This document shows positions 1 to 58,907 of a stretch of DNA of 58,907 nt, in pieces; within the stretch, counting starts at the first letter, position 1, and the number at the start of each line of letters is the position of its first letter. Origin of the DNA: Candidatus Liptonbacteria bacterium (lineage in GTDB: Bacteria > Patescibacteriota > Minisyncoccia > UBA6257 > 2-01-FULL-56-20); the NCBI GenBank assembly GCA_016186635.1, contig JACPLI010000003.1, positions 1 to 58,907 of the forward strand, in the 5' to 3' direction. Position numbers and translations under genes: made by a program. The notes below the pieces were generated by a model. It ran no database searches. It saw nothing but the letters and a program-made list of their open reading frames with translations, and was not told the DNA's origin.

Positions 1-1446
1 AAAGGATGGAAGTACGGCATCACGCCGATTGATAAGATTGAGAAACTTATCAAAGCTGTGCAAAACAATGACCCTTCGCTGAAAGTTGTGATTGAAGCGA
101 GAAATGCGGACGGGGACGTTGACCGCGCGGAGAAGGGAATTGCCTTCAACCTCTGCGCCCCGATGTGGGGGAATGGGCATCATAAAGTGGTGTATGAACG
201 AGGCACGAGCGCACTTGCCCCCCACAGCATCAATACTCTTATGACGGTGTTCTACCTTGTAGATAAAGAGGAAGACACGAGATTTTGGGGTTTCGAGCAA
301 GTTGACCCTTACGCAAAGTATAAGGAGAAGTTTTCCCACATTGTGAATCTTGCGCGCCGCGACGATTCGCTCTACCTCTGGGGAATTGCCTCGACGAAGA
401 CCCCTACGAGATACATGAGGGGGATTAATTCCGATTCTCCGTGCCATAGGTCGAGGGGAGATTATATGTATACCACCTACAACCACATACTGTACGCAGA
501 CGTGGAGGCGACAGTAGACGGCACTGCAATTGAGGGAATCGCAACGCTCGGGGGGAGAAACACTGTGGTGCACCCGAACGCTTCCGCCGATACCATTATG
601 CATGAGTTCGGGCACCTCTTCGCTGGTCTCCTCGATGAAAGTGGGGGAAAGGGCGGGATTACCCTTCATCAGCCGGAAAAAAATTGCACGTTCGACCCCG
701 TGTCAGATTTTGCATACGAGGGTAGGCAATACGGCGCGGGCGCTATAACAAGCGTGAGGGGGTGTAATCATGTGGGCGGGTCGCCGCTTCACAATATTTA
801 TCGGCCAAGCCCGACGGGTCTCATGAATTACGATACCGCTAAACTTCCCCGCGACAATCGGTTGAGTGCAGTAGATTGCGGGTTTGCCATCGCGGCGACC
901 ATAGGCGGAAAAGGACCGGAATATTTTCCTGAATGCATGGGGCTTAATGTAATAAAATCTACGGGGGCTTCGGCATTGTTACCTCGCAATCCTTTACTCG
1001 CTTCCATATCAAACGCGGCGCCCGCTGGCCAGTTCTCGGAGCCGGCTGAAACCGATATGCAGGGCGGGGTTATCTTCGAGCGCGACACGCCATCGGGCGA
1101 TATTCCTGCGGCGGGCGTCGTCTGGTACGACGGAGAACCCATGCCGCCGTCGCTGAAGTTCTTGGAAGCTCCGAGCACCGCTTCCGTCATCGAGCGCCTC
1201 CGCGCCCGCGTGCGGGAACTCACCACAGAGCGCAATACGCTGCGCACGCGACGCCGCCCCGCTCCGCGCGCAACTCGGCGACATTTCCTCCGCGCTGCAG
1301 GGTATTCTCGAAGCGATGCAGGAGGCAGTGCGATAAGGGCTGAATCTTTTGGGTTCTCAAATTCTAAATTCGAATATCGAAACTCTAAACAATATCTAAA
1401 CCCGAATGTTCCAAATTCAAAACAGTTTAGATTATTGGGATTTTGA
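1..1446 (+). CDS. M64-like zinc metallopeptidase, 5' truncated, probable 3' frameshift
   Basis: The frame is open from the first base of the window, so the N-terminus lies outside; the first in-window start codon is GTG at 58. The motif HEFGHLFAGLLDE (HEFGH at 601-615) matches the HExxH zinc site of IgA-protease-like M64 peptidases, where a Gly-Leu-x-Asp-Glu stretch follows the helix. Several Cys lie after it, as in secreted proteases. After about position 1245 the frame turns into Arg-rich nonsense and runs into an intergenic repeat. The +1 frame instead continues a coiled-coil-like tail (RAQLGDISSALQGILEAM) and stops at TAA 1334-1336, so a one-base indel near 1240-1256 is likely, real or assembly. 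Substrate unknown; export is inferred. Confidence 0.7.
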   Translation, partial: KGWKYGITPIDKIEKLIKAVQNNDPSLKVVIEARNADGDVDRAEKGIAFNLCAPMWGNGHHKVVYERGTSALAPHSINTLMTVFYLVDKEEDTRFWGFEQVDPYAKYKEKFSHIVNLARRDDSLYLWGIASTKTPTRYMRGINSDSPCHRSRGDYMYTTYNHILYADVEATVDGTAIEGIATLGGRNTVVHPNASADTIMHEFGHLFAGLLDESGGKGGITLHQPEKNCTFDPVSDFAYEGRQYGAGAITSVRGCNHVGGSPLHNIYRPSPTGLMNYDTAKLPRDNRLSAVDCGFAIAATIGGKGPEYFPECMGLNVIKSTGASALLPRNPLLASISNAAPAGQFSEPAETDMQGGVIFERDTPSGDIPAAGVVWYDGEPMPPSLKFLEAPSTASVIERLRARVRELTTERNTLRTRRRPAPRATRRHFLRAAGYSRSDAGGSAIRAESFGFSNSKFEYRNSKQYLNPNVPNSKQFRLLGF

Positions 1447-1496
1447 ATATTGGGATTTGTTTAGTAATTAGGTCAATTAGAAATTAGAAATTGTAC
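1347..1496. repeat. AT-rich intergenic repeat (family B plus family C tail)
   Basis: AT-rich tract in a GC-rich region, made of short units such as AATTCTAAA, CGAATATCGAAA, CTAAACAATATC and their complements, ending in AATTAG/TAATTAG units. The same units recur near 4787-4955 and 53770-53900 (family B) and near 33893, 44251 and 53438 (family C). It fills the space between the convergent peptidase and gpmI genes and carries no gene. Confidence 0.75.
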
Positions 1497-3023
1497 TCAT
1501 ATGATTCCTTCGAGCAAACTTCTCCCCGTCATCTCCTCGGGTTGGGGAATACCGAAGAGTTCAAGGATGGTGGGCGCCACGTCCGCCAAGGTGCCCATCG
1601 TCTCCGTCGCGAGCGTCGCGGCGTTCGCGAACTTCTTGCCGCGGAATTCGTTCCCTACAAGGTAGAAAGGGACAGGGCTCGGGTCATGCTGGGATTCCAT
1701 GAGCCCCGTCGTGGGGTTCAGCACTTGCTCGATGTTGCCGTGGTCGGAGGTGATGAGGAGGATGCCGGACTCCGGGAGCGCCTGCACGAGCCGCGCAATT
1801 TCTCTGTCTATCACGCGCACGGCTTCGAGCGAGGCGTCGTAGTTCGCGGTGTGCGCCATCGTGTCCGGGTTCGCGTAGTTTGCGAGGATGAAGCGGAAGG
1901 AGTTGTTCGACAAGGCCTCGATGATGCGGTCGGTAATCGCGGTTGCCTGCATCTCGGGGTGCTCCTCGGGCTTCGCGGTGGAGAGCGAGGGCACCACCAC
2001 GCGATACTCGCCTTTGGATGGCTGTTCCTCGTAGCCGTTGAAGAAGTACGTCACGTGCGCGTATTTGTACGTCTCGGCAACGCGCAACTGGTTGATGCCT
2101 TGTGCGGAGAGTACCTTCCCAAGCGGCTCGCGCACGAGGTCTGGCGCGAATGCCGCGGGCACGGGGAGTGATTGTTCGTAGGGTGTCATGGTGGCGACAA
2201 AAAGATTGGGAAGCTCGCGGCGGGGGAATGCGGCAAAATCCGGCTTTGCAAATGCCTCGGCAATCTGCCGCACCGAGTCCTCGCGGAAGTTCCAAAAGAC
2301 GAGCGCGTCGTTCGCCTTGATTATTCCTTCCTTATCAAGCAGGAGCGGCGGGAGGTACTCCTCGGAGAGTCCTTTCGCGTACGTCGCCTCAATTGTGGGA
2401 GCGGGGTCAGTCGCCGCGGTTCCCACGCCCGCCATGAGGTCGTACACCGCTTTCGTGAGCTGCCAGTTTTTGTTTCGGTCCATCGCGTAGTAGCGGCCTA
2501 CGAGCGTCGCAAGATTCTCTTTCGGCAACTCGGCGAGAAGTTTGCCGAGCATCTTCGGCGGGCCGTCCTTGCCGTCTGCCCACACGTGGAGGCGCACCCG
2601 CGGTACCTTCTCCTGCTCCGCAAGCGCGAGGAGCGCTTTCACATGGCTCACCGAAGCGTGCACGTTCGCGCTCGTCAAAAGCCCCGCAAGGTGGAGCGTG
2701 GAGTTATGCTCCCGCGCGTGCGCGCAGGCACTCTTCAGCGTCTCGTTTGAGAAGAACGTCTTGTCGCGTATGGCGAGCGTGATTTTTGGGTAGTACTGGA
2801 AGAGCGTTTTCCCTGCGCCCAAGGTGAGGTGCCCCACTTCGCTGTTGCCGACCTCGCCCCACGGGAGCCCCACCGCGATGCCCGAGGCCTGCAAGCTCGT
2901 GAGGGGGAATTCCCGCGCAAGCGCGGTGAGGGTGGGGGGCTGGACTACATGGATGGGATTCGATTCGTCTTCTCTTCCGATACCCCAGCCGTCGAGGATG
3001 GCGAGTATGATACTTCTTTGCAT
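1497..3023 (-). CDS. gpmI: 2,3-bisphosphoglycerate-independent phosphoglycerate mutase
   Basis: Interconverts 3- and 2-phosphoglycerate in glycolysis, in the cytoplasm, with two metal ions. The 508-residue length is normal for the family. Visible: DGWGIG at residues 11-16 (first metal Asp), the phosphoserine motif GNSEVGH with Ser61, and the C-terminal SDHGN metal motif. I start at ATG 3023, which gives the usual N-terminus MQRSIILAILDGWG; a 26-codon upstream extension would read into an intergenic repeat. A -10-like TACAAT (minus strand, 3038-3033) lies 9 nt before this ATG. Single gene, convergent with the metallopeptidase and divergent from rny. Confidence 0.95.
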   Translation of the reverse strand: MQRSIILAILDGWGIGREDESNPIHVVQPPTLTALAREFPLTSLQASGIAVGLPWGEVGNSEVGHLTLGAGKTLFQYYPKITLAIRDKTFFSNETLKSACAHAREHNSTLHLAGLLTSANVHASVSHVKALLALAEQEKVPRVRLHVWADGKDGPPKMLGKLLAELPKENLATLVGRYYAMDRNKNWQLTKAVYDLMAGVGTAATDPAPTIEATYAKGLSEEYLPPLLLDKEGIIKANDALVFWNFREDSVRQIAEAFAKPDFAAFPRRELPNLFVATMTPYEQSLPVPAAFAPDLVREPLGKVLSAQGINQLRVAETYKYAHVTYFFNGYEEQPSKGEYRVVVPSLSTAKPEEHPEMQATAITDRIIEALSNNSFRFILANYANPDTMAHTANYDASLEAVRVIDREIARLVQALPESGILLITSDHGNIEQVLNPTTGLMESQHDPSPVPFYLVGNEFRGKKFANAATLATETMGTLADVAPTILELFGIPQPEEMTGRSLLEGII

Positions 3024-3046
3024 AACGGTTGTATTGTAACCCAAAA

Positions 3047-3157
3047 GAGTAATCGCTAATATCGCGAATCGCAGACAAATAACGCAAATGGTTCGATACA
3101 CTCACCACACGTGGATTCGCGTTATTGAGTCCAAATTTGCGTTATTCGTGATTACTC
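3047..3157. repeat. Palindromic GAGTAATCGC element (family A, copy 1)
   Basis: Begins GAGTAATCGCTAATA and ends TTATTCGTGATTACTC, giving imperfect inverted termini. Internal units resemble AAATAACGC and GATTCGCGTTATT. It lies in the divergent gpmI-rny spacer. Five similar copies and one fragment occur at 48014, 51866, 52563, 55625 and 56008. Confidence 0.8.
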
Positions 3158-3161
3158 TCAT

Positions 3162-3190
3162 TTGACGAGCTTCCCGGTTTCCGCCATACT
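3162..3190 (+). promoter_or_regulatory. Candidate promoter of rny
   Basis: TTGACG (3162-3167), 17-nt spacer, CATACT (3185-3190). It lies just outside the family A repeat and about 60 nt before the rny ATG. The rest of the 228-nt gpmI-rny spacer shows no gene. Confidence 0.45.
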
Positions 3191-3251
3191 ACATGCATAG
3201 CTTCGTTTTCTCAAAAAGAGTCACTTATGTCGAACGTAGGATTACAAATTT

Positions 3252-4778
3252 ATGGAGTACGGATTGTGGGGGCCCCTTCTCGGGGCGCTCGTGGTTGGAG
3301 CGTGCATTGGGTATGTCGTGCGGCGCGCGTGGGCCTCACAGCAGGCGGCGCGGGCGGAGGGAAAAACTAAAGCAATCCTCGGCGGCGCCGAGGAGCGGGC
3401 GAAGAAAATAGTTTTGGACGCCGAGCATAAGGCGGCGGGTTTGCTTGCGGAGGTGAGAAAGGAGGAGCGGGAGCGGAAGACGGAATCGCACGAACTCGAG
3501 GAGCGGCTTCGCCGGCGCGAGGAGCTCCTTGACAAAAAACTCGCGTCACTCGGGAGCGATGAGGCCGCGCTCCGCGCGAAGGGCGAGGCGCTTGAGAAGC
3601 GCGAGGGCGACCTCAAAGGGCTTCTTAAAGAAGCTGAAACACGCCTCGAGCGGGTGGGGGGACTCTCGGCGGCGGATGCGCGCGATGAGCTGTTCCGGAA
3701 AGTTGCCGAAGACCGCAAGGCGGACATGGTGCAGCTCATACAGAAAGTGGAGAAGGAAAACCGCGACGAAGTCGAGAAAAAAGCGATGGAAGTTATCACC
3801 ATTGCGCTTCAGCGGTTCAGCCGGTCGCATGTCTCCGAGGTGACGACCACCGTGTTTCCCTTGGGTGACGAGGATATTAAGGGGAAAATCATCGGGCGCG
3901 AGGGGCGGAACATCCGGGCGCTTGAGCGCGCGACGGGCGTGGAGTTCGTGATTGACGAGACGCCGGACAGCGTCATTATTTCGTCCTTCGACCCGTACCG
4001 GAGGGAGGTGGCGCGGCTCGCCCTGGCGAAGCTCATCAAAGACGGGCGCATCCAGCCGGCGAAAATCGAGGAGAAAGTGGAGGAAGCGAAGCAGGAGCTT
4101 GCGAAGCGCATGCAGGAAATCGGGCAGGCGGCGGCGGACGAGGTGGGTGTCTTTGATTTGCCAAAAGAAATCGTACAGCTTGTGGGGCGGCTCCACTTCC
4201 GCACGAGCTACGGGCAGAACGTGCTTACCCACTCAATCGAGATGGCGCACCTTGCGACGATGATGGCAGGGGAGCTGGGATTGAATGTTGAGGTTGCGAA
4301 GAAAGGCGCGCTCCTCCACGACATCGGGAAGGCGCTCGACCACGAGATTGAGGGGACGCATGTGGATTTGGGCATGAAGATTCTGCGGAAGTACAGCATC
4401 GACGAGCGGGTGATTCAGGCGATGCAGTCGCACCATGAAGATTACCCCTACGCGATTCCCGAGGCATACGTGGTGACGGCGGCAGACGTGCTCTCCGCCG
4501 CGCGTCCCGGCGCCCGCCGCGGCACGATTGAAGCGTACATCAAACGCCTCGGCGACCTCGAGCGGATTGCGCTCGAGTTCCCTGGCGTGAAGAGCGCCTA
4601 TGCGATCTCTGCAGGGCGCGAGCTGCGCATATTCGTGATTCCCGAGAAGGTGGACGATTTCCGGGCGCTCGAGCTTGCCCGTGAGATTGCGAATAAAGTG
4701 CAATCCGAGTTAAAATACCCGGGTGAAATCAAGGTGAATGTCATCCGCGAGATGCGGGCGGTCGAATACGCCCGCTAG
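3252..4778 (+). CDS. rny: Ribonuclease Y (membrane-anchored endoribonuclease)
   Basis: Initiates mRNA decay by cutting single-stranded RNA at the inner face of the membrane. Domains in family order: a transmembrane segment (residues about 5-23), a long charged coiled coil (about 30-185), a KH RNA-binding domain with GKIIGREGRNIRALE (211-225), and an HD domain with HDIGK at 356-360 (His356, Asp357 bind metal). The 508-residue length is typical. ATG 3252 is the first start after the promoter and puts the membrane helix at the N-terminus. No Shine-Dalgarno sequence is obvious. It is unrelated to the glycan genes that follow and is separated from them by a repeat. Confidence 0.96.
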   Translation: MEYGLWGPLLGALVVGACIGYVVRRAWASQQAARAEGKTKAILGGAEERAKKIVLDAEHKAAGLLAEVRKEERERKTESHELEERLRRREELLDKKLASLGSDEAALRAKGEALEKREGDLKGLLKEAETRLERVGGLSAADARDELFRKVAEDRKADMVQLIQKVEKENRDEVEKKAMEVITIALQRFSRSHVSEVTTTVFPLGDEDIKGKIIGREGRNIRALERATGVEFVIDETPDSVIISSFDPYRREVARLALAKLIKDGRIQPAKIEEKVEEAKQELAKRMQEIGQAAADEVGVFDLPKEIVQLVGRLHFRTSYGQNVLTHSIEMAHLATMMAGELGLNVEVAKKGALLHDIGKALDHEIEGTHVDLGMKILRKYSIDERVIQAMQSHHEDYPYAIPEAYVVTAADVLSAARPGARRGTIEAYIKRLGDLERIALEFPGVKSAYAISAGRELRIFVIPEKVDDFRALELAREIANKVQSELKYPGEIKVNVIREMRAVEYAR

Positions 4779-4786
4779 GACGTACA

Positions 4787-4955
4787 ATATCGAAGCACGA
4801 AATTCTAAATCCGAAACAAACCCTAATGTCCAAATTCCAATGAGTCAAACCGTTTCGAGTTTGGAACATTTTCCGCCAAAGGCGGATCCGCCTCGGGCGG
4901 AGAATTTCGATATTGTTTAGAGTTTCGATATTTGAATTTCGGATTTATCCATAAA
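4787..4955. repeat. AT-rich palindromic intergenic repeat (family B, copy 2)
   Basis: Left-arm units CGAAATTCTAAAT and CCGAAACAAACC mirror the right-arm units GAATTTCGATATTGTTTAG and ATTTCGGATTTAT, so the segment can fold on itself. A GC-rich hairpin (CCGCCAAAGGCGG then CCGCCTCGGGCGG) sits in the centre at about 4871-4900. It fills the gap between rny and the Wzy-like gene. Confidence 0.7.
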
Positions 4956-6521
4956 ATGTTGCTCAAACTCACCAAATTCTTCACCTACGTATCGCTCTTC
5001 GCGGTGCTGGTGGTGTTGACCGGCGCCTTCTTCCCATTCATCGGGGGGAAAGCTTACTTTTTCAGGATTGCGGTGGAGGTGGCGGCTGCCTTCGCGCTCC
5101 TTTGGTGGGCATTCGAGTCCGCGCCGCGCGAGGCGGGACACCTCCTGCGGGGCGCGTTTCGGAAGCCGCTCGTCGTCGCGGTGTCCGTCTTCGCGCTCGC
5201 GTTTCTCCTCGCCGCGCTCTTCGCGGACAACCCGTACGCGGCATTCTGGTCCAACTATGAGCGCGGCGAGGGCGGGTTCCAGATGCTCCATTACTATGCG
5301 TTTTTCATGCTCCTTGCGCTTTTTTTCAAGGAGGCGCGCGACTGGGAGCGCTTCTTTAAGGTAGCGGTGCTCGCAGCGCTCCTCATGGTGCTCTACGGTG
5401 CTGGCTCCGCGGTGCTCAATGTCTCTCCCGCGGGTGCCCCTTCGAATCCGTTCGGGTTTGTGAGCGTCTACGTGGGTCCCGATGGAAAACCGATTGCCCC
5501 CACATTCCTTGGGCGCCTTTTCTCGCCGGAAGTGCGGTTTCAGGGGTCCCTTGGAAATCCTGCCTACGTCGCGCCGTACCTGATGTTTACCATGTTCTAC
5601 TGCTTCTACCTCTTTTCACGGCATACGAAGCGCTGGTGGTGGGTTGCCGGCGGAGTATTCTTCTTCGTCTTTCTCATTCTTACGCAGACGCGTGGAGCGC
5701 TCATCGGGACTGCGGCTGCGGCGGCGGTCTTCTTCCTCTACGCGATTGCCAACACTGAAGGGAAATCCCGGCGCACCTACACCATTCTCTTATGGGCGCT
5801 TGCGCTTCTTTACGGCGCGCTCCTGTATTACCGCACGTCAGAGTTTGTGACGAGCAACTTTCCGGTGCTCGAGCGGATTTTCGGGCTTGGCCTTTCCCCG
5901 AGCCAGGCCGGGAAACTCTGGCTTGCCGCGGCGGCAGCACTCCTTCTCCTCAACGTTTTCTTCGTGGCACAGCAGAAGATGCGGGTGGTTGCGGCGGCGC
6001 TTTTTCTCGCGCTCGCGGTGGGAGGCGGATGGTACGTGCGCACACTGAAGCAGTTCCCGGCGGCGGACAGTTTTGCGACGCGCGTGTGGACGTGGGGCAC
6101 CGCGGTCGAGGGGTTTAAGGAGCGCCCGCTCCTTGGGTGGGGGCCGGAGAATTTCCCTGCGGTCTTCGACAGGCATTTCGACCCCCGCCACTTTGTTCCC
6201 GGGCAGGGAACGGAAACGTGGTTTGACCGCGCCCACAGCGTGCTCTTCGACTACCTCGCGGAGACCGGCCTCGTGGGGCTCCTCGCGTATCTCGCCATCT
6301 TCATCACGTTTTTCAGGGAGTTTGCCCGCCGCGTCCGCGCGAGCGCAGAGCGCGTGCTCTCGCGGGCGCTGGTGGTTGCGCTCCCGGTGGGGTATCTTGT
6401 CCAAGCATTCGCACTCTTCGACGTGCTCCCTGTCTACATCAACCTGTTCCTTTTTCTTGCCTTCGCAAGCTGGTGGCTTTCGCTCGGCGCGCAGGCGCAT
6501 CATGGCGCTTTACCCGCATGA
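4956..6521 (+). CDS. O-antigen polymerase/ligase (Wzy/WaaL-like) membrane protein
   Basis: Polytopic membrane protein of 521 residues with about 12 hydrophobic segments and a large extracytoplasmic loop before the last helices. The loop holds RPLLGWGPENF and a Phe/His-rich DRHFDPRHF, as in the Wzy_C/O-antigen ligase family (PF04932), followed by DRAHSVLFDYLAETG, the usual motif before the final helices. It should polymerise polyprenyl-linked glycan or transfer it to an acceptor; the sequence does not say which. I use ATG 4956 rather than TTG 4932 because the latter lies in the repeat. It overlaps the next gene by ATGA (6518-6521), so the two are co-translated. Confidence 0.8.
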   Translation: MLLKLTKFFTYVSLFAVLVVLTGAFFPFIGGKAYFFRIAVEVAAAFALLWWAFESAPREAGHLLRGAFRKPLVVAVSVFALAFLLAALFADNPYAAFWSNYERGEGGFQMLHYYAFFMLLALFFKEARDWERFFKVAVLAALLMVLYGAGSAVLNVSPAGAPSNPFGFVSVYVGPDGKPIAPTFLGRLFSPEVRFQGSLGNPAYVAPYLMFTMFYCFYLFSRHTKRWWWVAGGVFFFVFLILTQTRGALIGTAAAAAVFFLYAIANTEGKSRRTYTILLWALALLYGALLYYRTSEFVTSNFPVLERIFGLGLSPSQAGKLWLAAAAALLLLNVFFVAQQKMRVVAAALFLALAVGGGWYVRTLKQFPAADSFATRVWTWGTAVEGFKERPLLGWGPENFPAVFDRHFDPRHFVPGQGTETWFDRAHSVLFDYLAETGLVGLLAYLAIFITFFREFARRVRASAERVLSRALVVALPVGYLVQAFALFDVLPVYINLFLFLAFASWWLSLGAQAHHGALPA

Positions 6522-7186
6522 ATCCCACACTCAACAAAATAGCCGCCATTCTCGGAGTGCTTGTGCTCGGCGTTGTGGCGTACTACGGCACCTATCTGCC
6601 GTTCCAGAAATCGCGGACATTTATTAACACCATCCGCGGGATGGGCGGCGCACGCTCGATTGAAGAATTCAAAAAAATGTTTGACGCGCCGCTTCGAATC
6701 CCGTCCCCCATTGGGCAGGAGGAACTTGTCCGGAACATGGCTTCCGAGATCGTGGGACTCGTGGGGAAAGGGAGCACCAATCCGGAAATCGAGGAAGAAC
6801 TCTTGAAGTTTGTCGCACAGCATTTTGAACCCTTCGTCGCGTCCGGCAAAGGAATGAGCTTCGGGCAGGATTTATACATCTTGGGCACACTCCACCGGAT
6901 AGTGTATCAGCACACCAAGAAGGCGGAGTACCTTGATGCCGCAGAGGGGTACTTTTTGAGGGCGCTTGAACTCGGGCCGAAGCGTCCCCAATCGCTCTAC
7001 ACTCTTCTCGACATCTACCTCGCGAAGCAGGACGTGGCGCGAGTAAAGCAGATTGCCGGGCAAATCAACAGGCAATGGCCCACCGATGCGCGCGTCTCAG
7101 AGATTCTCAAAGTGGTTCAGCAAGCCGAAGCGGCGTCTTCGTCTCCAGCTCCAGCTCCAGCCCTGGCTCCAAAAGCGAAGAAGTAG
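6518..7186 (+). CDS. Membrane-anchored TPR-like protein, partner of the Wzy-like gene
   Basis: 222 residues: an N-terminal transmembrane segment (about 6-26), a helical region, then TPR-like helices ([39 protein letters not shown]) and a low-complexity Ala/Pro/Ser tail ending KAKK. Wzy/O-antigen-ligase-like genes of monoderms and Patescibacteria often carry such TPR modules fused or adjacent, so I infer a scaffold for glycan polymerisation or ligation. ATG 6518 overlaps the upstream TGA. No catalytic motif is visible. Confidence 0.65.
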
Positions 7187-7202
7187 CTGTGTGCATACCT
7201 CC

Positions 7203-8201
7203 ATGGAGCAGAAAAAAGCTTTGATTACCGGAATTACCGGGCAAGACGGGAGCTACCTCGCGGAGCTTTTGCTCGAGAAGGGCTATGAGGTGCACGGCGT
7301 GATTCGCCGGGCATCCACATTCAACACGTTGCGCATTAGCCATCTCTACCAGGACCCGCACGAGAAGGGAAGGCGGCTCATGCTCCACTACGGGGACCTT
7401 GCGGACGCGAATACCGTGCGGAGGCTTTTGTACGAGGTGAAGCCGTCGGAACTCTATAATCTTGGCGCGCAGTCGCATGTGCGGGTGTCATTCGACATTC
7501 CGGAGTACACAGCGGACATCGTAGCGCTGGGCACGCTTCGCATCCTCGAAGCCATAAAGGACTATGAGAAAGAAACAAGCAAGAAAGTCCGGTTCTATCA
7601 AGCGTCGAGTTCGGAGATGTTCGGCGCCGCTCCGCCTCCGCAAAATGAGGAGACGTGTTTCCGTCCGCGGAGTCCGTACGCCGCCGCGAAGGTGTTTGCG
7701 TTTCACATGACGCGGAACTATCGCGAGGCGTACGGGCTCTTTGCGGTAAACGGAGTCCTTTTCAACCACGAGTCGCCGCGAAGAGGAGAAACGTTCGTGA
7801 CGCGCAAAGTTTCACGGGGAGTGGCGCGCATCAAGGCGGGACTCGACAAGAAACTGTACCTCGGGAATTTGAAGGCAAAGCGTGACTGGGGGTACGCGCC
7901 GGAATACGTGGAAGCGGCGTGGCGGATGCTCCAGCAGCCCGCGCCTGAGGACTATGTGATTGGCACGGGGGAATCGCACTCGGTGGAGGAGTTTGTCGCG
8001 GAGGCGTTCCGGGTGGCGGGGCTCGGGGATTGGAAAAAATATGTGGAGTTCGACCCGCGGTACCTGCGTCCGACGGAGGTGGACAACCTCGTCGCCGACC
8101 CGCGGAAGGCGAAAGAAAAGCTGGGGTGGGAGGCGAAGACGAAATTCAAAGAGCTGGTAAAACTTATGGTGGAGGCAGAGTTAAAACTCGTTCAGAGGTA
8201 A
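7203..8201 (+). CDS. gmd: GDP-mannose 4,6-dehydratase
   Basis: Converts GDP-D-mannose to GDP-4-keto-6-deoxy-D-mannose, the branch point to GDP-fucose, rhamnose and perosamine. Extended SDR of 332 residues. Visible: [11 protein letters not shown] (9-19, NADP loop), SSSEMFG (135-141) with the catalytic Ser and Glu, YAAAK (159-163) and the family block [17 protein letters not shown] 7203 gives the standard N-terminus; the longer frame overlaps the upstream gene. It lies 16 nt downstream of the TPR gene and 16 nt upstream of the first of three reductase genes that could use its product. No manC gene (GDP-mannose supply) is in the window. Confidence 0.93.
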
Positions 8202-8217
8202 AGGCAAGGAAGCCCGC

Positions 8218-9156
8218 ATGCTCGATTTGAAAACAAAAAAAATTCTCGTGACGGGCGCGAGCGGGTTTTTGGGTACGCATGCGCGCGCGGCATTAAAAGC
8301 CCGCGGCGTGGAGGATGACTCCATTGTTGCGCCGACGAGGAAAACATATGACTTTCGGGAGCGGAGCGCGTGCGCGGAGGCGGTGAAAGGCGTGGATGTG
8401 GTGCTCCATTTGGCGGGAGTCACCGGGAACACGGAGTTCCACAAGAGTGAACCCGCCCGCACGTATTACGATAACCTTATCATGGGGGTGTATCTGATGG
8501 AGACGGCGCGGGCCGCAGGGGTCCAAAAGTTTGTGACGATTGGGAGTGCCACCGAGTATCCAGAGAGAGCTCCCCTTCCGTTCCGCGAGGATGACCTTTG
8601 GATTGGGCCTCTCGAGGCAGACCATGCTCCGTATACCGTTGCGAAGAAAATGCTTTCGGTTCAGTCGCGGGCGTATTCCGAACAATATGGGTTCCGTGCG
8701 GTGCACCTTATCATGACAAACATGTACGGTCCCGGAGAAAACGTGGAGAGCGGCGTGTTTATCCCCACCCTCATCAAAAAAGTGCTCGAGGCGAAAGCAA
8801 ATTCGCTCTCTGCGGTCGAGATGCACGGGAATGGAGACGCCACGCGGGACTTTATCTATGTGAAAGACGCGGCGGAGGCGATTTGCCTGGCGGCGGAGAA
8901 AGGCGAGCGCCCTGACCCCATTAATATCGCTTCCGGATGGGAGATTTCAGTCCGGGAGCTTGCGGGTATTGTGAAGGATATTGCGGGTTTTGAAGGAACC
9001 ATCACCTTTTCTCCCCGTGCGGGCGGACAGCCGCGCCGAGTGCTCGATACCACTCGGGCTCGGGTACTCTTAGGATTTCAGGCGCAGACCGACTTCCGCA
9101 CCGGCATCGAGGAAACAATCAAGGATTTTTCAGCGCGCATGCGCATATCTCCATGA
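8218..9156 (+). CDS. NAD(P)-dependent sugar epimerase/reductase, GDP-fucose-synthase-like (1)
   Basis: 312-residue extended SDR. Visible: VTGASGFLGTHA (Rossmann loop), the HLAG element, and the Tyr-Lys pair in YTVAKK. The arrangement (YDNLIMGVYLMETARAAGVQKFV; NMYGPG; DFIYVKDAA) is that of GDP-L-fucose synthase (Fcl/WcaG), which epimerises C3/C5 and reduces C4 of GDP-4-keto-6-deoxymannose. An SD-like AAGGCAAGGA lies 8 nt before the ATG. It overlaps the next gene by ATGA. With three Fcl relatives in a row, exact products cannot be assigned. Confidence 0.8.
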   Translation: MLDLKTKKILVTGASGFLGTHARAALKARGVEDDSIVAPTRKTYDFRERSACAEAVKGVDVVLHLAGVTGNTEFHKSEPARTYYDNLIMGVYLMETARAAGVQKFVTIGSATEYPERAPLPFREDDLWIGPLEADHAPYTVAKKMLSVQSRAYSEQYGFRAVHLIMTNMYGPGENVESGVFIPTLIKKVLEAKANSLSAVEMHGNGDATRDFIYVKDAAEAICLAAEKGERPDPINIASGWEISVRELAGIVKDIAGFEGTITFSPRAGGQPRRVLDTTRARVLLGFQAQTDFRTGIEETIKDFSARMRISP

Positions 9157-10094
9157 GAGAACTTAAGGAGGCCGCCATTGTGGTGACGGGGGGAGCCGGA
9201 TTTTTGGGAACGCACCTCGTGGAGCGGCTGGTCGCCCATGGCGCGCGCCGCGAGCGCATTCAGGTGGTGCGCCGCGAGGAATACGACCTGCGGGAGCTCG
9301 AAGACTGCGCACAAGCGGTTGCGGGAAAGGATGTCGTGTTCCACCTCGCCGCAAAGGTGGGTGGCATTGGATTCAATCAGCAAAAGCCCGGGGAGCTTTT
9401 TTACGACAATATTGTGATGGCAACCCAGCTCGTCGAGGCGAGTTTTCGCGCCGGCGTGAAAAAGTTTGTGGGGCTGGGAACGGTCTGCGCCTACCCGAAG
9501 TTCACGCCGGTGCCCTTTAAGGAGGACTACCTGTGGGATGGATATCCCGAAGAAACGAATGCCCCCTATGGGCTCGCCAAGAAGGCGCTCCTCACCCAGC
9601 TCCAGGCGTACCGCACTCAGTACGGCTTCAATGGAGTTTATCTCCTGCCGGTGAATCTCTACGGGCCGGGGGACAGTTTTGACCCCGCGCGGTCCCACGT
9701 GATTCCCGCGCTCATACGAAAAGTGTATGAGGCGCGGCATGGGGGAGGCCCGGTGGAGGTGTGGGGGACGGGGCGCGCGACGCGGGAGTTTTTGTATGTC
9801 GAAGACGCGGCGGAGGGGATTGTGCGTGCCGCCGAGCGCTACGACAGCCCCATGCCGGTGAATGTGGGGTCCGGCGCAGAAATTTCCATTAAGGATTTAG
9901 TCTCTCTTATCTGCCGCCTTATGGAGTATGAGGGTGAGATTCGCTGGGATATCTCGAAGCCCGACGGCCAGCCCCGGAGAATGCTCGATACCACTCGGGC
10001 CGAGCGCGAATTCGCTTTCAAAGCGAGCGTGAGTTTCGAGGAGGGGCTGAGGAGAACAATCGCGTGGTATGAGGCAGAAATGGCCAAAAGGTAG
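9153..10094 (+). CDS. GDP-L-fucose synthase-like epimerase/reductase (2)
   Basis: 313 residues. The most canonical of the three Fcl relatives: VTGGAGFLGTHLVERL, HLAAKVGGIGFNQQ (GGI is characteristic of Fcl), GTVCAYPKF and YGLAKKA with the catalytic Tyr and Lys. It should turn GDP-4-keto-6-deoxymannose into GDP-L-fucose with NADPH. The start overlaps the preceding stop (ATGA, 9153-9156). The downstream GT10 fucosyltransferase would use this product, supporting the assignment. Confidence 0.85.
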   Translation: MRELKEAAIVVTGGAGFLGTHLVERLVAHGARRERIQVVRREEYDLRELEDCAQAVAGKDVVFHLAAKVGGIGFNQQKPGELFYDNIVMATQLVEASFRAGVKKFVGLGTVCAYPKFTPVPFKEDYLWDGYPEETNAPYGLAKKALLTQLQAYRTQYGFNGVYLLPVNLYGPGDSFDPARSHVIPALIRKVYEARHGGGPVEVWGTGRATREFLYVEDAAEGIVRAAERYDSPMPVNVGSGAEISIKDLVSLICRLMEYEGEIRWDISKPDGQPRRMLDTTRAEREFAFKASVSFEEGLRRTIAWYEAEMAKR

Positions 10095-10105
10095 AGTACA
10101 ATGGG

Positions 10106-10134
10106 TTGCGGGGGGCGTGGAATTGCCATAGAAT
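10106..10134 (+). promoter_or_regulatory. Candidate promoter, leaderless type
   Basis: TTGCGG (10106-10111), 17-nt spacer, TAGAAT (10129-10134), then 9 nt to the ATG of the Nudix gene. The spacing would start the transcript at or next to the start codon. Confidence 0.4.
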
Positions 10135-10143
10135 ACTTCCGCG

Positions 10144-10611
10144 ATGCGAGGGAACGCCCGCTTTATTCCGGAAAAGCTCTATACGCAATTTCTTCAGAAG
10201 TTGCCTCTCTGCTGCGTGGACATCGTGGTGATGCGCGGCGATGAGTTTCTGCTGGTGAAGAGGAAACATGCTCCCGCGAAGGATAGGTGGTGGCTGCCGG
10301 GCGGGCGCCTCTGGTGGAGAGAGAGCCCTCCCGCTGCAGTGCGGCGGAAACTCCGGGAGGAGCTTGGCATCAAAAGCATCGCCGCGGTTGAGTTTTTGGG
10401 AATTGGCGAAAGCCGCTTTCAGAATGGATACTTCGGCGTTCCCTACCACTCGGTGAACCTCACCTTTCTCGCTCGAGTGAGCGAGGCGGCAGTGCGGCGC
10501 CTCGCGCTCGATAGAGTGCATCACACCGAGTACCGGTGGTTCAAAAAAATCACCCCCGCTACCCCCTCGTATGTGGCGAGATTTTTAACGCAGGCGGGGT
10601 TTACAAAATAA
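10144..10611 (+). CDS. Nudix hydrolase, GDP-mannose mannosyl hydrolase-like
   Basis: 155 residues. The Nudix helix GGRLWWRESPPAAVRRKLRE keeps the leading Gly and Glu but has Lys where the standard box (REUxEE) has Glu. GDP-mannose mannosyl hydrolases (Gmm/WcaH) also have an altered box, and the flanking sequence (an opening FIPEKLYTQFLQKLPLCCVD, LPGGR, DRVHHTEYRWF near the end) follows the Gmm order. Such enzymes hydrolyse GDP-mannose or GDP-fucose and may set the GDP-sugar level. It sits between Fcl-like genes 2 and 3, which supports a GDP-sugar role. Substrate not proven. Confidence 0.75.
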   Translation: MRGNARFIPEKLYTQFLQKLPLCCVDIVVMRGDEFLLVKRKHAPAKDRWWLPGGRLWWRESPPAAVRRKLREELGIKSIAAVEFLGIGESRFQNGYFGVPYHSVNLTFLARVSEAAVRRLALDRVHHTEYRWFKKITPATPSYVARFLTQAGFTK

Positions 10612-10616
10612 GAACG

Positions 10617-11549
10617 ATGCAAAAGCTCAAAAAAATTTTTGTCCCCGGTGGTTCGGGATTTTTGGGGAGCGCGGTGGTGAGAAAGCTCACGGAATATCGC
10701 TACGAGGTGCAATGGGGCGCACTCACCAACGGCCACGACTTCCGTGATTTCACCGCCACCTGCGCGTTGTTTGAGGAAGAGAAGCCGGACGCGGTCGTGA
10801 ACTGCGCGTCTTTCATTGGCGGGCTTCAGTTTGGCTACGAGCATCCCGGGGAAATCTTTTACAATAACAGCGTCATGTCGGCGAACATTATGGAGGCCGC
10901 GCGGCGCGCGGGAGTGAAGCGGTTTGTGAACCCGATTGCGAACTGCGTGTATCCGGGGCACCTCAGCCAATTTCGGGAGGAGGACTTATGGTCGGGCCCG
11001 ATGCACGAGTCGGTGCTCGCGTATGCGATGTGCAGGAAAGGGAGCTGGGTGCAGGGGTGGGCCTACCGGCATCAGTACGGGTTTGACTCGGTGCACCTCA
11101 TCCTCCCCAATATGTACGGGCCGAACGACCACTTTGATGCGGTTCGTTCCCACGCGCTCTCCGCGCTCATCATGAAGTTCGTCGAGGCGAAGCGGCACAA
11201 CTCGCCGGAGGTGGTGGTGTGGGGGACGGGGAGGCCGGTCCGGGAGTGGCTCTATGTGGATGACGGCGCGGAGGCGCTCGTCCTGGCATTGGACATGGCG
11301 CCTACGATAGAACCCATCAATATTGGAAAAAGCGAGGGAATTTCCATTAAGGAATTGGCTGAGCTTGTGAAAAAAGCCGCGGGCTTTGAAGGGAAAATTG
11401 TTTTCGACACGTCAAAGCCGGATGGCGCCTTCAGCAAAATTATGATTGCAGATAAAATGAAAGAGGCGCTTCGCTGGGAGCCGCGCACCTCGCTCGAGGA
11501 GGGAATCAAAAAAACAGTCGCGTGGTACGAAACCAATATTCACCCATGA
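10617..11549 (+). CDS. GDP-fucose-synthase-like protein with altered Tyr-Lys motif (3)
   Basis: 310 residues. GGSGFLGSAVVRKL (nucleotide loop), CASFIGGLQFGYEHPGE and NPIANCVYPG are Fcl-like, but at the YxxxK site the sequence reads YAMCRKG: Arg takes the place of the catalytic Lys, with Lys one residue later. Fcl genes 1 and 2 have normal YTVAK and YGLAK. It may have shifted chemistry, or Lys may be provided in a shifted register. ATG 10617 follows the Nudix stop by 5 nt; the longer frame overlaps the Nudix gene. ATGA overlap with the methyltransferase. Confidence 0.75.
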   Translation: MQKLKKIFVPGGSGFLGSAVVRKLTEYRYEVQWGALTNGHDFRDFTATCALFEEEKPDAVVNCASFIGGLQFGYEHPGEIFYNNSVMSANIMEAARRAGVKRFVNPIANCVYPGHLSQFREEDLWSGPMHESVLAYAMCRKGSWVQGWAYRHQYGFDSVHLILPNMYGPNDHFDAVRSHALSALIMKFVEAKRHNSPEVVVWGTGRPVREWLYVDDGAEALVLALDMAPTIEPINIGKSEGISIKELAELVKKAAGFEGKIVFDTSKPDGAFSKIMIADKMKEALRWEPRTSLEEGIKKTVAWYETNIHP

Positions 11550-12319
11550 CCGCTAAAAATTACTATACCTACTACGACCGCCTTTTCTCAAAGAAGGACT
11601 ACGGCAGGGAGGTGGACGTCGTACTCCGGTTTGCGAAGGAGCACGGGATAAAGGGAACTGCAATTCTCGACGTAGGGTGCGGAACGGGAAGCCATGCGCT
11701 TGAATTTGCGCGCCGGGGGTATTCGGTGGTGGGCACCGATACGGATTGCGGCATGATTGCCGCCGCGAACGAGAAGCGGGAGCAGAGCGGGGAGCAGGAG
11801 AAGCTCACGTTTGTGTGCGGCGATATTTCCGACGCGCGCACGGGAGAGGCGGACATCGCGGTATCGCTCTTCCATGTGGTAAATTACATCCAGGAACCCG
11901 ATGCGCTGCGCGCCTTTTTCCGCGCGATTCACGAGCGGCTGCGCGGCGGCGGCATCTTTGTGTTCGACTGCTGGAACGGGGTTGCCGCGATTGCCGACAC
12001 CCCGAAGGAGAAAGCGACGAGTATCGAGTGCGAGGGCGAGCGCATCGAGACCTCAATGGTTCCTGACATCCACCTTATGGAGCAGCGGGTGGTGATGCAT
12101 GATGCCGTGCGCGTCCTCCGCGGGGGGGCCGAGAAGGCGTTGTTCCAATTTGAGTATGCCCAGCGGCTGTGGACGCCGTGGCACCTTACGGGGATCCTTC
12201 GGGAGAGCGGTTTTGAAACGGTGCGCATTACCTCGTGGGCGGAGCCGGAAAAAGCCGCGGCGCATGCCACGTGGAAAATAGTATTCGTATGCAAAAAAGA
12301 AATCATCTCACAAAAATAA
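11546..12319 (+). CDS. Class I SAM-dependent methyltransferase
   Basis: 257 residues. Motif I ILDVGCGTGSHALEFARRGY, an acidic residue at the end of strand 2 (VVGTDTD), and VSLFHVVNYIQEPDALRAFF are standard for a Rossmann methyltransferase. It probably methylates a nucleotide sugar or a glycan residue made by this block; the target cannot be read from the sequence. ATG 11546 overlaps the TGA of the preceding gene. Its 3' end overlaps the DegT gene by 31 nt, suggesting translational coupling. Confidence 0.8.
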   Translation: MTAKNYYTYYDRLFSKKDYGREVDVVLRFAKEHGIKGTAILDVGCGTGSHALEFARRGYSVVGTDTDCGMIAAANEKREQSGEQEKLTFVCGDISDARTGEADIAVSLFHVVNYIQEPDALRAFFRAIHERLRGGGIFVFDCWNGVAAIADTPKEKATSIECEGERIETSMVPDIHLMEQRVVMHDAVRVLRGGAEKALFQFEYAQRLWTPWHLTGILRESGFETVRITSWAEPEKAAAHATWKIVFVCKKEIISQK

Positions 12320-13398
12320 TCAGGAACATCGAGCCCGTGCTGGGGAAGGAGGAACTCAAGGAGCTCCGGGAGAGTATTGCCGCCCTGTGGATTTCCGGAG
12401 GTCCGAAAGTCAAGGAATTTCAGGAAAAGATTGCGAAACTCTGCGGCGTGAAGCACGCGATTGCCGTCTGCAACGGCACGCAGGCGCTCTACGTGGGGCT
12501 CCTCGCGCTCGGCGTGGGGAAAGGGGACGAAGTCATCGTGCCCGATTTCACGTTCATTGCCTCTGCGAATGCGGTCACATGGACGGGGGCGACGCCGGTC
12601 TTCGTGGATGTTGACCGGAGGACCTTCAACATTGACCCCCGCGAGGCGGAACGCGCCATCACGAAGCGCACCAAGGCGATTATGCCCGTGCACATTTACG
12701 GCCAGGCCGCGAACATGCGGGCAATCATGTCTCTTGCGAGGCGCCGGAAGCTCAAGGTCGTTGAGGACGCCGCGCAGGGGATAGGCGTCTCCTTCAAGGG
12801 GAAGCCCGTCGGCGGCTTTGGGGAAGTCGGCTGCATTTCGTTTTACGCCGACAAAATAATGACCACGGGAGAAGGCGGGATGATTGTGACGAACGACGAC
12901 GAGCTCGCGAAGCGTTGTGTGATACTTTTGAACCAAGGCCGCACGGGCCGGGGGTGGTACATCCACGATTATATCGGTTACAACTTCCGGATGACGGACC
13001 TCCAGGCGGGCGTGGGCCTCGCCCAGCTTCGAAAATTGCCTCGGCTATTAGAGAAACGCAGGCGCATCGAGCGCTGGTACCGGAGTTTCCTTAAGGGGGC
13101 GCCCGGCGTGACTTTTCCGTACGCTGCCCCCGAAGGCGTCCGCGTTCCCTACCGGATTACCATTATGGTCGAAGACCCCCAGGGGCTCATGGAGTTTTTG
13201 GACGCGCGGGGGATTAAGGCCGTGCGGTCGTTTTATCCGCTCCATCTCCAGCCCTGCTACAAGGGGCGGCGGCACAAGGGGTCTTTCCCGAACTCCCGCC
13301 ACGCGTACGCCCGCGTCCTGCGGCTCCCCTCGGGAAACACCTTGACGAAGGGAGAGGTAAAGAGGGTCTGCGGCGGCATTAAGGATTTCTTTGTATGA
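12289..13398 (+). CDS. DegT/DnrJ/EryC1/StrS aminotransferase (sugar 4- or 3-aminotransferase)
   Basis: 369 residues. PLP-dependent type I fold of the sugar aminotransferase family: NGTQALYVGLLALG (phosphate-binding), VEDAAQGIG (the Asp that contacts the PLP nitrogen), and the Schiff-base Lys in SFYADKIMTTGEGG. These enzymes move an amino group from glutamate to a keto-sugar nucleotide. Since gmd makes GDP-4-keto-6-deoxymannose just upstream, a GDP-perosamine synthase (Per/RfbE) role is plausible but not shown. ATG 12289 lies inside the upstream gene; the longer frame adds a non-homologous stretch. ATGA overlap with the GT10 gene. Confidence 0.88.
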   Translation: MQKRNHLTKIIRNIEPVLGKEELKELRESIAALWISGGPKVKEFQEKIAKLCGVKHAIAVCNGTQALYVGLLALGVGKGDEVIVPDFTFIASANAVTWTGATPVFVDVDRRTFNIDPREAERAITKRTKAIMPVHIYGQAANMRAIMSLARRRKLKVVEDAAQGIGVSFKGKPVGGFGEVGCISFYADKIMTTGEGGMIVTNDDELAKRCVILLNQGRTGRGWYIHDYIGYNFRMTDLQAGVGLAQLRKLPRLLEKRRRIERWYRSFLKGAPGVTFPYAAPEGVRVPYRITIMVEDPQGLMEFLDARGIKAVRSFYPLHLQPCYKGRRHKGSFPNSRHAYARVLRLPSGNTLTKGEVKRVCGGIKDFFV

Positions 13399-14471
13399 TA
13401 CAGGTATACATTGACCCATTCTCGCATGAAGACCTCACCCGCCAGCCAATCCGGAAGGAGGATATCACGGAGGATATGGACTTCTGGCTCGTGACGTGGG
13501 CATTCGTGAGGGAATACTGCAGAGAGAGGAACATCAATCTCCAGACGATTAACTTTTGGAACGCGCAGCGCGCCACTGCGGAAGACGTGTACGCCACGTT
13601 CAATTACAAGCTGCTCCTCACGAGGGTGTACTGGCACTGGCGGAAAAACAAGGCGTATCCAATCGTCGTGAATCCCCGGCGGTTCAAGAGGAGAATCATG
13701 TTCCAGGGGGAGCCGCCGAACATGCATCCGGAGGTGTATGTACAGATGGGCCGCTTGGCACGCATCTTCGATGCCATTTTTCTTACCGGCAAGACGGATG
13801 ACTCCCGATTCCGCCATTATTGGACCCCCCGGCCGTATACGCGCGTCCTGCCGCAGTATTGGGAGAACCGCCAGAGGAAGTTTCTGGTGATGGTGAATGG
13901 CAACAAAAGAGGGCGGCTTTTCCGGCGGGCGCTCATGCATTTCAATGCAAAATACTTCGCGCGGGACCTCATCGGCGAGCGCATCAGGATGGCCGCGTTT
14001 TTCGCCACATACGGGGAGCTCGATTTGTACGGGTACGACTGGGACAAGCGCCCTCCCTTCCCGTACTGGTTCTATAAGAAGAGGATAGAGAAGGCATATA
14101 AAGGCACCGTTCCGTCGAAACTGCAGACCTTGAGCGAGTATGCGTTTTGCCTTGCGCCGGAGAACCACATCGCGCGCGGTTTTCTCGGAGAAGCCCTGTT
14201 CGACTGCTTCTACGCGGGGACCGTGCCGGTCTACCTCGGCGCCTCGGACGTGGAAACATACATTCCGAAGAATTGCTTCATTGATATGAGGGACTTCGCG
14301 AACTACGAGGAGCTGCGGGCGTTTTTGAAGTCCCGCACGGAAAAAGACATAGAGGCGTATCGGGAACACGCACGCGCCTTTCTTGTCTCGGACAAGATGC
14401 ATCAGTTTACGAAAGAGCACTTTGCCGAGGTGTTTGTAGATGCGGTTACGGGGAAGCGCAGAGGAGTATAA
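13395..14471 (+). CDS. Glycosyltransferase family 10 (alpha-1,3/4-fucosyltransferase-like)
   Basis: 358 residues. The C-terminal half carries the GT10 signature: EYAFCLAPENHIARGFLGEA, then YAGTVPVYLGAS, then YIPKNCFIDMRDF. In bacterial and animal FucTs this block binds GDP-fucose. GDP-fucose would come from gmd plus Fcl in the same run of genes, which makes a functional pair. In place of the GYxTEK of classical FucTs it reads GFLGEA, so the acceptor or donor may differ. Cytoplasmic; transfers to a glycan under construction. The start overlaps the DegT stop. Confidence 0.85.
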   Translation: MIQVYIDPFSHEDLTRQPIRKEDITEDMDFWLVTWAFVREYCRERNINLQTINFWNAQRATAEDVYATFNYKLLLTRVYWHWRKNKAYPIVVNPRRFKRRIMFQGEPPNMHPEVYVQMGRLARIFDAIFLTGKTDDSRFRHYWTPRPYTRVLPQYWENRQRKFLVMVNGNKRGRLFRRALMHFNAKYFARDLIGERIRMAAFFATYGELDLYGYDWDKRPPFPYWFYKKRIEKAYKGTVPSKLQTLSEYAFCLAPENHIARGFLGEALFDCFYAGTVPVYLGASDVETYIPKNCFIDMRDFANYEELRAFLKSRTEKDIEAYREHARAFLVSDKMHQFTKEHFAEVFVDAVTGKRRGV

Positions 14472-14474
14472 CCT

Positions 14475-15950
14475 ATGTCTAAGGAAGAGATTGAAAAACT
14501 CTCGCGGGTGGAGGTGGGCGACGACTACGAAGTGGTGCGTATGCGCCCCGCGGAACTTTTGACGCCCGCGAATTACGTGGACATCCTCGCGAAATACCTG
14601 TATGCGAAAGCGCATCGGGACGGCACGCTCACGGACTGGACGGTTGCGCTCTACCTCCGGCACCTCATGGTCCGGAACCGGCTGTTCGATGGGGTGGAGC
14701 GGGCATCCGCCGCCGCATTTCGGGAGAGCTTTCACGCGCTTCTCGATTCGATTGCCAAGGAGGGATTTGATGAGAAAAGGTCCATTGTTTCCGTCACGCG
14801 GACCTTGGACATTCTAGACGGGTACCACCGCGTTGCCGCCGCGCTCCTCTACGGCGGGGAGATTACGGTGGTGAAGACCGCGCGGCCGTGGCCCGCGTGG
14901 GGAGCGGATTCATTTCGGAAGCGGGGACTCGAAGAGACATTTTTGGACCAGGCATCGCTCGAGTACTGCAGGGTGAACCCCCACGCGAGGTTGGCAGTTA
15001 TCTTCCCGATAGTGAAAGATAAGTATGAAGCTATCAGGGACATGCTTGCCGCACACACGGTGTATTATGAGAAGCATTTCGTGCCCACCATTCAGGGCGT
15101 TGGCAATTTAATAGCCCAGATGTACAAGCCGAAGGATTGGCTGAACGCGGCAACGCGGGACAGGCACGCGGTACGGAGATTTGTGCGCGGTGCGCCGGTT
15201 CGCATCCTGCTCTTAAACCCAAAGACGCAGGAGGACTTGGTGAAGACGAAAGCGGGTATCCGGAAGATGTTCGACCACGAGAATCTTCCCATTCACACGT
15301 CTGATGACCGCGAAGAGACCCTGCGCGTGGCGGAGCAGGTTTTCAACGAGCACAGCATTCATTTTTGGAATAATGCCCACCCGACCAAATTTGAGAATTT
15401 TTCTAAGCTTTTCGAGCGTTATAAGGAATGGATACGGACGAACCACTACGACAAGGACGAGTTTTGCGTGGACGGCTCGGCGGTGCTCGCCGCATACGGC
15501 TTGCGGGACTGCGGGGATTTCGACTACCTCAGTTTGAGGGACACGCGTTCCGATGTAGAGAAAGTGCGGAGCCATAATGATTTTCTCTATCTCCACAGCC
15601 GGCCGCTTGTGGAACTTGTTTCTGACCCGCGCAACTATTTCTACTACGATGGCCATAAGTTCCTTGCGCTCGAGCGCGAGATTGAGTTCAAAGCGCGGCG
15701 GCGGGACCCGCAGGATGCGCGGGACGTTGCGCTCATGCGCGCGGTTCCTGCAGGGAAGTCGTTCCCCCGGACGCTTGGCCGGGCGCTTACCCCAAAACGC
15801 CTGTGGAACCACGCCGTTATGCACGGAGTCCACGCCTTGTGGCGTATGTATATCCTCCTCCCGAAAAAAACCCGGCCTTTCGCGGTGAAGCTCTACGGTG
15901 CTTTGAAAAAAATCTACCAGGCGGTGCGCAAGCTGGTGTGGAAGTATTGA
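14475..15950 (+). CDS. Unassigned protein: ParB/Srx-like N-domain plus nucleotidyltransferase-like C-domain
   Basis: 491 residues; I do not recognise the full-length protein. The N-terminal part has RMRPAELLTPANYVD and SVTRTLDILDGYHRVAAALLYG (DGYHRV at about residues 116-121), resembling the ParB/sulfiredoxin nuclease fold. Around residue 335 it reads CVDGSAVLAAYGLRDCGDFD, which resembles the GS...DxD core of a MNT-type nucleotidyltransferase. The C-terminus is basic with aromatic residues (WRMYILLPKKTRPF) and may touch a membrane. It follows the GT10 gene by 3 nt with GAGGAG upstream, so it belongs to the glycan operon. A glycan or lipid-carrier modification is possible. Function unknown. 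Confidence 0.6.
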   Translation: MSKEEIEKLSRVEVGDDYEVVRMRPAELLTPANYVDILAKYLYAKAHRDGTLTDWTVALYLRHLMVRNRLFDGVERASAAAFRESFHALLDSIAKEGFDEKRSIVSVTRTLDILDGYHRVAAALLYGGEITVVKTARPWPAWGADSFRKRGLEETFLDQASLEYCRVNPHARLAVIFPIVKDKYEAIRDMLAAHTVYYEKHFVPTIQGVGNLIAQMYKPKDWLNAATRDRHAVRRFVRGAPVRILLLNPKTQEDLVKTKAGIRKMFDHENLPIHTSDDREETLRVAEQVFNEHSIHFWNNAHPTKFENFSKLFERYKEWIRTNHYDKDEFCVDGSAVLAAYGLRDCGDFDYLSLRDTRSDVEKVRSHNDFLYLHSRPLVELVSDPRNYFYYDGHKFLALEREIEFKARRRDPQDARDVALMRAVPAGKSFPRTLGRALTPKRLWNHAVMHGVHALWRMYILLPKKTRPFAVKLYGALKKIYQAVRKLVWKY

Positions 15951-15975
15951 CAAAGTTATATAAAGACGGTACACT
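15947..15975 (+). promoter_or_regulatory. Strong sigma-70-type promoter
   Basis: TTGACA (15947-15952), 17-nt spacer, TACACT (15970-15975). It overlaps the last codon and stop of the upstream gene and precedes the 84-residue protein at 16019. Confidence 0.65.
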
Positions 15976-16018
15976 GGCGGTGATTTTCAACCCTTGATTT
16001 TTGTCAATAAAAAAAGAA

Positions 16019-16273
16019 ATGAGAACGAACGAAGAACTGAAAGTCGGCGACCGCGTGGTAACAATAAGGAAGCTCCGGTTTTCACTCATTAACAAGGAGA
16101 TTCCCGCAGGGACGCTGGGGTTCGTGGCGCGCGTGCCGTCACACCCTACTTCCGTACACGTCCGTTTTGAGGGGGTGCGTGAGAATTTTCTCCTCGATAC
16201 GCGTCACATTAGAAGGGAAAGCGATCCCCCTTCGATTATGGAGAAAATTAGGTTGTTCCTCCAACAACCTTAA
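16019..16273 (+). CDS. Small conserved-looking beta-rich protein (SH3/KOW-like), unknown
   Basis: 84 residues. LKVGDRVVTIRKLRFSLINK, IPAGTLGFVARV and VHVRFEGVRENFLLD suggest a small beta barrel of the SH3/KOW type, as in short binding modules. A TTG at 16001 would add six residues, but ATG 16019 is preferred. It has its own strong promoter and is followed by a hairpin, so it looks like a single-gene unit inside the glycan region. No function can be inferred. Confidence 0.6.
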   Translation: MRTNEELKVGDRVVTIRKLRFSLINKEIPAGTLGFVARVPSHPTSVHVRFEGVRENFLLDTRHIRRESDPPSIMEKIRLFLQQP

Positions 16274-16287
16274 AAGCTATCAGCAAG

Positions 16288-16327
16288 CGGACTCGGCGCA
16301 AAAAGCGTCTGAGTCCGTCTCATTTTG
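16288..16327 (+). terminator. Rho-independent terminator
   Basis: Stem CGGACTC/GAGTCCG (16288-16294 with 16311-16317), extended inside by GGCGC/GCGTC around a five-A loop, then TCTCATTTT. It ends the 16019 gene unit. The T-tract is interrupted. Confidence 0.7.
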
Positions 16328-16365
16328 TTGACTATCCCATGCTTTCCCATATACTAAATGGACAC

Positions 16366-16770
16366 ATGAAGCTCAAGATACTTGTCCCCTCCTGCAACCT
16401 CGACACGGTGCGCGACGGCCGAGGCGGCATTTTTACGTGGATTCCGGAGGATGCACTTGTGGAATTTAACCTGCTCTACTTTCAGCCGGGGAAAACGCGG
16501 GGGGACCACTATCACCCCGAGTTTGTGGAGTATTTTCTGGTGGTGGAGGGGTCGGGCGTGATGGTGACCAAGGATTCCGAAAAGGCGCCCGAGGAGGTGA
16601 TTCACATGAGCCGCGGCATGTGCACGCGGGCGCCGAAAGGTGTTTCCCACGCGTTTTACGCGATTACGCCGGTCACCGCCATCGCGATGCTTTCCAAAAA
16701 GTGGGACGACTGCAATCCGCCGCTCGTGAAGGTGGACGTGCTTGGGCAGCACAAGGCCCCTAAATCGTAA
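16366..16770 (+). CDS. Cupin protein, CapF-C/sugar-ketoisomerase-like
   Basis: 134 residues. The cupin metal motif RGDHYHPEFVEYFLVVEGSG (two His, Glu) is followed by APKGVSHAFY with the last His. The preceding DGRGGIFTWI and LLYFQPGKTRG resemble the C-terminal cupin of CapF (DRGSFTEFI..., PGITKGNHWH). In CapF this domain epimerises a UDP-keto-sugar, and the N-terminal half reduces it. Here a separate short reductase follows 11 nt downstream, as if CapF were split and reversed. ATG 16366 is chosen because upstream codons are not cupin-like. Product not assigned. Confidence 0.7.
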   Translation: MKLKILVPSCNLDTVRDGRGGIFTWIPEDALVEFNLLYFQPGKTRGDHYHPEFVEYFLVVEGSGVMVTKDSEKAPEEVIHMSRGMCTRAPKGVSHAFYAITPVTAIAMLSKKWDDCNPPLVKVDVLGQHKAPKS

Positions 16771-16781
16771 ATCTCAAAACT

Positions 16782-17489
16782 ATGGTGGTGGGCGTGGTGG
16801 GCGCGCGAGGGTATGTGGGGAGCGAACTCGTGAAGGCATTTGAAGGAGTTCCTTCGTGCGAGGCGGTGAGCATCACGAGAGAAAATTACCCCGCCATGCA
16901 GGCGGGGGAGTATGATGTGCTCGTGAATGCCGCCATGCCCTCCGCGAGATTTTGGGCGAAGAACCATCCGCGCGAGGACTTTGCGGAAACAGTCCAGAAG
17001 ACGGCTGACCTCGTGTACGGGTGGCGGTTCAAAAAATTCGTGCACATCAGTTCGGTTTCGGCGCGGTGCCAGCTTGACACGGTCTACGGCCGGCATAAGG
17101 CCGCGGCGGAGGCGCTCGTGCACTTCGGCGGCAACTTAATTGTCCGATTCGGGGCGCTCTACAGCGACGGCCTCAAAAAAGGCGTGCTTATGGACATGCT
17201 CCATGGAAGGCAGGTGTTTGTGGACGGAAAAAGCAGATACTGCTTTACTCCCCTTGCCTTCGCCGCGGGATGGGTCGCAAAGAACTTCGAGCGCACGGGC
17301 ATTGTGGAGGTGGGCGCGAAGCACGCAATCCCGCTCGAAGAGGTGGCGCGCCGCATCAAGGCACGGGTGGAGTTTGAAGGGGCGCTCGACCACCAGGAGA
17401 TTCAGAATCCCGAGCCGGATTTTCCGGAGGCGCGGGACGTGCTCGCGTTCATGGAAGTTGCGAAACAGCGGATGCATCGAGTACAATAG
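16782..17489 (+). CDS. Short NAD-dependent epimerase/reductase
   Basis: 235 residues. VVGARGYVGSELV is the Rossmann loop; VHISSVSARC and VYGRHKAAAE supply the Ser and Tyr-Lys pair of an extended SDR, but the protein is about 70 residues shorter than its neighbours because the substrate domain is reduced. Adjacent to the cupin gene (11 nt), it may act with it as a two-gene equivalent of CapF or a related NDP-sugar reductase. It precedes a C-methyltransferase with a 5-nt gap. Confidence 0.7.
   Translation: MVVGVVGARGYVGSELVKAFEGVPSCEAVSITRENYPAMQAGEYDVLVNAAMPSARFWAKNHPREDFAETVQKTADLVYGWRFKKFVHISSVSARCQLDTVYGRHKAAAEALVHFGGNLIVRFGALYSDGLKKGVLMDMLHGRQVFVDGKSRYCFTPLAFAAGWVAKNFERTGIVEVGAKHAIPLEEVARRIKARVEFEGALDHQEIQNPEPDFPEARDVLAFMEVAKQRMHRVQ
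17458..17487 (+). promoter_or_regulatory. Candidate leaderless promoter for the C-methyltransferase
   Basis: TTGCGA (17458-17463), 18-nt spacer, TACAAT (17482-17487), then 7 nt to ATG 17495. It lies within the end of the upstream gene. Confidence 0.35.
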
Positions 17490-17494
17490 GGGGC

Positions 17495-18757
17495 ATGTCT
17501 CAAGAAAATGACACCCCCCAGAAAATCTCGGGGTGCCGTGCGTGCGGGAACGGGAACCTCGTGCCGTGCGTGAGCATCGGCTCGCAGTACCTCTCCTCGG
17601 TGTTTCCGGCGACGCTTGACTACGCAAATTCAGTGCCGCGGTGGCCGCTGGACCTCGTGATGTGCAAGAAGAGCGATGCCACCTGCGGACTCGTGCAGCT
17701 CGCGCACGCGATTGATTTGACGAGCATGTATGACGCGTATCCCTACACCAGCTCGACCAATTCCTCTATGGCGGGGATACTCCAAAGCGTTGCCGAAGAC
17801 GGCAAGGCGCTCAAAACCCTGGAATCCGGTGATGTGGTGCTTGATATCGGCGGGAACGACGGGACACTCCTCTCGTTTTTTAAGGACGCGCCGGTGTCGC
17901 TTGTAAACATTGACCCCGCAAAAAATGTGAAGCCGCTCTTGCAGTCCGAGCGCTACACGCACCTCGCCGATTTCTTCAGCGAAGCGGCGTTCAAAAAGGC
18001 GTCCGGCACAAAGGCGAAGCTCATTTTCAGCGTGGCGATGTTCTACCACTTGAGCGACCCGCTCCGCTTCACGCGGGAAGTCGCCGCATGCCTCCACAAT
18101 GCGGGCGCATGGATTATTCAGATGGCGTACCTGCCCGCGATGCTTTGGACCAATATGTACGACAACATTGTGCACGAGCACAACGGGTATTACGCGGCGC
18201 AGCACACGAAGTGGATTATGGAGCAAGCGGGACTCGAGGTGTTTGACGTGTCGGAGAATGCGGTCTACGGCGGGAGTTTCCGCGTGTTCGTGAAGAAGAA
18301 AGGGAATGCGCAATTTCCCCTTACCGCGCGCTATCAGAAAATGCTCGCGGATGAATTGCGGCAAGGCATCTTCGACGAGGAGACGTACCGCCAGTTTGCC
18401 GCGCGGATTCAAAAAACGAGGGAAGACCTCCGCGCGCTCTGCGCGTCGCTCCGGGATGCCGGGAAGGCGATTTGGATTTACGGCGCTTCCACGAAGGGGA
18501 ACACCATTCTCCAATACTGCGGGTTGGGCAAGGAGTACTTTACGGCGGCGGCGGACTCCAATCCTTTTAAGGTAGGGAAGTACATCATTGGTTCGGATGT
18601 GCCCATCACAAGCGAGGCGGAGATGCGCGCGGCGAAGCCGGATTATCTCCTCGCCCTGCCGTACAGTTTTGTGGACGCGTTTATGAAACGCGAAGCGGAT
18701 TTGGTGGTACAGGGCACGAAGTTCATAGTGCCTCTGCCGGCGGTGAAGGTTATATGA
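17495..18757 (+). CDS. Sugar C-methyltransferase (zinc-binding N-domain, SAM domain, C-terminal domain)
   Basis: 420 residues in the three-part order of NDP-hexose 3-C-methyltransferases (TylC3/NovU-like). N-terminal Cys residues in CRACGNGNLVPC and in CKKSDATCGLVQL form the putative zinc domain. LDIGGNDGTLLSFF (about 131-144) is SAM motif I. The C-terminal domain has IWIYGASTKGNTILQYCG, typical of PF08484. Catalytic-type His and Tyr (YDNIVHEHNGYY) precede it. It should add a branching methyl group to a keto-deoxy sugar nucleotide, so the glycan may contain a branched deoxysugar. Last gene before the structured element. Confidence 0.85.
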   Translation: MSQENDTPQKISGCRACGNGNLVPCVSIGSQYLSSVFPATLDYANSVPRWPLDLVMCKKSDATCGLVQLAHAIDLTSMYDAYPYTSSTNSSMAGILQSVAEDGKALKTLESGDVVLDIGGNDGTLLSFFKDAPVSLVNIDPAKNVKPLLQSERYTHLADFFSEAAFKKASGTKAKLIFSVAMFYHLSDPLRFTREVAACLHNAGAWIIQMAYLPAMLWTNMYDNIVHEHNGYYAAQHTKWIMEQAGLEVFDVSENAVYGGSFRVFVKKKGNAQFPLTARYQKMLADELRQGIFDEETYRQFAARIQKTREDLRALCASLRDAGKAIWIYGASTKGNTILQYCGLGKEYFTAAADSNPFKVGKYIIGSDVPITSEAEMRAAKPDYLLALPYSFVDAFMKREADLVVQGTKFIVPLPAVKVI

Positions 18758-18764
18758 TTATGAT

Positions 18765-18875
18765 ACCGCGAGCGCATATGCTTCACGAGGGCTTCTCGCA
18801 GACCGACGGGTCGAGAGAGAGTGCTGCGGCAGCCCGCCGCAGATAACGTCCCTCGTGAGGCATATCGTGAACGGT
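18765..18875 (+). ncRNA. Candidate structured RNA, copy 1 (58-nt conserved core in a long stem)
   Basis: A 16-bp stem (18776-18791 with 18850-18865, one G-U) closes a 58-nt core (18792-18849). ACCG/CGGT (18765-18768 with 18872-18875) may extend it. In the core: TCTC/GAGA stem with a 3-nt bulge; 4-bp hairpin 18801-18804/18809-18812 with loop GACG; 7-bp hairpin 18824-18830/18836-18842. Copy 2 at 45784-45887 (minus) matches 46 of 58 core positions, and 8 of the 12 differences form four compensatory pairs. It ends 26 nt before the GT4 ATG. No T-tract follows, so it is not a simple terminator. Confidence 0.6.
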
Positions 18876-18891
18876 TAATGTCAAAATACAA

Positions 18892-20106
18892 ATGAAGATC
18901 GCGATAGTGTGCCTTAATCTTGGCTGGCAGACAGGCGGCCCGCGCCTCATCTTCTCTTCCGCGCAGGCCCTGAAGCGGCTTGGCCACACGGTGAAGATTT
19001 ATGCTCCCGATTATGACCCGAACACCTACCCCGAGCTTTCGGCGGGGCTTGATGCGCAAAAAGTGAGCGTGGGGAAAGACGTTTCGTGGAAGTATCACAG
19101 CAGCAACTTGCTTTTCCGCATCATGGAGAAAGTGAAGCGGGAGCGCACCTTGCAGGCGAGCGTGCGAAAAATCGCGCGCGTGATGGACGGCGACTTCGAC
19201 ATGGTGAATGTCCATGACTATGCCTACACGCTCGCCCCGCGCGTGCGGGAGCGGAATCCCCGAGCGACGGTAGTCTGGACCATGAACGACGTTCCCTATA
19301 TGTACATGCCGAAGAAGAACCTCGTCTATGACCTTTTGACGCGTCTCTACAACTGGTGGACTGCCCGCAGGGCGGACACCGCATACCTGCCGCACATTTC
19401 ATACGGGGTGGTGTTCCGCGAGCATAATGCGCAGTGGCTCCGGGCGCACGGCATCACGCCGATACTCCTCTGGCCGGGCATCAACTGCGAAACATTTTAC
19501 GCGCCCGTGCGCGCGCTCACCGCGCCCCAGAAGTCGTGCGTGCTCCTCGGCGTGGGCGCGTTCAACCGTTTTCGGAGATATGACGATATCATTGCGGCGG
19601 CCGCGATGCTTCGCAAGAAAGGATATGACGCGCGAGTGCTTTTGGTGTGCAAAGATATCTGGGACGCAGCGGAGGACAAAAAAGAAATACTCCGGAAAAC
19701 AAAGGAGCTGGGGATGGAGCTATATGTGACATTTCTCTTCGAGGGCGCTTCCGAGCGGGAACTCGCGCGTATCTACCGCGAGAGCGACGTGTTTGTGGCG
19801 TCCACCCACATCCCGCCGCCGCGGAGCGGGTACTCCTGGGGACTCGCGCTTTTTGAAGCCGCCGCGGCGGGCATCCCCATTGTGCTCTCAAATCGCAACG
19901 ACGCGCAGGAGGCGCTCCCGGGAGAAAAGGGCTCGCTCCTCTTTACTCCCTGCGAACCCAAAGAAATTGCAGAGCAGGTGGAGCGGTTCATGACGAACCC
20001 CGCGCTCCGCAATGCGCTCTGCGAGTACGCGCAACGGGTAGTGAAAGAGAAAATGAACTGGGACTATTATGCGCGCGAGTTAATAGCGCAAGCAAAACCG
20101 CGATGA
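18892..20106 (+). CDS. Glycosyltransferase family 4
   Basis: 404 residues, GT-B fold. N-terminal MKIAIVCLNLGWQTGGPRLI is the usual acceptor-domain start. The C-terminal donor domain has GVGAFNRFRRYDDIIAAAAM and SYSWGLALFEAAAAGIPIVL-type sequence (GLALFEAAAAGIP), which corresponds to the EX7E donor motif. It transfers a sugar from an NDP-sugar to a growing lipid-linked glycan in the cytoplasm; donor unknown. It is the first gene after the structured RNA candidate and overlaps the next gene by ATGA (20103-20106). Confidence 0.88.
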   Translation: MKIAIVCLNLGWQTGGPRLIFSSAQALKRLGHTVKIYAPDYDPNTYPELSAGLDAQKVSVGKDVSWKYHSSNLLFRIMEKVKRERTLQASVRKIARVMDGDFDMVNVHDYAYTLAPRVRERNPRATVVWTMNDVPYMYMPKKNLVYDLLTRLYNWWTARRADTAYLPHISYGVVFREHNAQWLRAHGITPILLWPGINCETFYAPVRALTAPQKSCVLLGVGAFNRFRRYDDIIAAAAMLRKKGYDARVLLVCKDIWDAAEDKKEILRKTKELGMELYVTFLFEGASERELARIYRESDVFVASTHIPPPRSGYSWGLALFEAAAAGIPIVLSNRNDAQEALPGEKGSLLFTPCEPKEIAEQVERFMTNPALRNALCEYAQRVVKEKMNWDYYARELIAQAKPR

Positions 20107-20999
20107 GGGTACTCGTAACCGGCGGGACCGGCTTTATCGGTTCGAATATAGTGAAGGCGCTTCTCGCGCGGGGCGACGAGGTGGTAATGACGGGGAGCGA
20201 TGCCGAAGTCCGCATTCCGGAGTTTCATGGGGTCTACCTCCAGCCGGGACTTATCGGCATGGACTGGGAGCGCGTGGGCACGGTGGACGCGCTTGTGCAT
20301 GAAGCCGCAATCAATGACACCACATCACTTGATGAGCGAGAGATGTTTCGCGCGAACGTGGATGCCTCAAAAGTGCTCTTTGAATATGTGGTGAAGAACG
20401 GCTGCACAAAGATTGTCTACGCCTCTTCCACGGCGGTCTACGGCGATGCGCCCGCGCCGTACCGGGAAGGCGTAACGCCCCTACGCCCCCTGAACCCTTA
20501 CGCGCGGTCAAAAAAAGCGCTTGAGGATGTTGCGGCAGAGCTTCACGCGCAGCACCCCGAGGTGGGGGTCATCGGCTTGCGGTACTGCAATGTCTATGGC
20601 CCCGGCGAAGCGCACAAGGGCAGGCGCGCAAGCATGATTTTCCAGTTGGCCCAGCAGATGAAGGTCGGCAATCCCCGGATTTTTAAACAAGGGGAGCAGA
20701 AGCGCGATTACATCTATGTGGATGATGTCGTCCGCGCGAACCTCCTCTCGCTTGAATCAAGCTGGAGCGGGGTGGTGAATTGCGGCTCGGGGAAAGCGGC
20801 GAGCTTCAATGAAGTGGTGGAGCTTTTGAATGGCGCGCTCCGCACGAATCGCCGCCCCGAGTACATTGAGAATCCCTACGCGAAGCGCTACCAAGTTTAC
20901 ACCGAGTGCGATATGGCGCTCGCAAAAGAGAAAATCGGATTCATCCCTTCGTTTGATGTGGAACGCGGCATTGCGGAGTACTGTAAGAGAGGACTCTAA
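20103..20999 (+). CDS. NAD-dependent epimerase, ADP-heptose 6-epimerase (HldD)-like
   Basis: 298 residues. VTGGTGFIGSNIV, SSTAVYG and the pair YARSK are extended-SDR features. Several blocks follow HldD rather than GalE: HEAAINDTTSLDEREMFRAN, GLRYCNVYGPGEAHKGRRAS and KQGEQKRDYIYVDDV. HldD converts ADP-D-glycero- to ADP-L-glycero-D-manno-heptose. The next genes encode an HldE-C-like adenylyltransferase and GmhB, so a heptose role fits. It converges with and overlaps the minus-strand gene by 3 nt (20997-20999). Confidence 0.75.
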   Translation: MRVLVTGGTGFIGSNIVKALLARGDEVVMTGSDAEVRIPEFHGVYLQPGLIGMDWERVGTVDALVHEAAINDTTSLDEREMFRANVDASKVLFEYVVKNGCTKIVYASSTAVYGDAPAPYREGVTPLRPLNPYARSKKALEDVAAELHAQHPEVGVIGLRYCNVYGPGEAHKGRRASMIFQLAQQMKVGNPRIFKQGEQKRDYIYVDDVVRANLLSLESSWSGVVNCGSGKAASFNEVVELLNGALRTNRRPEYIENPYAKRYQVYTECDMALAKEKIGFIPSFDVERGIAEYCKRGL

Positions 21000-21490
21000 C
21001 GCCCTCGATGGGTTCTGATTATTTTCTCTATCACCGCGGTCGTGGAGCGCCCCTTGTGATAGGGAGCGAGCACGATTTTCCCTCCATGGCGCCTCATCAC
21101 TGCGGCCTCCGCCATTTTTCCCGCCCGCTGCTCCGCGCCTTTCACGTGCACGTGCGGCTTGATTTTGTTGAGCCATGCATTCGGCGTCCCTCCGCCGAAG
21201 ATGAGCACATAGTCCACTGCCGCGAGCGATGCGAGGAGTTCCGCCCGTTCTCGCGCGGGAAGAATCGGCCTCCGGCGCCCTTTGAGGGCGCGCACGGACG
21301 CATCGGAGTTTACGCCCACAATCAGCACGTCGCCCAAGGACTTTGCGTAGGAAAGATTCCGGGTGTGGCCGACGTGGAGAACATCGAAACAACCGTTCGT
21401 AGTCACGATGGTTTTCCCCGCGCGCTTCGCGGCGCGGACGAGCGTGAGGAGCGCCGCAAGCCCCTTTATTTTGGAACGGGTTTTCGGCAT
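20996..21490 (-). CDS. Cytidylyltransferase-fold enzyme, heptose 1-phosphate adenylyltransferase (HldE-C/RfaE2)-like
   Basis: 164 residues. TTNGCFDVLHVGHTRNLSYA holds the HxGH nucleotide motif; GVNSDASVRALKGRRRPI and the later GRSTTAVIEKI follow the C-terminal domain of HldE (RfaE2), which makes ADP-D-glycero-beta-D-manno-heptose from the 1-phosphate and ATP. In E. coli this domain is fused to the kinase; here the kinase is a separate gene at 25540, fused instead to a cupin. The only minus-strand gene in this block, divergent from gmhB with a 44-nt spacer. Confidence 0.85.
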   Translation of the reverse strand: MPKTRSKIKGLAALLTLVRAAKRAGKTIVTTNGCFDVLHVGHTRNLSYAKSLGDVLIVGVNSDASVRALKGRRRPILPARERAELLASLAAVDYVLIFGGGTPNAWLNKIKPHVHVKGAEQRAGKMAEAAVMRRHGGKIVLAPYHKGRSTTAVIEKIIRTHRGR

Positions 21491-21534
21491 GATTATAGTG
21501 TGAGGATACGTTATACGTTATTAGTTATCAAGGT

Positions 21535-22095
21535 ATGAGTATGAAAAAGCGCGCGGTGTTTCTTGACCGCGACGGGACGCTCGTCAAAGACAGCGGGTAT
21601 TTCCACGACGCGGAACGCGTGGAGTTCCTGCCCGGCGTCATCGAGGGGCTCCGGCGCCTGCAGTCCGCGGGATTTCTGCTTATCGTGGTGTCGAACCAAT
21701 CGGGCGTCGGGCGGGGGTATTTTCCCGAATGCGACACCATTGCGGTGAACGAGAAAATCACCGAGCTTTTGAAGAAGGAGGGCGTCCGCATCGCGAAGTT
21801 TTATTATTGTCCCCATGCTCCCGATGCGGGTTGCGCATGCAGGAAACCAAAGCCGTTGCTCGTTGCCCGCGCCGCAAAGGAGTTCGGCGTAGCTATCACC
21901 AGCTCTTTTTTCATCGGCAACCACGCGACTGACGTGGAGACGGGCCGCGCGGCGGGACTCACCGCCATGTTCCTCGGTTCCGCGGCGGAGGCGGCATCCG
22001 CGGGGGCGGACGCGCATGCGCCGGATATGCGCGCGGCGGCGGAAGAAATCTTGAAGACTGGTTCTAGACGAGGGGGGCGTTTCGCGGTACGATAG
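21535..22095 (+). CDS. gmhB: D-glycero-D-manno-heptose 1,7-bisphosphate phosphatase-like HAD (GmhB, copy 1)
   Basis: 186 residues. HAD motif I FLDRDGTL, motif II VVSNQSG, the zinc knot CPHAPDAGCAC and motif III CRKPKP are all typical of GmhB. Motif IV reads FIGNHATDV, with Asn where GmhB enzymes have the Mg-binding Asp (GD); copy 2 at 39816 keeps GDSLRDI. Activity may therefore be reduced or altered. It removes the C7 phosphate after the heptose kinase step. ATG 21541 (two codons in) is an equally possible start. The stop overlaps the SDR gene start region. Confidence 0.82.
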   Translation: MSMKKRAVFLDRDGTLVKDSGYFHDAERVEFLPGVIEGLRRLQSAGFLLIVVSNQSGVGRGYFPECDTIAVNEKITELLKKEGVRIAKFYYCPHAPDAGCACRKPKPLLVARAAKEFGVAITSSFFIGNHATDVETGRAAGLTAMFLGSAAEAASAGADAHAPDMRAAAEEILKTGSRRGGRFAVR

Positions 22096-22802
22096 TGCCG
22101 GTGAAGCGTGAATCTCGCTCGGTGCTTGTCACAGGCGCCTCGTCCGGACTCGGCGCTTTTTTGGCTCGTGCATTTGCGCATGCAGGATATGCGGTGGTGC
22201 TCCATGGGAGGGATGAAGCGCGCCTGCGCGCGCTCCACGGCGAGATTCTGAAGAAGGAAAAAGCGGATTGCCCGATGGTGGCGGGGGACTTGGGCACTCC
22301 GGCGGGAGTACGCGCCGTGCAAGCGGCGCTCGGCGCGCACGGCGTGGGCGTGCTCGTGAACAACGCGGCGGTGAATCCTGAACTCGCGAGCGGCGTTTCC
22401 GCAACCGAAATAGAGGACGTGCGCGCGGTGCTCGATGTGAACACCGCGGCGCCGATTGCGCTTTCCTATGCCGCCCGCGCACACTTCAAAGCTGCGGGAG
22501 GAGGCACCATCGTCAATGTGAACACGGTGGCAGGACTTCGGGGCAGTTCACGAGAGGTAATGTACGCCGTTTCAAAGTTTGGCTTGCGCGGTTTCTCCGA
22601 ATCGGTAAAGGAGGATTGGCTTAAGGAGGGGATAAAAATTATTGACGTATTCTCTGGCGCGCTCGGGACCGGAATGTCGGCACATCGGGCGGACAGAGAA
22701 CAGCTCATCGCTCCGCAGGAGCTTGCGGAATTCCTCGTGGGGCTTTGCGCAACGAAGAGCTTTTTTGTGAAAGAGTTGAATGTGCGAAGAACCGCCGTAT
22801 AA
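22095..22802 (+). CDS. Short-chain dehydrogenase/reductase
   Basis: 235 residues. Classical SDR: TGASSGLGAFLA (cofactor loop), NNAAVN, and the Tyr-Lys pair YAVSKFG after NTVAGLRGSSRE. Start uncertain: GTG 22095 overlaps the preceding stop; GTG 22101 lies 7 nt after a TACGAT and would fit a leaderless start. Substrate unknown; its place among heptose and sugar genes suggests a keto-sugar or sugar-alcohol. Confidence 0.82.
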   Translation: MPVKRESRSVLVTGASSGLGAFLARAFAHAGYAVVLHGRDEARLRALHGEILKKEKADCPMVAGDLGTPAGVRAVQAALGAHGVGVLVNNAAVNPELASGVSATEIEDVRAVLDVNTAAPIALSYAARAHFKAAGGGTIVNVNTVAGLRGSSREVMYAVSKFGLRGFSESVKEDWLKEGIKIIDVFSGALGTGMSAHRADREQLIAPQELAEFLVGLCATKSFFVKELNVRRTAV

Positions 22803-22803
22803 T
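22776..22803 (+). promoter_or_regulatory. Candidate promoter for the alcohol dehydrogenase operon
   Basis: TTGAAT (22776-22781), 16-nt spacer, TATAAT (22798-22803), a consensus -10. ATG 22814 follows 10 nt later and ATG 22829 follows 25 nt later. It overlaps the end of the SDR gene. Confidence 0.55.
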
Positions 22804-22813
22804 ACCACAATTA

Positions 22814-23872
22814 ATGTCACCATTTCCTATGAAAGCCGCCGTGCTCGAAACCATCAATGCTCCGCTCACGGTTGCGGACGTGGAGCTTGGAGCGTTGTCT
22901 GTGGGACAGGTGCTCGTGAGGGTGCTCGTGAGCGGCATTTGCGGCGCCCAGCTTCAGGAAATTGCGGGGAATAAAAATAACGCGAAGTTTGTTCCTCATC
23001 TTCTGGGGCACGAAGGATGCGGCATCGTGGAGGAGGCGGGAGTGGGCGTCACCAGGGTGAAGAAAGGCGACAAGGTGGTGATGCACTGGCGGAAGGGAGA
23101 AGGCATCGAATCGGACTTCCCCTCGTATGTATTTAGGGGTAAGCCCATGCGGAGTGGGAAAGTAACGACGTTCAGTGAGTATTCCATTTGTTCCGAAAAT
23201 AGGGTTACTCCCGTGCCGGCAGACGCACCGAATGATTTGTGCGCCCTCTTGGGCTGCGGCTTTTCGACGGCGCTCGGAGTCATCGAGCACGAAGCGCAGG
23301 TGCGGCCCCATGAGAGCGTCATGGTAGTGGGCCTCGGGGGTTTGGGCGCCTGCTGCCTCAAGGCCGCGCGCTTTGCGCGCGCGAATCCGGTGATTGGGGT
23401 GGATATCCATGACCACAAGAAGGAAATGGTGGCGGCGCTTTGCGGGGGGCACTTCGTGAACAGCGCGAAGGAAGATGTTGCGGAGGCGCTTAAGCGCACG
23501 CTTGGCATGCCGGGAGTGGACGTGGTTATCGAGACAACCGGCGTTGCCCAGAGCATTGCGAACGCCATCCCTCTCTTGGGAGAAGGGGGAAGGTGCATTC
23601 TCGTTGGACAGCCGAAGCCCGGAGAAAGCTTGGAACTCAAAATGGCGAATCACCTTTTTGGGAGCGCGGAAGGGAAGACCGTGAAGGCGACCCAGGGCGG
23701 GCGGTTCATGCCGACGAGGGACATTCCCCGTTACGTGAGGATGTATCAGTCGGGGCTGCTCGATATTGAGAACCTCGTGACGCACCGCACCACGCTTCAC
23801 GACATAAACGGCGCCATTGCATTACTCAAGAGCGGAAAGGCAAACCGCATCATGATAGATATGGCAGCGTGA
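22814..23872 (+). CDS. Zinc-binding medium-chain alcohol dehydrogenase
   Basis: About 352 residues. Catalytic-zinc ligands are visible in GICGAQLQEI (Cys), LLGHEGCGIVEEAG (His-Glu) and LLGCGFSTALG (Cys). VVGLGGLGACCLKAA is the NAD loop. The four-Cys structural zinc lobe of classical ADHs is missing; that region reads HWRKGEGIESDFPSY. Start is ATG 22814 or ATG 22829 (MKAAVLE, the usual family start); the promoter position makes 22814 slightly more likely. It heads a run with the transketolase pair, kinase and heptosyltransferase, so a role on a sugar or polyol is inferred. Confidence 0.82.
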   Translation: MSPFPMKAAVLETINAPLTVADVELGALSVGQVLVRVLVSGICGAQLQEIAGNKNNAKFVPHLLGHEGCGIVEEAGVGVTRVKKGDKVVMHWRKGEGIESDFPSYVFRGKPMRSGKVTTFSEYSICSENRVTPVPADAPNDLCALLGCGFSTALGVIEHEAQVRPHESVMVVGLGGLGACCLKAARFARANPVIGVDIHDHKKEMVAALCGGHFVNSAKEDVAEALKRTLGMPGVDVVIETTGVAQSIANAIPLLGEGGRCILVGQPKPGESLELKMANHLFGSAEGKTVKATQGGRFMPTRDIPRYVRMYQSGLLDIENLVTHRTTLHDINGAIALLKSGKANRIMIDMAA

Positions 23873-23887
23873 GCGGCCGCGCATCCC

Positions 23888-24667
23888 ATGAATCATCTCA
23901 AAGAAAAAATATTGAGGGCAGCCACTGCGGCGCAGGAGGGCCATATTCCGGCCGCGTACTCCATTTTGGACATCGTATGGGTCCTCTACGACCGGATACT
24001 CGGGGTGACGCCGGAAAATGCGAATGACCCGGACCGGAACCGCTTTATCTTGAGCAAAGGGCATGCGGCAGTGGGCCTCTACGTGGTGCTCGCCGAAAAG
24101 GGCTTCATCAGCTCTGACCTGCTCAAGGACTTCGGCAAGTTTGAGAGTCCCTTGGGCGGGCACCCCGACCGGCTCAAGGTGCCGGGCGTCGAGGCTTCGA
24201 CGGGGTCGTTAGGCCATGGGTTCCCGATGGCGGTGGGGCTCGCCTTGGGGGCAAAAATCAAGAAGAAGCCGAGCAGGGTGTATGTAATTGTCGGCGACGG
24301 CGAGGCGAATGAAGGTACGATATGGGAATCGGCAATGCTTGCGGCGCATCATAAGCTCGACAATCTCTATTGCATTCTGGACCATAATCATTCCGGTGAC
24401 GGCGCGATGGGGCCGGGGAATATGAGAAAGAAATTCGAGTCGTTCGGCTGGCACGCGAGCTCGATTGACGGGCATGACCAGAAGGCAATTCACGCGGCGC
24501 TCACGCAAAGGGTTTTAGGGAAACCCGTCGCCGTGATTGCGGAGACGGTGAAGGGCAAGGGAATCAAGATTATGGAAAACAGCCCCGAGTGGACGCATAA
24601 ATATCCCGCGCCGGAGCAGTTGGAAACGATGGCGCAAGAACTGCGCGCGATAAAAGACCATGCGTAA
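23888..24667 (+). CDS. Transketolase, N-terminal (TPP-binding) subunit
   Basis: 259 residues. LSKGHAAVGLYVVLAEKG, STGSLGHGFPMAVGLALG and the TPP/Mg motif GDGEANEGTIWESAM mark the first half of a split transketolase. With the next gene it would exchange two-carbon units between ketoses and aldoses, making sedoheptulose 7-phosphate from ribose 5-phosphate and xylulose 5-phosphate, the precursor of the heptoses. It overlaps the second subunit by 8 nt (24660-24667). Confidence 0.92.
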   Translation: MNHLKEKILRAATAAQEGHIPAAYSILDIVWVLYDRILGVTPENANDPDRNRFILSKGHAAVGLYVVLAEKGFISSDLLKDFGKFESPLGGHPDRLKVPGVEASTGSLGHGFPMAVGLALGAKIKKKPSRVYVIVGDGEANEGTIWESAMLAAHHKLDNLYCILDHNHSGDGAMGPGNMRKKFESFGWHASSIDGHDQKAIHAALTQRVLGKPVAVIAETVKGKGIKIMENSPEWTHKYPAPEQLETMAQELRAIKDHA

Positions 24668-25547
24668 ACAGCTTGCGGCGACAATCGAGGAGCTCATACA
24701 AAAGGACAGCACGTTAGTGCTGCTCTACGGCGACGTGGGCACCTACGGCTTCCGCCGTTCCCAGGCGCAGTTTCCCGAGCGCGTGCATAACGTGGGAATC
24801 CTCGAGCAGTCCATGGTGAGCATGGCGGCGGGACTCTCCATGCAGGGGTTCACCCCTGTGGTGCACACAATTGCGACATTTTTAGTCGAGCGGGCGCTCG
24901 AGCAGATTAAGGATGACTTCGGTTATCAGCGCCTCGGCGGGAATTTTGTGAGCATCGGGGCTTCATATGACCTCGCGTCGTGGGGATGCACGCATGAGTG
25001 CCCCGGAGACGTGGGAATTTTGAAAAATGTTCCGGAAGTGGAAATAGTCGTGCCGGGGAGCGCAGCCGAATTCGACAGTTTGTTTAAGCAGTCATACCGG
25101 AACGGGCACCCGACGTATTTTCGCTTGAGCAACAAGAGCAACCCCGCGAGCCATGAGGTTGAATTCGGAAAAGCAAACGTAATAAGAGTAGGAAAGCGCG
25201 CCACGGTCCTCGCCGCGGGTCCCATGCTCGGGCGGGTGGAAGAAGCGTGTAAGGATTTGGATGTGACAATTTTGTATTACACTACGCTTGCGCCGTTCGA
25301 TAATGAGACCCTGCGGCGCAATCTCGCGGGAGAGAACCTTATCGTGTGCGAGCCCTACTACAGCGGCGCATGCGCCGCGGATATCGCGGTTGCGCTTGGT
25401 TCGCGTCCCGCCGCGGTCAGCTACATTGGCGTCCCGCGGGAGTTCCCGCATCACTACGGCACAATGGATGACATCGACAAGCTGTTCGGCCTTACCGCTT
25501 CCGCTATGAGTGCTACAATCAAAAAGATACTTAGTAACAATGGTTGA
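24660..25547 (+). CDS. Transketolase, C-terminal (Pyr plus C) subunit
   Basis: 295 residues. VHNVGILEQSMVSMAAGLSMQ contains the catalytic Glu of the Pyr domain; the Transketolase_C domain follows (GKRATVLAAGPMLG to the end). Works with the preceding TPP subunit as an alpha2beta2-type split enzyme. Placement in a heptose operon suggests dedicated supply of sedoheptulose 7-phosphate, though it may be the only transketolase of the cell. Overlaps the kinase gene by 8 nt. Confidence 0.9.
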   Translation: MRKQLAATIEELIQKDSTLVLLYGDVGTYGFRRSQAQFPERVHNVGILEQSMVSMAAGLSMQGFTPVVHTIATFLVERALEQIKDDFGYQRLGGNFVSIGASYDLASWGCTHECPGDVGILKNVPEVEIVVPGSAAEFDSLFKQSYRNGHPTYFRLSNKSNPASHEVEFGKANVIRVGKRATVLAAGPMLGRVEEACKDLDVTILYYTTLAPFDNETLRRNLAGENLIVCEPYYSGACAADIAVALGSRPAAVSYIGVPREFPHHYGTMDDIDKLFGLTASAMSATIKKILSNNG

Positions 25548-26853
25548 TTTTAGGGGGGCAATACAAAAATTTAAGAATGCGAAGGTGGTGGTCATCGGGG
25601 ACATCATGCTTGACCGGTACACTTATGGCGACGTTGAACGCGTGTCGCCGGAGGCGTCCGTCCCCGTGGTGCTCAAGGTGTCGGAAAAATTCACGCTCGG
25701 CGGCGCGGGAAATGTCGCGGACAACTTGGTGGCGCTCGGCGCGGATGTCGAGCTTGCGGGAGTGGTAGGGAAAGATGAGGCGGGGGAGCTTGTTATGAAA
25801 CTGCTTAAGGAGAAAGGCATCGGCGCCGCGGCGGTGGTGATGCTCCCGCACCGCCCCACAATTGAGAAACACCGCATTGTGGCGAGCGGAAACCACCAGC
25901 TTCTGCGGCTTGACCGGGAAAGCAAGGACCCCATGAGTCCCGAGGAAGAAGACCGTGGGTATCGTCTGCTCGAGCCGGCCGTGCGGCGGTGCGATGCCGT
26001 TATTTTTTCGGATTACGGAAAAGGGTTTTTCTCCGAGCGGTTTGCGAGGAAAATCGTCGCGCGTGCGAAGTCCGAACGGAAGCTGATGCTCGCGGATTTC
26101 AACACCGCGAAGCACAAGAAATATTTTATCGGAGTGGACGTGGTCACGCCCAACCTGAAGGAGGCGAGGGAATTCACCGGACTCCATGCGGTTGAGGAAA
26201 TCGGCCCCCAGCTTGTGAGCGACTTTGGCGCGCACGTGGTCCTCACCCGCGGCGGCGAGGGGATGTCGCTCTTCCGCCGCGAGGATGCGTCGCACCATCA
26301 CACACCGGGCAAAAAGGTGAGCGTGTTCGACGTCTCCGGCGCGGGGGACACTTCCATTTCGGTATTGGCGCTTGGAATGGCGGCGGGCGGGCTCGACATT
26401 GCTGATGCCGTGGCGCTTGCGAATGAGGCGAGCGCGCTTGTGGTGCAGAAGCCGGGAACCGCCGCCATTTCCCCCGAAGAATTGGCGTCGGTCGTGCGCG
26501 GAGATAATCACCTGGAGAACGTCGCGAGAGTTCCCAAGGTATGGGGATATGAGCAGTGGCTCGAGAATAACGAGAAATACTGCTGCAAAGTCCTCGCGCT
26601 GAACAAGGGGTACCAATGCAGTCTGCATTATCACAAAAAAAAGGACGAAACATTTTTGGTGACCGCCGGGCATGTGCGCCTGGAGCTTGGGGATGAGGTG
26701 CTCCACCTGCGGCCCGGGACGTTCGTGCGGGTGCCGCCGAACACCCGCCACCGCTTCGCCGGCATTGAGGACTCGGCAATTATCGAAGTGAGCACGCATC
26801 ATGATGAGGCAGACAGCTTCCGCATCGAAGAAAGCCGGAAGATGGACGCGTGA
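25540..26853 (+). CDS. Heptose 7-phosphate kinase (HldE-N-like) fused to a C-terminal cupin
   Basis: 437 residues. Residues 1 to about 325 form a PfkB-type kinase of the HldE/RfaE family: GDIMLDRYTYGDVERVSPEA (20-39), GGAGNVADNL (54-63) and the catalytic DVSGAGDT (264-271). Residues 333-437 are a cupin of the phosphomannose-isomerase type II kind: KVWGYEQW, then the metal motif with His363, His365 and Glu370, and RVPPNTRHR with His404. HldE normally carries an adenylyltransferase at this position; that function is a separate gene at 20996. The cupin could isomerise or epimerise the heptose or bind product. ATG 25540 matches the family start. Confidence 0.88.
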   Translation: MVDFRGAIQKFKNAKVVVIGDIMLDRYTYGDVERVSPEASVPVVLKVSEKFTLGGAGNVADNLVALGADVELAGVVGKDEAGELVMKLLKEKGIGAAAVVMLPHRPTIEKHRIVASGNHQLLRLDRESKDPMSPEEEDRGYRLLEPAVRRCDAVIFSDYGKGFFSERFARKIVARAKSERKLMLADFNTAKHKKYFIGVDVVTPNLKEAREFTGLHAVEEIGPQLVSDFGAHVVLTRGGEGMSLFRREDASHHHTPGKKVSVFDVSGAGDTSISVLALGMAAGGLDIADAVALANEASALVVQKPGTAAISPEELASVVRGDNHLENVARVPKVWGYEQWLENNEKYCCKVLALNKGYQCSLHYHKKKDETFLVTAGHVRLELGDEVLHLRPGTFVRVPPNTRHRFAGIEDSAIIEVSTHHDEADSFRIEESRKMDA

Positions 26854-28136
26854 TGCCGGTTCCTGCGATGGACATTTCTAAATTTTACGCGAAGCTCGCG
26901 GTCATCACGACTCGCGCGCTGCTGTTGCGGTTTATGCCGGTGCGCCCCAACCGGGAGGGGTGGGAGGGGCGCATGCTCCTCATCAATTTAGATTTCATCG
27001 GGGACTTGGTGATGTTTACTGCGGTCTTGAAGCATTACCGAAGGGCGTGCCCCGGCAAAACAATTTTTGTGCTTATAAACAGCGCGAGCGGCATGAGCCC
27101 GCTCCTTTTGGAGGGCTTCGCAGACGAGGTACTCACGCTTGACGCTGAGGCGTTCCGAACAAACGCGTGGTACGGATACCGATTCATCGCAAAGCTCCGC
27201 CGCATCGGCTTTGCGACTGTGGCTGAGCACAACCCCGCCATGGAGTTTATCGGGAGAACGATTGCGGTGGAGCTTGGCGCGGAAAGGGTTTTCGGGTATG
27301 AAGGGCTTGCTTTTGACCGAGATGTACCGCCGAGCAGGAATGCCGAATTAGGGACACGGTATTTCGACCGCGTACTTTCTAAGAAATTTACGAAGGTCAT
27401 TCCGAGGATTACCGAGCGTATCTCTCCGCGGTATCTCACGCATATGATTGCGCACCATGCCGCAATCTTTGAAGGCGTAACGGGGAGAGAAGCGCCGGAG
27501 AATCTTGCGCCGGAGCTCCCCCGTCTTCCGAGCGACGAGACTATTCAGGGCATGCTACGCAAGGAGGGGGTGAAACCCTATTCCTATGCGCTTATTGCGT
27601 TGGGTGCGAGTTCCTTTCGCAAAGAATGGCCGCCGGGAAAGTTTGCCGAGCTGGGGAAAGTGCTTGTCGGGAAAGCAATCCCCATCGTGCTTACGGGTGG
27701 TAAACGAGATGTGCCCGGAGCCCGCGCCTTTGCGGAGTTTCTCGGCAGTCCTTGCATTGACCTTGTGGGGAAGACTTCCATTCTTGATGTGGTAAGTTTG
27801 GTCCGGTACTCGCTCATTACGGTGAGCAACGACACCGCCCCCACGCACTTTGCGGTGGCTTTGAAGCGCCCGTCGCTCACCATCATGTATCCCACGCGGC
27901 CCGGGTGGGCGGGTCCCTACGGATACCGCGACATCAACCGGTGGGTAATACGGGAAGACGTGCCGTGTTTCGGCGACAACGGGCAGTGCGGCAATGCGGC
28001 GGGCCCGGGCGTGCTGGCGCCCTGCATAGCGGCCGTGACCGTCGAGGACGCGAAGAAAGAACTGGTACCGCTTCTCGCGCACATCACCTCGGGCGTTCCG
28101 TACCCCGCGACTCCTTTTTTGTTGTTTGCAAAGTAG
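26853..28136 (+). CDS. Heptosyltransferase-like glycosyltransferase family 9
   Basis: About 427 residues. GT9 (ADP-heptose:LPS heptosyltransferase) features: LLINLDFIGDLVMFTAVLK near the N-terminus, ALGASSFRKEWPPGKFAEL, and VSNDTAPTHFAVALKRPS, which matches the GNDSGPMHLA donor motif. It would transfer heptose from ADP-heptose to the glycan. The start overlaps the kinase stop (TGATG at 26851-26855; a GTG at 26850 is an alternative). It is the last gene of the overlapping operon and is followed at once by a strong terminator. Confidence 0.88.
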   Translation: MPVPAMDISKFYAKLAVITTRALLLRFMPVRPNREGWEGRMLLINLDFIGDLVMFTAVLKHYRRACPGKTIFVLINSASGMSPLLLEGFADEVLTLDAEAFRTNAWYGYRFIAKLRRIGFATVAEHNPAMEFIGRTIAVELGAERVFGYEGLAFDRDVPPSRNAELGTRYFDRVLSKKFTKVIPRITERISPRYLTHMIAHHAAIFEGVTGREAPENLAPELPRLPSDETIQGMLRKEGVKPYSYALIALGASSFRKEWPPGKFAELGKVLVGKAIPIVLTGGKRDVPGARAFAEFLGSPCIDLVGKTSILDVVSLVRYSLITVSNDTAPTHFAVALKRPSLTIMYPTRPGWAGPYGYRDINRWVIREDVPCFGDNGQCGNAAGPGVLAPCIAAVTVEDAKKELVPLLAHITSGVPYPATPFLLFAK

Positions 28137-28151
28137 CGCGGCGGTTTACAT

Positions 28152-28190
28152 CCCGCCGGCGTCTCGGACGTCCGGCGGGGCTTTTTATTT
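28152..28190 (+). terminator. Strong Rho-independent terminator
   Basis: CCCGCCGG (28152-28159) pairs with CCGGCGGG (28172-28179), continued inward by CGTC/GACG around a TCG loop, followed by CTTTTTATTT. It closes the transketolase-kinase-heptosyltransferase operon. Confidence 0.92.
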
Positions 28191-28217
28191 GCGCCGGAGG
28201 TGTTTTGGCAATAGAAT
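28189..28217 (+). promoter_or_regulatory. Candidate leaderless promoter for the FkbM pair
   Basis: TTGCGC (28189-28194), 17-nt spacer, TAGAAT (28212-28217), then 8 nt to ATG 28226. It begins directly at the end of the terminator T-tract. Confidence 0.5.
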
Positions 28218-28225
28218 TCATCAAC

Positions 28226-29086
28226 ATGAATCTGAAGAGCGTGGGTGTACAACTCAACGCGCGGTGGCGGGCGGTGCGTGGCGCCGCAGAGGGGCATATC
28301 CCGATGCGATACCTTCCGCAGTATTGTACCCACTCTTCCCGAGTGTGGACGCCGGAGTCGAAGAAGGCGTATATGGATTATCTCGATGTGCTCGCCAAAA
28401 GAAAATGCGGTGCGGAGCGCGCAGAGGCATTCCTCAAAGAGTGGCATATCGGCAGGGCGAGTTTTGCCGAGGCATATAATTTATACGAGCAAGTCTACGT
28501 GAAAGACCAGTACCACGCACGGGACCATATGAAGCCGGATGCCGTCGTCGTGGACGTGGGCGCGAATCTCGGATTTTTCGCGCGCCTCGCCGCGGAGCTT
28601 GCGCCGAAGGGACAGGTATACGCATTCGAGCCGGTGCCGAGCACGTTCGCGCTGCTCCAGAAAAATGCGCCGCAGGCGCTCTCGGTGATAAAAGGGCTGG
28701 GGGCAACCACCGAGAAGAAAAAAATATTTACTTCCGACATCTCGATGGATTGCTCGGTGCTCGCCGACAGCCCGCATGTGGGCGCAAAAAATGATGATTA
28801 TTCCAATGTGGAGGAGGTTGCGCTCACCTCCCTAGACGAGTTCGTCGCGGAGCGGAAACTCTCACGGGTGGATTTCATAAAAATAGATATCGAAGGGTAT
28901 GAACGCTTCGCGCTTGAGGGCGCGCGTGCAACGCTCACGAAGTGGAAGCCCGTGGTTGCGGTTTCCGCGTACCACAATCCTGACGACAAAACAGTGCTTC
29001 CGGCGCTCATGGCGTCCATTGACCCTTCCTATAGGTATACCATAAGCACCGACGGCGACGAGGATTTTATCTTTTCGGTGAGATGA
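28226..29086 (+). CDS. FkbM-family methyltransferase (1)
   Basis: 286 residues. VVVDVGANLGFFARLAAELA is SAM motif I, YAFEPVPSTFALL and FIKIDIEGYERFALEGA are the diagnostic FkbM blocks. FkbM enzymes O-methylate sugars or polyketides. ATG 28226 is preferred over the long upstream frame, which crosses the terminator and the heptosyltransferase gene. ATGA overlap with the second FkbM gene; the two are divergent in sequence, so they probably act on different positions. Confidence 0.85.
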   Translation: MNLKSVGVQLNARWRAVRGAAEGHIPMRYLPQYCTHSSRVWTPESKKAYMDYLDVLAKRKCGAERAEAFLKEWHIGRASFAEAYNLYEQVYVKDQYHARDHMKPDAVVVDVGANLGFFARLAAELAPKGQVYAFEPVPSTFALLQKNAPQALSVIKGLGATTEKKKIFTSDISMDCSVLADSPHVGAKNDDYSNVEEVALTSLDEFVAERKLSRVDFIKIDIEGYERFALEGARATLTKWKPVVAVSAYHNPDDKTVLPALMASIDPSYRYTISTDGDEDFIFSVR

Positions 29087-30042
29087 CCGCACGAGCACGG
29101 CCATGGTGGTTTCGCGGTGCGGGAACGTTCTACAGCAGAGCCGTGCGTTTTTTGAGCGGGAGGGGATTGTCACGATTCATGCTTCTTCGAAAACTCAACA
29201 CGTTTTTGGGTGCGTATTTCAGGAGCCGCGTGCCGGAGTTCGTGCTTCTCTTCGGAAACAAATTTTACCTCGACGGGGGAGACATCCTGGGGCTTTCGTT
29301 CGCCCTCTATGAGAAGGGTGTGGTGGACATGGTTCGGAACAACCTTCGCGAAGGGGACGTGTTTGTGGATGTGGGCGCGAATATCGGCTACTTTACCGTG
29401 ATTGCGGCGGGCGCGCTCAAAGGGAGCGGACATGTGTATGCGTTCGAGCCTGACCGGGAAAACTTTTTGCTCATGGAGAAAAACGTGCACGCGAACGGCT
29501 TTGCGAACGTAACACTCGAGCAGCGGGTTGTTTCCGAGCGCACCGGGCCGGTGCGGCTTTTCCTTTCGAAGTACAACAGGGGAGACCACCGGATGTACGA
29601 CCCCGAGGCGTCTCCTGCGTATCGGGAAGAGGAGCACGAGAGTTTTGACCAGCATACGCTCGAGGACAGGCGGCGGGCAGTTCCGGTGCCGGCAGTCGCA
29701 TTAGATGAGTATTTTGGCAGTCGCCCCGCCGCCTATTTCGTCAAAATTGACGTGCAGGGCGCCGAGGGCGCGGTACTCAAAGGCGCGCGCACGGTGCTCT
29801 CGGGCGCCCCTCGGGCAATCGTGGTAATGGAATTTTGGCCGAGAGGGATGGGGCTCTCCGGCATTGGTGCCGATGCGGCATTCGCGATGCTCAAGGAGTA
29901 TGGATTTTCGAAAATTTACCGGCTCGATGAGCGTCCGCAGAAATGGTCGGAGACCACGTTTGACGCGTTCGCGGCGTTCTACCGCGCGCATGAACGGAGT
30001 TCGATGTATGTCTGTGTCGCGAAGGAAGATATCATATTATGA
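29083..30042 (+). CDS. FkbM-family methyltransferase (2)
   Basis: 319 residues. FVDVGANIGYFTVIAAGALK (motif I), YAFEPDRENFLLMEKNVHAN and YFVKIDVQGAEGAVLKGART follow the FkbM pattern. A basic N-terminal stretch with a weak hydrophobic segment precedes the fold. Probably a sugar O-methyltransferase for the same glycan. It overlaps both neighbours by ATGA (29083-29086 and 30039-30042), so the FkbM-FkbM-CgeB genes form one translational unit. Confidence 0.85.
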   Translation: MTARARPWWFRGAGTFYSRAVRFLSGRGLSRFMLLRKLNTFLGAYFRSRVPEFVLLFGNKFYLDGGDILGLSFALYEKGVVDMVRNNLREGDVFVDVGANIGYFTVIAAGALKGSGHVYAFEPDRENFLLMEKNVHANGFANVTLEQRVVSERTGPVRLFLSKYNRGDHRMYDPEASPAYREEEHESFDQHTLEDRRRAVPVPAVALDEYFGSRPAAYFVKIDVQGAEGAVLKGARTVLSGAPRAIVVMEFWPRGMGLSGIGADAAFAMLKEYGFSKIYRLDERPQKWSETTFDAFAAFYRAHERSSMYVCVAKEDIIL

Positions 30043-31082
30043 AAATACTCTACAGCGGCGTCCAGTATGCGAACTACGCTCCGCACAAGGGATTAAGCTT
30101 TGAGCATCGCAATTTTTGCTCCGCGCTCACGGCGATGCCTGGGGTGGAAGTTGTGTACGTGCCCTTCGACAGGATTCTCGAAGTCGGCACAAAGAAGTTC
30201 AATGAGGAGCTCCTCGAAGCCGTCCGCAGGGAGAAGCCGGATCTATTCTTCTGTTTCATGTATTCGGAAGAGTTTGAGCAGGGGGTTCTAGCAGAAATGA
30301 GAAAGTACACCACAACTATGGCGTGGTTTGGCGACGACTACTGGAGGTTTTGGAATTACTCGAGGCGCTGGGCGCCGCATTTTGACTGGGTGGTGACGAC
30401 TTCTGCGGAGGCCGCTCGCTGGTACGCGGAGGTGGGACATATGAACGTCATCCATTCCCAATGGGCGTGCAACACGGCGGAGTATAAACCGGTGGCGCCT
30501 CCGCCGGAGAAAGACATTGAAGTGAGCTTTGTGGGGCAGAGGAGGTCGGGACGCGCCCGCATGGTCACCGCGCTCCGAGGCGCGGGTATTCACGTGGCGT
30601 GCTTCGGTTCCGGCTGGGAGAAGGGGAGAGTGTCGCACGAGGAGATGCTCCGCGTGTTCGGGCGGAGCGCCATTTCCCTCAATCTCGCCGAGCGGAAGCG
30701 GTTGTGGGACCCTTCGGTCGTCGCGAGGATTTTTTTGAAGAAGTCGGTGAATCGAATCGTTCCCGATTTCCATATTCTCGACAACCTCCGGGCGTGGCGG
30801 CACTTTTCGATTCCTCATATCCATGCGAGACCCTTCGAGCTCGCCGGCTGCCGTGCCTTCGTGCTCTCAAGCTATGTGGAAGGAATAGAAGCGTACTACG
30901 AGCCCGACAAGGAAATGGTGTTCTACCGAAGCGTGCCCGAGTGCATCGAAAAAATCCGCTACTTCCTTGCACACGAGGGAGAGCGGGAAGCGATTGCGCG
31001 CGCAGGGTACGAGCGCACCTTGCGCGACCACACGTGGGAGAAGCGATTTGGAGATATATTTGTTAGAATTGGGTTACGGTGA
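30039..31082 (+). CDS. CgeB-like glycosyltransferase
   Basis: 347 residues. The N-terminal half has FCFMYSEEFEQGVLAEM and TTTMAWFGDDYWRF; the centre has VSFVGQRRSGRARMVTALR; the C-terminal block (RPFELAGCRAFVLSSYVEG, then YEPDKEMVFYRSVPECIEKI) is the GT-B donor site of the Glyco_trans_1_2/CgeB family, often found in surface-glycan and spore-maturation loci. Donor unknown. Starts by ATGA overlap with the FkbM gene; followed by a 111-nt spacer with possible RNA structure. Confidence 0.82.
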   Translation: MKILYSGVQYANYAPHKGLSFEHRNFCSALTAMPGVEVVYVPFDRILEVGTKKFNEELLEAVRREKPDLFFCFMYSEEFEQGVLAEMRKYTTTMAWFGDDYWRFWNYSRRWAPHFDWVVTTSAEAARWYAEVGHMNVIHSQWACNTAEYKPVAPPPEKDIEVSFVGQRRSGRARMVTALRGAGIHVACFGSGWEKGRVSHEEMLRVFGRSAISLNLAERKRLWDPSVVARIFLKKSVNRIVPDFHILDNLRAWRHFSIPHIHARPFELAGCRAFVLSSYVEGIEAYYEPDKEMVFYRSVPECIEKIRYFLAHEGEREAIARAGYERTLRDHTWEKRFGDIFVRIGLR

Positions 31083-31193
31083 AACGGGGGCGAAGCCCGT
31101 ATCGGTTTACGTTTCAAGCTCTCTGCGGCTTGGGACGGGTTTAGCCGAAAGCCGAACGACAAGTGACGTTACGGGCATCGCCAACGTACAACC
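31083..31193 (+). other. Intergenic segment with competing hairpins
   Basis: Non-coding spacer between the CgeB-like and GT2 genes. TGAAACG/CGTTTCA (31080-31086 with 31110-31116) and ACGGG/CCCGT (31084-31088 with 31096-31100) overlap and cannot form together; CGGCTT/AAGCCG (31126-31131 with 31149-31154) is a further stem. ACGGG occurs three times and CCCGT once, so alternative pairings are possible. There is no T-tract and no tRNA or known riboswitch core that I recognise. Confidence 0.35.
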
Positions 31194-32078
31194 ATGACTA
31201 ATCCAAAGGTTTCCATCATCACCCCTGCCTACAACGCCGAGAAGTATATCGGCGAGGCAATCGAGAGCGTGCTCGCCCAGACCTACAAGGATTGGGAGCA
31301 TATCGTCGTTGTTGACGGAGGAACAACGGACGGGACGGCGGCTGTCGTACGGCGGTACGCGGCGCGCGACCCGCGGGTTATCTATCATTACGACAAAGAG
31401 CACAAGCGGATGGCATCCGCGCGGAACGTGGGCATCCGCCTCGCGCGCGGGGAATATATCGCGTTTCTTGATGCGGACAACGTGTTCTCTGAAACGAAGC
31501 TCGAGGCGCAAGCGGCGCACCTTGACTCCGACGGGTCCTGCGGCGTCTCCTACGGGAAGGTGCTCCATTTCTACGGCGGCGCGCGCGATGTCCTTTGGGA
31601 GAACAAAAACGAAGCGCCTCTGCGGACGGACCAGCTCCGCGGCCTCTTATGGAGGAACTCCATCAACCTTCTCGCCGTGCTGGTGCGAAAGGAGTGCTTT
31701 GACCGGTGGGGGGCGTTTCCGGAAGGGTGGGCGGCATGCGACGAGCACTACGTGTGGATTAATCTCGCATCCCGCGGGGTGCGCTTCTGCCACATCGAAA
31801 AGATGGTGGGGCTTTCCCGTCTTCACATTGCAAGCGACTCGCGGAGAAAGGACCACATTTTGGATACCGCAAATCTTTTTTTGAAGATGCTTGATAGTGT
31901 GGAGAAAACGCTCCCGCCGGAGCAGAAGCGAGAATATGGAAGAGATTTTAAGGGGCTGCGGCGAAGTTGGAAGATAAAGCGTTTTATAGGAATCTTGCTT
32001 AACAATCGGTTCACGTCTCCATTGCTCCTGCCGCTCTACCTTGCGCGGCGCGAGAGAACATATGCGAAGGTTTCTTGA
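31194..32078 (+). CDS. Glycosyltransferase family 2
   Basis: 294 residues, GT-A fold. VSIITPAYNAEKYIGEAIES is the GT2 start, VVVDGGTTDGT follows (the usual Asp-Asp has become Asp-Gly-Gly), ARGEYIAFLDADNVF carries the DxD metal motif, and WAACDEHYVWINLA holds the acidic catalytic-base region. The C-terminus (GILLNNRFTSPLLLPLYLARR) is hydrophobic and may attach to the membrane. It should add a hexose to the lipid-linked glycan. Confidence 0.9.
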   Translation: MTNPKVSIITPAYNAEKYIGEAIESVLAQTYKDWEHIVVVDGGTTDGTAAVVRRYAARDPRVIYHYDKEHKRMASARNVGIRLARGEYIAFLDADNVFSETKLEAQAAHLDSDGSCGVSYGKVLHFYGGARDVLWENKNEAPLRTDQLRGLLWRNSINLLAVLVRKECFDRWGAFPEGWAACDEHYVWINLASRGVRFCHIEKMVGLSRLHIASDSRRKDHILDTANLFLKMLDSVEKTLPPEQKREYGRDFKGLRRSWKIKRFIGILLNNRFTSPLLLPLYLARRERTYAKVS

Positions 32079-32103
32079 AGCGTGGCTCTATTTGCGGTAA
32101 GCT
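32075..32103 (+). promoter_or_regulatory. Candidate leaderless promoter for the SDR gene
   Basis: TTGAAG (32075-32080), 17-nt spacer, TAAGCT (32098-32103), then 6 nt to ATG 32110. The -35 overlaps the stop of the GT2 gene. Confidence 0.4.
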
Positions 32104-32109
32104 GTTCCC

Positions 32110-32940
32110 ATGGTCAGAACTTCCAAAGTCGCCCTTATTACCGGTGGCTCCGGCGGCATCGGCCGGACGGTTGCACGCGAACTCGCGCATAAAGGGTATA
32201 GAGTGGCGCTGGTAGACCGGAGCAAGCGCGAGCTTGCGTCCGTGCTCCGACTGATCCGGAAGGGAGGGGGCGACGCGCGCGCCGTCGCCGCCGACGTTTC
32301 GCGCCCTAAGGATGTCCGGCGCGCGGTCGCGGGAATACTCCAGTCACTCGGCCGCATTGACGTGCTCGTGAACTGCGCGGGCATTCAGGCGCCCATCGGT
32401 TCCTTCGCCGCGACCAAGCTTTCGGACTGGGAGTACAATCTCCGCGTGAATCTTTTTGGGACCGTGCATGCGGCGCACGCGGTGCTTCCCTCGATGGTGC
32501 GCCGGAAGGAAGGCGTGATTGTGAATTTCTCCGGAGGCGGTGCTACAGGGCCGCGCCCCAACTTTTCTGCATACGCGGTGGCTAAAATCGGAGTGGTGAA
32601 ATTCACGGAAATCCTTGCCGAGGAGCTCAAGGGCACGGGCGTGCGGGTGAACGCGGTGGCGCCCGGAGCGGTGAATACCGGCATGCTCAAGGAAGTGCTC
32701 CGCGCGGGTTCTCGGGCGGGCGCGAAGGAGCTTGCGGATGCGGAAAAGCGCGCGAAAGAAGGCGGCACGCCGCCCGAGCGGGTTGCGGGACTTATCGCGT
32801 TTCTTGCTTCTCCCAAAGCGCGGCTGCTCACGGGAAAACTCATCAGCGCGGTCTGGGACCCGTGGGAGAAGTGGACCCGGAAGGACATCGTGCGCATCGC
32901 CTCGACGGACATCTACACGCTCCGGCGAAGAACCGAATAG
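32110..32940 (+). CDS. Short-chain dehydrogenase/reductase, paralogue of the 38218 gene
   Basis: 276 residues. TGGSGGIGRTVA, NCAGIQ, and SGGGATGPRPNFSAYAVAK with the catalytic Ser, Tyr and Lys. The C-terminus (LLTGKLISAVWDPWEKW, ending YTLRRRTE) is an unusual extension shared with the SDR at 38218 (LTGKFLSAVWDEYPKW, ending YTMRRKV), so the two are paralogues of a distinct subfamily found in surface-sugar clusters. Substrate not known. Confidence 0.85.
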   Translation: MVRTSKVALITGGSGGIGRTVARELAHKGYRVALVDRSKRELASVLRLIRKGGGDARAVAADVSRPKDVRRAVAGILQSLGRIDVLVNCAGIQAPIGSFAATKLSDWEYNLRVNLFGTVHAAHAVLPSMVRRKEGVIVNFSGGGATGPRPNFSAYAVAKIGVVKFTEILAEELKGTGVRVNAVAPGAVNTGMLKEVLRAGSRAGAKELADAEKRAKEGGTPPERVAGLIAFLASPKARLLTGKLISAVWDPWEKWTRKDIVRIASTDIYTLRRRTE

Positions 32941-32941
32941 T

Positions 32942-33892
32942 ATGGAAAAGAAAAAGATTCTTGTAACGGGAGTCGCGGGTTTCATGGGCAGCAACCTCGC
33001 GGACCGCCTCCTTGCTGCAGGCCATCGTGTGGTTGGAATAGACAATTTGGAATACGGCCGCAAAGAACAGGTTGCGGAAGGAGTGGAGTTCCATAAAGCG
33101 GATATTCGCTCGAAAGAGATATACCCGCTCTTTGAAGGGGTGGATGCGGTGTTCCATCTCGCCGCGAAAAATTGCCTTCCGGATTGTCAGGCAGACCCGG
33201 TTGCTACCATGGACATCAATGTGACGGGCACCGCGAACGTGTTTGAGGCCGCGCGCCGCGCGAAAGTGCCCCGTACGCTCTATGCGGAGTCTTCTGCCGT
33301 GGAGGAAGGGGATGACCGGTTGAAAGGTTTTTACGCCATCTCCAAATTGGCAGACGGCAAAATCGCGGAGGGGTACCGCGCCGAGTTCGGGCTCGATATC
33401 GTAGGGCTCCGGTATTTCAATCTCTATGGCCCGCGCCAGGATTATCGAAGAAAATCTCCTCCCGTGATGAGCAAACTCATCATCACTTTTCTGAAAGGGG
33501 AGCAGTCCCTCGACCGTGAGCTCGGGGCCGAACGGCCGGTAGTCTTTGAGGGGGATGAAGACAATAAAAGGGATTTTATTTATGTGGACGACGTGAATGA
33601 TTTTCATATGCTCTGCCTCACGGACGGGAGAGTGAAGAATAAACTCTTCCGGCTGGGGAGCGGGAGGTCTACTTCCGTAAAGGAGGTGTATGACACCATT
33701 GTGAAACTTATGGGTGTGCAGCCGAACCCGATAGCGAAACCGCGCCCGCCGGGAGACCCCGTGGTGGCGACACTCGCGGACTGGAGCGAAGCCGGGAAAC
33801 TCGGCTGGAAACCGAAGACCTCGCTCGAAGACGGGCTCCGCGCGCAAATTGAGTGGATGCGGGAGGAGTTCAAAAAAGGAAACATTCGGTAA
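32942..33892 (+). CDS. NAD-dependent sugar epimerase/dehydratase (UDP-glucose 4-epimerase-like)
   Basis: 316 residues. VTGVAGFMGSNLADRL, HLAAKN, ESSAVEEG and YAISKLADG (Tyr-Lys) are extended-SDR features; GLRYFNLYGPRQDYRR and KRDFIYVDDVNDF mark the substrate lobe. ATG 32942 follows the SDR stop by 1 nt and gives the standard N-terminus. It could act as an epimerase of a UDP-hexose or hexosamine; a precise product is not assignable. Followed by an AT-rich repeat that ends this transcription block. Confidence 0.83.
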   Translation: MEKKKILVTGVAGFMGSNLADRLLAAGHRVVGIDNLEYGRKEQVAEGVEFHKADIRSKEIYPLFEGVDAVFHLAAKNCLPDCQADPVATMDINVTGTANVFEAARRAKVPRTLYAESSAVEEGDDRLKGFYAISKLADGKIAEGYRAEFGLDIVGLRYFNLYGPRQDYRRKSPPVMSKLIITFLKGEQSLDRELGAERPVVFEGDEDNKRDFIYVDDVNDFHMLCLTDGRVKNKLFRLGSGRSTSVKEVYDTIVKLMGVQPNPIAKPRPPGDPVVATLADWSEAGKLGWKPKTSLEDGLRAQIEWMREEFKKGNIR

Positions 33893-33965
33893 TTGGAAAT
33901 TGAGTAATTGGTAATTGGGAATTGTTTAGAAATTAGTAATTAGAAATTAGATATTGTATATTCCT
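33893..33965. repeat. AATTGG/AATTAG intergenic repeat (family C)
   Basis: Short, partly palindromic units of the form TAATTGG, GAATTGTTTAG and AAATTAG repeated about seven times. Similar tracts occur at about 1455, 44251 and 53438. It separates the epimerase from HddA. No gene. Confidence 0.65.
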
Positions 33966-33969
33966 ATCT

Positions 33970-34956
33970 ATGATTATTACCCGTACGCCGTTTCGAGTAA
34001 CGCTCGGAGGAGGAGGCACCGACTTGCCTTCCTACTACGAAAAGCACGGCGGCTTCATTTTCTCCGCCGGCCTCGACAAGTATATGTTCGCGAGCGTGAG
34101 CCGCCCCATGGAAGATGATTTGATTCGGCTGAAGTACAGCGAAGCGGAGTACGTTGCGAGCGTGAGCGAAGTGAAGCATACGATTTTCCGCGAGATTCTC
34201 CGCTTTATGGGCATCGAGAAACAGATTGAGATTTCCACCGTTGCCGACGTGTCAGCTGGCACGGGGCTCGGCTCGTCGAGTTGTTTTACCGTTGCCGTGC
34301 TTCATGCACTCCACACTTTGAAGCGCGACTATGTCTCGCTCCAGACGATTGCCGAGGAAGATTTCACGATAGAGAACGGTATCCTCAAGCGTCCGATTGG
34401 CAAGCAGGATCCCTACATGGCCGCGTTCGGGGGGCTCACGGTTTTGGAGATTGCGAAGGATGGCACGGTCAAGGTCCGTAAGGCGAATGTGGCGCAGGAA
34501 ACGGCTGACGCGCTGAATCGCAACATGCTTATGTTCTTCACCGGCGTCAGGAGGAGTGCGGATACCATTCTCGCCGAGCAAACGAAGGGGATGAAGGAAG
34601 AGAAGAAAGACGTCATGGAAAGCATGCGTTACATTGAGGAAATCGGACGCCAAATCCTCGAGGCGGTGGAGGGCGACGACGTGGATGCGGTGGGGCGGCT
34701 TTTCGACGCGCACTGGCAGCACAAGAAGCGCACGTCGGCGAAAATGTCGAACCCGGAATTCGATACAATTTATGAAACCGCGAAGGCGGCGGGCGCCTTG
34801 GGCGGCAAGATTTCCGGCGCGGGCGGCGGGGGATTCTTTACGTTCTATGTTCCCGAGAAGCACAAAGAATTCCGCGAAGCGATGAAGCAGTTCGGCGTGC
34901 GGGAGATGCATTATCGGTTTGATTACGAAGGTTCAAAAGTGCTTGTGGACTTGTGA
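33970..34956 (+). CDS. hddA: D-glycero-alpha-D-manno-heptose 7-phosphate kinase-like GHMP kinase
   Basis: 328 residues. RTPFRVTLGGGGTDLPSYY at the N-terminus and GTGLGSSSCFTVAVLHAL (GHMP motif 2) match HddA, which phosphorylates C1 of the alpha-heptose 7-phosphate on the way to GDP-heptose. GGKISGAGGGGFFTFYVP is GHMP motif 3. The related fucokinase/galactokinase families have different N-termini. Its neighbours (transaldolase, GmhA, GmhB, HddC-like) complete the pathway. Starts within 5 nt of the repeat. Confidence 0.88.
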   Translation: MIITRTPFRVTLGGGGTDLPSYYEKHGGFIFSAGLDKYMFASVSRPMEDDLIRLKYSEAEYVASVSEVKHTIFREILRFMGIEKQIEISTVADVSAGTGLGSSSCFTVAVLHALHTLKRDYVSLQTIAEEDFTIENGILKRPIGKQDPYMAAFGGLTVLEIAKDGTVKVRKANVAQETADALNRNMLMFFTGVRRSADTILAEQTKGMKEEKKDVMESMRYIEEIGRQILEAVEGDDVDAVGRLFDAHWQHKKRTSAKMSNPEFDTIYETAKAAGALGGKISGAGGGGFFTFYVPEKHKEFREAMKQFGVREMHYRFDYEGSKVLVDL

Positions 34957-34989
34957 AATATCGATATATCGACATATCAAAATTTTAAA

Positions 34990-35745
34990 ATGCCAGAGTC
35001 TCCCAAAAAAGCGCACGAGTTGCGCATTAAAATTTTTGCGGACGGCGCGGAGAAAGCAAGCATGGTGGAGCTTGCGAGCAAACCTCATATCAAAGGGCTC
35101 ACCACCAATCCTACGCTCATGCGCAAGGCGGGCGTGCTCGACTACGCCGCGTTTGCGAAAGACGTCCTCGCCGCGATTAAAGACAAACCCATTTCCTTCG
35201 AGGTGTTTTCCGATGACTTCAAGGAGATGGAGCGGCAGGCGGGTATTATTGCGGGATGGGCAACGAATGTGTATGTAAAAATCCCCATCACGAATACGAA
35301 GGGAGCGTCTTCGGTGCCGCTCGTGAAGCGCCTTGTGGCGCGGGGCGTGAAAGTGAATGTGACGGCGCTCCTCACGGGGAGCCAGGTGGAAGAAGTCGCG
35401 AAGGTGTTGTCTCCGAAGATTCCTTCCATCGTCTCGGTTTTCGCGGGGCGCATCGCGGACACAGGAAGGGACCCGCTTCCCTATATGGAAGAGGCGAAGC
35501 GAATTCTCGCGCCGAATCCCGCCGCGGAGCTCTTGTGGGCAAGCACGCGCGAGCTCTTGAATATTGTGCAGGCGGAAAAACTCGGGTGTCACATTATCAC
35601 CGCCACCCCCGACATTTTGAAGAAACTGGAGAAATTGCACTATGACTTGAGCCGGCTTTCGCTTGAAACGGTGCAGATGTTTTATGACGACGGGCAAAAA
35701 GTGGGGTATAAACTGTATGAAATTGAGTCGCCAAAGCAAGGTTAA
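34990..35745 (+). CDS. tal: Transaldolase
   Basis: 251 residues. ADGAEKASMVELASKPHIKG, GLTTNPTLMRKAG and the Schiff-base Lys in VYVKIPITNTKG identify a transaldolase of the short bacterial type (TalC-like length). It moves a three-carbon unit between sugar phosphates and can make or consume sedoheptulose 7-phosphate. Its position directly after HddA suggests it feeds the heptose route. ATG 34990 is preceded by a 33-nt AT-rich palindromic spacer. Confidence 0.92.
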   Translation: MPESPKKAHELRIKIFADGAEKASMVELASKPHIKGLTTNPTLMRKAGVLDYAAFAKDVLAAIKDKPISFEVFSDDFKEMERQAGIIAGWATNVYVKIPITNTKGASSVPLVKRLVARGVKVNVTALLTGSQVEEVAKVLSPKIPSIVSVFAGRIADTGRDPLPYMEEAKRILAPNPAAELLWASTRELLNIVQAEKLGCHIITATPDILKKLEKLHYDLSRLSLETVQMFYDDGQKVGYKLYEIESPKQG

Positions 35746-35773
35746 ACCTTGATATGTGAAAAGGTTTAACCTT
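35738..35773. terminator. Perfect 13-bp inverted repeat over the transaldolase stop
   Basis: AAGGTTAAACCTT (35738-35750) and AAGGTTTAACCTT (35761-35773) are exact reverse complements with a 10-nt loop. The TAA stop lies inside the left arm. No T-tract follows, so it may stabilise the mRNA 3' end or act as a weak terminator or operator for the gene starting at 35782. Confidence 0.55.
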
Positions 35774-35781
35774 TGAACTGC

Positions 35782-37080
35782 ATGACTAAGATTGGCGTTA
35801 TCGGCCTCTGGCATCTCGGCGAAGTGTACTCCGCCGGGTTTGCGGAACTTGGCCACACGGTGGTGGGGATAAGCGAGGATGCGGGCGTAATCGAGAACTT
35901 TGACAGAAATGTCCCGCCGCTCGCGGAACCGCGCCTTGCGGAGCTTATTGCAAAGCACCGCGCCGCAGGCCGGCTTGCCTACACGACACGCTGGGACTCT
36001 CTTAGCGGATGCGACGTGGTCTGGCTTGCGTTTGATACGCCGGTTGATGAAAGGGACGATGCAGATGTGTCGGTGATTATGGGCGCGGTGAAAAAAGCGA
36101 TTCCCCGCCTCCAGCACGGCGTATTGCTTGGAGCGTCGAGCCAGCTTCCCGTCGGGACGTCAAAAAGAATTTGTGACATGATACGGACCACGAGGCCGGA
36201 GCTGAAATTCGAGTACGTCTATGTGCCGGAGAACCTCCGTCTGGGAGACGCGGTGCGGGGCTTCCTCGAGCCGGAGCGGCTCGTCATCGGAGCGGATACT
36301 CCGGAAGCGCTCGCCCGCGCGCGCGCATTGTTCGCGCCTTTGAACGCGAACATTGTTTCCGTGTCGGTGCCTTCAGCGGAACTCGGGAAGCACGCCATGA
36401 ACGCGTTTCTTGCCGCTTGTATCAGCTTTGCGAATGACATCGCGGACGTCTCGGAGAAAGTAGGCGGCGACGTCGAGGATGTGATGCGGGTCTTGAAGTC
36501 CGACCCGCGCGTGGGCCCCAAAGCGTATCTCTTCGCGGGACTGGGATTCTCCGGCGGCACGCTTGCGCGCGACCTCACGGCGCTCATCCGCACGGGAGAA
36601 CGGGAGCACATTTCCCTTCCGGTAATTCAAGGAGTGCTTGAGAAGAACCGCACGAGAAACCTGCTCGTGAAAACCCGGCTTGAGGAGCAATGGGGGAGTG
36701 TGCAGGGCAAGGTGCTCGCCCTTTTTGGTTTGACCTACAAGGGCGGGACCCCCACGCTCCGGCGTTCGCAGGCGCTCGAGGTGGAGAAGATGCTCCGCGA
36801 GGCGGGCGCCACGCTCCGGCTTTACGACTCGCTTGCGAGCGAGGAGGAGGTGAGGGCGGCAACCCCCTCGCCGTTTTGGAGGGACCCGTACGTTGCCGCA
36901 GAAGGCGCGGACGCGGCGCTCGTGATGACCCCCTCGAGAGAGTTCAAGATGCTTGATTTTGCAAAACTGAAGTCTGTCATGCGCATACCCGTTCTTTTTG
37001 ACACGCAGAATGTCTTATGCGACAAAGAGAAAGATATCAAAGCTGCGGGAATCACCTATTTGAGTATTGGGAGGCAATGA
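35782..37080 (+). CDS. UDP-glucose/GDP-mannose dehydrogenase family protein lacking the catalytic Cys
   Basis: 432 residues with the three domains of nucleotide-sugar dehydrogenases: NAD domain (GVIGLWHLGEVYSAGF), centre with Glu150 (VYVPENLRLG), Lys203 and Asn207 (LGKHAMNAF), and a C-terminal domain (ALFGLTYKGGTPTLRRSQA). The active-site loop, normally GFGGSCFPKD, reads GFSGGTLARD: Thr260 replaces the thiol nucleophile and Arg263 the Lys. The usual two-step oxidation to a uronate should fail. It may stop at the aldehyde or catalyse another NAD-dependent step. ATG 35782 is used rather than TTG 35773. Confidence 0.85.
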   Translation: MTKIGVIGLWHLGEVYSAGFAELGHTVVGISEDAGVIENFDRNVPPLAEPRLAELIAKHRAAGRLAYTTRWDSLSGCDVVWLAFDTPVDERDDADVSVIMGAVKKAIPRLQHGVLLGASSQLPVGTSKRICDMIRTTRPELKFEYVYVPENLRLGDAVRGFLEPERLVIGADTPEALARARALFAPLNANIVSVSVPSAELGKHAMNAFLAACISFANDIADVSEKVGGDVEDVMRVLKSDPRVGPKAYLFAGLGFSGGTLARDLTALIRTGEREHISLPVIQGVLEKNRTRNLLVKTRLEEQWGSVQGKVLALFGLTYKGGTPTLRRSQALEVEKMLREAGATLRLYDSLASEEEVRAATPSPFWRDPYVAAEGADAALVMTPSREFKMLDFAKLKSVMRIPVLFDTQNVLCDKEKDIKAAGITYLSIGRQ

Positions 37081-37086
37081 ATTCTG

Positions 37087-37120
37087 GGAAGTCGGACTTC
37101 CTGAAGGAAGTCCGACTTCC
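37087..37120. repeat. Hairpin repeat GGAAGTCGGACTTCC (family D, copy 1)
   Basis: A perfect 15-bp inverted repeat (37087-37101 with 37106-37120) around TGAA. Each arm is itself nearly palindromic (AGTCGGACT/AGTCCGACT). A second copy lies at 57825-57858. It sits between the dehydrogenase-like gene and the oxidoreductase. Confidence 0.75.
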
Positions 37121-37151
37121 TAACGTTGATGCCAACAATTACAATTCATCA

Positions 37152-38147
37152 ATGATTAAGCTGGCTTTAGTAGGCGCAGGCGGCATCGGAAAAATCTGGG
37201 CGGATGCGCTTAAAAAAACCGACAAGTTTGCGCTCGCGGCGGTGGTGGATGTGGATGCCGCGAAAGCCAAGGCAATCGCGGACGCATTTCCGGGCGCGGC
37301 GGTGTATGGGGAAATTAAGGAAGCTCTTGCGAAAGGGGACTTCGAGGCGGTGGTGATTGCGACGCCGCATGCGTTCTTGGCGTCCGTCTCGTATGCCGCG
37401 CTCGTGGCGGGGAAGCACGTGCTCTGCGAGAAGCCGGCGGGCATCTCCTCGGCGGAGGTTGCGGAGAATATCGCCGTTGCGGAAAAAGCAAAGCGTGTGT
37501 ATATGATTGGGTTCAATCACCGCTACCACCCCGCGTATATGCAGGCGAAGGAAATTGCGGACAAGGGCGAAATCGGGAAAATTATCTGCGTGCGGGCGCG
37601 CTACGGCTTCGGCGGGCGCCCCGGGTACGAGAAAGAGTGGCGGTTCAACAAAAAAATAAGCGGCGGCGGGGAACTCATTGACCAGGGGATGCACATGATT
37701 GACATGGCGCGGTGGTTTATGGGCGACTTTGCGGATGTCTTAGGGTTTGCGGAAAACCTCTACTGGGGTGGCGAGGTGGAAGATAACGGTTTTCTCCTCT
37801 TGCGCACCGCCGACAAGCGCGTGGCGCAGATTCATGTGAGCTGGACGAATTGGGAGTGGGTGCATTCATTCGAGATTTTCGGCACGAAGGGGTATCTCTC
37901 GGTAGATGGGCTTGACAAGCGCTACCGAGGTCCCGAGAAGCTCACCGTGGGGAAGGTAGACCCGCAGTCGGGAAAGTTTCCGGTGGAAACGGTGACCCCA
38001 TTCCCCGAGGAGAAGAAAGAAGATTCCTTTGCGCGGGAGCTTGAGGAGTTTGCTGCGGTCATCGGAGGTACGATGGAGTTGAAGTCCAAAGGAGAGGATG
38101 TGGTTGAAGTGCTCAAAATCGTCGAGCGGGTTTATGATAAGAAGTAG
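37152..38147 (+). CDS. Gfo/Idh/MocA family oxidoreductase
   Basis: 331 residues. N-terminal NAD domain LALVGAGGIGKIWADAL, the family EKP motif in VLCEKPAGISSAE, and a C-terminal domain with GGGELIDQGMHMIDMARWF (the H in this block is the usual catalytic His). Acts on a sugar or nucleotide sugar by NAD-dependent oxidation or reduction. ATG 37152 gives the family start; the longer frame reads through the hairpin repeat. It follows the Cys-less dehydrogenase and may use its product, an inference from position only. Confidence 0.87.
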   Translation: MIKLALVGAGGIGKIWADALKKTDKFALAAVVDVDAAKAKAIADAFPGAAVYGEIKEALAKGDFEAVVIATPHAFLASVSYAALVAGKHVLCEKPAGISSAEVAENIAVAEKAKRVYMIGFNHRYHPAYMQAKEIADKGEIGKIICVRARYGFGGRPGYEKEWRFNKKISGGGELIDQGMHMIDMARWFMGDFADVLGFAENLYWGGEVEDNGFLLLRTADKRVAQIHVSWTNWEWVHSFEIFGTKGYLSVDGLDKRYRGPEKLTVGKVDPQSGKFPVETVTPFPEEKKEDSFARELEEFAAVIGGTMELKSKGEDVVEVLKIVERVYDKK

Positions 38148-38150
38148 TGT

Positions 38151-38206
38151 GTCATTCCCGCAGAAGCGGGAATCCAGTCCTGGATCCCCGCGTGCGTGAG
38201 GATGAC
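38151..38206. repeat. dRS3-like palindromic repeat
   Basis: ATTCCCGC-AGAA-GCGGGAAT (38154-38173) has the form ATTCCC-N8-GGGAAT of the neisserial dRS3 repeat. It is followed by CCAG-TC-CTGG and a degenerate second arm ending GATGAC, which pairs with the opening GTCAT. It fills the gap between the oxidoreductase and the SDR. Repeats of this shape are common in many Proteobacteria. Confidence 0.65.
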
Positions 38207-38217
38207 AAAATACCCCA

Positions 38218-39048
38218 ATGGAAAAAATCCTCAAGAACAAAGTCGCGCTCATCACCGGCGGCAGCCGCGGCATCGGCAAGGCAATCGCCGAGGCCTACTT
38301 GAGAGAGGGGGCGAAAGTAATGCTCGTCGCACGAAGCCGCGAGGAGCTGAAAGCCGCGAAGGGAGAACTCAAGAAATTTGGCGAAGTGGAATCCTGCCCG
38401 GCGGATGTCTCGCGGGCGGGAGACGTGAAGGCGGCGGTTGAAGCCACGTTCCGTGTATTCGGGAGAATTGATGTTTTGGTGAACGGCGCGGGGGCTTACG
38501 GCCCTATTGGTCCTTCGGAGGAAGTGGACTTCGAGAAGTGGAAGAATACCTTTGAGATAAATGTGTTTGGGACATTTCGCATGATGCAGGAAGTGATTCC
38601 GCACATGCAGCGGCAGAAGTCCGGAAAAATTATCAACTTCTCTGGCGGGGGAGACACGGCGCTCCCGCGGTTCAGCGCGTATCACGCCTCGAAAGGCGCG
38701 ATTGTGCGGCTCACCGAGACAATCGCCGCGGAAGTGAAAGAATATGGCATCGAGGTGAACTGCTTTGCTCCCGGCGCGGTGAACACGAAGTTCCTCGACG
38801 AAGCGCTCGCGGCGGGCGAGGAAAAAGTGGGAAAGGAGCGGTACGAAAAACTTTTGAAACAAAAAGCCGAAGGCGGCGTGTCTCCCGAAAAAGCGGCGGC
38901 GCTTTGCGTCTTCCTCGCTTCATCCGCCTCGGATGGGCTCACGGGCAAATTCTTGAGCGCGGTCTGGGACGAGTATCCAAAATGGGGTCCCAAAGAAATC
39001 GCCGAAATTATGAAGACGGATCAGTATACCATGCGCCGGAAAGTTTAG
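38218..39048 (+). CDS. Short-chain dehydrogenase/reductase, paralogue of the 32110 gene
   Basis: 276 residues. TGGSRGIGKAIAEAYL, NGAGAYGP, SGGGDTALPRFSAYHASKGA with Ser, Tyr and Lys. Same length, same SGGG-before-Tyr block and same C-terminal extension as the SDR at 32110, so a duplicated subfamily. Probably acts on a keto-sugar or sugar nucleotide in the alpha-heptose block. Ends just before the gmhA promoter. Confidence 0.85.
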   Translation: MEKILKNKVALITGGSRGIGKAIAEAYLREGAKVMLVARSREELKAAKGELKKFGEVESCPADVSRAGDVKAAVEATFRVFGRIDVLVNGAGAYGPIGPSEEVDFEKWKNTFEINVFGTFRMMQEVIPHMQRQKSGKIINFSGGGDTALPRFSAYHASKGAIVRLTETIAAEVKEYGIEVNCFAPGAVNTKFLDEALAAGEEKVGKERYEKLLKQKAEGGVSPEKAAALCVFLASSASDGLTGKFLSAVWDEYPKWGPKEIAEIMKTDQYTMRRKV

Positions 39049-39077
39049 TTGACGAAAAGTATCCTTTCTTGTATTCT
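39049..39077 (+). promoter_or_regulatory. Promoter of gmhA
   Basis: TTGACG (39049-39054), 17-nt spacer, TATTCT (39072-39077), close to consensus. A leader of about 45 nt with GTCAT/ATCGTTATCGTCATTG units separates it from ATG 39127. Confidence 0.6.
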
Positions 39078-39126
39078 CCTGAAGTTGTAGTTTATGTCAT
39101 AGTCATCGTTATCGTCATTGTTTTCA

Positions 39127-39735
39127 ATGTATAAACCCTACATCGAATCCTACTTCGCCGAGGCGAAGCAAATTATTGATGGGATTGACCACGCCGCAAT
39201 CGCGCGGATGATTGAGGTTTTGAAAGGCGTCCGCGAGAAGAAGGGGCGGCTTTTTATTTTGGGCGTGGGCGGCGGCGCGGGGCACGCGAGCCATGCGGTA
39301 AATGACTTCCGGAAAATCGCAGGTATTGAGTCCTACACTCCCGTGGACAACGTGGCGGAGTTCTCCGCCCGCGTGAACGATGACGGCTGGGATTCGGTAT
39401 TCGCGAAGTGGCTTGAGGGGAGCCAGCTTGGTTCGCGGGACGCGGTGCTCGTCTTCTCCGTGGGAGGCGGAAACGCGGAAAAGAAAGTGAGCGTGAATAT
39501 CGTGGAAGCGCTGAAGCACGCGAAGAACGTAGGCGCGAAAGTGTTGGGTGTCGTAGGGCGCGACGGGGGATATACAAAGACGGTAGCGGATGCGTGTGTC
39601 GTGGTGCCAGTCGTAAATCCGGACACTGTGACCCCGCACACGGAAAGCTTCCAGGCGGTGGTCTGGCACCTCATCGTGAGCCATCCGCATTTCAAGAAGC
39701 ACGAAGGGAAGTGGGAGACGGTGCAAAAAGCGTAA
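39127..39735 (+). CDS. gmhA: Sedoheptulose 7-phosphate isomerase-like SIS-domain protein
   Basis: 202 residues. SIS fold: LFILGVGGGAGHASHAVNDF (the GmhA loop GNGGSAxxAxHxAxE is recognisable but altered), VFSVGGGNAEKKVSVNIVEA and GVVGRDGGYTKTVADACVVV. GmhA turns sedoheptulose 7-phosphate into D-glycero-D-manno-heptose 7-phosphate, the shared precursor of ADP- and GDP-heptose. The C-terminal HTESFQAVVWHLIVSHP contains the family His. Alternative: another SIS sugar isomerase. Followed 80 nt later by gmhB copy 2. ATG 39127 is preferred to TTG 39118. Confidence 0.82.
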   Translation: MYKPYIESYFAEAKQIIDGIDHAAIARMIEVLKGVREKKGRLFILGVGGGAGHASHAVNDFRKIAGIESYTPVDNVAEFSARVNDDGWDSVFAKWLEGSQLGSRDAVLVFSVGGGNAEKKVSVNIVEALKHAKNVGAKVLGVVGRDGGYTKTVADACVVVPVVNPDTVTPHTESFQAVVWHLIVSHPHFKKHEGKWETVQKA

Positions 39736-39815
39736 TGTTGAGCGGTTAAGGTCAGGAAGCCCGTCAACTTTCACCCCTAAACAAAACCGGCGTCGTAACC
39801 CTTACCTATCCGCCA

Positions 39816-40367
39816 ATGAAGAAAACAGTCTTTCTCGACCGCGACGGAACGCTTATCGAGTACGTTCTCGAGCTCACGAAGCCAGAGCAACTCAAAATCC
39901 TTCCCGGCGCGGTAGAAGGAGTAAAAATGCTGAACGAAGCGGGGTTTTTGTGTATTATCCTCACGAACCAGCCCATTATCGAAAAGGGGAAAATCACCCA
40001 GGCGGAGGCGGAGGAAATTAACCGGGTACTTGCAGAACAATTCGCCGCGCAAGGGGCAATAATTGATGGGGCCTACATTTGTCCGCATCGTTTCAAAAAT
40101 CCCCAGCATTGCACCTGTCGCAAGCCCGATCAGGGGATGGTGCAGGAAGCCGTAAAGAAATTCGACATTGATCTCTCCCAAAGTTTCATGGTGGGAGACT
40201 CCTTGCGCGACATCGAAACCGGCAAACGCGGAGGTATGAAAACTATTCTTATCGGGGGAGGGCAGGGTGGTACCGAAGATGCAAAATTTTTTCCGAATAC
40301 CGTGCCCGACTACACCGTGCCCGATATGAAAGCCGCGGCGGAACAGATTCTTCGCCTTACCGAATAA
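39816..40367 (+). CDS. gmhB: Heptose 1,7-bisphosphate phosphatase-like HAD (GmhB, copy 2)
   Basis: 183 residues. FLDRDGTL (motif I), ILTNQP (motif II), the zinc Cys/His group CPHRFKNPQHCTC, CRKPDQG (motif III) and MVGDSLRDIETG (motif IV with both Asp). All catalytic residues are present, unlike copy 1 at 21535. With HddA and the HddC-like enzyme it fits the GDP-heptose route. It is followed by two back-to-back inverted repeats. Confidence 0.88.
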   Translation: MKKTVFLDRDGTLIEYVLELTKPEQLKILPGAVEGVKMLNEAGFLCIILTNQPIIEKGKITQAEAEEINRVLAEQFAAQGAIIDGAYICPHRFKNPQHCTCRKPDQGMVQEAVKKFDIDLSQSFMVGDSLRDIETGKRGGMKTILIGGGQGGTEDAKFFPNTVPDYTVPDMKAAAEQILRLTE

Positions 40368-40370
40368 ATG

Positions 40371-40414
40371 TTTGCACCATTCTTTATCCCACGTGGGATA
40401 AAGAATGGTGCAAA
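40371..40414. repeat. Perfect 44-nt palindrome
   Basis: The 22-nt left arm (40371-40392, beginning TTTGCACCATTC) and the right arm (40393-40414, ending AATGGTGCAAA) are exact reverse complements with no spacer. It begins 3 nt after the gmhB stop. Confidence 0.85.
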
Positions 40415-40435
40415 GAAATAAGCGATAGAAATGAC

Positions 40436-40495
40436 TACGGGGACTTGTCTGCCTTCGCTAGTGAGCGAATGGCGAACAGTCCCCGTAATTTTTTT
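40436..40495 (+). terminator. Rho-independent terminator with nested hairpin
   Basis: TACGGGGACT (40436-40445) pairs with AGTCCCCGTA (40478-40487); a second hairpin TTCGCT/AGCGAA lies inside; ATTTTTTT follows. It ends gmhB copy 2 and separates it from the convergent gene. Confidence 0.88.
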
Positions 40496-40526
40496 AAGCC
40501 CTTTCTTCTTAAATTTGAATTGTTGG

Positions 40527-41435
40527 TTATATCACCGTTTCTCGGAGGCGTTCCGCAGTCGCCTGATGCGACCAGAGGATGTTCCATTCGCGTCCCTCGG
40601 GGTTGCCGTCGTAGATGCTTGTCCATTCAAGCGTTCCGAGGTTGTTGAGAATAGGAATGAGCATCCCGAACATAACAGCATGGTGGCGGATGTAGAACTC
40701 CAGCATGTAGTCAGGCGCCATGCCCTGCGTACTACGGAATGCTGTAGCGAATGTCTGGATGAGGCGGTGCAGGTAGGCAGGGAAGTAAGGGTTCCCCAAA
40801 CTCACGACACTGTTCGCTCGAGGGAAAATAAAGACCTGTCCGGTACGGACCCCTCCAGCGACGGTTATGAGTTCTTCATCCCACACGACAGACGGCGAAG
40901 GAGAAGAAGGTCCTGCTACTTCCTGTATCCCCGCTCTCCATCCACGCAGTTCGTCCGAGTTTCTCATCGTCCGTTTCCGATAGATATGGAGGTGGTCGTG
41001 CCGTATGTTTCCTGCCGCGAGATCCCCGCGTTGGGTTGAGATCTGCACATCCGGTTCCTTGTCCTCGATGATGGTCTTTCTCACGATATGGACCGCGGCG
41101 TCGATTCCTTCTCTTCCGCCCATCGAACGTGTTTGTTCCTCATCCCAACACTGGTCAGTTAAAATCAGTTTGTGATAAGGCTCGGGTGCGAAGAGAGATT
41201 TCGCGAGGCGCCATGATTGGTAGCCAGTTTCTTCCACGTTGAATCTTCTCAAAATTTCCTCATCAGGGAGCTTGGCGAAGCGGCAGGTGCTTGCGTTGTG
41301 GATGTCGAGCGCCGGTTGCCATCGACGATTAAACTTCCCGGCTTCGGGCATCTTTTTCTTTGCTCCAGCTACGGATTTGAATCCGCCCGGCCACGATTGG
41401 ATGATGTTTCCTTCGGGTGTTATTTCTACGTTCAT
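40527..41435 (-). CDS. Unassigned protein, possibly HIT/GalT-like
   Basis: 302 residues; not firmly recognised. PEPYHKLILTDQCWDEE near residue 85 and NIRHDHLHIYRKR near residue 145 recall the HIT/galactose-1-phosphate uridylyltransferase superfamily (nucleotide-binding His triad), but the exact HxHxH order is not met. TGQVFIFPRANSVVSLGNPY and ILNNLGTLEWTSIYDGNPEG follow. Base composition is visibly less GC-rich than its neighbours, it is alone on the minus strand inside a plus-strand block, and palindromes bound its 3' side, so recent acquisition is possible. Function unknown. Confidence 0.6.
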   Translation of the reverse strand: MNVEITPEGNIIQSWPGGFKSVAGAKKKMPEAGKFNRRWQPALDIHNASTCRFAKLPDEEILRRFNVEETGYQSWRLAKSLFAPEPYHKLILTDQCWDEEQTRSMGGREGIDAAVHIVRKTIIEDKEPDVQISTQRGDLAAGNIRHDHLHIYRKRTMRNSDELRGWRAGIQEVAGPSSPSPSVVWDEELITVAGGVRTGQVFIFPRANSVVSLGNPYFPAYLHRLIQTFATAFRSTQGMAPDYMLEFYIRHHAVMFGMLIPILNNLGTLEWTSIYDGNPEGREWNILWSHQATAERLRETVI

Positions 41436-41555
41436 AGTTCCTTTCGAATCTGGTTGATGTTTTTGGTTTGGTTTTCGCCCAACAATTCCAGTATTAAGTT
41501 GTCATTATTGAGCTGGCGATATTTTATAACATTTTTCCCTTTTGTCAAAAGGTGC

Positions 41556-41561
41556 TACACT
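41556..41561 (+). promoter_or_regulatory. Candidate -10 box, leaderless type
   Basis: TACACT lies 6 nt before ATG 41568. The -35 is weak (TTTTCC at 41533-41538 with a 17-nt spacer). The 130-nt region from 41436 to 41567 is AT-rich and otherwise empty. Confidence 0.3.
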
Positions 41562-41567
41562 TTCTGA

Positions 41568-42311
41568 ATGCAAAACAAAATTACGCAGGCAGTGATTGCG
41601 GCAGGGGGGCAGGGAACGCGGCTTCGCCCCACGACGGAGACGATTCCCAAAGTGATGATTCCCATATTAGGGAAGCCCATGTTGGAGTGGCACGTGGAGC
41701 AGTTCAAGAAGCACGGCGTCAAGGAATTTTTCTTCACGCTCCAGTACTTGCCGGAGGTGATTACCAATCACTTCGGCGACGGCTCGAAATGGGGAGTGAA
41801 AATAAATTACTTTGTGGAAAAGGAGCCGTTGGGCTCTGCAGGAGGCATCAAAGCATTCGAGAAGCAATTGGGCGATGAATTCTTCTTTATCTACGGCGAC
41901 ACGTTCAGTTTGGTGGACTACACGAAGATGACGGAGAACTGGGCGAAGAAGCCCGCGGACGCCTTGGGCATGCAGCGGATGAAAAAGACGCAGGACTATG
42001 CGGATGCGGACGTGGCGGAGCTTGACGCGGACGGGAAATTCGTGGCAATCCACACGAAGCCGCACACCGCAACGTATCCCAACGCCCACCGCATGCGGGG
42101 GGTTTTCATCATGCGGAAAGAAATTCTCCAGTATGTGCCGGAGAACACCGCATACGACCTTGGGAAGAAACTTATGTCCGATATTGTGAAGCGCAACCTG
42201 AAGTTCTATAGCTACGAGTGCGATGATTATTCAAAGGGGATTGATACGATAGAGAAATGGAAGGAGGTGGAAGAGAATGTGCGGAAACTTCAGTCCGAAG
42301 GGAAGGCCTAG
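41568..42311 (+). CDS. Sugar-1-phosphate nucleotidyltransferase (HddC-like)
   Basis: 247 residues. AVIAAGGQGTRLRPTTETIP is the nucleotide-binding start, KVMIPILGKPMLEW follows, FFIYGDTFSLVDY holds the metal Asp, and DDYSKGIDTIEKW is near the end. Length and order match the GDP-/NDP-sugar pyrophosphorylases of the RmlA/HddC type without the left-handed beta-helix tail. In the presence of HddA and GmhB, guanylylation of D-glycero-alpha-D-manno-heptose 1-phosphate is the best guess; another hexose 1-phosphate is possible. Confidence 0.82.
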   Translation: MQNKITQAVIAAGGQGTRLRPTTETIPKVMIPILGKPMLEWHVEQFKKHGVKEFFFTLQYLPEVITNHFGDGSKWGVKINYFVEKEPLGSAGGIKAFEKQLGDEFFFIYGDTFSLVDYTKMTENWAKKPADALGMQRMKKTQDYADADVAELDADGKFVAIHTKPHTATYPNAHRMRGVFIMRKEILQYVPENTAYDLGKKLMSDIVKRNLKFYSYECDDYSKGIDTIEKWKEVEENVRKLQSEGKA

Positions 42312-42352
42312 AAAAGAAAAGAACCGAGGGTGAGTCGGCTCCTTCTTTTTTG
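42312..42352 (+). terminator. Weak terminator-like hairpin
   Basis: AACCGA/TCGGCT around GGGTGAG, with A-rich and T-rich flanks (AAAAGAAAAG and CCTTCTTTTTT) that could extend the stem. It follows the nucleotidyltransferase stop. Confidence 0.5.
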
Positions 42353-42377
42353 TTGGTTGAAAGTGTTTTGCCTTAAT

Positions 42378-42409
42378 CCTTGAGGTCAACCGTTTCCTCA
42401 AGGGTTTTT
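42378..42409 (+). terminator. Rho-independent terminator between convergent genes
   Basis: CCTTGAGG (42378-42385) pairs with CCTCAAGG (42396-42403), followed by GTTTTT. It lies 14 nt from the end of the minus-strand IMPase gene. Confidence 0.82.
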
Positions 42410-42423
42410 GCGGTGCGTGATGG

Positions 42424-43296
42424 TTAGTCGGCGCCGACGTTTTTCTGGAGAATGTCAAAGAGTTTTGGAACGAGTTCTGGGTGTCCGGCGACGAATCCCA
42501 GAACTTGCTGGTCGGTGTCGTAATCGTACCGCCCAAGTTTTTGGACGGGTTCAATCTTTCCATCCACGACATGGAAACATTGAAATGCCCCGTCTGCTTC
42601 AAGCACCATTGGCATGCCGCCGCACCAGTCCCATGGCATTTGCGGGGATTGAACAATGGCGTCAATGCGCCCGGCGGCGACAAGCGCAAGCCCGAGTGCT
42701 CCCGATTCCGCGATGCCGCGCGGCTTCAGGTTTTTTGGAAGCGCGGTCACGAATTTCCCGTAGGTGTCGGTGCGTGACACGTCGATCCCGAGGTACACAA
42801 GAGGTTTCGGGTCCCGCGCGCCGATGGAAACTTGGGCCGGTTCCGCTGCGCCATGTTCCCAGAGGAATACGCCTATGCCCCTTTCCCCCGCGATGGTAAG
42901 CCCGCCACGCACCTCCGGCGCGTGGATGACGCCGCCGACGTGCTTCCCGTTGCGCCCCACGCCGATTGCGGAACACCACTGGAACAGTTTCCGGCGATTT
43001 GGCGTTGTCCCGTCAATCGGGTCCAGCGAAAAGGCGCGTTCGCCGGTGAAATCTCCCGGGAAAGGATTGCCTTCTTCCTCCGCAAGGAAGGTCGCGTCGG
43101 GGAATTGATCGTGAAGCTTGGCGATTGCGATTAGTTGCCCTCCGGTGTCCGCCTCGGTGAACGAGGCGGTTTCGAATGTTGGATGCGGCTTGGTTTTTAT
43201 CTCTGTTGCCCACTTGCCACTCGCAATCAGGTTTCCGACCTTAATCGCGGTGTTCATTGCGGCCGCCATTTCTTCCGAGAAGTTTATAACAGTCAT
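42424..43296 (-). CDS. Inositol monophosphatase-family phosphatase
   Basis: 290 residues. FLAEEEGNPF (metal Glu), DPIDGTTPNRR (the family WDPIDGTxN site, here SLDPIDGTT) and MPWDWCGGMPMVLEADGA (C-terminal metal Asp). These Mg-dependent, Li-sensitive phosphatases act on inositol phosphates, fructose 1,6-bisphosphate, PAP or sugar phosphates. In this setting a sugar phosphate is plausible. Divergent from the GT2 gene with a 123-nt spacer that contains GATTCTGGCT twice. Confidence 0.87.
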   Translation of the reverse strand: MTVINFSEEMAAAMNTAIKVGNLIASGKWATEIKTKPHPTFETASFTEADTGGQLIAIAKLHDQFPDATFLAEEEGNPFPGDFTGERAFSLDPIDGTTPNRRKLFQWCSAIGVGRNGKHVGGVIHAPEVRGGLTIAGERGIGVFLWEHGAAEPAQVSIGARDPKPLVYLGIDVSRTDTYGKFVTALPKNLKPRGIAESGALGLALVAAGRIDAIVQSPQMPWDWCGGMPMVLEADGAFQCFHVVDGKIEPVQKLGRYDYDTDQQVLGFVAGHPELVPKLFDILQKNVGAD

Positions 43297-43312
43297 AGGT
43301 TTAGTTGTGTTT

Positions 43313-43380
43313 GATTCTGGCTAGTCATGCCGGTTTGTTGTTGGTAAGACGACTGGGCGGAATTGAACCAGATTCTGGCT
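43313..43380. repeat. Direct repeat pair GATTCTGGCT in a divergent spacer
   Basis: GATTCTGGCT at 43313-43322 and 43371-43380, 58 bp apart, between the divergent IMPase and GT2 genes. The second copy is part of a short hairpin (GAACCAG/CTGGCTC). Could be a binding site; nothing else supports this. Confidence 0.35.
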
Positions 43381-43383
43381 CGT

Positions 43384-43412
43384 TTGTAAACACGTATGCG
43401 CTTTGCTACGCT
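43384..43412 (+). promoter_or_regulatory. Candidate leaderless promoter for GT2
   Basis: TTGTAA (43384-43389), 17-nt spacer, TACGCT (43407-43412), then 7 nt to ATG 43420. Confidence 0.45.
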
Positions 43413-43419
43413 GTAGAGC

Positions 43420-44250
43420 ATGGCGTCTCCCAAAGTAACCATTATCATCGCCACCTACAACCGCACCCAGTATCTCGGGCGCGCGATTGAGTCCGCACAG
43501 GCACAGACCCTCAAGGACTGGGAAATGATTGCGGTTGAAGACGGCTCTCCCGATAACACGAGAGAAGTTGTGGCGGGGTACGCCGCGAGGGACCCGCGGG
43601 TGAGGTGCCTCTCCATTCCGCGCGCGGGGCGCATTGCGATTGTCTCGAACGCGGCGCTCCGCGAAGCGCGGGGCGAGTACATTGCGATTCTGGACGACGA
43701 CGACTGGTGGCTCGACCCGAAGAAGCTCGAAAAGCAGGCCGCGTTTTTGAATACGCACCCGGATTATGTGGGATGCGGCGGGGGAATCGTCACCGTGAAC
43801 CCGGAGGGCAAAGAAACCGGACGGGTCCTGAAACCGGAGACGAACGAGCGCATCAGAGCTTGCGCGCTCTACGCGAATCCGATGGCGAACTTGACCACGA
43901 TGTTTCGGCGGAGCGCCGCCGAGAAGGTTGGCAGGTACGACGAGACCATGCTCCAGTTCGCGGACTGGGACTTTTGGCTGAAGATGGGGCTTGAAGGGAA
44001 ACTTTACAACTTCCCGGAATACTTTGCCGCGTACCGCATGTGGGAGCGCGGGGCGTCATTCTCGAAGCAGCGCGAGATACGCATCTGTACGTGGCGCATC
44101 ATCCACCGGTATCGCGGGACGTATCCCGGGTTCGCGCGCGCGGTGGCGTTCGCCGTTTCGTACTCAATTTACTCGTGTCTGCCGCAAGGGCTCAAGAAGG
44201 TATTGAATGCGCCGCTCTCACGCCTCAAGAAGGCGCTCTTCAGTAACTAG
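43420..44250 (+). CDS. Glycosyltransferase family 2
   Basis: 276 residues. VTIIIATYNRTQYLGRAIES, VEDGSPDNT (UDP-binding Asp), ARGEYIAILDDDDWW (metal motif) and FADWDFWLKMGLEGK (catalytic-base block) are all GT2 hallmarks. It transfers one sugar to the growing glycan. It stands alone, between its own promoter and a short family C repeat, convergent with the flippase gene. Confidence 0.9.
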   Translation: MASPKVTIIIATYNRTQYLGRAIESAQAQTLKDWEMIAVEDGSPDNTREVVAGYAARDPRVRCLSIPRAGRIAIVSNAALREARGEYIAILDDDDWWLDPKKLEKQAAFLNTHPDYVGCGGGIVTVNPEGKETGRVLKPETNERIRACALYANPMANLTTMFRRSAAEKVGRYDETMLQFADWDFWLKMGLEGKLYNFPEYFAAYRMWERGASFSKQREIRICTWRIIHRYRGTYPGFARAVAFAVSYSIYSCLPQGLKKVLNAPLSRLKKALFSN

Positions 44251-44283
44251 TAATTGGTAATTACGCAATTACTATTTACCCAG
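44251..44283. repeat. Short AATTGG-type repeat (family C)
   Basis: TAATTGGTAATTACGCAATTAC, a small palindromic tract between the convergent GT2 and flippase genes. Confidence 0.5.
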
Positions 44284-45750
44284 TTACGAGTGCATAATTG
44301 CTTGCTTCGCTTCTCTGAGCGACGGCTCCTTGAGGAAGTAGAGCACGGCGCCGTAGATTGCCGCGCCGAGCGCCACGGAGAGGAGCACGGGGAGCTTGAT
44401 GCTCATAAAGAGGAGCACCCCGCCCGCCATGATGGCGGTTGCGGTGAAGGCGATGGAGAGGCGGGGGAGGACGCTGAAGGGGTTCTCCTGCTTCACTTTC
44501 CTCCGGAGGTAGGCGGTGGAGCACACTTGCGCGATGAGCGTTGCCCATGCGCACCCCGTGATGCCGAAGGAAGGAATCAAGAGAAAATCGAGCGCGACAT
44601 TGAGTACGCCTCCTATCGCCGCGTATGCGGTGAGGAGCTTCGGGCGGTTGTAGGCAAATGCGGCGTGGGCGAGCACCACGACGGGGAAGTCCGCAAGGAG
44701 GGTGAGCATGAGGATTTGGAACGGAGCGGTGCCGGGGAGGAATTCGCTCCCGAAGAGAAGCTCGATAATCTGCGGCGCGAGGAGGAGGCCCCCCGCGGCG
44801 AGCGGGAGCGCCATGATGAATACGACCGCGAGCGTACGCTCAAGCGTTGAGCGCATCTGCGCCCTGTGGTTGTCCGCAAGGCGGGAGAATGTCGGGAATG
44901 CGCTCGAGGCGAGGATGCCGGGGAGCAGGTAAAGGAGCTGGACGACGCGGTACGCGGCGGAGTAGAAACCGACCTCTTCCGCGGAGCGAAGCCAGCCGAT
45001 GATGAGGATGTCAGTGTTAATCATAAGAATGCCGAGGAGCGAGGCGATGGAGAGCGGCCAGGCGGCGGAGAGGATGGGCCTGACGAGGCGCTTTGAAAAG
45101 CTCGCGATGAGATTTCTCGGGATGTATCCGCGGAGCACCACGAAGGTGAGCGCGGCGCCGATGCCGGTGCCCACCGTATAGCCCCACGTGAACGACTCCG
45201 CCGTCGGCGAGAGCAGAAGGAACCCGAATCCCGCGAGGACGATGGCGACGTTTGTCGCGAGGAAGAGTCCCGCTTCCCACTCCATCCGCTCGAGCGCGCG
45301 GGTAATCGCGGCGCCGAACTCGCGGAGCGTGTCGAAGGCGAGGAGGAATGCGATGATGGGGAGTATTACCTTCGCTTCTTCGATGGTGGTGAACCACGGC
45401 GCGGCGACGAGGATGATGAGTACGCCGAGGAGAAGGAGGACGAGCTTCAGGGAGAGGGTGGTGGAGAATACCCGCGCACGGTGCGCGGGGTCATCATTCT
45501 TCGCGGTTTCTCGGATGAGGAATTGGCTGAGCCCCACGTCGGTGAACGGCGTGAGGATTGCGGCGAGCGTTACGCCGTAGGAGAACACACCCCAGCCCTC
45601 GGCGCCCAAGATGCGTGCGCCGTAGACAATAATGATGGCGCGTATGAAGCGCCCTCCGAAGTTTGAGATGCCGAGCCAGACGACATTTTTGATGACCGTC
45701 TGGCGGGTGGTGGTGTTATTGAAGAGGAAGGATTGTACCCGCTTCAGCAT
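44284..45750 (-). CDS. Polysaccharide flippase (Wzx/MATE-like)
   Basis: 488 residues with about 14 hydrophobic segments. N-terminal NVVWLGISNFGGRFIRAIII and VFSYGVTLAAILTPFTDVGL match the Polysacc_synt (PF01943) domain; FYSAAYRVVQLLYLLPGILA matches the conserved central helix. It moves the undecaprenyl-linked glycan across the membrane before polymerisation. ATG 45750 is the start of the homologous sequence; the frame extends upstream but would cross the structured element. It is the first gene downstream of copy 2 of that element. Confidence 0.9.
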   Translation of the reverse strand: MLKRVQSFLFNNTTTRQTVIKNVVWLGISNFGGRFIRAIIIVYGARILGAEGWGVFSYGVTLAAILTPFTDVGLSQFLIRETAKNDDPAHRARVFSTTLSLKLVLLLLGVLIILVAAPWFTTIEEAKVILPIIAFLLAFDTLREFGAAITRALERMEWEAGLFLATNVAIVLAGFGFLLLSPTAESFTWGYTVGTGIGAALTFVVLRGYIPRNLIASFSKRLVRPILSAAWPLSIASLLGILMINTDILIIGWLRSAEEVGFYSAAYRVVQLLYLLPGILASSAFPTFSRLADNHRAQMRSTLERTLAVVFIMALPLAAGGLLLAPQIIELLFGSEFLPGTAPFQILMLTLLADFPVVVLAHAAFAYNRPKLLTAYAAIGGVLNVALDFLLIPSFGITGCAWATLIAQVCSTAYLRRKVKQENPFSVLPRLSIAFTATAIMAGGVLLFMSIKLPVLLSVALGAAIYGAVLYFLKEPSLREAKQAIMHS

Positions 45751-45783
45751 GTGGTGTATAGTACTGCAATATGATGGGAAACA

Positions 45784-45887
45784 CGAGTACATAATATTTC
45801 GCAGGGACGCTATCTGCGGCTTACTGCCGCAGCGCTCTCTCTCCCGCCGTCGCGGTCCGAGAAGCCCTGCGAAATATTGTGTACTCG
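45784..45887 (-). ncRNA. Candidate structured RNA, copy 2
   Basis: A 23-bp stem (45784-45806 with 45865-45887, one non-Watson-Crick pair) encloses the 58-nt core on the minus strand (45864 to 45807). The stem sequence (AATATTTCGCAGGG side) is unrelated to the stem of copy 1, yet pairs fully. The core hairpin with loop GACG is CCGC/GCGG here and GACC/GGTC in copy 1. The element ends 33 nt upstream of the flippase ATG, in the same orientation as copy 1 relative to its glycosyltransferase. Confidence 0.6.
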
Positions 45888-45912
45888 CAATCCTGCTTAC
45901 TACTTCTGCGTT

Positions 45913-46410
45913 ATGGAAAATAGTCCGAAGAAAAAAATCATGGTTGCGGTGAGCGGCGGGTTTGACCCGATTCACGTGGGGCACATCCGCCTTTTCGAGG
46001 AAGCGAGGAAACTGGGTGACGAGCTCGTCGTGATTTTGAACAACGATAACTGGTTGCACAAGAAAAAAAGGCATGTATTTATGCCCGAGGCGGAACGGAA
46101 AGAAATAATAGAAGCGTTAAAGCCGGTGGATCGGGTGGTGCTCACCAAACACGGCAAAAATCCCCAGATTCCTCATGACATGAGCGTTTCCCGCGAGCTC
46201 GAAGAGATTAGGCCGGATATTTTCGCGAACGGAGGGGACCGAGACGAGAAGAATGCGAGTGATCCGAACTCCTCGCTCTATGCGGATATCGAAACCTGCA
46301 AGAAACATGGAATCAAGATGATATTTAATATCGGGGACGGGGGGAAAGTGCAGTCCAGCTCCTGGCTCCTCAAAAATTATCTGGAGAAAGTTTCCAAAAA
46401 GGAGAAATAG
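45913..46410 (+). CDS. Cytidylyltransferase-fold enzyme (GCT/HldE-C superfamily)
   Basis: 165 residues. VSGGFDPIHVGHIRLFEEA contains the HxGH motif; VILNNDNWLHKKKRHVFMP and RPDIFANGGDRDEKN follow the family order, and SSSWLLKNYL lies near the end, where HldE-C and glycerol-3-phosphate cytidylyltransferase have the RTS/SST nucleotide motif. It could activate a heptose or polyol phosphate; the substrate is not clear. It differs from the 20996 enzyme by a longer insert. ATG 45913 is preferred; the upstream frame enters the structured element. Confidence 0.75.
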   Translation: MENSPKKKIMVAVSGGFDPIHVGHIRLFEEARKLGDELVVILNNDNWLHKKKRHVFMPEAERKEIIEALKPVDRVVLTKHGKNPQIPHDMSVSRELEEIRPDIFANGGDRDEKNASDPNSSLYADIETCKKHGIKMIFNIGDGGKVQSSSWLLKNYLEKVSKKEK

Positions 46411-46415
46411 CCGTG

Positions 46416-46424
46416 TGCTACAAT
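46416..46424 (+). promoter_or_regulatory. Extended -10 promoter, leaderless type
   Basis: TGCTACAAT (extended -10, TGnTAnAAT form) ends 7 nt before ATG 46432. No good -35 at 17 nt, as expected for extended -10 promoters. Confidence 0.45.
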
Positions 46425-46431
46425 TAAACAA

Positions 46432-47055
46432 ATGAGCAGGAAAGATATATTGGCGTCAATTCTTGCAGTGTGTGCCCTGCTTGCGGCGGGGGGCATGTGG
46501 TATTTCTCCCGGAGTGCCGCAGATGCCGTAAATGATTCTCTAAAAAATCAAATTTCGTTTGGGCAAACACTCGCTTCTCTGAACAAAACAGCGAATATGC
46601 TCCGAAGCGAGCTCGCTTCAAGTAGTCGCGCAATGCAGTCGCTCACGCAAGACTTTCTGCTAGTGAAATCCGTGTGTCAATCAGATCAATACTGTAACGA
46701 GCGTTACCGCAACGCATTGATAGGAGCGTTGCTGAAAAAAAATGGACTGGTGGTGGAAAAGGAAGAATATCAATCGAGCGGATTGAATTTCTATAAATAT
46801 TTTTTAGAACCTCCTCGCGTTCCCACGCGGGGCCCGAGTTCGCAGGAGGGAGGTCCTTTAGGTTCGGAACTCTTGGCGTTCATAAAAAATAACTGCCCTG
46901 CAAGCATAAGCATACCTGGGCTTTTATCGGTAAAGTATCGCTATAGAGTAGCAGACACAAAAGTAGCCGAAATTCTTATGAACGACGACAGTAACGATAT
47001 TACGTGCGCGTGGATAATAGACGAATCAGCAAAAACTTTCACAAAGCTTCAGTAA
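46432..47055 (+). CDS. Single-pass membrane protein of unknown function
   Basis: 207 residues, not recognised. An N-terminal transmembrane segment (about 7-25), then a helical, possibly coiled-coil stretch (NDSLKNQISFGQTLASLNKT to about residue 80), then a compact domain with four Cys (CQSDQYC; NNCP; ITCAW), suggesting disulfides outside the membrane. Composition is clearly poorer in GC than its neighbours, and codon use differs (many AAA, ATA, TTA). It may be lineage-specific or acquired. Convergent with the GalE-like gene. Confidence 0.6.
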   Translation: MSRKDILASILAVCALLAAGGMWYFSRSAADAVNDSLKNQISFGQTLASLNKTANMLRSELASSSRAMQSLTQDFLLVKSVCQSDQYCNERYRNALIGALLKKNGLVVEKEEYQSSGLNFYKYFLEPPRVPTRGPSSQEGGPLGSELLAFIKNNCPASISIPGLLSVKYRYRVADTKVAEILMNDDSNDITCAWIIDESAKTFTKLQ

Positions 47056-47056
47056 G

Positions 47057-47076
47057 AGAGGGTATCAATTCCCTCT
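47057..47076. terminator. Shared hairpin between convergent genes
   Basis: AGAGGG (47057-47062) pairs with CCCTCT (47071-47076), followed by ATTATA. It lies exactly between the stop codons of the two convergent genes and is short. Confidence 0.5.
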
Positions 47077-47077
47077 A

Positions 47078-48013
47078 TTATAGTGCCAAGACGGTGCGCT
47101 CAATTCCTTTGCGAAGAGGGATGATTGGTTTCCAGCCGAGGATTTTTTTGGCGCGCGAGGCGTCGAGCGCGATTTGATACACCTCGCCTTTGCGGTAGGG
47201 GGCGTAGCGCGGTTTTCCTTTAAACCCGCAAGCGCGGGCGACTTCGGTAAAAATCATATTGTCGGAAATTTTCTTGCCCCAGCCAAGGTTGAGCGTTACA
47301 TCGGTCCCTTTCCGGAGCGCGACGAGGTTTGCCGCCGCGATGTCTCCCACATATACGTAATCCCTCGACTTGGTCCCGTCCCCGAAGATCGTAGGCGGTA
47401 CCCCTTCCTTCATCTGCTTTTGGAATATGGCGACCACTCCCGCTTCTCCGTGTGGATTTTGCCGGGGCCCGTATACGTTTGCATAGCGCAGGATGGTGTA
47501 AGGAAAATAGAACGCGCGGGCATAAAATTGCACGGTCTCTTCCGCGAGCAGTTTAGAAAGCCCATAGGGAGAAAGGGGACAAGGGGGAATTTTTTCCGAA
47601 ACCGGCAGCTTCTTAGGAGTCCCATACATAGCTCCGCCCGTGGAAATCATTATAAATTTTTTAGGGTTGCGGCTTTCCCCCGCCTGCTGGCGAGGCGTGC
47701 CAAACGCGCGAAGAAGATTTGCAGTGCCCGAAACGTTTACTTCAAAAGTCTCATTCGGATTTTTAATCGAGGCAATCACGCTCGCAAGGGCTGCATGGTG
47801 ATTCACGACTTCCGGTTCCTCCTTTCGGAAGATAATCTCGAGGAGTCTCTGGTTACGAATGTCCGCTTTATAAAACTTTGCCCGTGGGTTCAGGTTCCGC
47901 CGAAAGCCCGTCGAGAGGTCATCAATTATTATTACTCGATGCCCGGCTTTAACGTAAGCGTCCACAACATGTGAGCCGATGAAACCTGCGCCGCCAGTGA
48001 CGATGATTTTCAT
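47078..48013 (-). CDS. UDP-glucose 4-epimerase-like NAD-dependent epimerase
   Basis: 311 residues. VTGGAGFIGSHVVDAY, DDLSTGFRRNL, HHAALASV, STGGAMYG and YGLSKLLAE (Tyr-Lys) are the order of GalE-like epimerases; NVYGPRQNPHGEAGVVAIF and KSRDYVYVGDIAAAN follow. It probably interconverts UDP-glucose/galactose or the N-acetyl forms for the initiating transferase that lies just upstream. The ATG is flush against a family A repeat (48014), so the usual leader is replaced by the element. Downstream of the transferase on the same strand. Confidence 0.87.
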   Translation of the reverse strand: MKIIVTGGAGFIGSHVVDAYVKAGHRVIIIDDLSTGFRRNLNPRAKFYKADIRNQRLLEIIFRKEEPEVVNHHAALASVIASIKNPNETFEVNVSGTANLLRAFGTPRQQAGESRNPKKFIMISTGGAMYGTPKKLPVSEKIPPCPLSPYGLSKLLAEETVQFYARAFYFPYTILRYANVYGPRQNPHGEAGVVAIFQKQMKEGVPPTIFGDGTKSRDYVYVGDIAAANLVALRKGTDVTLNLGWGKKISDNMIFTEVARACGFKGKPRYAPYRKGEVYQIALDASRAKKILGWKPIIPLRKGIERTVLAL

Positions 48014-48105
48014 GGAGTATTCGCGAATAATGCTAATTCGGATTCAATAATGCGAATCCCATTCGCGTTATTTTGCCATAGATTCGCGTTATTTGCGATT
48101 ACTCC
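48014..48105. repeat. Palindromic GGAGTAATCGC element (family A, copy 2)
   Basis: Ends GGAGTATTCGCGAATAATGC and ATTTGCGATTACTCC. It spans exactly from the base next to the GalE-like ATG (48011-48013) to the first base of the sugar-transferase stop codon (48105-48107). Confidence 0.85.
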
Positions 48106-49460
48106 TATTTCGGCGTCACAAACACCGTCTTCAGCGTCTTCAAAATAATCGCGAGGTCGAGGATGGGCGAGCGGTTCTTGACGTAGTAGAGGTCGTAGCG
48201 GAGTTTTTCCTGCGTGTCTTCCACAGACGCCGCATAGCGGTAGTTCACCTGCGCCCATCCGGTGACGCCCGGCTTCACCACGTGGCGCACTTCGTAGTAG
48301 GGGAGTTTCTCCGTAAGAAGCTCCACAAACTGCGGGCGCTCGGGGCGGGGCCCCACGAAGGACATCTCACCCTTCATGATGTTGATGAGCTGGGGGAGCT
48401 CATCCAAATGGGTATGGACGAGGAGTTGCCCGAAGGGAGTAAGCCGCGGGTCCGCGATGCGCCCCTCGCGCACCATCTTCCACTGCGGCCCATGCTGCTC
48501 TTTCTCATGGCAGGTGCGCATGGTCCGGAATTTGTAGTGCGTGTAGAGTTTGCCGCGGCAGCCCACGCGGGTCTGCGAACAGACCGCGGGTCCGGTGGGA
48601 GAAGTGAGGAAGACGAGCACGGCGATGAGGAGTTCAAGGGGGAGGAGCACGATGCCAAGGGCGAGGGCAATGAGGAGCTCCGCAGCGCGTTTCAGGGAGT
48701 CGTAGAACCGCGGGCGCGCGTTCACGTTGTCCAAGACCCAGCTTTCCTCAATCTCCTCGACGGGAATTTTTTTGAAGAGGAGTTCGTAGAGCACCGAAAG
48801 GTCCTGCACCTCGACTCCCTCCTGGAGAAGGCGGTAGAGTTCCCGCGAGAGGGACGGCAGCTGCTTGAGGCGGCGGTCAATGACGATGACGTTTGCGCTA
48901 TGGTGCGCAACAAGCGCACGGAGGTTGTGCAGTTCGCGCGACGCGGGCGAAGACGGCGCAATCCACGCTTTGAGTTCATAGCCGAGCTGGGGACTCTCCG
49001 CGATGAGCGTGCGAAGCTCGCCCGCGCTCGCACCTTCTCCGATGAGGAGGAGCTTATGGGGTGTGGTGCCGTTCGCGGCGCGGGCGTTCCACGTCCGCCG
49101 CCACAGCACCTCAAGCACGGCGAAGAACCCGAGAAAGATGAAAAAGTTCGTTTTGGGCGCGATGCCGAAGAAGGGGATGAGGTAAAAGAGCATGATGGTC
49201 ACAAGCGCGTTCGCCGCAAGCGCGAGGAGGAGCGTCTTTAGAAATTCAAGCCCGTTCCGGAGTTTGCGGATATCATAGAGCCCTGCGGCATAGAAGAGGA
49301 GGAGCCACACCGCGAAAATGACGGAAAAGGGCGCGAGATGGTGTTCTGCGAGTTCGCGCGAAAATCCGCCGCCGTAGCGGATGAGGAGCGCCCCCGCGAG
49401 CGAGACGTAGAGCGCCGCGACGTCTCCGAAAAGCAGCACCAGGATTTTGAGCGCGGCCAT
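48105..49460 (-). CDS. Polyprenyl-phosphate sugar-1-phosphate transferase (PHPT; WbaP/WcaJ-like)
   Basis: 451 residues. Four to five N-terminal hydrophobic segments (about 1-130), a CoA-binding-like domain (LLLIGEGASAGELRTLI), a fifth helix (LLIALALGIVLLPLELLIAV), then the catalytic domain: KFRTMRT, RLTPFGQLLVHTHLDELPQL and MSFVGPRPERP with the conserved DE and RPE. It transfers sugar 1-phosphate to undecaprenyl phosphate, starting the glycan. The usual R in FLRKTSLDELPQ is replaced (LLVHTHLDELPQL). ATG 49460 is chosen because the upstream frame overlaps another gene. Confidence 0.92.
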   Translation of the reverse strand: MAALKILVLLFGDVAALYVSLAGALLIRYGGGFSRELAEHHLAPFSVIFAVWLLLFYAAGLYDIRKLRNGLEFLKTLLLALAANALVTIMLFYLIPFFGIAPKTNFFIFLGFFAVLEVLWRRTWNARAANGTTPHKLLLIGEGASAGELRTLIAESPQLGYELKAWIAPSSPASRELHNLRALVAHHSANVIVIDRRLKQLPSLSRELYRLLQEGVEVQDLSVLYELLFKKIPVEEIEESWVLDNVNARPRFYDSLKRAAELLIALALGIVLLPLELLIAVLVFLTSPTGPAVCSQTRVGCRGKLYTHYKFRTMRTCHEKEQHGPQWKMVREGRIADPRLTPFGQLLVHTHLDELPQLINIMKGEMSFVGPRPERPQFVELLTEKLPYYEVRHVVKPGVTGWAQVNYRYAASVEDTQEKLRYDLYYVKNRSPILDLAIILKTLKTVFVTPK

Positions 49461-49471
49461 CCGAGTATGCT

Positions 49472-49801
49472 TCAGCTTTCCAAAATTCGTACTGACCTTT
49501 TGATCGCGACGAATCCGTATCCCCAAAGCAACGGGAGCCAGACGGGCATTACTCCCCACAAACTGTTCCGCACGAACGTTTCCACGCCGGTGCTCACGAA
49601 GAGAAGTTCCGAAAGAATCATTATCACCAATCCGAATGCACACACCGTAATGTCGTACCGTTCTCGCCGTATGGCGAATGCGGCAAGTATGATTGCGGCG
49701 TATATGCCCGCGAGGAGATAGTCGTCCGCGACGAGAGGAATCAGCCCTATCATCGCGAGGACGGGGATACTATTTAGGAAAATTCTCGAAATTTTTCTCA
49801 T
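49472..49801 (-). CDS. Small membrane protein, unknown
   Basis: 109 residues with about three or four hydrophobic segments (IPVLAMIGLIPLVADDYLLA; GIYAAIILAAFAI; ITVCAFGLVIMILSELLFV; VMPVWLPLLWGYGFVAI). ATG 49801 gives a hydrophobic start after a basic MRKISR; the longer frame is not protein-like. It lies 11 nt upstream of the PHPT gene and 86 nt downstream of the GT2 gene, so it is in the glycan operon. No catalytic motif. Confidence 0.6.
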   Translation of the reverse strand: MRKISRIFLNSIPVLAMIGLIPLVADDYLLAGIYAAIILAAFAIRRERYDITVCAFGLVIMILSELLFVSTGVETFVRNSLWGVMPVWLPLLWGYGFVAIKRSVRILES

Positions 49802-49887
49802 ATGTTTCTTGTGCAGCGTGCGCAGCGCGCCGTGTGGAGCGCCGCGCTTCAGGCATGACGAAATCCTACGAGAACCCTTCCCTTCCG

Positions 49888-50664
49888 TCAATTCTTCGCG
49901 GCGGGGGCACCGGAGACGTCCTTCGGCGCCGCGGTGGTGAACGGTTTCTTGAGGAACGTGACCCAAAAGTAATTCACGGTGTAGCGGAGTCCGATGGCGA
50001 CGACTCCTTCTCGGGCAAGGCGTCGCCCCGAGGAGTAGACGGGGAAGGAGAGCGTGAATTTCACCGGACCTATCTTATGGAGGCGGCGGGCGATGTCGGT
50101 GTCTTCGCCGTAGAAGAGGATGTTTGTGTCGTATCCTCCGATTGCCTCAAGCGCACGCCGCCGCGCGACGAAGTTTCCGCCCTGAATCAGGGAGCCGACA
50201 CGCAGCACGTAGCGGTTGAGCGCGTACAGGAAATAGGCGAGGCCGTAGAATGCCGCAATTGCGGCACGCACCCTTCTCGGGAGGTCATAGTAGATGTAGG
50301 GTCCCGAGAGCGCGACGAGCTTCGGACTTTTTTCGAATTCGCGGAGAGTCTTCTCGAGCCACCTCGCGGGGAGCCGGGTGTCGGCGTCAATGTTTGCAAT
50401 AAGTTCCCCCGTCGCCTTGCGGAAGCCGGCATGTCGCGCGCGCGGGAGTCCTTTCACGGGCTCGTCCACGACGGTTACGCCGGGGTGCTCTAATGCAACA
50501 GCTTTCGTGCCGTCAGTCGAGGCGTTGTTGACCACGATGATTTCTGCAGGCACGGGGGTGCGCGCGAGTTCAGCCTTGATGGACGCAATGCATGCACTGA
50601 CGGACATCTCCTCGTTATGTGCGGGGATGACAAAGCTTATGGCGGCAGGGGAGCGCGTGGGCAT
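49888..50664 (-). CDS. Glycosyltransferase family 2
   Basis: 258 residues. ISFVIPAHNEEMSVSACIAS, VVNNASTDGTKAVA, GELIANIDADTRL (DxD) and DTNILFYGEDTDIARRLHKI (ED base) are the GT2 order. The last 30 residues (FWVTFLKKPFTTAAPKD) are amphipathic. It resembles polyprenyl-linked sugar transferases of the rhamnosyl/mannosyl type; donor unknown. Transcribed with the GT4 gene 6 nt upstream. Confidence 0.88.
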   Translation of the reverse strand: MPTRSPAAISFVIPAHNEEMSVSACIASIKAELARTPVPAEIIVVNNASTDGTKAVALEHPGVTVVDEPVKGLPRARHAGFRKATGELIANIDADTRLPARWLEKTLREFEKSPKLVALSGPYIYYDLPRRVRAAIAAFYGLAYFLYALNRYVLRVGSLIQGGNFVARRRALEAIGGYDTNILFYGEDTDIARRLHKIGPVKFTLSFPVYSSGRRLAREGVVAIGLRYTVNYFWVTFLKKPFTTAAPKDVSGAPAAKN

Positions 50665-50670
50665 AGCTTG

Positions 50671-51864
50671 CTATCTATGGTACTCCGCGGCGGTGTTCTC
50701 GTACACCCGTTCCCACTCGTCGGCGATCGCCGGTGCGGATATGGTTTCCGCGAACGCCCGCCCCTTTGCGCCAAGTGCGGCGCGAAGCTGGGGGTTTTTG
50801 AAGAGCGCCGCGAAGTGCGCGGCGAGTCCCTGCACGTCCCCGGGCGCTACGGTGAGCTGTCCCGCCGCGCGGAGGTACTCGCCGATGCCCCATGCGTCTG
50901 ACCCCACGGCGGGGATGCCCGATGAGAGGGCCTGCATGGCGACGGTGCTTTGGGTCTCTACGGGGCTCATACTGGCGAAGAGGTCGCATGCCCTGTACGC
51001 GCGCGCGAGCGCTCCCGTGTCTTTCGGCAGGAACCCGAGGAATTGCACCTGTTTCTCGATGCCGAGTTGTTCAGCTTTTGCGCGGAGTCCGGCTTCGGAG
51101 GGGCCTTTCCCGGCGATGGCAAGCGCGGCGCCGGGGAAATCAGCTTTCCGTGCGGCGAATGCTTCGAGGAGGAGGTCAATGCGTTTCTCCGGAGCGAGCC
51201 GTCCCGCGTAGAGGATGGTGAACGGCGCGAACCCGAGTTCGCGCTTGAACGCGTTTCGGTCTCCTGCAGAGGGATGGAAAAGCGCGGTGTCAATCGGATT
51301 CGAGATGGCGCGGCGCGGTGCCCGAAACCCGTAGCGCTCCATCTCTTTGAAAATCGCCGCCGCAGGGGACGAGACGAAGGCACAACGGTTGTAATACCAC
51401 GCATCGTAGGAGAGAAGGAGCGACGTAAACCACGGTAGGCGGATAGGGCTGTACTTGATGAACTCGGCGAGCGGCGTGTGGTTGGTGCCTACCAGCGGAT
51501 GGTGGAGCAGGCGTGCGGCGGCGAGCGCCTCGAGCCCCACGCCGAAGATGGAGTGGGTGTGGATGAGGTCGGGTTTGAATTCGCGCACGAGGCGTGTGCG
51601 AAGCCCTGTGGGGACGACGATGCGGGCTTGCCCGCTGGGACCCCCGTAGGGGAGCGATGCGAAGCGGGTAACCGAAATCCGCTCGTGGAGCGCGGGTTCT
51701 CTTATGGAGAAACCAAGGGCGCGGTAATCCCGCGGCGCATATTTCGGCACGAAGAAACGGATGGTGTGCCCCCGCCTCGCGAGTTCCCGCGCGGCGGTGA
51801 TGATGGAATCGCTCACACCCGAGAGCTCGGGGTAGAAATTGTCCGAGAAAACGGCAATGCGCAT
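50671..51864 (-). CDS. Glycosyltransferase family 4 (GT1-type)
   Basis: 397 residues, GT-B. MRIAVFSDNFYPELSGVSDS and HTHSIFGVGLEALAAARLL in the acceptor domain; ILYAGRLAPEKRIDLLLEAF in the donor domain; SMSPVETQSTVAMQALSSGIP is the EX7E site (here E-T-Q-S...A-L). Resembles the MshA/PimB-type mannosyl- and glucosyltransferases. ATG 51864 is directly next to a family A repeat. First gene of the minus-strand block that ends with the GalE-like gene. Confidence 0.9.
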   Translation of the reverse strand: MRIAVFSDNFYPELSGVSDSIITAARELARRGHTIRFFVPKYAPRDYRALGFSIREPALHERISVTRFASLPYGGPSGQARIVVPTGLRTRLVREFKPDLIHTHSIFGVGLEALAAARLLHHPLVGTNHTPLAEFIKYSPIRLPWFTSLLLSYDAWYYNRCAFVSSPAAAIFKEMERYGFRAPRRAISNPIDTALFHPSAGDRNAFKRELGFAPFTILYAGRLAPEKRIDLLLEAFAARKADFPGAALAIAGKGPSEAGLRAKAEQLGIEKQVQFLGFLPKDTGALARAYRACDLFASMSPVETQSTVAMQALSSGIPAVGSDAWGIGEYLRAAGQLTVAPGDVQGLAAHFAALFKNPQLRAALGAKGRAFAETISAPAIADEWERVYENTAAEYHR

Positions 51865-51865
51865 A

Positions 51866-51956
51866 GGAGTAATCGCGAATGGTGCTAATCTGGGTTCAAT
51901 AATGCGAATCCATCTGCGTTATTTACTCTTATTCGCATTATTTGCGATTACTCTCC
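51866..51956. repeat. Palindromic GGAGTAATCGC element (family A, copy 3)
   Basis: Begins GGAGTAATCGCGAATGG, ends TTTGCGATTACTCTCC. It starts 2 nt from the GT4 start codon and supplies the last codon and stop of the DedA gene (stop TAA at 51950-51948 on the minus strand), so the element overlaps a coding end. Confidence 0.85.
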
Positions 51957-52559
51957 TGTTTCTTTTTCTATCCGCTCCGAGAGCCGCTCAAGGAGACGGA
52001 GTCCTGCCGCGAAGACGAGGATAAGCGCGGCGATGACGATTCCGCCGAGGCGGAGATACCGTTCCGCCGTGTCATACGCCGCCCCGAAGTAGTACCCCAC
52101 GAGGAGATAGACAAGCGAGCTTGGCACGGCAATGACAATCGCCCACCATATGTAGGGGCGGAGGGGCACCTTGACGACGCCTGCCGTGACAAGGCCAGGG
52201 AGCGCGAGGAGCGGCACGAGCTTCGAGATGGTCATCGCCTTGCCGAGGTTTTCTGTGAGAAGTTTTTTGGATACTTTCAGGCGGGAGTGAGTGATACCGA
52301 CGTACTTTCCGTATCGTGCGATGAATTCTTGGTGGCCCCAGAATCCGATTGCGTAGAATACCGCATCACCAAGAAGGTTCGTGGCGAGCGAGAGTGCAAA
52401 CACTACCCACAGGTTGAAGTAGCCGAGCGCGGCGCCGAACGCCCCCGCGGCGGTGACGGGAGGACCCCACACGAGCATGCCGAAAAACATGACTACGTAT
52501 CCATGCGAGAGCACCCAGTCAGTCGTTGCCGCGAAGCTGATTGCATCCATGCCGTTCAT
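51948..52559 (-). CDS. DedA/VTT-domain membrane protein
   Basis: 203 residues. Four to five hydrophobic segments, with the DedA (SNARE-associated, VTT) pattern: VWGPPVTAAGAFGAALGY, then FYAIGFWGHQEFIARYGKYV, then a re-entrant region with SKLVPLLALPGLVTAGVVKV. The usual F-x-R-[FW]-x-P-x-x-R motif appears only in reduced form (SKLVPLLALPG). Some DedA proteins flip undecaprenyl phosphate; such recycling would serve the glycan pathway next to it, but that is inference. Its last codon and stop lie inside a family A repeat. Confidence 0.82.
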   Translation of the reverse strand: MNGMDAISFAATTDWVLSHGYVVMFFGMLVWGPPVTAAGAFGAALGYFNLWVVFALSLATNLLGDAVFYAIGFWGHQEFIARYGKYVGITHSRLKVSKKLLTENLGKAMTISKLVPLLALPGLVTAGVVKVPLRPYIWWAIVIAVPSSLVYLLVGYYFGAAYDTAERYLRLGGIVIAALILVFAAGLRLLERLSERIEKETGE

Positions 52560-52562
52560 TGT

Positions 52563-52590
52563 ACGGAGTAATCGCGGATAACGCGAGTTT
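52563..52590. repeat. Fragment of a family A element
   Basis: CGGAGTAATCGCGGATAACGCG, the left end of the family A element without the right arm, 4 nt from the DedA start codon. The remaining spacer to 52691 shows no gene. Confidence 0.6.
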
Positions 52591-52691
52591 GGTTGTATGC
52601 GTCATCACCTGCGCGATTTTTGTGATTGTGCGGAAGCTGTTCCCGAGAGATTATGAATTGGTGAGAGCAGAGCAGTTTCTTGCTCGGCGAG

Positions 52692-52719
52692 TTGACATGT
52701 GTATTACTGCAGATAGACT
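52692..52719 (+). promoter_or_regulatory. Leaderless promoter for the DsbA-like gene
   Basis: TTGACA (52692-52697), 16-nt spacer, TAGACT (52714-52719), then 7 nt to ATG 52727. Perfect -35. Confidence 0.65.
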
Positions 52720-52726
52720 GTAGAGC

Positions 52727-53437
52727 ATGAGCGATGCGCCTTCCCCGAAGCGCGACCTTTTCCTGCCCGCAAGCATTCTTGCCGCGGGCGTTTTGATTGC
52801 GGGTTCCATTATCTACCTCGTGGGCGCGAAAAATACTCCTGCCGTCGGCCCTTCGGCGGGGGACGAGGGGCGCAGGGCGGCGGCACTTCTTGCCGTACTC
52901 GAGGATGATGCAGTGCTGGGGAGCAAGGACGCGCCGGTCATGGTGATTGAGTACGGCGACTATCAGTGCCCGTTTTGCGGGAGTTTCTTTAGGGATATTG
53001 AGCCAGCTCTCCGGGACACATATATAAAAACTGGCAAGGCGAAATTCGTATACCGCGATTTCGCATTTTTGGGGCCGGAGTCGCTTGCGGCGGCGGAGGC
53101 GGCGGAGTGCGCGCGGGAGCAAGGGCAGTTCTGGGCGTATCATGACGGGTTGTTTCGCGCGGAGGTCGCCGATAAGCGAGAGAACAACGGGAATCTCAAC
53201 GCGGAGCTTTTTGGAAAACTCGCGCAGGACGCCGGCCTTGATGTGAGCGCGTTTGAATCGTGCCGTGCGAGCGGGAAGTATCGCGCGCGCATCGGAGAGG
53301 AAACATCGGATGGACGGGTGCTTGGCGTGAACGCCACTCCCACTGCGTTTGTGAACGGCGTGGAAATCCGCGGGCTTGCGCCGAACGACACGCGCGTCGC
53401 GGATGCGATTGAGGCGGCATTGAAAACGGCGAAGTAA
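52727..53437 (+). CDS. DsbA-like thioredoxin-fold oxidoreductase, membrane-anchored
   Basis: 236 residues. A transmembrane segment (about 13-33) anchors the protein outside the membrane. EYGDYQCPFCGSFFRDIEPA holds the CPFC active site (about 82-85), and VNATPTAFVNG contains the cis-Pro loop. EGQ-type helical insertion (CAREQGQFWAYHDGLFRA) matches the DsbA/DSBA_2 (PF13462) family. It should form or shuffle disulfides in secreted proteins, such as the Cys-rich metallopeptidase or the 46432 protein. Confidence 0.9.
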   Translation: MSDAPSPKRDLFLPASILAAGVLIAGSIIYLVGAKNTPAVGPSAGDEGRRAAALLAVLEDDAVLGSKDAPVMVIEYGDYQCPFCGSFFRDIEPALRDTYIKTGKAKFVYRDFAFLGPESLAAAEAAECAREQGQFWAYHDGLFRAEVADKRENNGNLNAELFGKLAQDAGLDVSAFESCRASGKYRARIGEETSDGRVLGVNATPTAFVNGVEIRGLAPNDTRVADAIEAALKTAK

Positions 53438-53529
53438 TTAGGTAAATTTAGTAATTGAGTAATTACCCAATTTCCAATTACTTAATTACGCACTTTCGTT
53501 CAGCAATTACTCAATTACCATCTAAAGTC
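53438..53529. repeat. AATTACC palindromic repeat (family C)
   Basis: Units TAATTAGG, GAGTAATTACCC, CAATTTCC, AATTACTTAATTACG and CAATTACTCAATTACC form partly complementary arms. It separates the DsbA-like and glutaredoxin-like genes. Confidence 0.65.
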
Positions 53530-53769
53530 ATGTCTAACATTATTATTTATTCCACCCCTTCTTGCATCTACTGCAAGATGGCGAAGGAATTTTTCGCGAA
53601 GAATAACATTGCGTATAAAGAGTTCAACGTGGCGGAGGATGAAAAGGCCCGCGAGGAGATGGTCTCGAAGTCCCACCAGCTGGGCGTCCCCGTGATTGAC
53701 GTGGACGGAGAGATTTTCGTGGGATTTGACCGCGCGGGACTGGCGAAGGCGCTCAAAATCACTTCGTGA
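53530..53769 (+). CDS. Glutaredoxin-like protein (NrdH/Grx family)
   Basis: 79 residues. IIYSTPSCIYCKMAKEFF holds the CxxC site (CIYC), and LGVPVIDVDGEIFVGFDR the cis-Pro and Gly-Phe-Asp substrate loop of glutaredoxin/NrdH. With the thioredoxin reductase that follows, it may be the electron carrier of the pair, as NrdH uses TrxB. ATG 53530; the longer frame lies in the repeat. Confidence 0.9.
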   Translation: MSNIIIYSTPSCIYCKMAKEFFAKNNIAYKEFNVAEDEKAREEMVSKSHQLGVPVIDVDGEIFVGFDRAGLAKALKITS

Positions 53770-53900
53770 TAAATCTGAAATCCGAAGCACGAAATTCTAA
53801 ACAATATCGAATTTTCAAATTCGAATGTTCCAAACATTTTGAGTTTGGGTTTTCGATATTGGAATTTGTTTCGGATTTTGATATTAGGATTTAGTTTTTC
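53770..53900. repeat. AT-rich palindromic repeat (family B, copy 3)
   Basis: CGAAGCACGAAATTCTAAAC and AATATCGAATTTTC on the left; TTCGATATTGGAATTTG and TTTCGGATTTTGATATT on the right. The first 20 nt are nearly identical to the start of the 4787 copy. Fills the gap between the glutaredoxin-like gene and trxB. Confidence 0.75.
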
Positions 53901-53904
53901 CCTT

Positions 53905-54849
53905 ATGTACGACCTCTTAATTATCGGCGGCGGGCCCGGCGGCGTCGCCGCCGGGATTTATGCTGCGCGGAAAAAAATAAAGGCGGTACTTGTCACCGAC
54001 ACGTTTGGCGGGCAGTCGCTCGTATCGACCGATGTGCAAAACTGGGTGGGCACGAAGTCCGTGTCGGGTTTTGATTTGGGCAAAATGCTCGAGGAGCACC
54101 TCCGCGCGCAGGAGGACATTGAGATAGTGGATAGTGATGTAGTGGTGAGTGTGAAGGATGAGGCCCCGCCTTCGCGGGACGCTTCGGCGGGCGAAGGAAA
54201 ATTCATCGTAACTACAAAGAATGGAAAAATGCTTGAGTCAAAGTATCTTTTGATTGCGTCGGGGAGCCGCCGGAGGAAACTCGGCGTCACCGGCGAGCAC
54301 GAGCTTGACGGGAAGGGCGTGGCGTACTGCTCGACCTGTGATGCGCCGCTCTTCAAGGGGAAAACCGTCGCGGTTGTGGGAGGGGGAAACTCCGGGCTTG
54401 AGGCGGTGGGGGATTTGCTCCCGTATGCCGCAAAGATTTATCTCCTCGAACGCGGGGAGCGCCCGAAGGGTGACCCGGTGACTCTGGAGCGGATACAAAA
54501 GAGCGAGAAGTTTTCGCTTCTCACGAACATGCAGGTGCGCGAGATTTTTGGGGACGCCTTTGTGAAGGGGTTGAAGTATGCGGATACGAAAAGCGGGGAG
54601 ATGAAAGAGCTTGCGGTGGAGGGAGTGTTCGTCGAAATCGGCGCCGTCCCGAATTCGGAGTTTGTGAAAAACCTGGTGGCACTGAACAAGTTTGGCGAAA
54701 TCGTGGTGGACCACAAAACCCAGCGTACTTCGCACCCGCGCATCTGGGCGGTGGGGGATGTCTCGGACGTGCGCTACAAGCAGAACAACATTTCAGCAGG
54801 GGACGCCGTGAAGGGGATACTGAACATTTACGAAGAGATTCAGAAATAG
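53905..54849 (+). CDS. trxB: Thioredoxin reductase
   Basis: 314 residues. LLIIGGGPGGVAAGIYAARK (FAD), YCSTCDAPLFKGK with the redox CxxC, VAVVGGGNSGLEAVGDLL (NADPH), and HPRIWAVGDVSDVRYKQNNI (FAD C-terminal block). Uses NADPH to reduce a thioredoxin or NrdH-type glutaredoxin. The CDAPLF after the CxxC replaces the more common CDGFFF. ATG 53905 gives the standard N-terminus; upstream codons belong to the repeat. Confidence 0.93.
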   Translation: MYDLLIIGGGPGGVAAGIYAARKKIKAVLVTDTFGGQSLVSTDVQNWVGTKSVSGFDLGKMLEEHLRAQEDIEIVDSDVVVSVKDEAPPSRDASAGEGKFIVTTKNGKMLESKYLLIASGSRRRKLGVTGEHELDGKGVAYCSTCDAPLFKGKTVAVVGGGNSGLEAVGDLLPYAAKIYLLERGERPKGDPVTLERIQKSEKFSLLTNMQVREIFGDAFVKGLKYADTKSGEMKELAVEGVFVEIGAVPNSEFVKNLVALNKFGEIVVDHKTQRTSHPRIWAVGDVSDVRYKQNNISAGDAVKGILNIYEEIQK

Positions 54850-54867
54850 ATTCTCCGAAGGCGCGCC

Positions 54868-54895
54868 TTGACAGTGCGAATCCGCGCGTTACACT
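54868..54895 (+). promoter_or_regulatory. Promoter of the toxin-antitoxin pair
   Basis: TTGACA (54868-54873), 16-nt spacer, TACACT (54890-54895). Leader of about 20 nt contains an inverted repeat. Confidence 0.65.
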
Positions 54896-54897
54896 GG

Positions 54898-54914
54898 AGT
54901 TGTACAGTTCAACT
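54898..54914 (+). promoter_or_regulatory. Candidate autoregulatory operator
   Basis: AGTTG-TACAGTT-CAACT (5-bp arms), directly after the -10 box, with a further CCAACT half-site just before the ATG. Antitoxins of this type usually repress their own promoter. Confidence 0.45.
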
Positions 54915-54922
54915 TTCCAACT

Positions 54923-55204
54923 ATGGCGCTGGTAACCGTCAAAAATAAATATCAGGTAGTGATTCCTGCGAAAGTCCGGGAGGAGGCGGGGATTGAAATC
55001 GGGGACTTGCTCGAGGCGAAGGTGGAACGCGGCAAGGTAACGCTCACGCCGAAATCCGTCATTGACCGGCGGCTTGACGCGGCGCTCGAAGACGTCCGAA
55101 AGGGGAGGACGTACGGGCCGTTCAACAGCGCCGAAGAAATGATTGTATCCCTCCACGCAGGCATAAAAAAGATACGCGCGGAACGGCGAAAGAAAGCGCG
55201 ATGA
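54923..55204 (+). CDS. AbrB/SpoVT-type antitoxin
   Basis: 93 residues. VTVKNKYQVVIPAKVREEAG is the swapped-hairpin AbrB/MazE DNA-binding domain; the C-terminal part (DAALEDVRKGRTYGPFNSAE) resembles toxin-binding tails. It should bind the RelE-like toxin and the operator upstream. ATGA overlap with the toxin gene (55201-55204). Confidence 0.87.
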   Translation: MALVTVKNKYQVVIPAKVREEAGIEIGDLLEAKVERGKVTLTPKSVIDRRLDAALEDVRKGRTYGPFNSAEEMIVSLHAGIKKIRAERRKKAR

Positions 55205-55446
55205 CTCTGCGGTATACGCCGGGGTTTCTCTATGCGCTGGAGGTGGTGCCTCCGGAGGTGAGGAAAGCGTTTTTCAAGCAAGCCCGGTTTCTCGCGAGCA
55301 ATCTCCAGCATCCCTCGCTCCGCGCCAAGAAGTACGACGAGGCGCGCGGCGTCTGGCAAGCGAGGGTAAACAAGTATTGGAGATTCTATTTCCGAATTGA
55401 GGGAGGCACCTATTACATCCTCGATATCATGCTACATCCGAAGTAA
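55201..55446 (+). CDS. RelE/ParE-superfamily toxin
   Basis: 81 residues. YTPGFLYALEVVPPEVRKAF and LRAKKYDEARGVWQARVNKY, then WRFYFRIEGGTYYILDIMLH, follow the RelE fold (RAKKY...RV-x-x-WR-x-x-F). Basic and aromatic residues at the C-terminus fit a ribosome-dependent mRNA endonuclease. Expected to be neutralised by the antitoxin; activity not shown. Confidence 0.85.
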   Translation: MTLRYTPGFLYALEVVPPEVRKAFFKQARFLASNLQHPSLRAKKYDEARGVWQARVNKYWRFYFRIEGGTYYILDIMLHPK

Positions 55447-55559
55447 AGGCGAGGCGTGGACTTGCGTTTTTCCGCGTGTTGGTTTCAAATCCTTAAAAGC
55501 ATCTCACATCATCAGAACTCCGACGAGTAACATCGCCGGGGTTTTGCATTTTACTGGGC

Positions 55560-55587
55560 TTGACACTCTTCCCATTGCGAATAGAAT
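55560..55587 (+). promoter_or_regulatory. Promoter of groESL
   Basis: TTGACA (55560-55565), 16-nt spacer, TAGAAT (55582-55587), with the CIRCE operator starting 8 nt later, around the transcription start. The 113 nt between the toxin stop and this promoter show no gene. Confidence 0.75.
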
Positions 55588-55594
55588 ACTCCTA

Positions 55595-55621
55595 CTAGCA
55601 CTCTTTAGTCGGGAGTGCCAA
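55595..55621 (+). promoter_or_regulatory. CIRCE operator (HrcA binding site)
   Basis: CTAGCACTC-N9-GAGTGCCAA (55595-55603, 55604-55612, 55613-55621) against the consensus TTAGCACTC-N9-GAGTGCTAA: only three outer bases differ. It lies at the start of the groESL transcript, so HrcA should repress groESL at normal temperature and release it on heat shock. An hrcA gene should exist elsewhere in the genome. Confidence 0.9.
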
Positions 55622-55624
55622 AAG

Positions 55625-55714
55625 AAGTAATCACTAATAGCGCGAATTGCTGGCAAATAACGCGAATAGGATTCGCATTATTAAATCCAAATTCGCATTA
55701 TTCGCGAATACTCC
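55625..55714. repeat. Palindromic element (family A, copy 5) in the groES leader
   Basis: Begins GTAATCACTAATAGCGCG and ends TTATTCGCGAATACTCC, flush with the groES ATG (55715). Lies between CIRCE and groES, so it is transcribed. Confidence 0.85.
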
Positions 55715-56005
55715 ATGAATTTCAAACCATTATCCAATCATTTGTTCCTTGAAGGGCTGGAGGAAGAGAAGACAACGAAGTCGGGCATTGTGCTCCCCGA
55801 GACGGCGGAGAAAGAAAAGCCCGTGCGGGGAAAGGTGGTCGCGGTGGGTCCGGGGAAGTTGAATGAGAAGGGCGAGCGGGTTGCGATGTCGGTCAAGGTC
55901 GGCGATGTGGTCCTCTTCAAGAAGTACGGTCCCGACGAGATAGAACTCGACGGGAAGAAGTACTTGGTAGGGGACGAGGATGATATCCTTGCAATCATCG
56001 AATAA
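55715..56005 (+). CDS. groES: Co-chaperonin GroES
   Basis: 96 residues. NHLFLEGLEEEKTTKSGIVL is the mobile loop that docks to GroEL; KVVAVGPGKLNEKGERV and VLFKKYGPDEIELDGKKYLV complete the GroES barrel. It caps GroEL during folding. Under CIRCE control. No Shine-Dalgarno before ATG 55715; the leader ends in the palindromic element. Confidence 0.97.
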   Translation: MNFKPLSNHLFLEGLEEEKTTKSGIVLPETAEKEKPVRGKVVAVGPGKLNEKGERVAMSVKVGDVVLFKKYGPDEIELDGKKYLVGDEDDILAIIE

Positions 56006-56007
56006 TT

Positions 56008-57764
<1,757 letters not shown>

Positions 57765-57824
57765 ATAGCCACTAGGAATTAGCCCTTCCCGCCGGCCAGG
57801 CAGGCATTAGAATTTAGTTTTTTT
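57765..57824 (+). terminator. groEL 3' region with GC stem and T-tract
   Basis: GCCGGC and a partial GCC...GGC stem, then ATTAGAATTTAGTTTTTTT (57808-57824). Probably the groEL terminator, although the stem is irregular. The family D hairpin follows. Confidence 0.4.
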
Positions 57825-57858
57825 GGAAGTCCGATTTCCTAAGGGAAGTCGGACTTCC
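57825..57858. repeat. Hairpin repeat GGAAGTCCGA (family D, copy 2)
   Basis: GGAAGTCCGATTTCC (57825-57839) pairs with GGAAGTCGGACTTCC (57844-57858), 15 bp with one G-U. Same core as 37087-37120. From 57859 to 58001 I see no gene: candidate starts there have no promoter or ribosome site and give an Arg-rich peptide. Confidence 0.7.
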
Positions 57859-58001
57859 TTAATATTGGGAGTCTCGCATTCGCTAACTTGCGGAGCGGGG
57901 CTTTGTGGTTTTGGAGCGCGGGCGTAGAACGAAACATATGAAGCGAAACTACCTCATCGCGGTAATGAGGAAAACGACCCCGCGCATGCGGCGCGGTACC
58001 C

Positions 58002-58036
58002 CCAACTTTTACAAAAAGTTGGTGCGAGGGTATAGT
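58002..58036 (+). promoter_or_regulatory. Leaderless promoter with an inverted repeat over the -35
   Basis: TTTACA (58008-58013), 17-nt spacer, TATAGT (58031-58036), 6 nt to ATG 58043. CCAACTTTT-ACA-AAAAGTTGG (58002-58022), 9-bp arms, covers the -35 and looks like an operator. Confidence 0.65.
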
Positions 58037-58042
58037 ATCCGT

Positions 58043-58255
58043 ATGTCCGAGGCGGATAAAAAGATCGTAACAAAAGAACAACTCATAGAACGGTTGCAAG
58101 AGTTGGCCGGAAGCACAGAGGGATGGTCGGAGCAAAACCACAAAGGAGAAAGCCCTGAAAGCGCGCATGTGAAGGCAGACAGAGCGCTCCTCGAATATAT
58201 CGGGGATGAAGAAGTTACAAAGGTATTTGATAGCGTTGATAAGTGGTATGCATAA
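58043..58255 (+). CDS. Small acidic/helical protein, unknown
   Basis: 70 residues: MSEADKKIVTKEQLIERLQE, then a Gly/Trp-rich link (GSTEGWSEQNHKGE), then a helix with DRALLEYIGDEEVTKVFDSV. No known domain recognised. I choose ATG 58043, which matches the promoter, over the longer frame beginning 57905 that would cross the promoter and an inverted repeat. Followed by the next gene with a 3-nt gap, so the two are one operon. Confidence 0.6.
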   Translation: MSEADKKIVTKEQLIERLQELAGSTEGWSEQNHKGESPESAHVKADRALLEYIGDEEVTKVFDSVDKWYA

Positions 58256-58258
58256 TTT

Positions 58259-58786
58259 ATGAGTAAAAAAGAACTATTCTCGATTGCAGTTGCGGTGCTC
58301 GTCGTGGGCGGGGGAGCGTATTGGTATAGCCAATATAAAACCTCGTATACAGAAGAGAAAAAATCCGAGACGAATGTACAAAATGTCTCTCCGCAAAGTT
58401 ACTCGTTCAAAGGTTTGTCGAAGCGCGTGCCCGAAAGAAAGTGGAACGACGTGTTTGTAGAGGTATATAAAAATGGAGAGCTAGTGCGATCGGTTAAGGT
58501 TGGGGAGGACGAGGCGAAGGCTTCGCAATTTACTATTTCTCCCGATGGAAGATATGTTGCGTTTGCGATTGGCACGGCAGGCGGGACGTGCGTGTATTTC
58601 GAGGACCCGTATGCAATAAATTTGGAGACTTTTTCAGTGGTCGCGTTTACCGCCGAAGACCCCAAGGAAAGAGAATCGTGGTTTCCGGGCAAAGATTGGG
58701 CTGCCACGCCCATTGAGCGTATCGCGTGGACCTCGAATAATGAAGTTGAGGCAACATTCCGGCTGGGGATGAAATTTGGGGGTTAA
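58259..58786 (+). CDS. Membrane-anchored protein with a beta-propeller-like segment
   Basis: 175 residues. N-terminal transmembrane segment (about 5-22; IAVAVLVVGGGAYWYSQY), then an exported domain with QFTISPDGRYVAFAIG, a typical PD40/WD40-like blade. One blade only, so not a full propeller. Composition is less GC-rich than the glycan genes. Function unknown; could be a surface protein. Overlaps nothing and is followed by strong inverted repeats. Confidence 0.65.
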   Translation: MSKKELFSIAVAVLVVGGGAYWYSQYKTSYTEEKKSETNVQNVSPQSYSFKGLSKRVPERKWNDVFVEVYKNGELVRSVKVGEDEAKASQFTISPDGRYVAFAIGTAGGTCVYFEDPYAINLETFSVVAFTAEDPKERESWFPGKDWAATPIERIAWTSNNEVEATFRLGMKFGG

Positions 58787-58816
58787 GGGAACTTTCGTGT
58801 TGGTTTTTTGAGTGTC

Positions 58817-58893
58817 GGCAGACGAAAAAGCTCGATATAGTCAAACTTTTTCGTCTGCCTTGACCGGAAGATAGACATCCGATTGTCTATCTT
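58817..58893. terminator. Two perfect hairpins at the window end
   Basis: GGCAGACGAAAAAG (58817-58830) pairs with CTTTTTCGTCTGCC (58846-58859), 14 bp. AAGATAGACA (58868-58877) pairs with TGTCTATCTT (58884-58893), 10 bp. No long T-tract follows the first; ATGCAAAAACAC follows the second. Likely transcript end, perhaps shared with a gene beyond the window. Confidence 0.65.
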
Positions 58894-58907
58894 CATGCAA
58901 AAACACA

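Follow-up and report, generated by a model that had tools for sequence, protein, structure and literature searches.

A family of branched palindromes, probably mobile, dispersed between and within the genes of Parcubacteria

The window analysed herein is the whole 58,907-nt stretch of contig JACPLI010000003.1 from a Candidatus Liptonbacteria genome, and it carries two copies of a palindromic element at the places and on the strands that the original prediction, made without database searches, had assigned to them. The part of each copy that is described by our covariance models (18783–18858 on the plus strand for copy 1, 45798–45873 on the minus strand for copy 2) lies inside a longer stem, and the entire elements, their parts and the adjacent genes are as follows.

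17495–18757, plus strand: gene immediately 5′ of copy 1, with C-methyltransferase domains (Pfam)
18765–18875, plus strand: entire element of copy 1, including an outermost short helix ACCG/CGGT (fold; matches to models R1 and R2)
18776–18791, plus strand: P1 left arm of copy 1, 16 bp, copy-specific, pairing with 18850–18865
18794–18818, plus strand: P2 hairpin of copy 1, with UCUC/GAGA, bulge GCA, GACC/GGUC and loop GACG (covariation)
18821–18847, plus strand: P3 hairpin of copy 1, with two pairs GU/AC, seven pairs CUGCGGC/GCCGCAG and loop AGCCC (covariation)
18850–18865, plus strand: P1 right arm of copy 1
18892–20106, plus strand: gene 3′ of copy 1, glycosyltransferase group 1 (Pfam)
44284–45708, minus strand: gene 3′ of copy 2, polysaccharide flippase family (Pfam and ORF)
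45782–45890, minus strand: entire element of copy 2, with a P1 of about 23 bp (fold, model matches and arms)

A longer ORF spans copy 2, and its start is probably not the true start of the flippase gene. Elsewhere in the window, two REP-like palindromes built from GGAAGTCsGACTTCC occur at 37085–37122 and 57825–57858, a motif also seen in the flanks of loci from genus g180.

The element folds as a three-way junction, in which P1 closes two covarying hairpins, and both window copies are far more stable than expected from their composition (folding z of −6.39 for copy 1 and −6.98 for copy 2, with none of 200 dinucleotide shuffles equally stable). All the parts described beforehand were found, i.e., TCTC/GAGA, the G-N-A bulge, the GACG loop and the CTGCGGC..GCCGCAG hairpin, although in the family as a whole the loop is mostly GRCG. 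Across the family, P2 consists of UCUC/GAGA, a GSA bulge, four covarying pairs and the GRCG loop, while P3 has two plus seven pairs and a loop that mostly begins with AG. The four compensatory pairs reported between the two copies are genuine, and a third copy, retrieved from contig C25 of this genome by a pattern search, adds another stem version, so that the stem of the GACG loop occurs in three forms within one genome (GACC/GGTC, CCGC/GCGG and GTGC/GCAT). Near this third copy (L001:1660–1700, G000 C25) there is also a fragment resembling the common ATTCCCGCGTAGG palindromic repeat.

Covariation was assessed on an alignment of 105 copies, which was fitted to the model and was therefore guarded by shuffling and by sliding the pairing partners. 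The covariation score was 0.735, compared with 0.175 when shuffled and 0.09–0.13 with partners slid; 93.2% of the cells were paired (62.2% shuffled), both-sided changes were seen in 26 of the 28 pairs, and the cells with both-sided changes numbered 810 against 222 in the shuffles. The alignment also corrected the junction, where, in some family members, column 10 stands opposite column 67 instead of 66. Several families show a GA/GA internal loop at the foot of P1, but it was set aside as a dependable family feature, since a strict test scored it in no more than 36 of the 194 copies, the average for all dinucleotide pairs being 7. A comparison with the 4227 families of Rfam, known ribozymes included, gave no match to the element, and the only hits above a gathering score were tRNAs elsewhere in the loci. 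The nearest approach was DUF3800-IV (RF02963), which aligns weakly at full length to the antisense of copy 1 (16.1 bits, E = 4, against a gathering score of 60.7). There is no such alignment for copy 2 and no DUF3800 gene in the home genome; we rejected a relation on these grounds, and the alignment is most likely due to chance. The prediction of a structured candidate outside Rfam, backed by covariation, is thus upheld in a larger alignment.

A covariance model built from the three copies of the home genome (R1) gave about 70 matches at E ≤ 1 in 18 of 151 related genomes, with up to 17 per genome and a best E-value of 5.7e−16 among copies outside the training set, which answers in the affirmative whether further homologues exist in Patescibacteria. 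An exact-pattern scan with one genome per species yielded at least 111 stretches, and model R2, for which 105 copies were used, matched 68 of 384 genomes of one Patescibacteria class. The distribution is patchy: within one family, each of the ten genomes tested contained 4–23 copies, and copy number ranges from 0 to more than 20 among related genomes. The element spans roughly 75 to 140 bases, and 194 distinct copies were examined. Confirmed copies reside in Kaiser-, Nomura-, Lipton-, Harrison-, Taylor-, Niyogi- and Yonathbacteria (Parcubacteria/Patescibacteria), and more sit in records titled just “bacterium”; one of the genomes discussed below, G002, belongs to the same genus as the home genome. 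Pattern matches outside Patescibacteria look like chance, as the Gemmatimonadetes and Nocardiopsis records received no model score and those of Deltaproteobacteria and Thermoanaerobaculia reached only E = 0.41 and 0.72. No description of such an element in Patescibacteria was found in the open-access literature that we searched.

Roughly half the copies are intergenic. For the relatives examined first, with genes called by longest ORF, copies mostly lie no more than ~20–30 nt from a stop codon and seldom close to a start codon, and in genomes G002, G039 and G134 about one copy in two is found no further than ~20 nt from a stop, frequently where two genes converge. The genes next to intergenic copies are unrelated and often convergent, and the copies occur in both orientations. 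In other genomes, many copies lie within genes, including uvrB, uvrC, uvrD, recG, tsaD, tgt, leuS and miaA, and Pfam confirmed the hosts as UvrD, UvrB, RecG, TsaD, TGT, two class-I tRNA synthetases, glycosyltransferases, UvrC, Mur ligase and MiaA (IPP transferase). The uvrD gene holds two copies each in L112 and L153, and also in L189, where the stretch ends within the second. Of the genic copies, 42 have an open frame, and their orientation is sense in 29 cases and antisense in 13. All the genic insertions that we examined keep the frame and read through without stops, so that, judged from these open frames, the inserts would add peptides to their host proteins. Three synthetase genes at the loci studied have unusual domains of their own: the leucyl-tRNA synthetase-like proteins of L271:1533–4073 (minus) and L311:2–2077 (plus) contain a NUDIX domain within the editing-domain region, and the class-I tRNA synthetase of L273:1311–4073 (plus) contains a domain of the histidine-phosphatase superfamily.

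Comparison with the insertion-free orthologues of the whole G192 genome gave, at simple sites, inserts of +90 to +99 nt in recG, +69 to +90 nt at the first uvrD site, +99 nt in uvrB and +96 nt in a tRNA synthetase. Genic length differences are all multiples of three, while the intergenic ones include 89, 91, 103, 106, 127, 131 and 139. At the second uvrD site, L194 is insertion-free, L134, L207 and L255 have sense copies, and L112, L153, L191 and L218 have antisense copies; L255, read by eye, appears to have gained its sense copy next to what is left of an antisense one. At the same site, the core of L210 (G374) is clearly different (AGCGACGGCGACGGACAGAGAG..AATTTTCAGCAGAAAATT); it lies between 15-bp arms and represents either a diverged subfamily or another element. 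In genus g180, the arms of the orthologous L303 and L314 look related while their core subtypes differ, and L310 and L318 are inverted relative to their flanks. An empty-site search in relatives for the copies of G039 returned one shared gene end only, with a different neighbour.

The closing stems of 16 and 23 bp, which had been noted as unrelated in sequence, do pair, but they are better seen as outer arms, specific to each copy, of a probably mobile element. In the 194 copies, P1 extends past the modelled positions with a median arm of 25 (10–90%: 14–38), measured from the five outermost modelled pairs outward, and a copy’s own arms pair beyond the model (score ≥ 6) in 89% of cases, against 1.6% when partners are swapped between copies. 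Arm sequences are nevertheless largely copy-specific and mostly unrelated between copies. Median left-arm identity is 0.33 for within-genome pairs at 90–97% core identity and 0.43, with a wide spread, for those at ≥97%; near-identical cores can have unrelated arms (L315/L317, 24% and 19%; L063/L064, 24% and 52%), while other pairs keep theirs (L084/L085, 100%; L304/L305, 86%). Arms are clearly related among the copies of G233 and in the G134 pairs L084/L085 and L082/L083. In genic inserts, both arms lie mostly within the added sequence. The empty-site orthologues are only ~60–80% identical, too diverged for target duplications or exact ends to be read, and it was accordingly not demonstrable that the arms arose when the target was duplicated in inverted form. 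Their derivation from intrinsic terminators was discarded because the U-tract is mostly absent, although many long hairpins with short loops are found in the G039 genome. In that genome, another short recurring sequence like CTCAAGATGAGCACGGATACCTTTTAGTGCTCCCTATGAT tips a 22-bp perfect stem (L067:153–236 and the L072 flank), possibly representing a second family of hairpin-tip elements.

The arms also revealed a strand preference. On the sense strand of the element, the outer arms contain 191 G·U against 93 A·C oppositions (p = 6e−9), and within long frames the ratio leans the same way in sense copies (35:15) and, in a small set, in antisense copies (21:10). Since the excess keeps its lean in genes that are read antisense, it is probably the folded sense strand of the element itself, as RNA or ssDNA, and not the host mRNA, that is selected, although strand-biased mutation could account for part of the excess.

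We consider it likely that the element is a non-autonomous mobile palindrome of Parcubacteria, functionally similar to the Rickettsia palindromic elements (RPEs), with transposition inferred from its distribution; its dispersal, multi-copy state and presence or absence at orthologous sites bear out the earlier remark that a mobile hairpin was also possible. The same remark had favoured a cis-regulatory leader of glycan genes, for which the window itself speaks, as both copies lie 5′ of such genes in the same orientation, and a riboswitch-like RNA would be in keeping with the strong RNA-like covariation and the sense-strand G·U bias. Beyond the window this reading failed: the copies have no functional class of downstream gene in common, are found in either orientation and frequently 3′ of genes, many are within coding sequences, and their number changes from none to over 20 among related genomes, which leaves a leader very improbable as a general function. 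The clustering near stop codons in G002, G039 and G134, together with an A-tract/T-tract layout in L317 that resembles an intrinsic terminator, would instead fit a bidirectional terminator or a 3′ mRNA-stabilising structure kept by the host. We regard this as improbable too, given that most copies lack a U-tract, the distribution is patchy, transcription cannot end at in-frame genic copies and the G·U bias is independent of the neighbouring mRNA. A self-removing intron or bypassed mRNA segment would explain why the fold is maintained inside conserved genes, but neither splicing nor bypassing needs the frame to be kept or stops to be avoided; furthermore, half of the copies are intergenic and antisense genic copies would give the mRNA the complementary strand, and we give this explanation hardly any credence.

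The rival that deserves some weight, while still being somewhat unlikely, is that the copies are old resident hairpins with little present transposition, the arms of which drift by compensatory change while their cores are homogenised by gene conversion. The related arms in G233 and in the two G134 pairs, as well as the homologous-looking arms around different core subtypes in L303/L314, are what such residents would show. On the other hand, a conversion tract of ~58 nt without flanking homology would be unusual, and the orientation flips and the new copy beside a remnant in L255 point to re-insertion. For the mobile palindrome, we envisage that the sense strand, single-stranded as RNA or ssDNA, would fold and be recognised by a trans-acting enzyme through its fold, not the sequence of its arms, and that the element would then be copied into new places, where copies landing in frame in tolerant protein loops would survive as inserted peptides. 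More tentatively, the arms of an existing copy may receive another core by exchange or re-insertion, which would leave arms locus-specific and cores shared genome-wide. An extension of this idea, which we think rather doubtful, is a novel type of mobile element whose copies share just the branched core of ~58 nt, with this core inserted or exchanged at the end of palindromic arms that belong to each locus, via a folded single-stranded sense-strand intermediate that is recognised by shape, with both genes and intergenic DNA as homes.

A search for the enzyme eliminated two candidates. Y1 transposases were absent from G000, G002, G009, G039, G134, G192, G388, G473 and G418, and mobilisation by RAYT was rejected since the Y1 transposase is missing from many copy-rich genomes. 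Reverse transcriptases were found in 12 of 22 copy-rich genomes and are missing from the other 10, which disqualified them as the common machinery. As a separate observation, G429, G233, G212, G254 and G485 have unusually many Y1-type transposase genes, 4–10 per genome of <1 Mb, and other element-rich genomes have none.

These results describe a large palindrome family with many copies at genic and intergenic sites in a different, genome-reduced bacterial group, and they explain odd GLSQADGPRGSAPRARGDSDP-type insertions in Parcubacteria proteins. The 105-copy alignment provides a model usable by annotation pipelines, while gain, loss and flipping at orthologous sites make it testable what moves the element, whether the intermediate is RNA or ssDNA, and why repair and tRNA-synthetase genes are hosts. 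Palindromes that insert into proteins are known in Rickettsia, Wolbachia and few others, and we know of no settled mechanism for their movement.

Among known systems, the MITEs of classical transposons have target-site duplications and terminal inverted repeats in common with an autonomous transposon; here no common terminal repeat was seen, the arms being mostly copy-specific, nor was an autonomous parent found, and the empty sites are too diverged for a duplication to be read. The mitochondria of Nematomorpha contain coding palindromes, for which template switching or repeat conversion has been proposed (PMC6649704); these resemble our element in having long perfect inverted repeats within coding sequence with arms kept complementary, yet they are mitochondrial and have no conserved core in common. 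REPs tagged with CGTC, including RPE-4 and RPE-6, lie mainly downstream of genes and partly in repair genes such as uvrB without a dedicated transposase (PMC3733652), and the Parcubacteria palindromes likewise lie beyond gene ends and in uvrB with no dedicated transposase found. Their anatomy differs, however, in that these REPs are single hairpins of 20–40 bp with an unpaired terminal CGTC tag, whereas the Parcubacteria unit has ~75 nt plus arms with GACG as a hairpin loop; the REP/RAYT design, a hairpin of 20–40 bp whose foot bears an unpaired tag (GTAG or CGTC), is therefore not that of our element. RPEs are palindromes of 105–146 bp fused in frame in conserved genes, with the gmk case shown to be translated (Ogata 2000; PMC2229807). 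Compared with these, the Parcubacteria element belongs to another phylum and has a branched, covarying three-way-junction core and long copy-specific outer stems, and sequence relation was compared via Rfam only, without a match, so that the likeness is one of functional kind. Within that kind it extends to a dispersed palindrome of ~100–150 bp with a stable stem-loop, for which no mobilising enzyme has been assigned in either case, and which is scattered between genes and inserted with the frame kept inside conserved ones, repair genes included (PMC2229807, PMC3733652).
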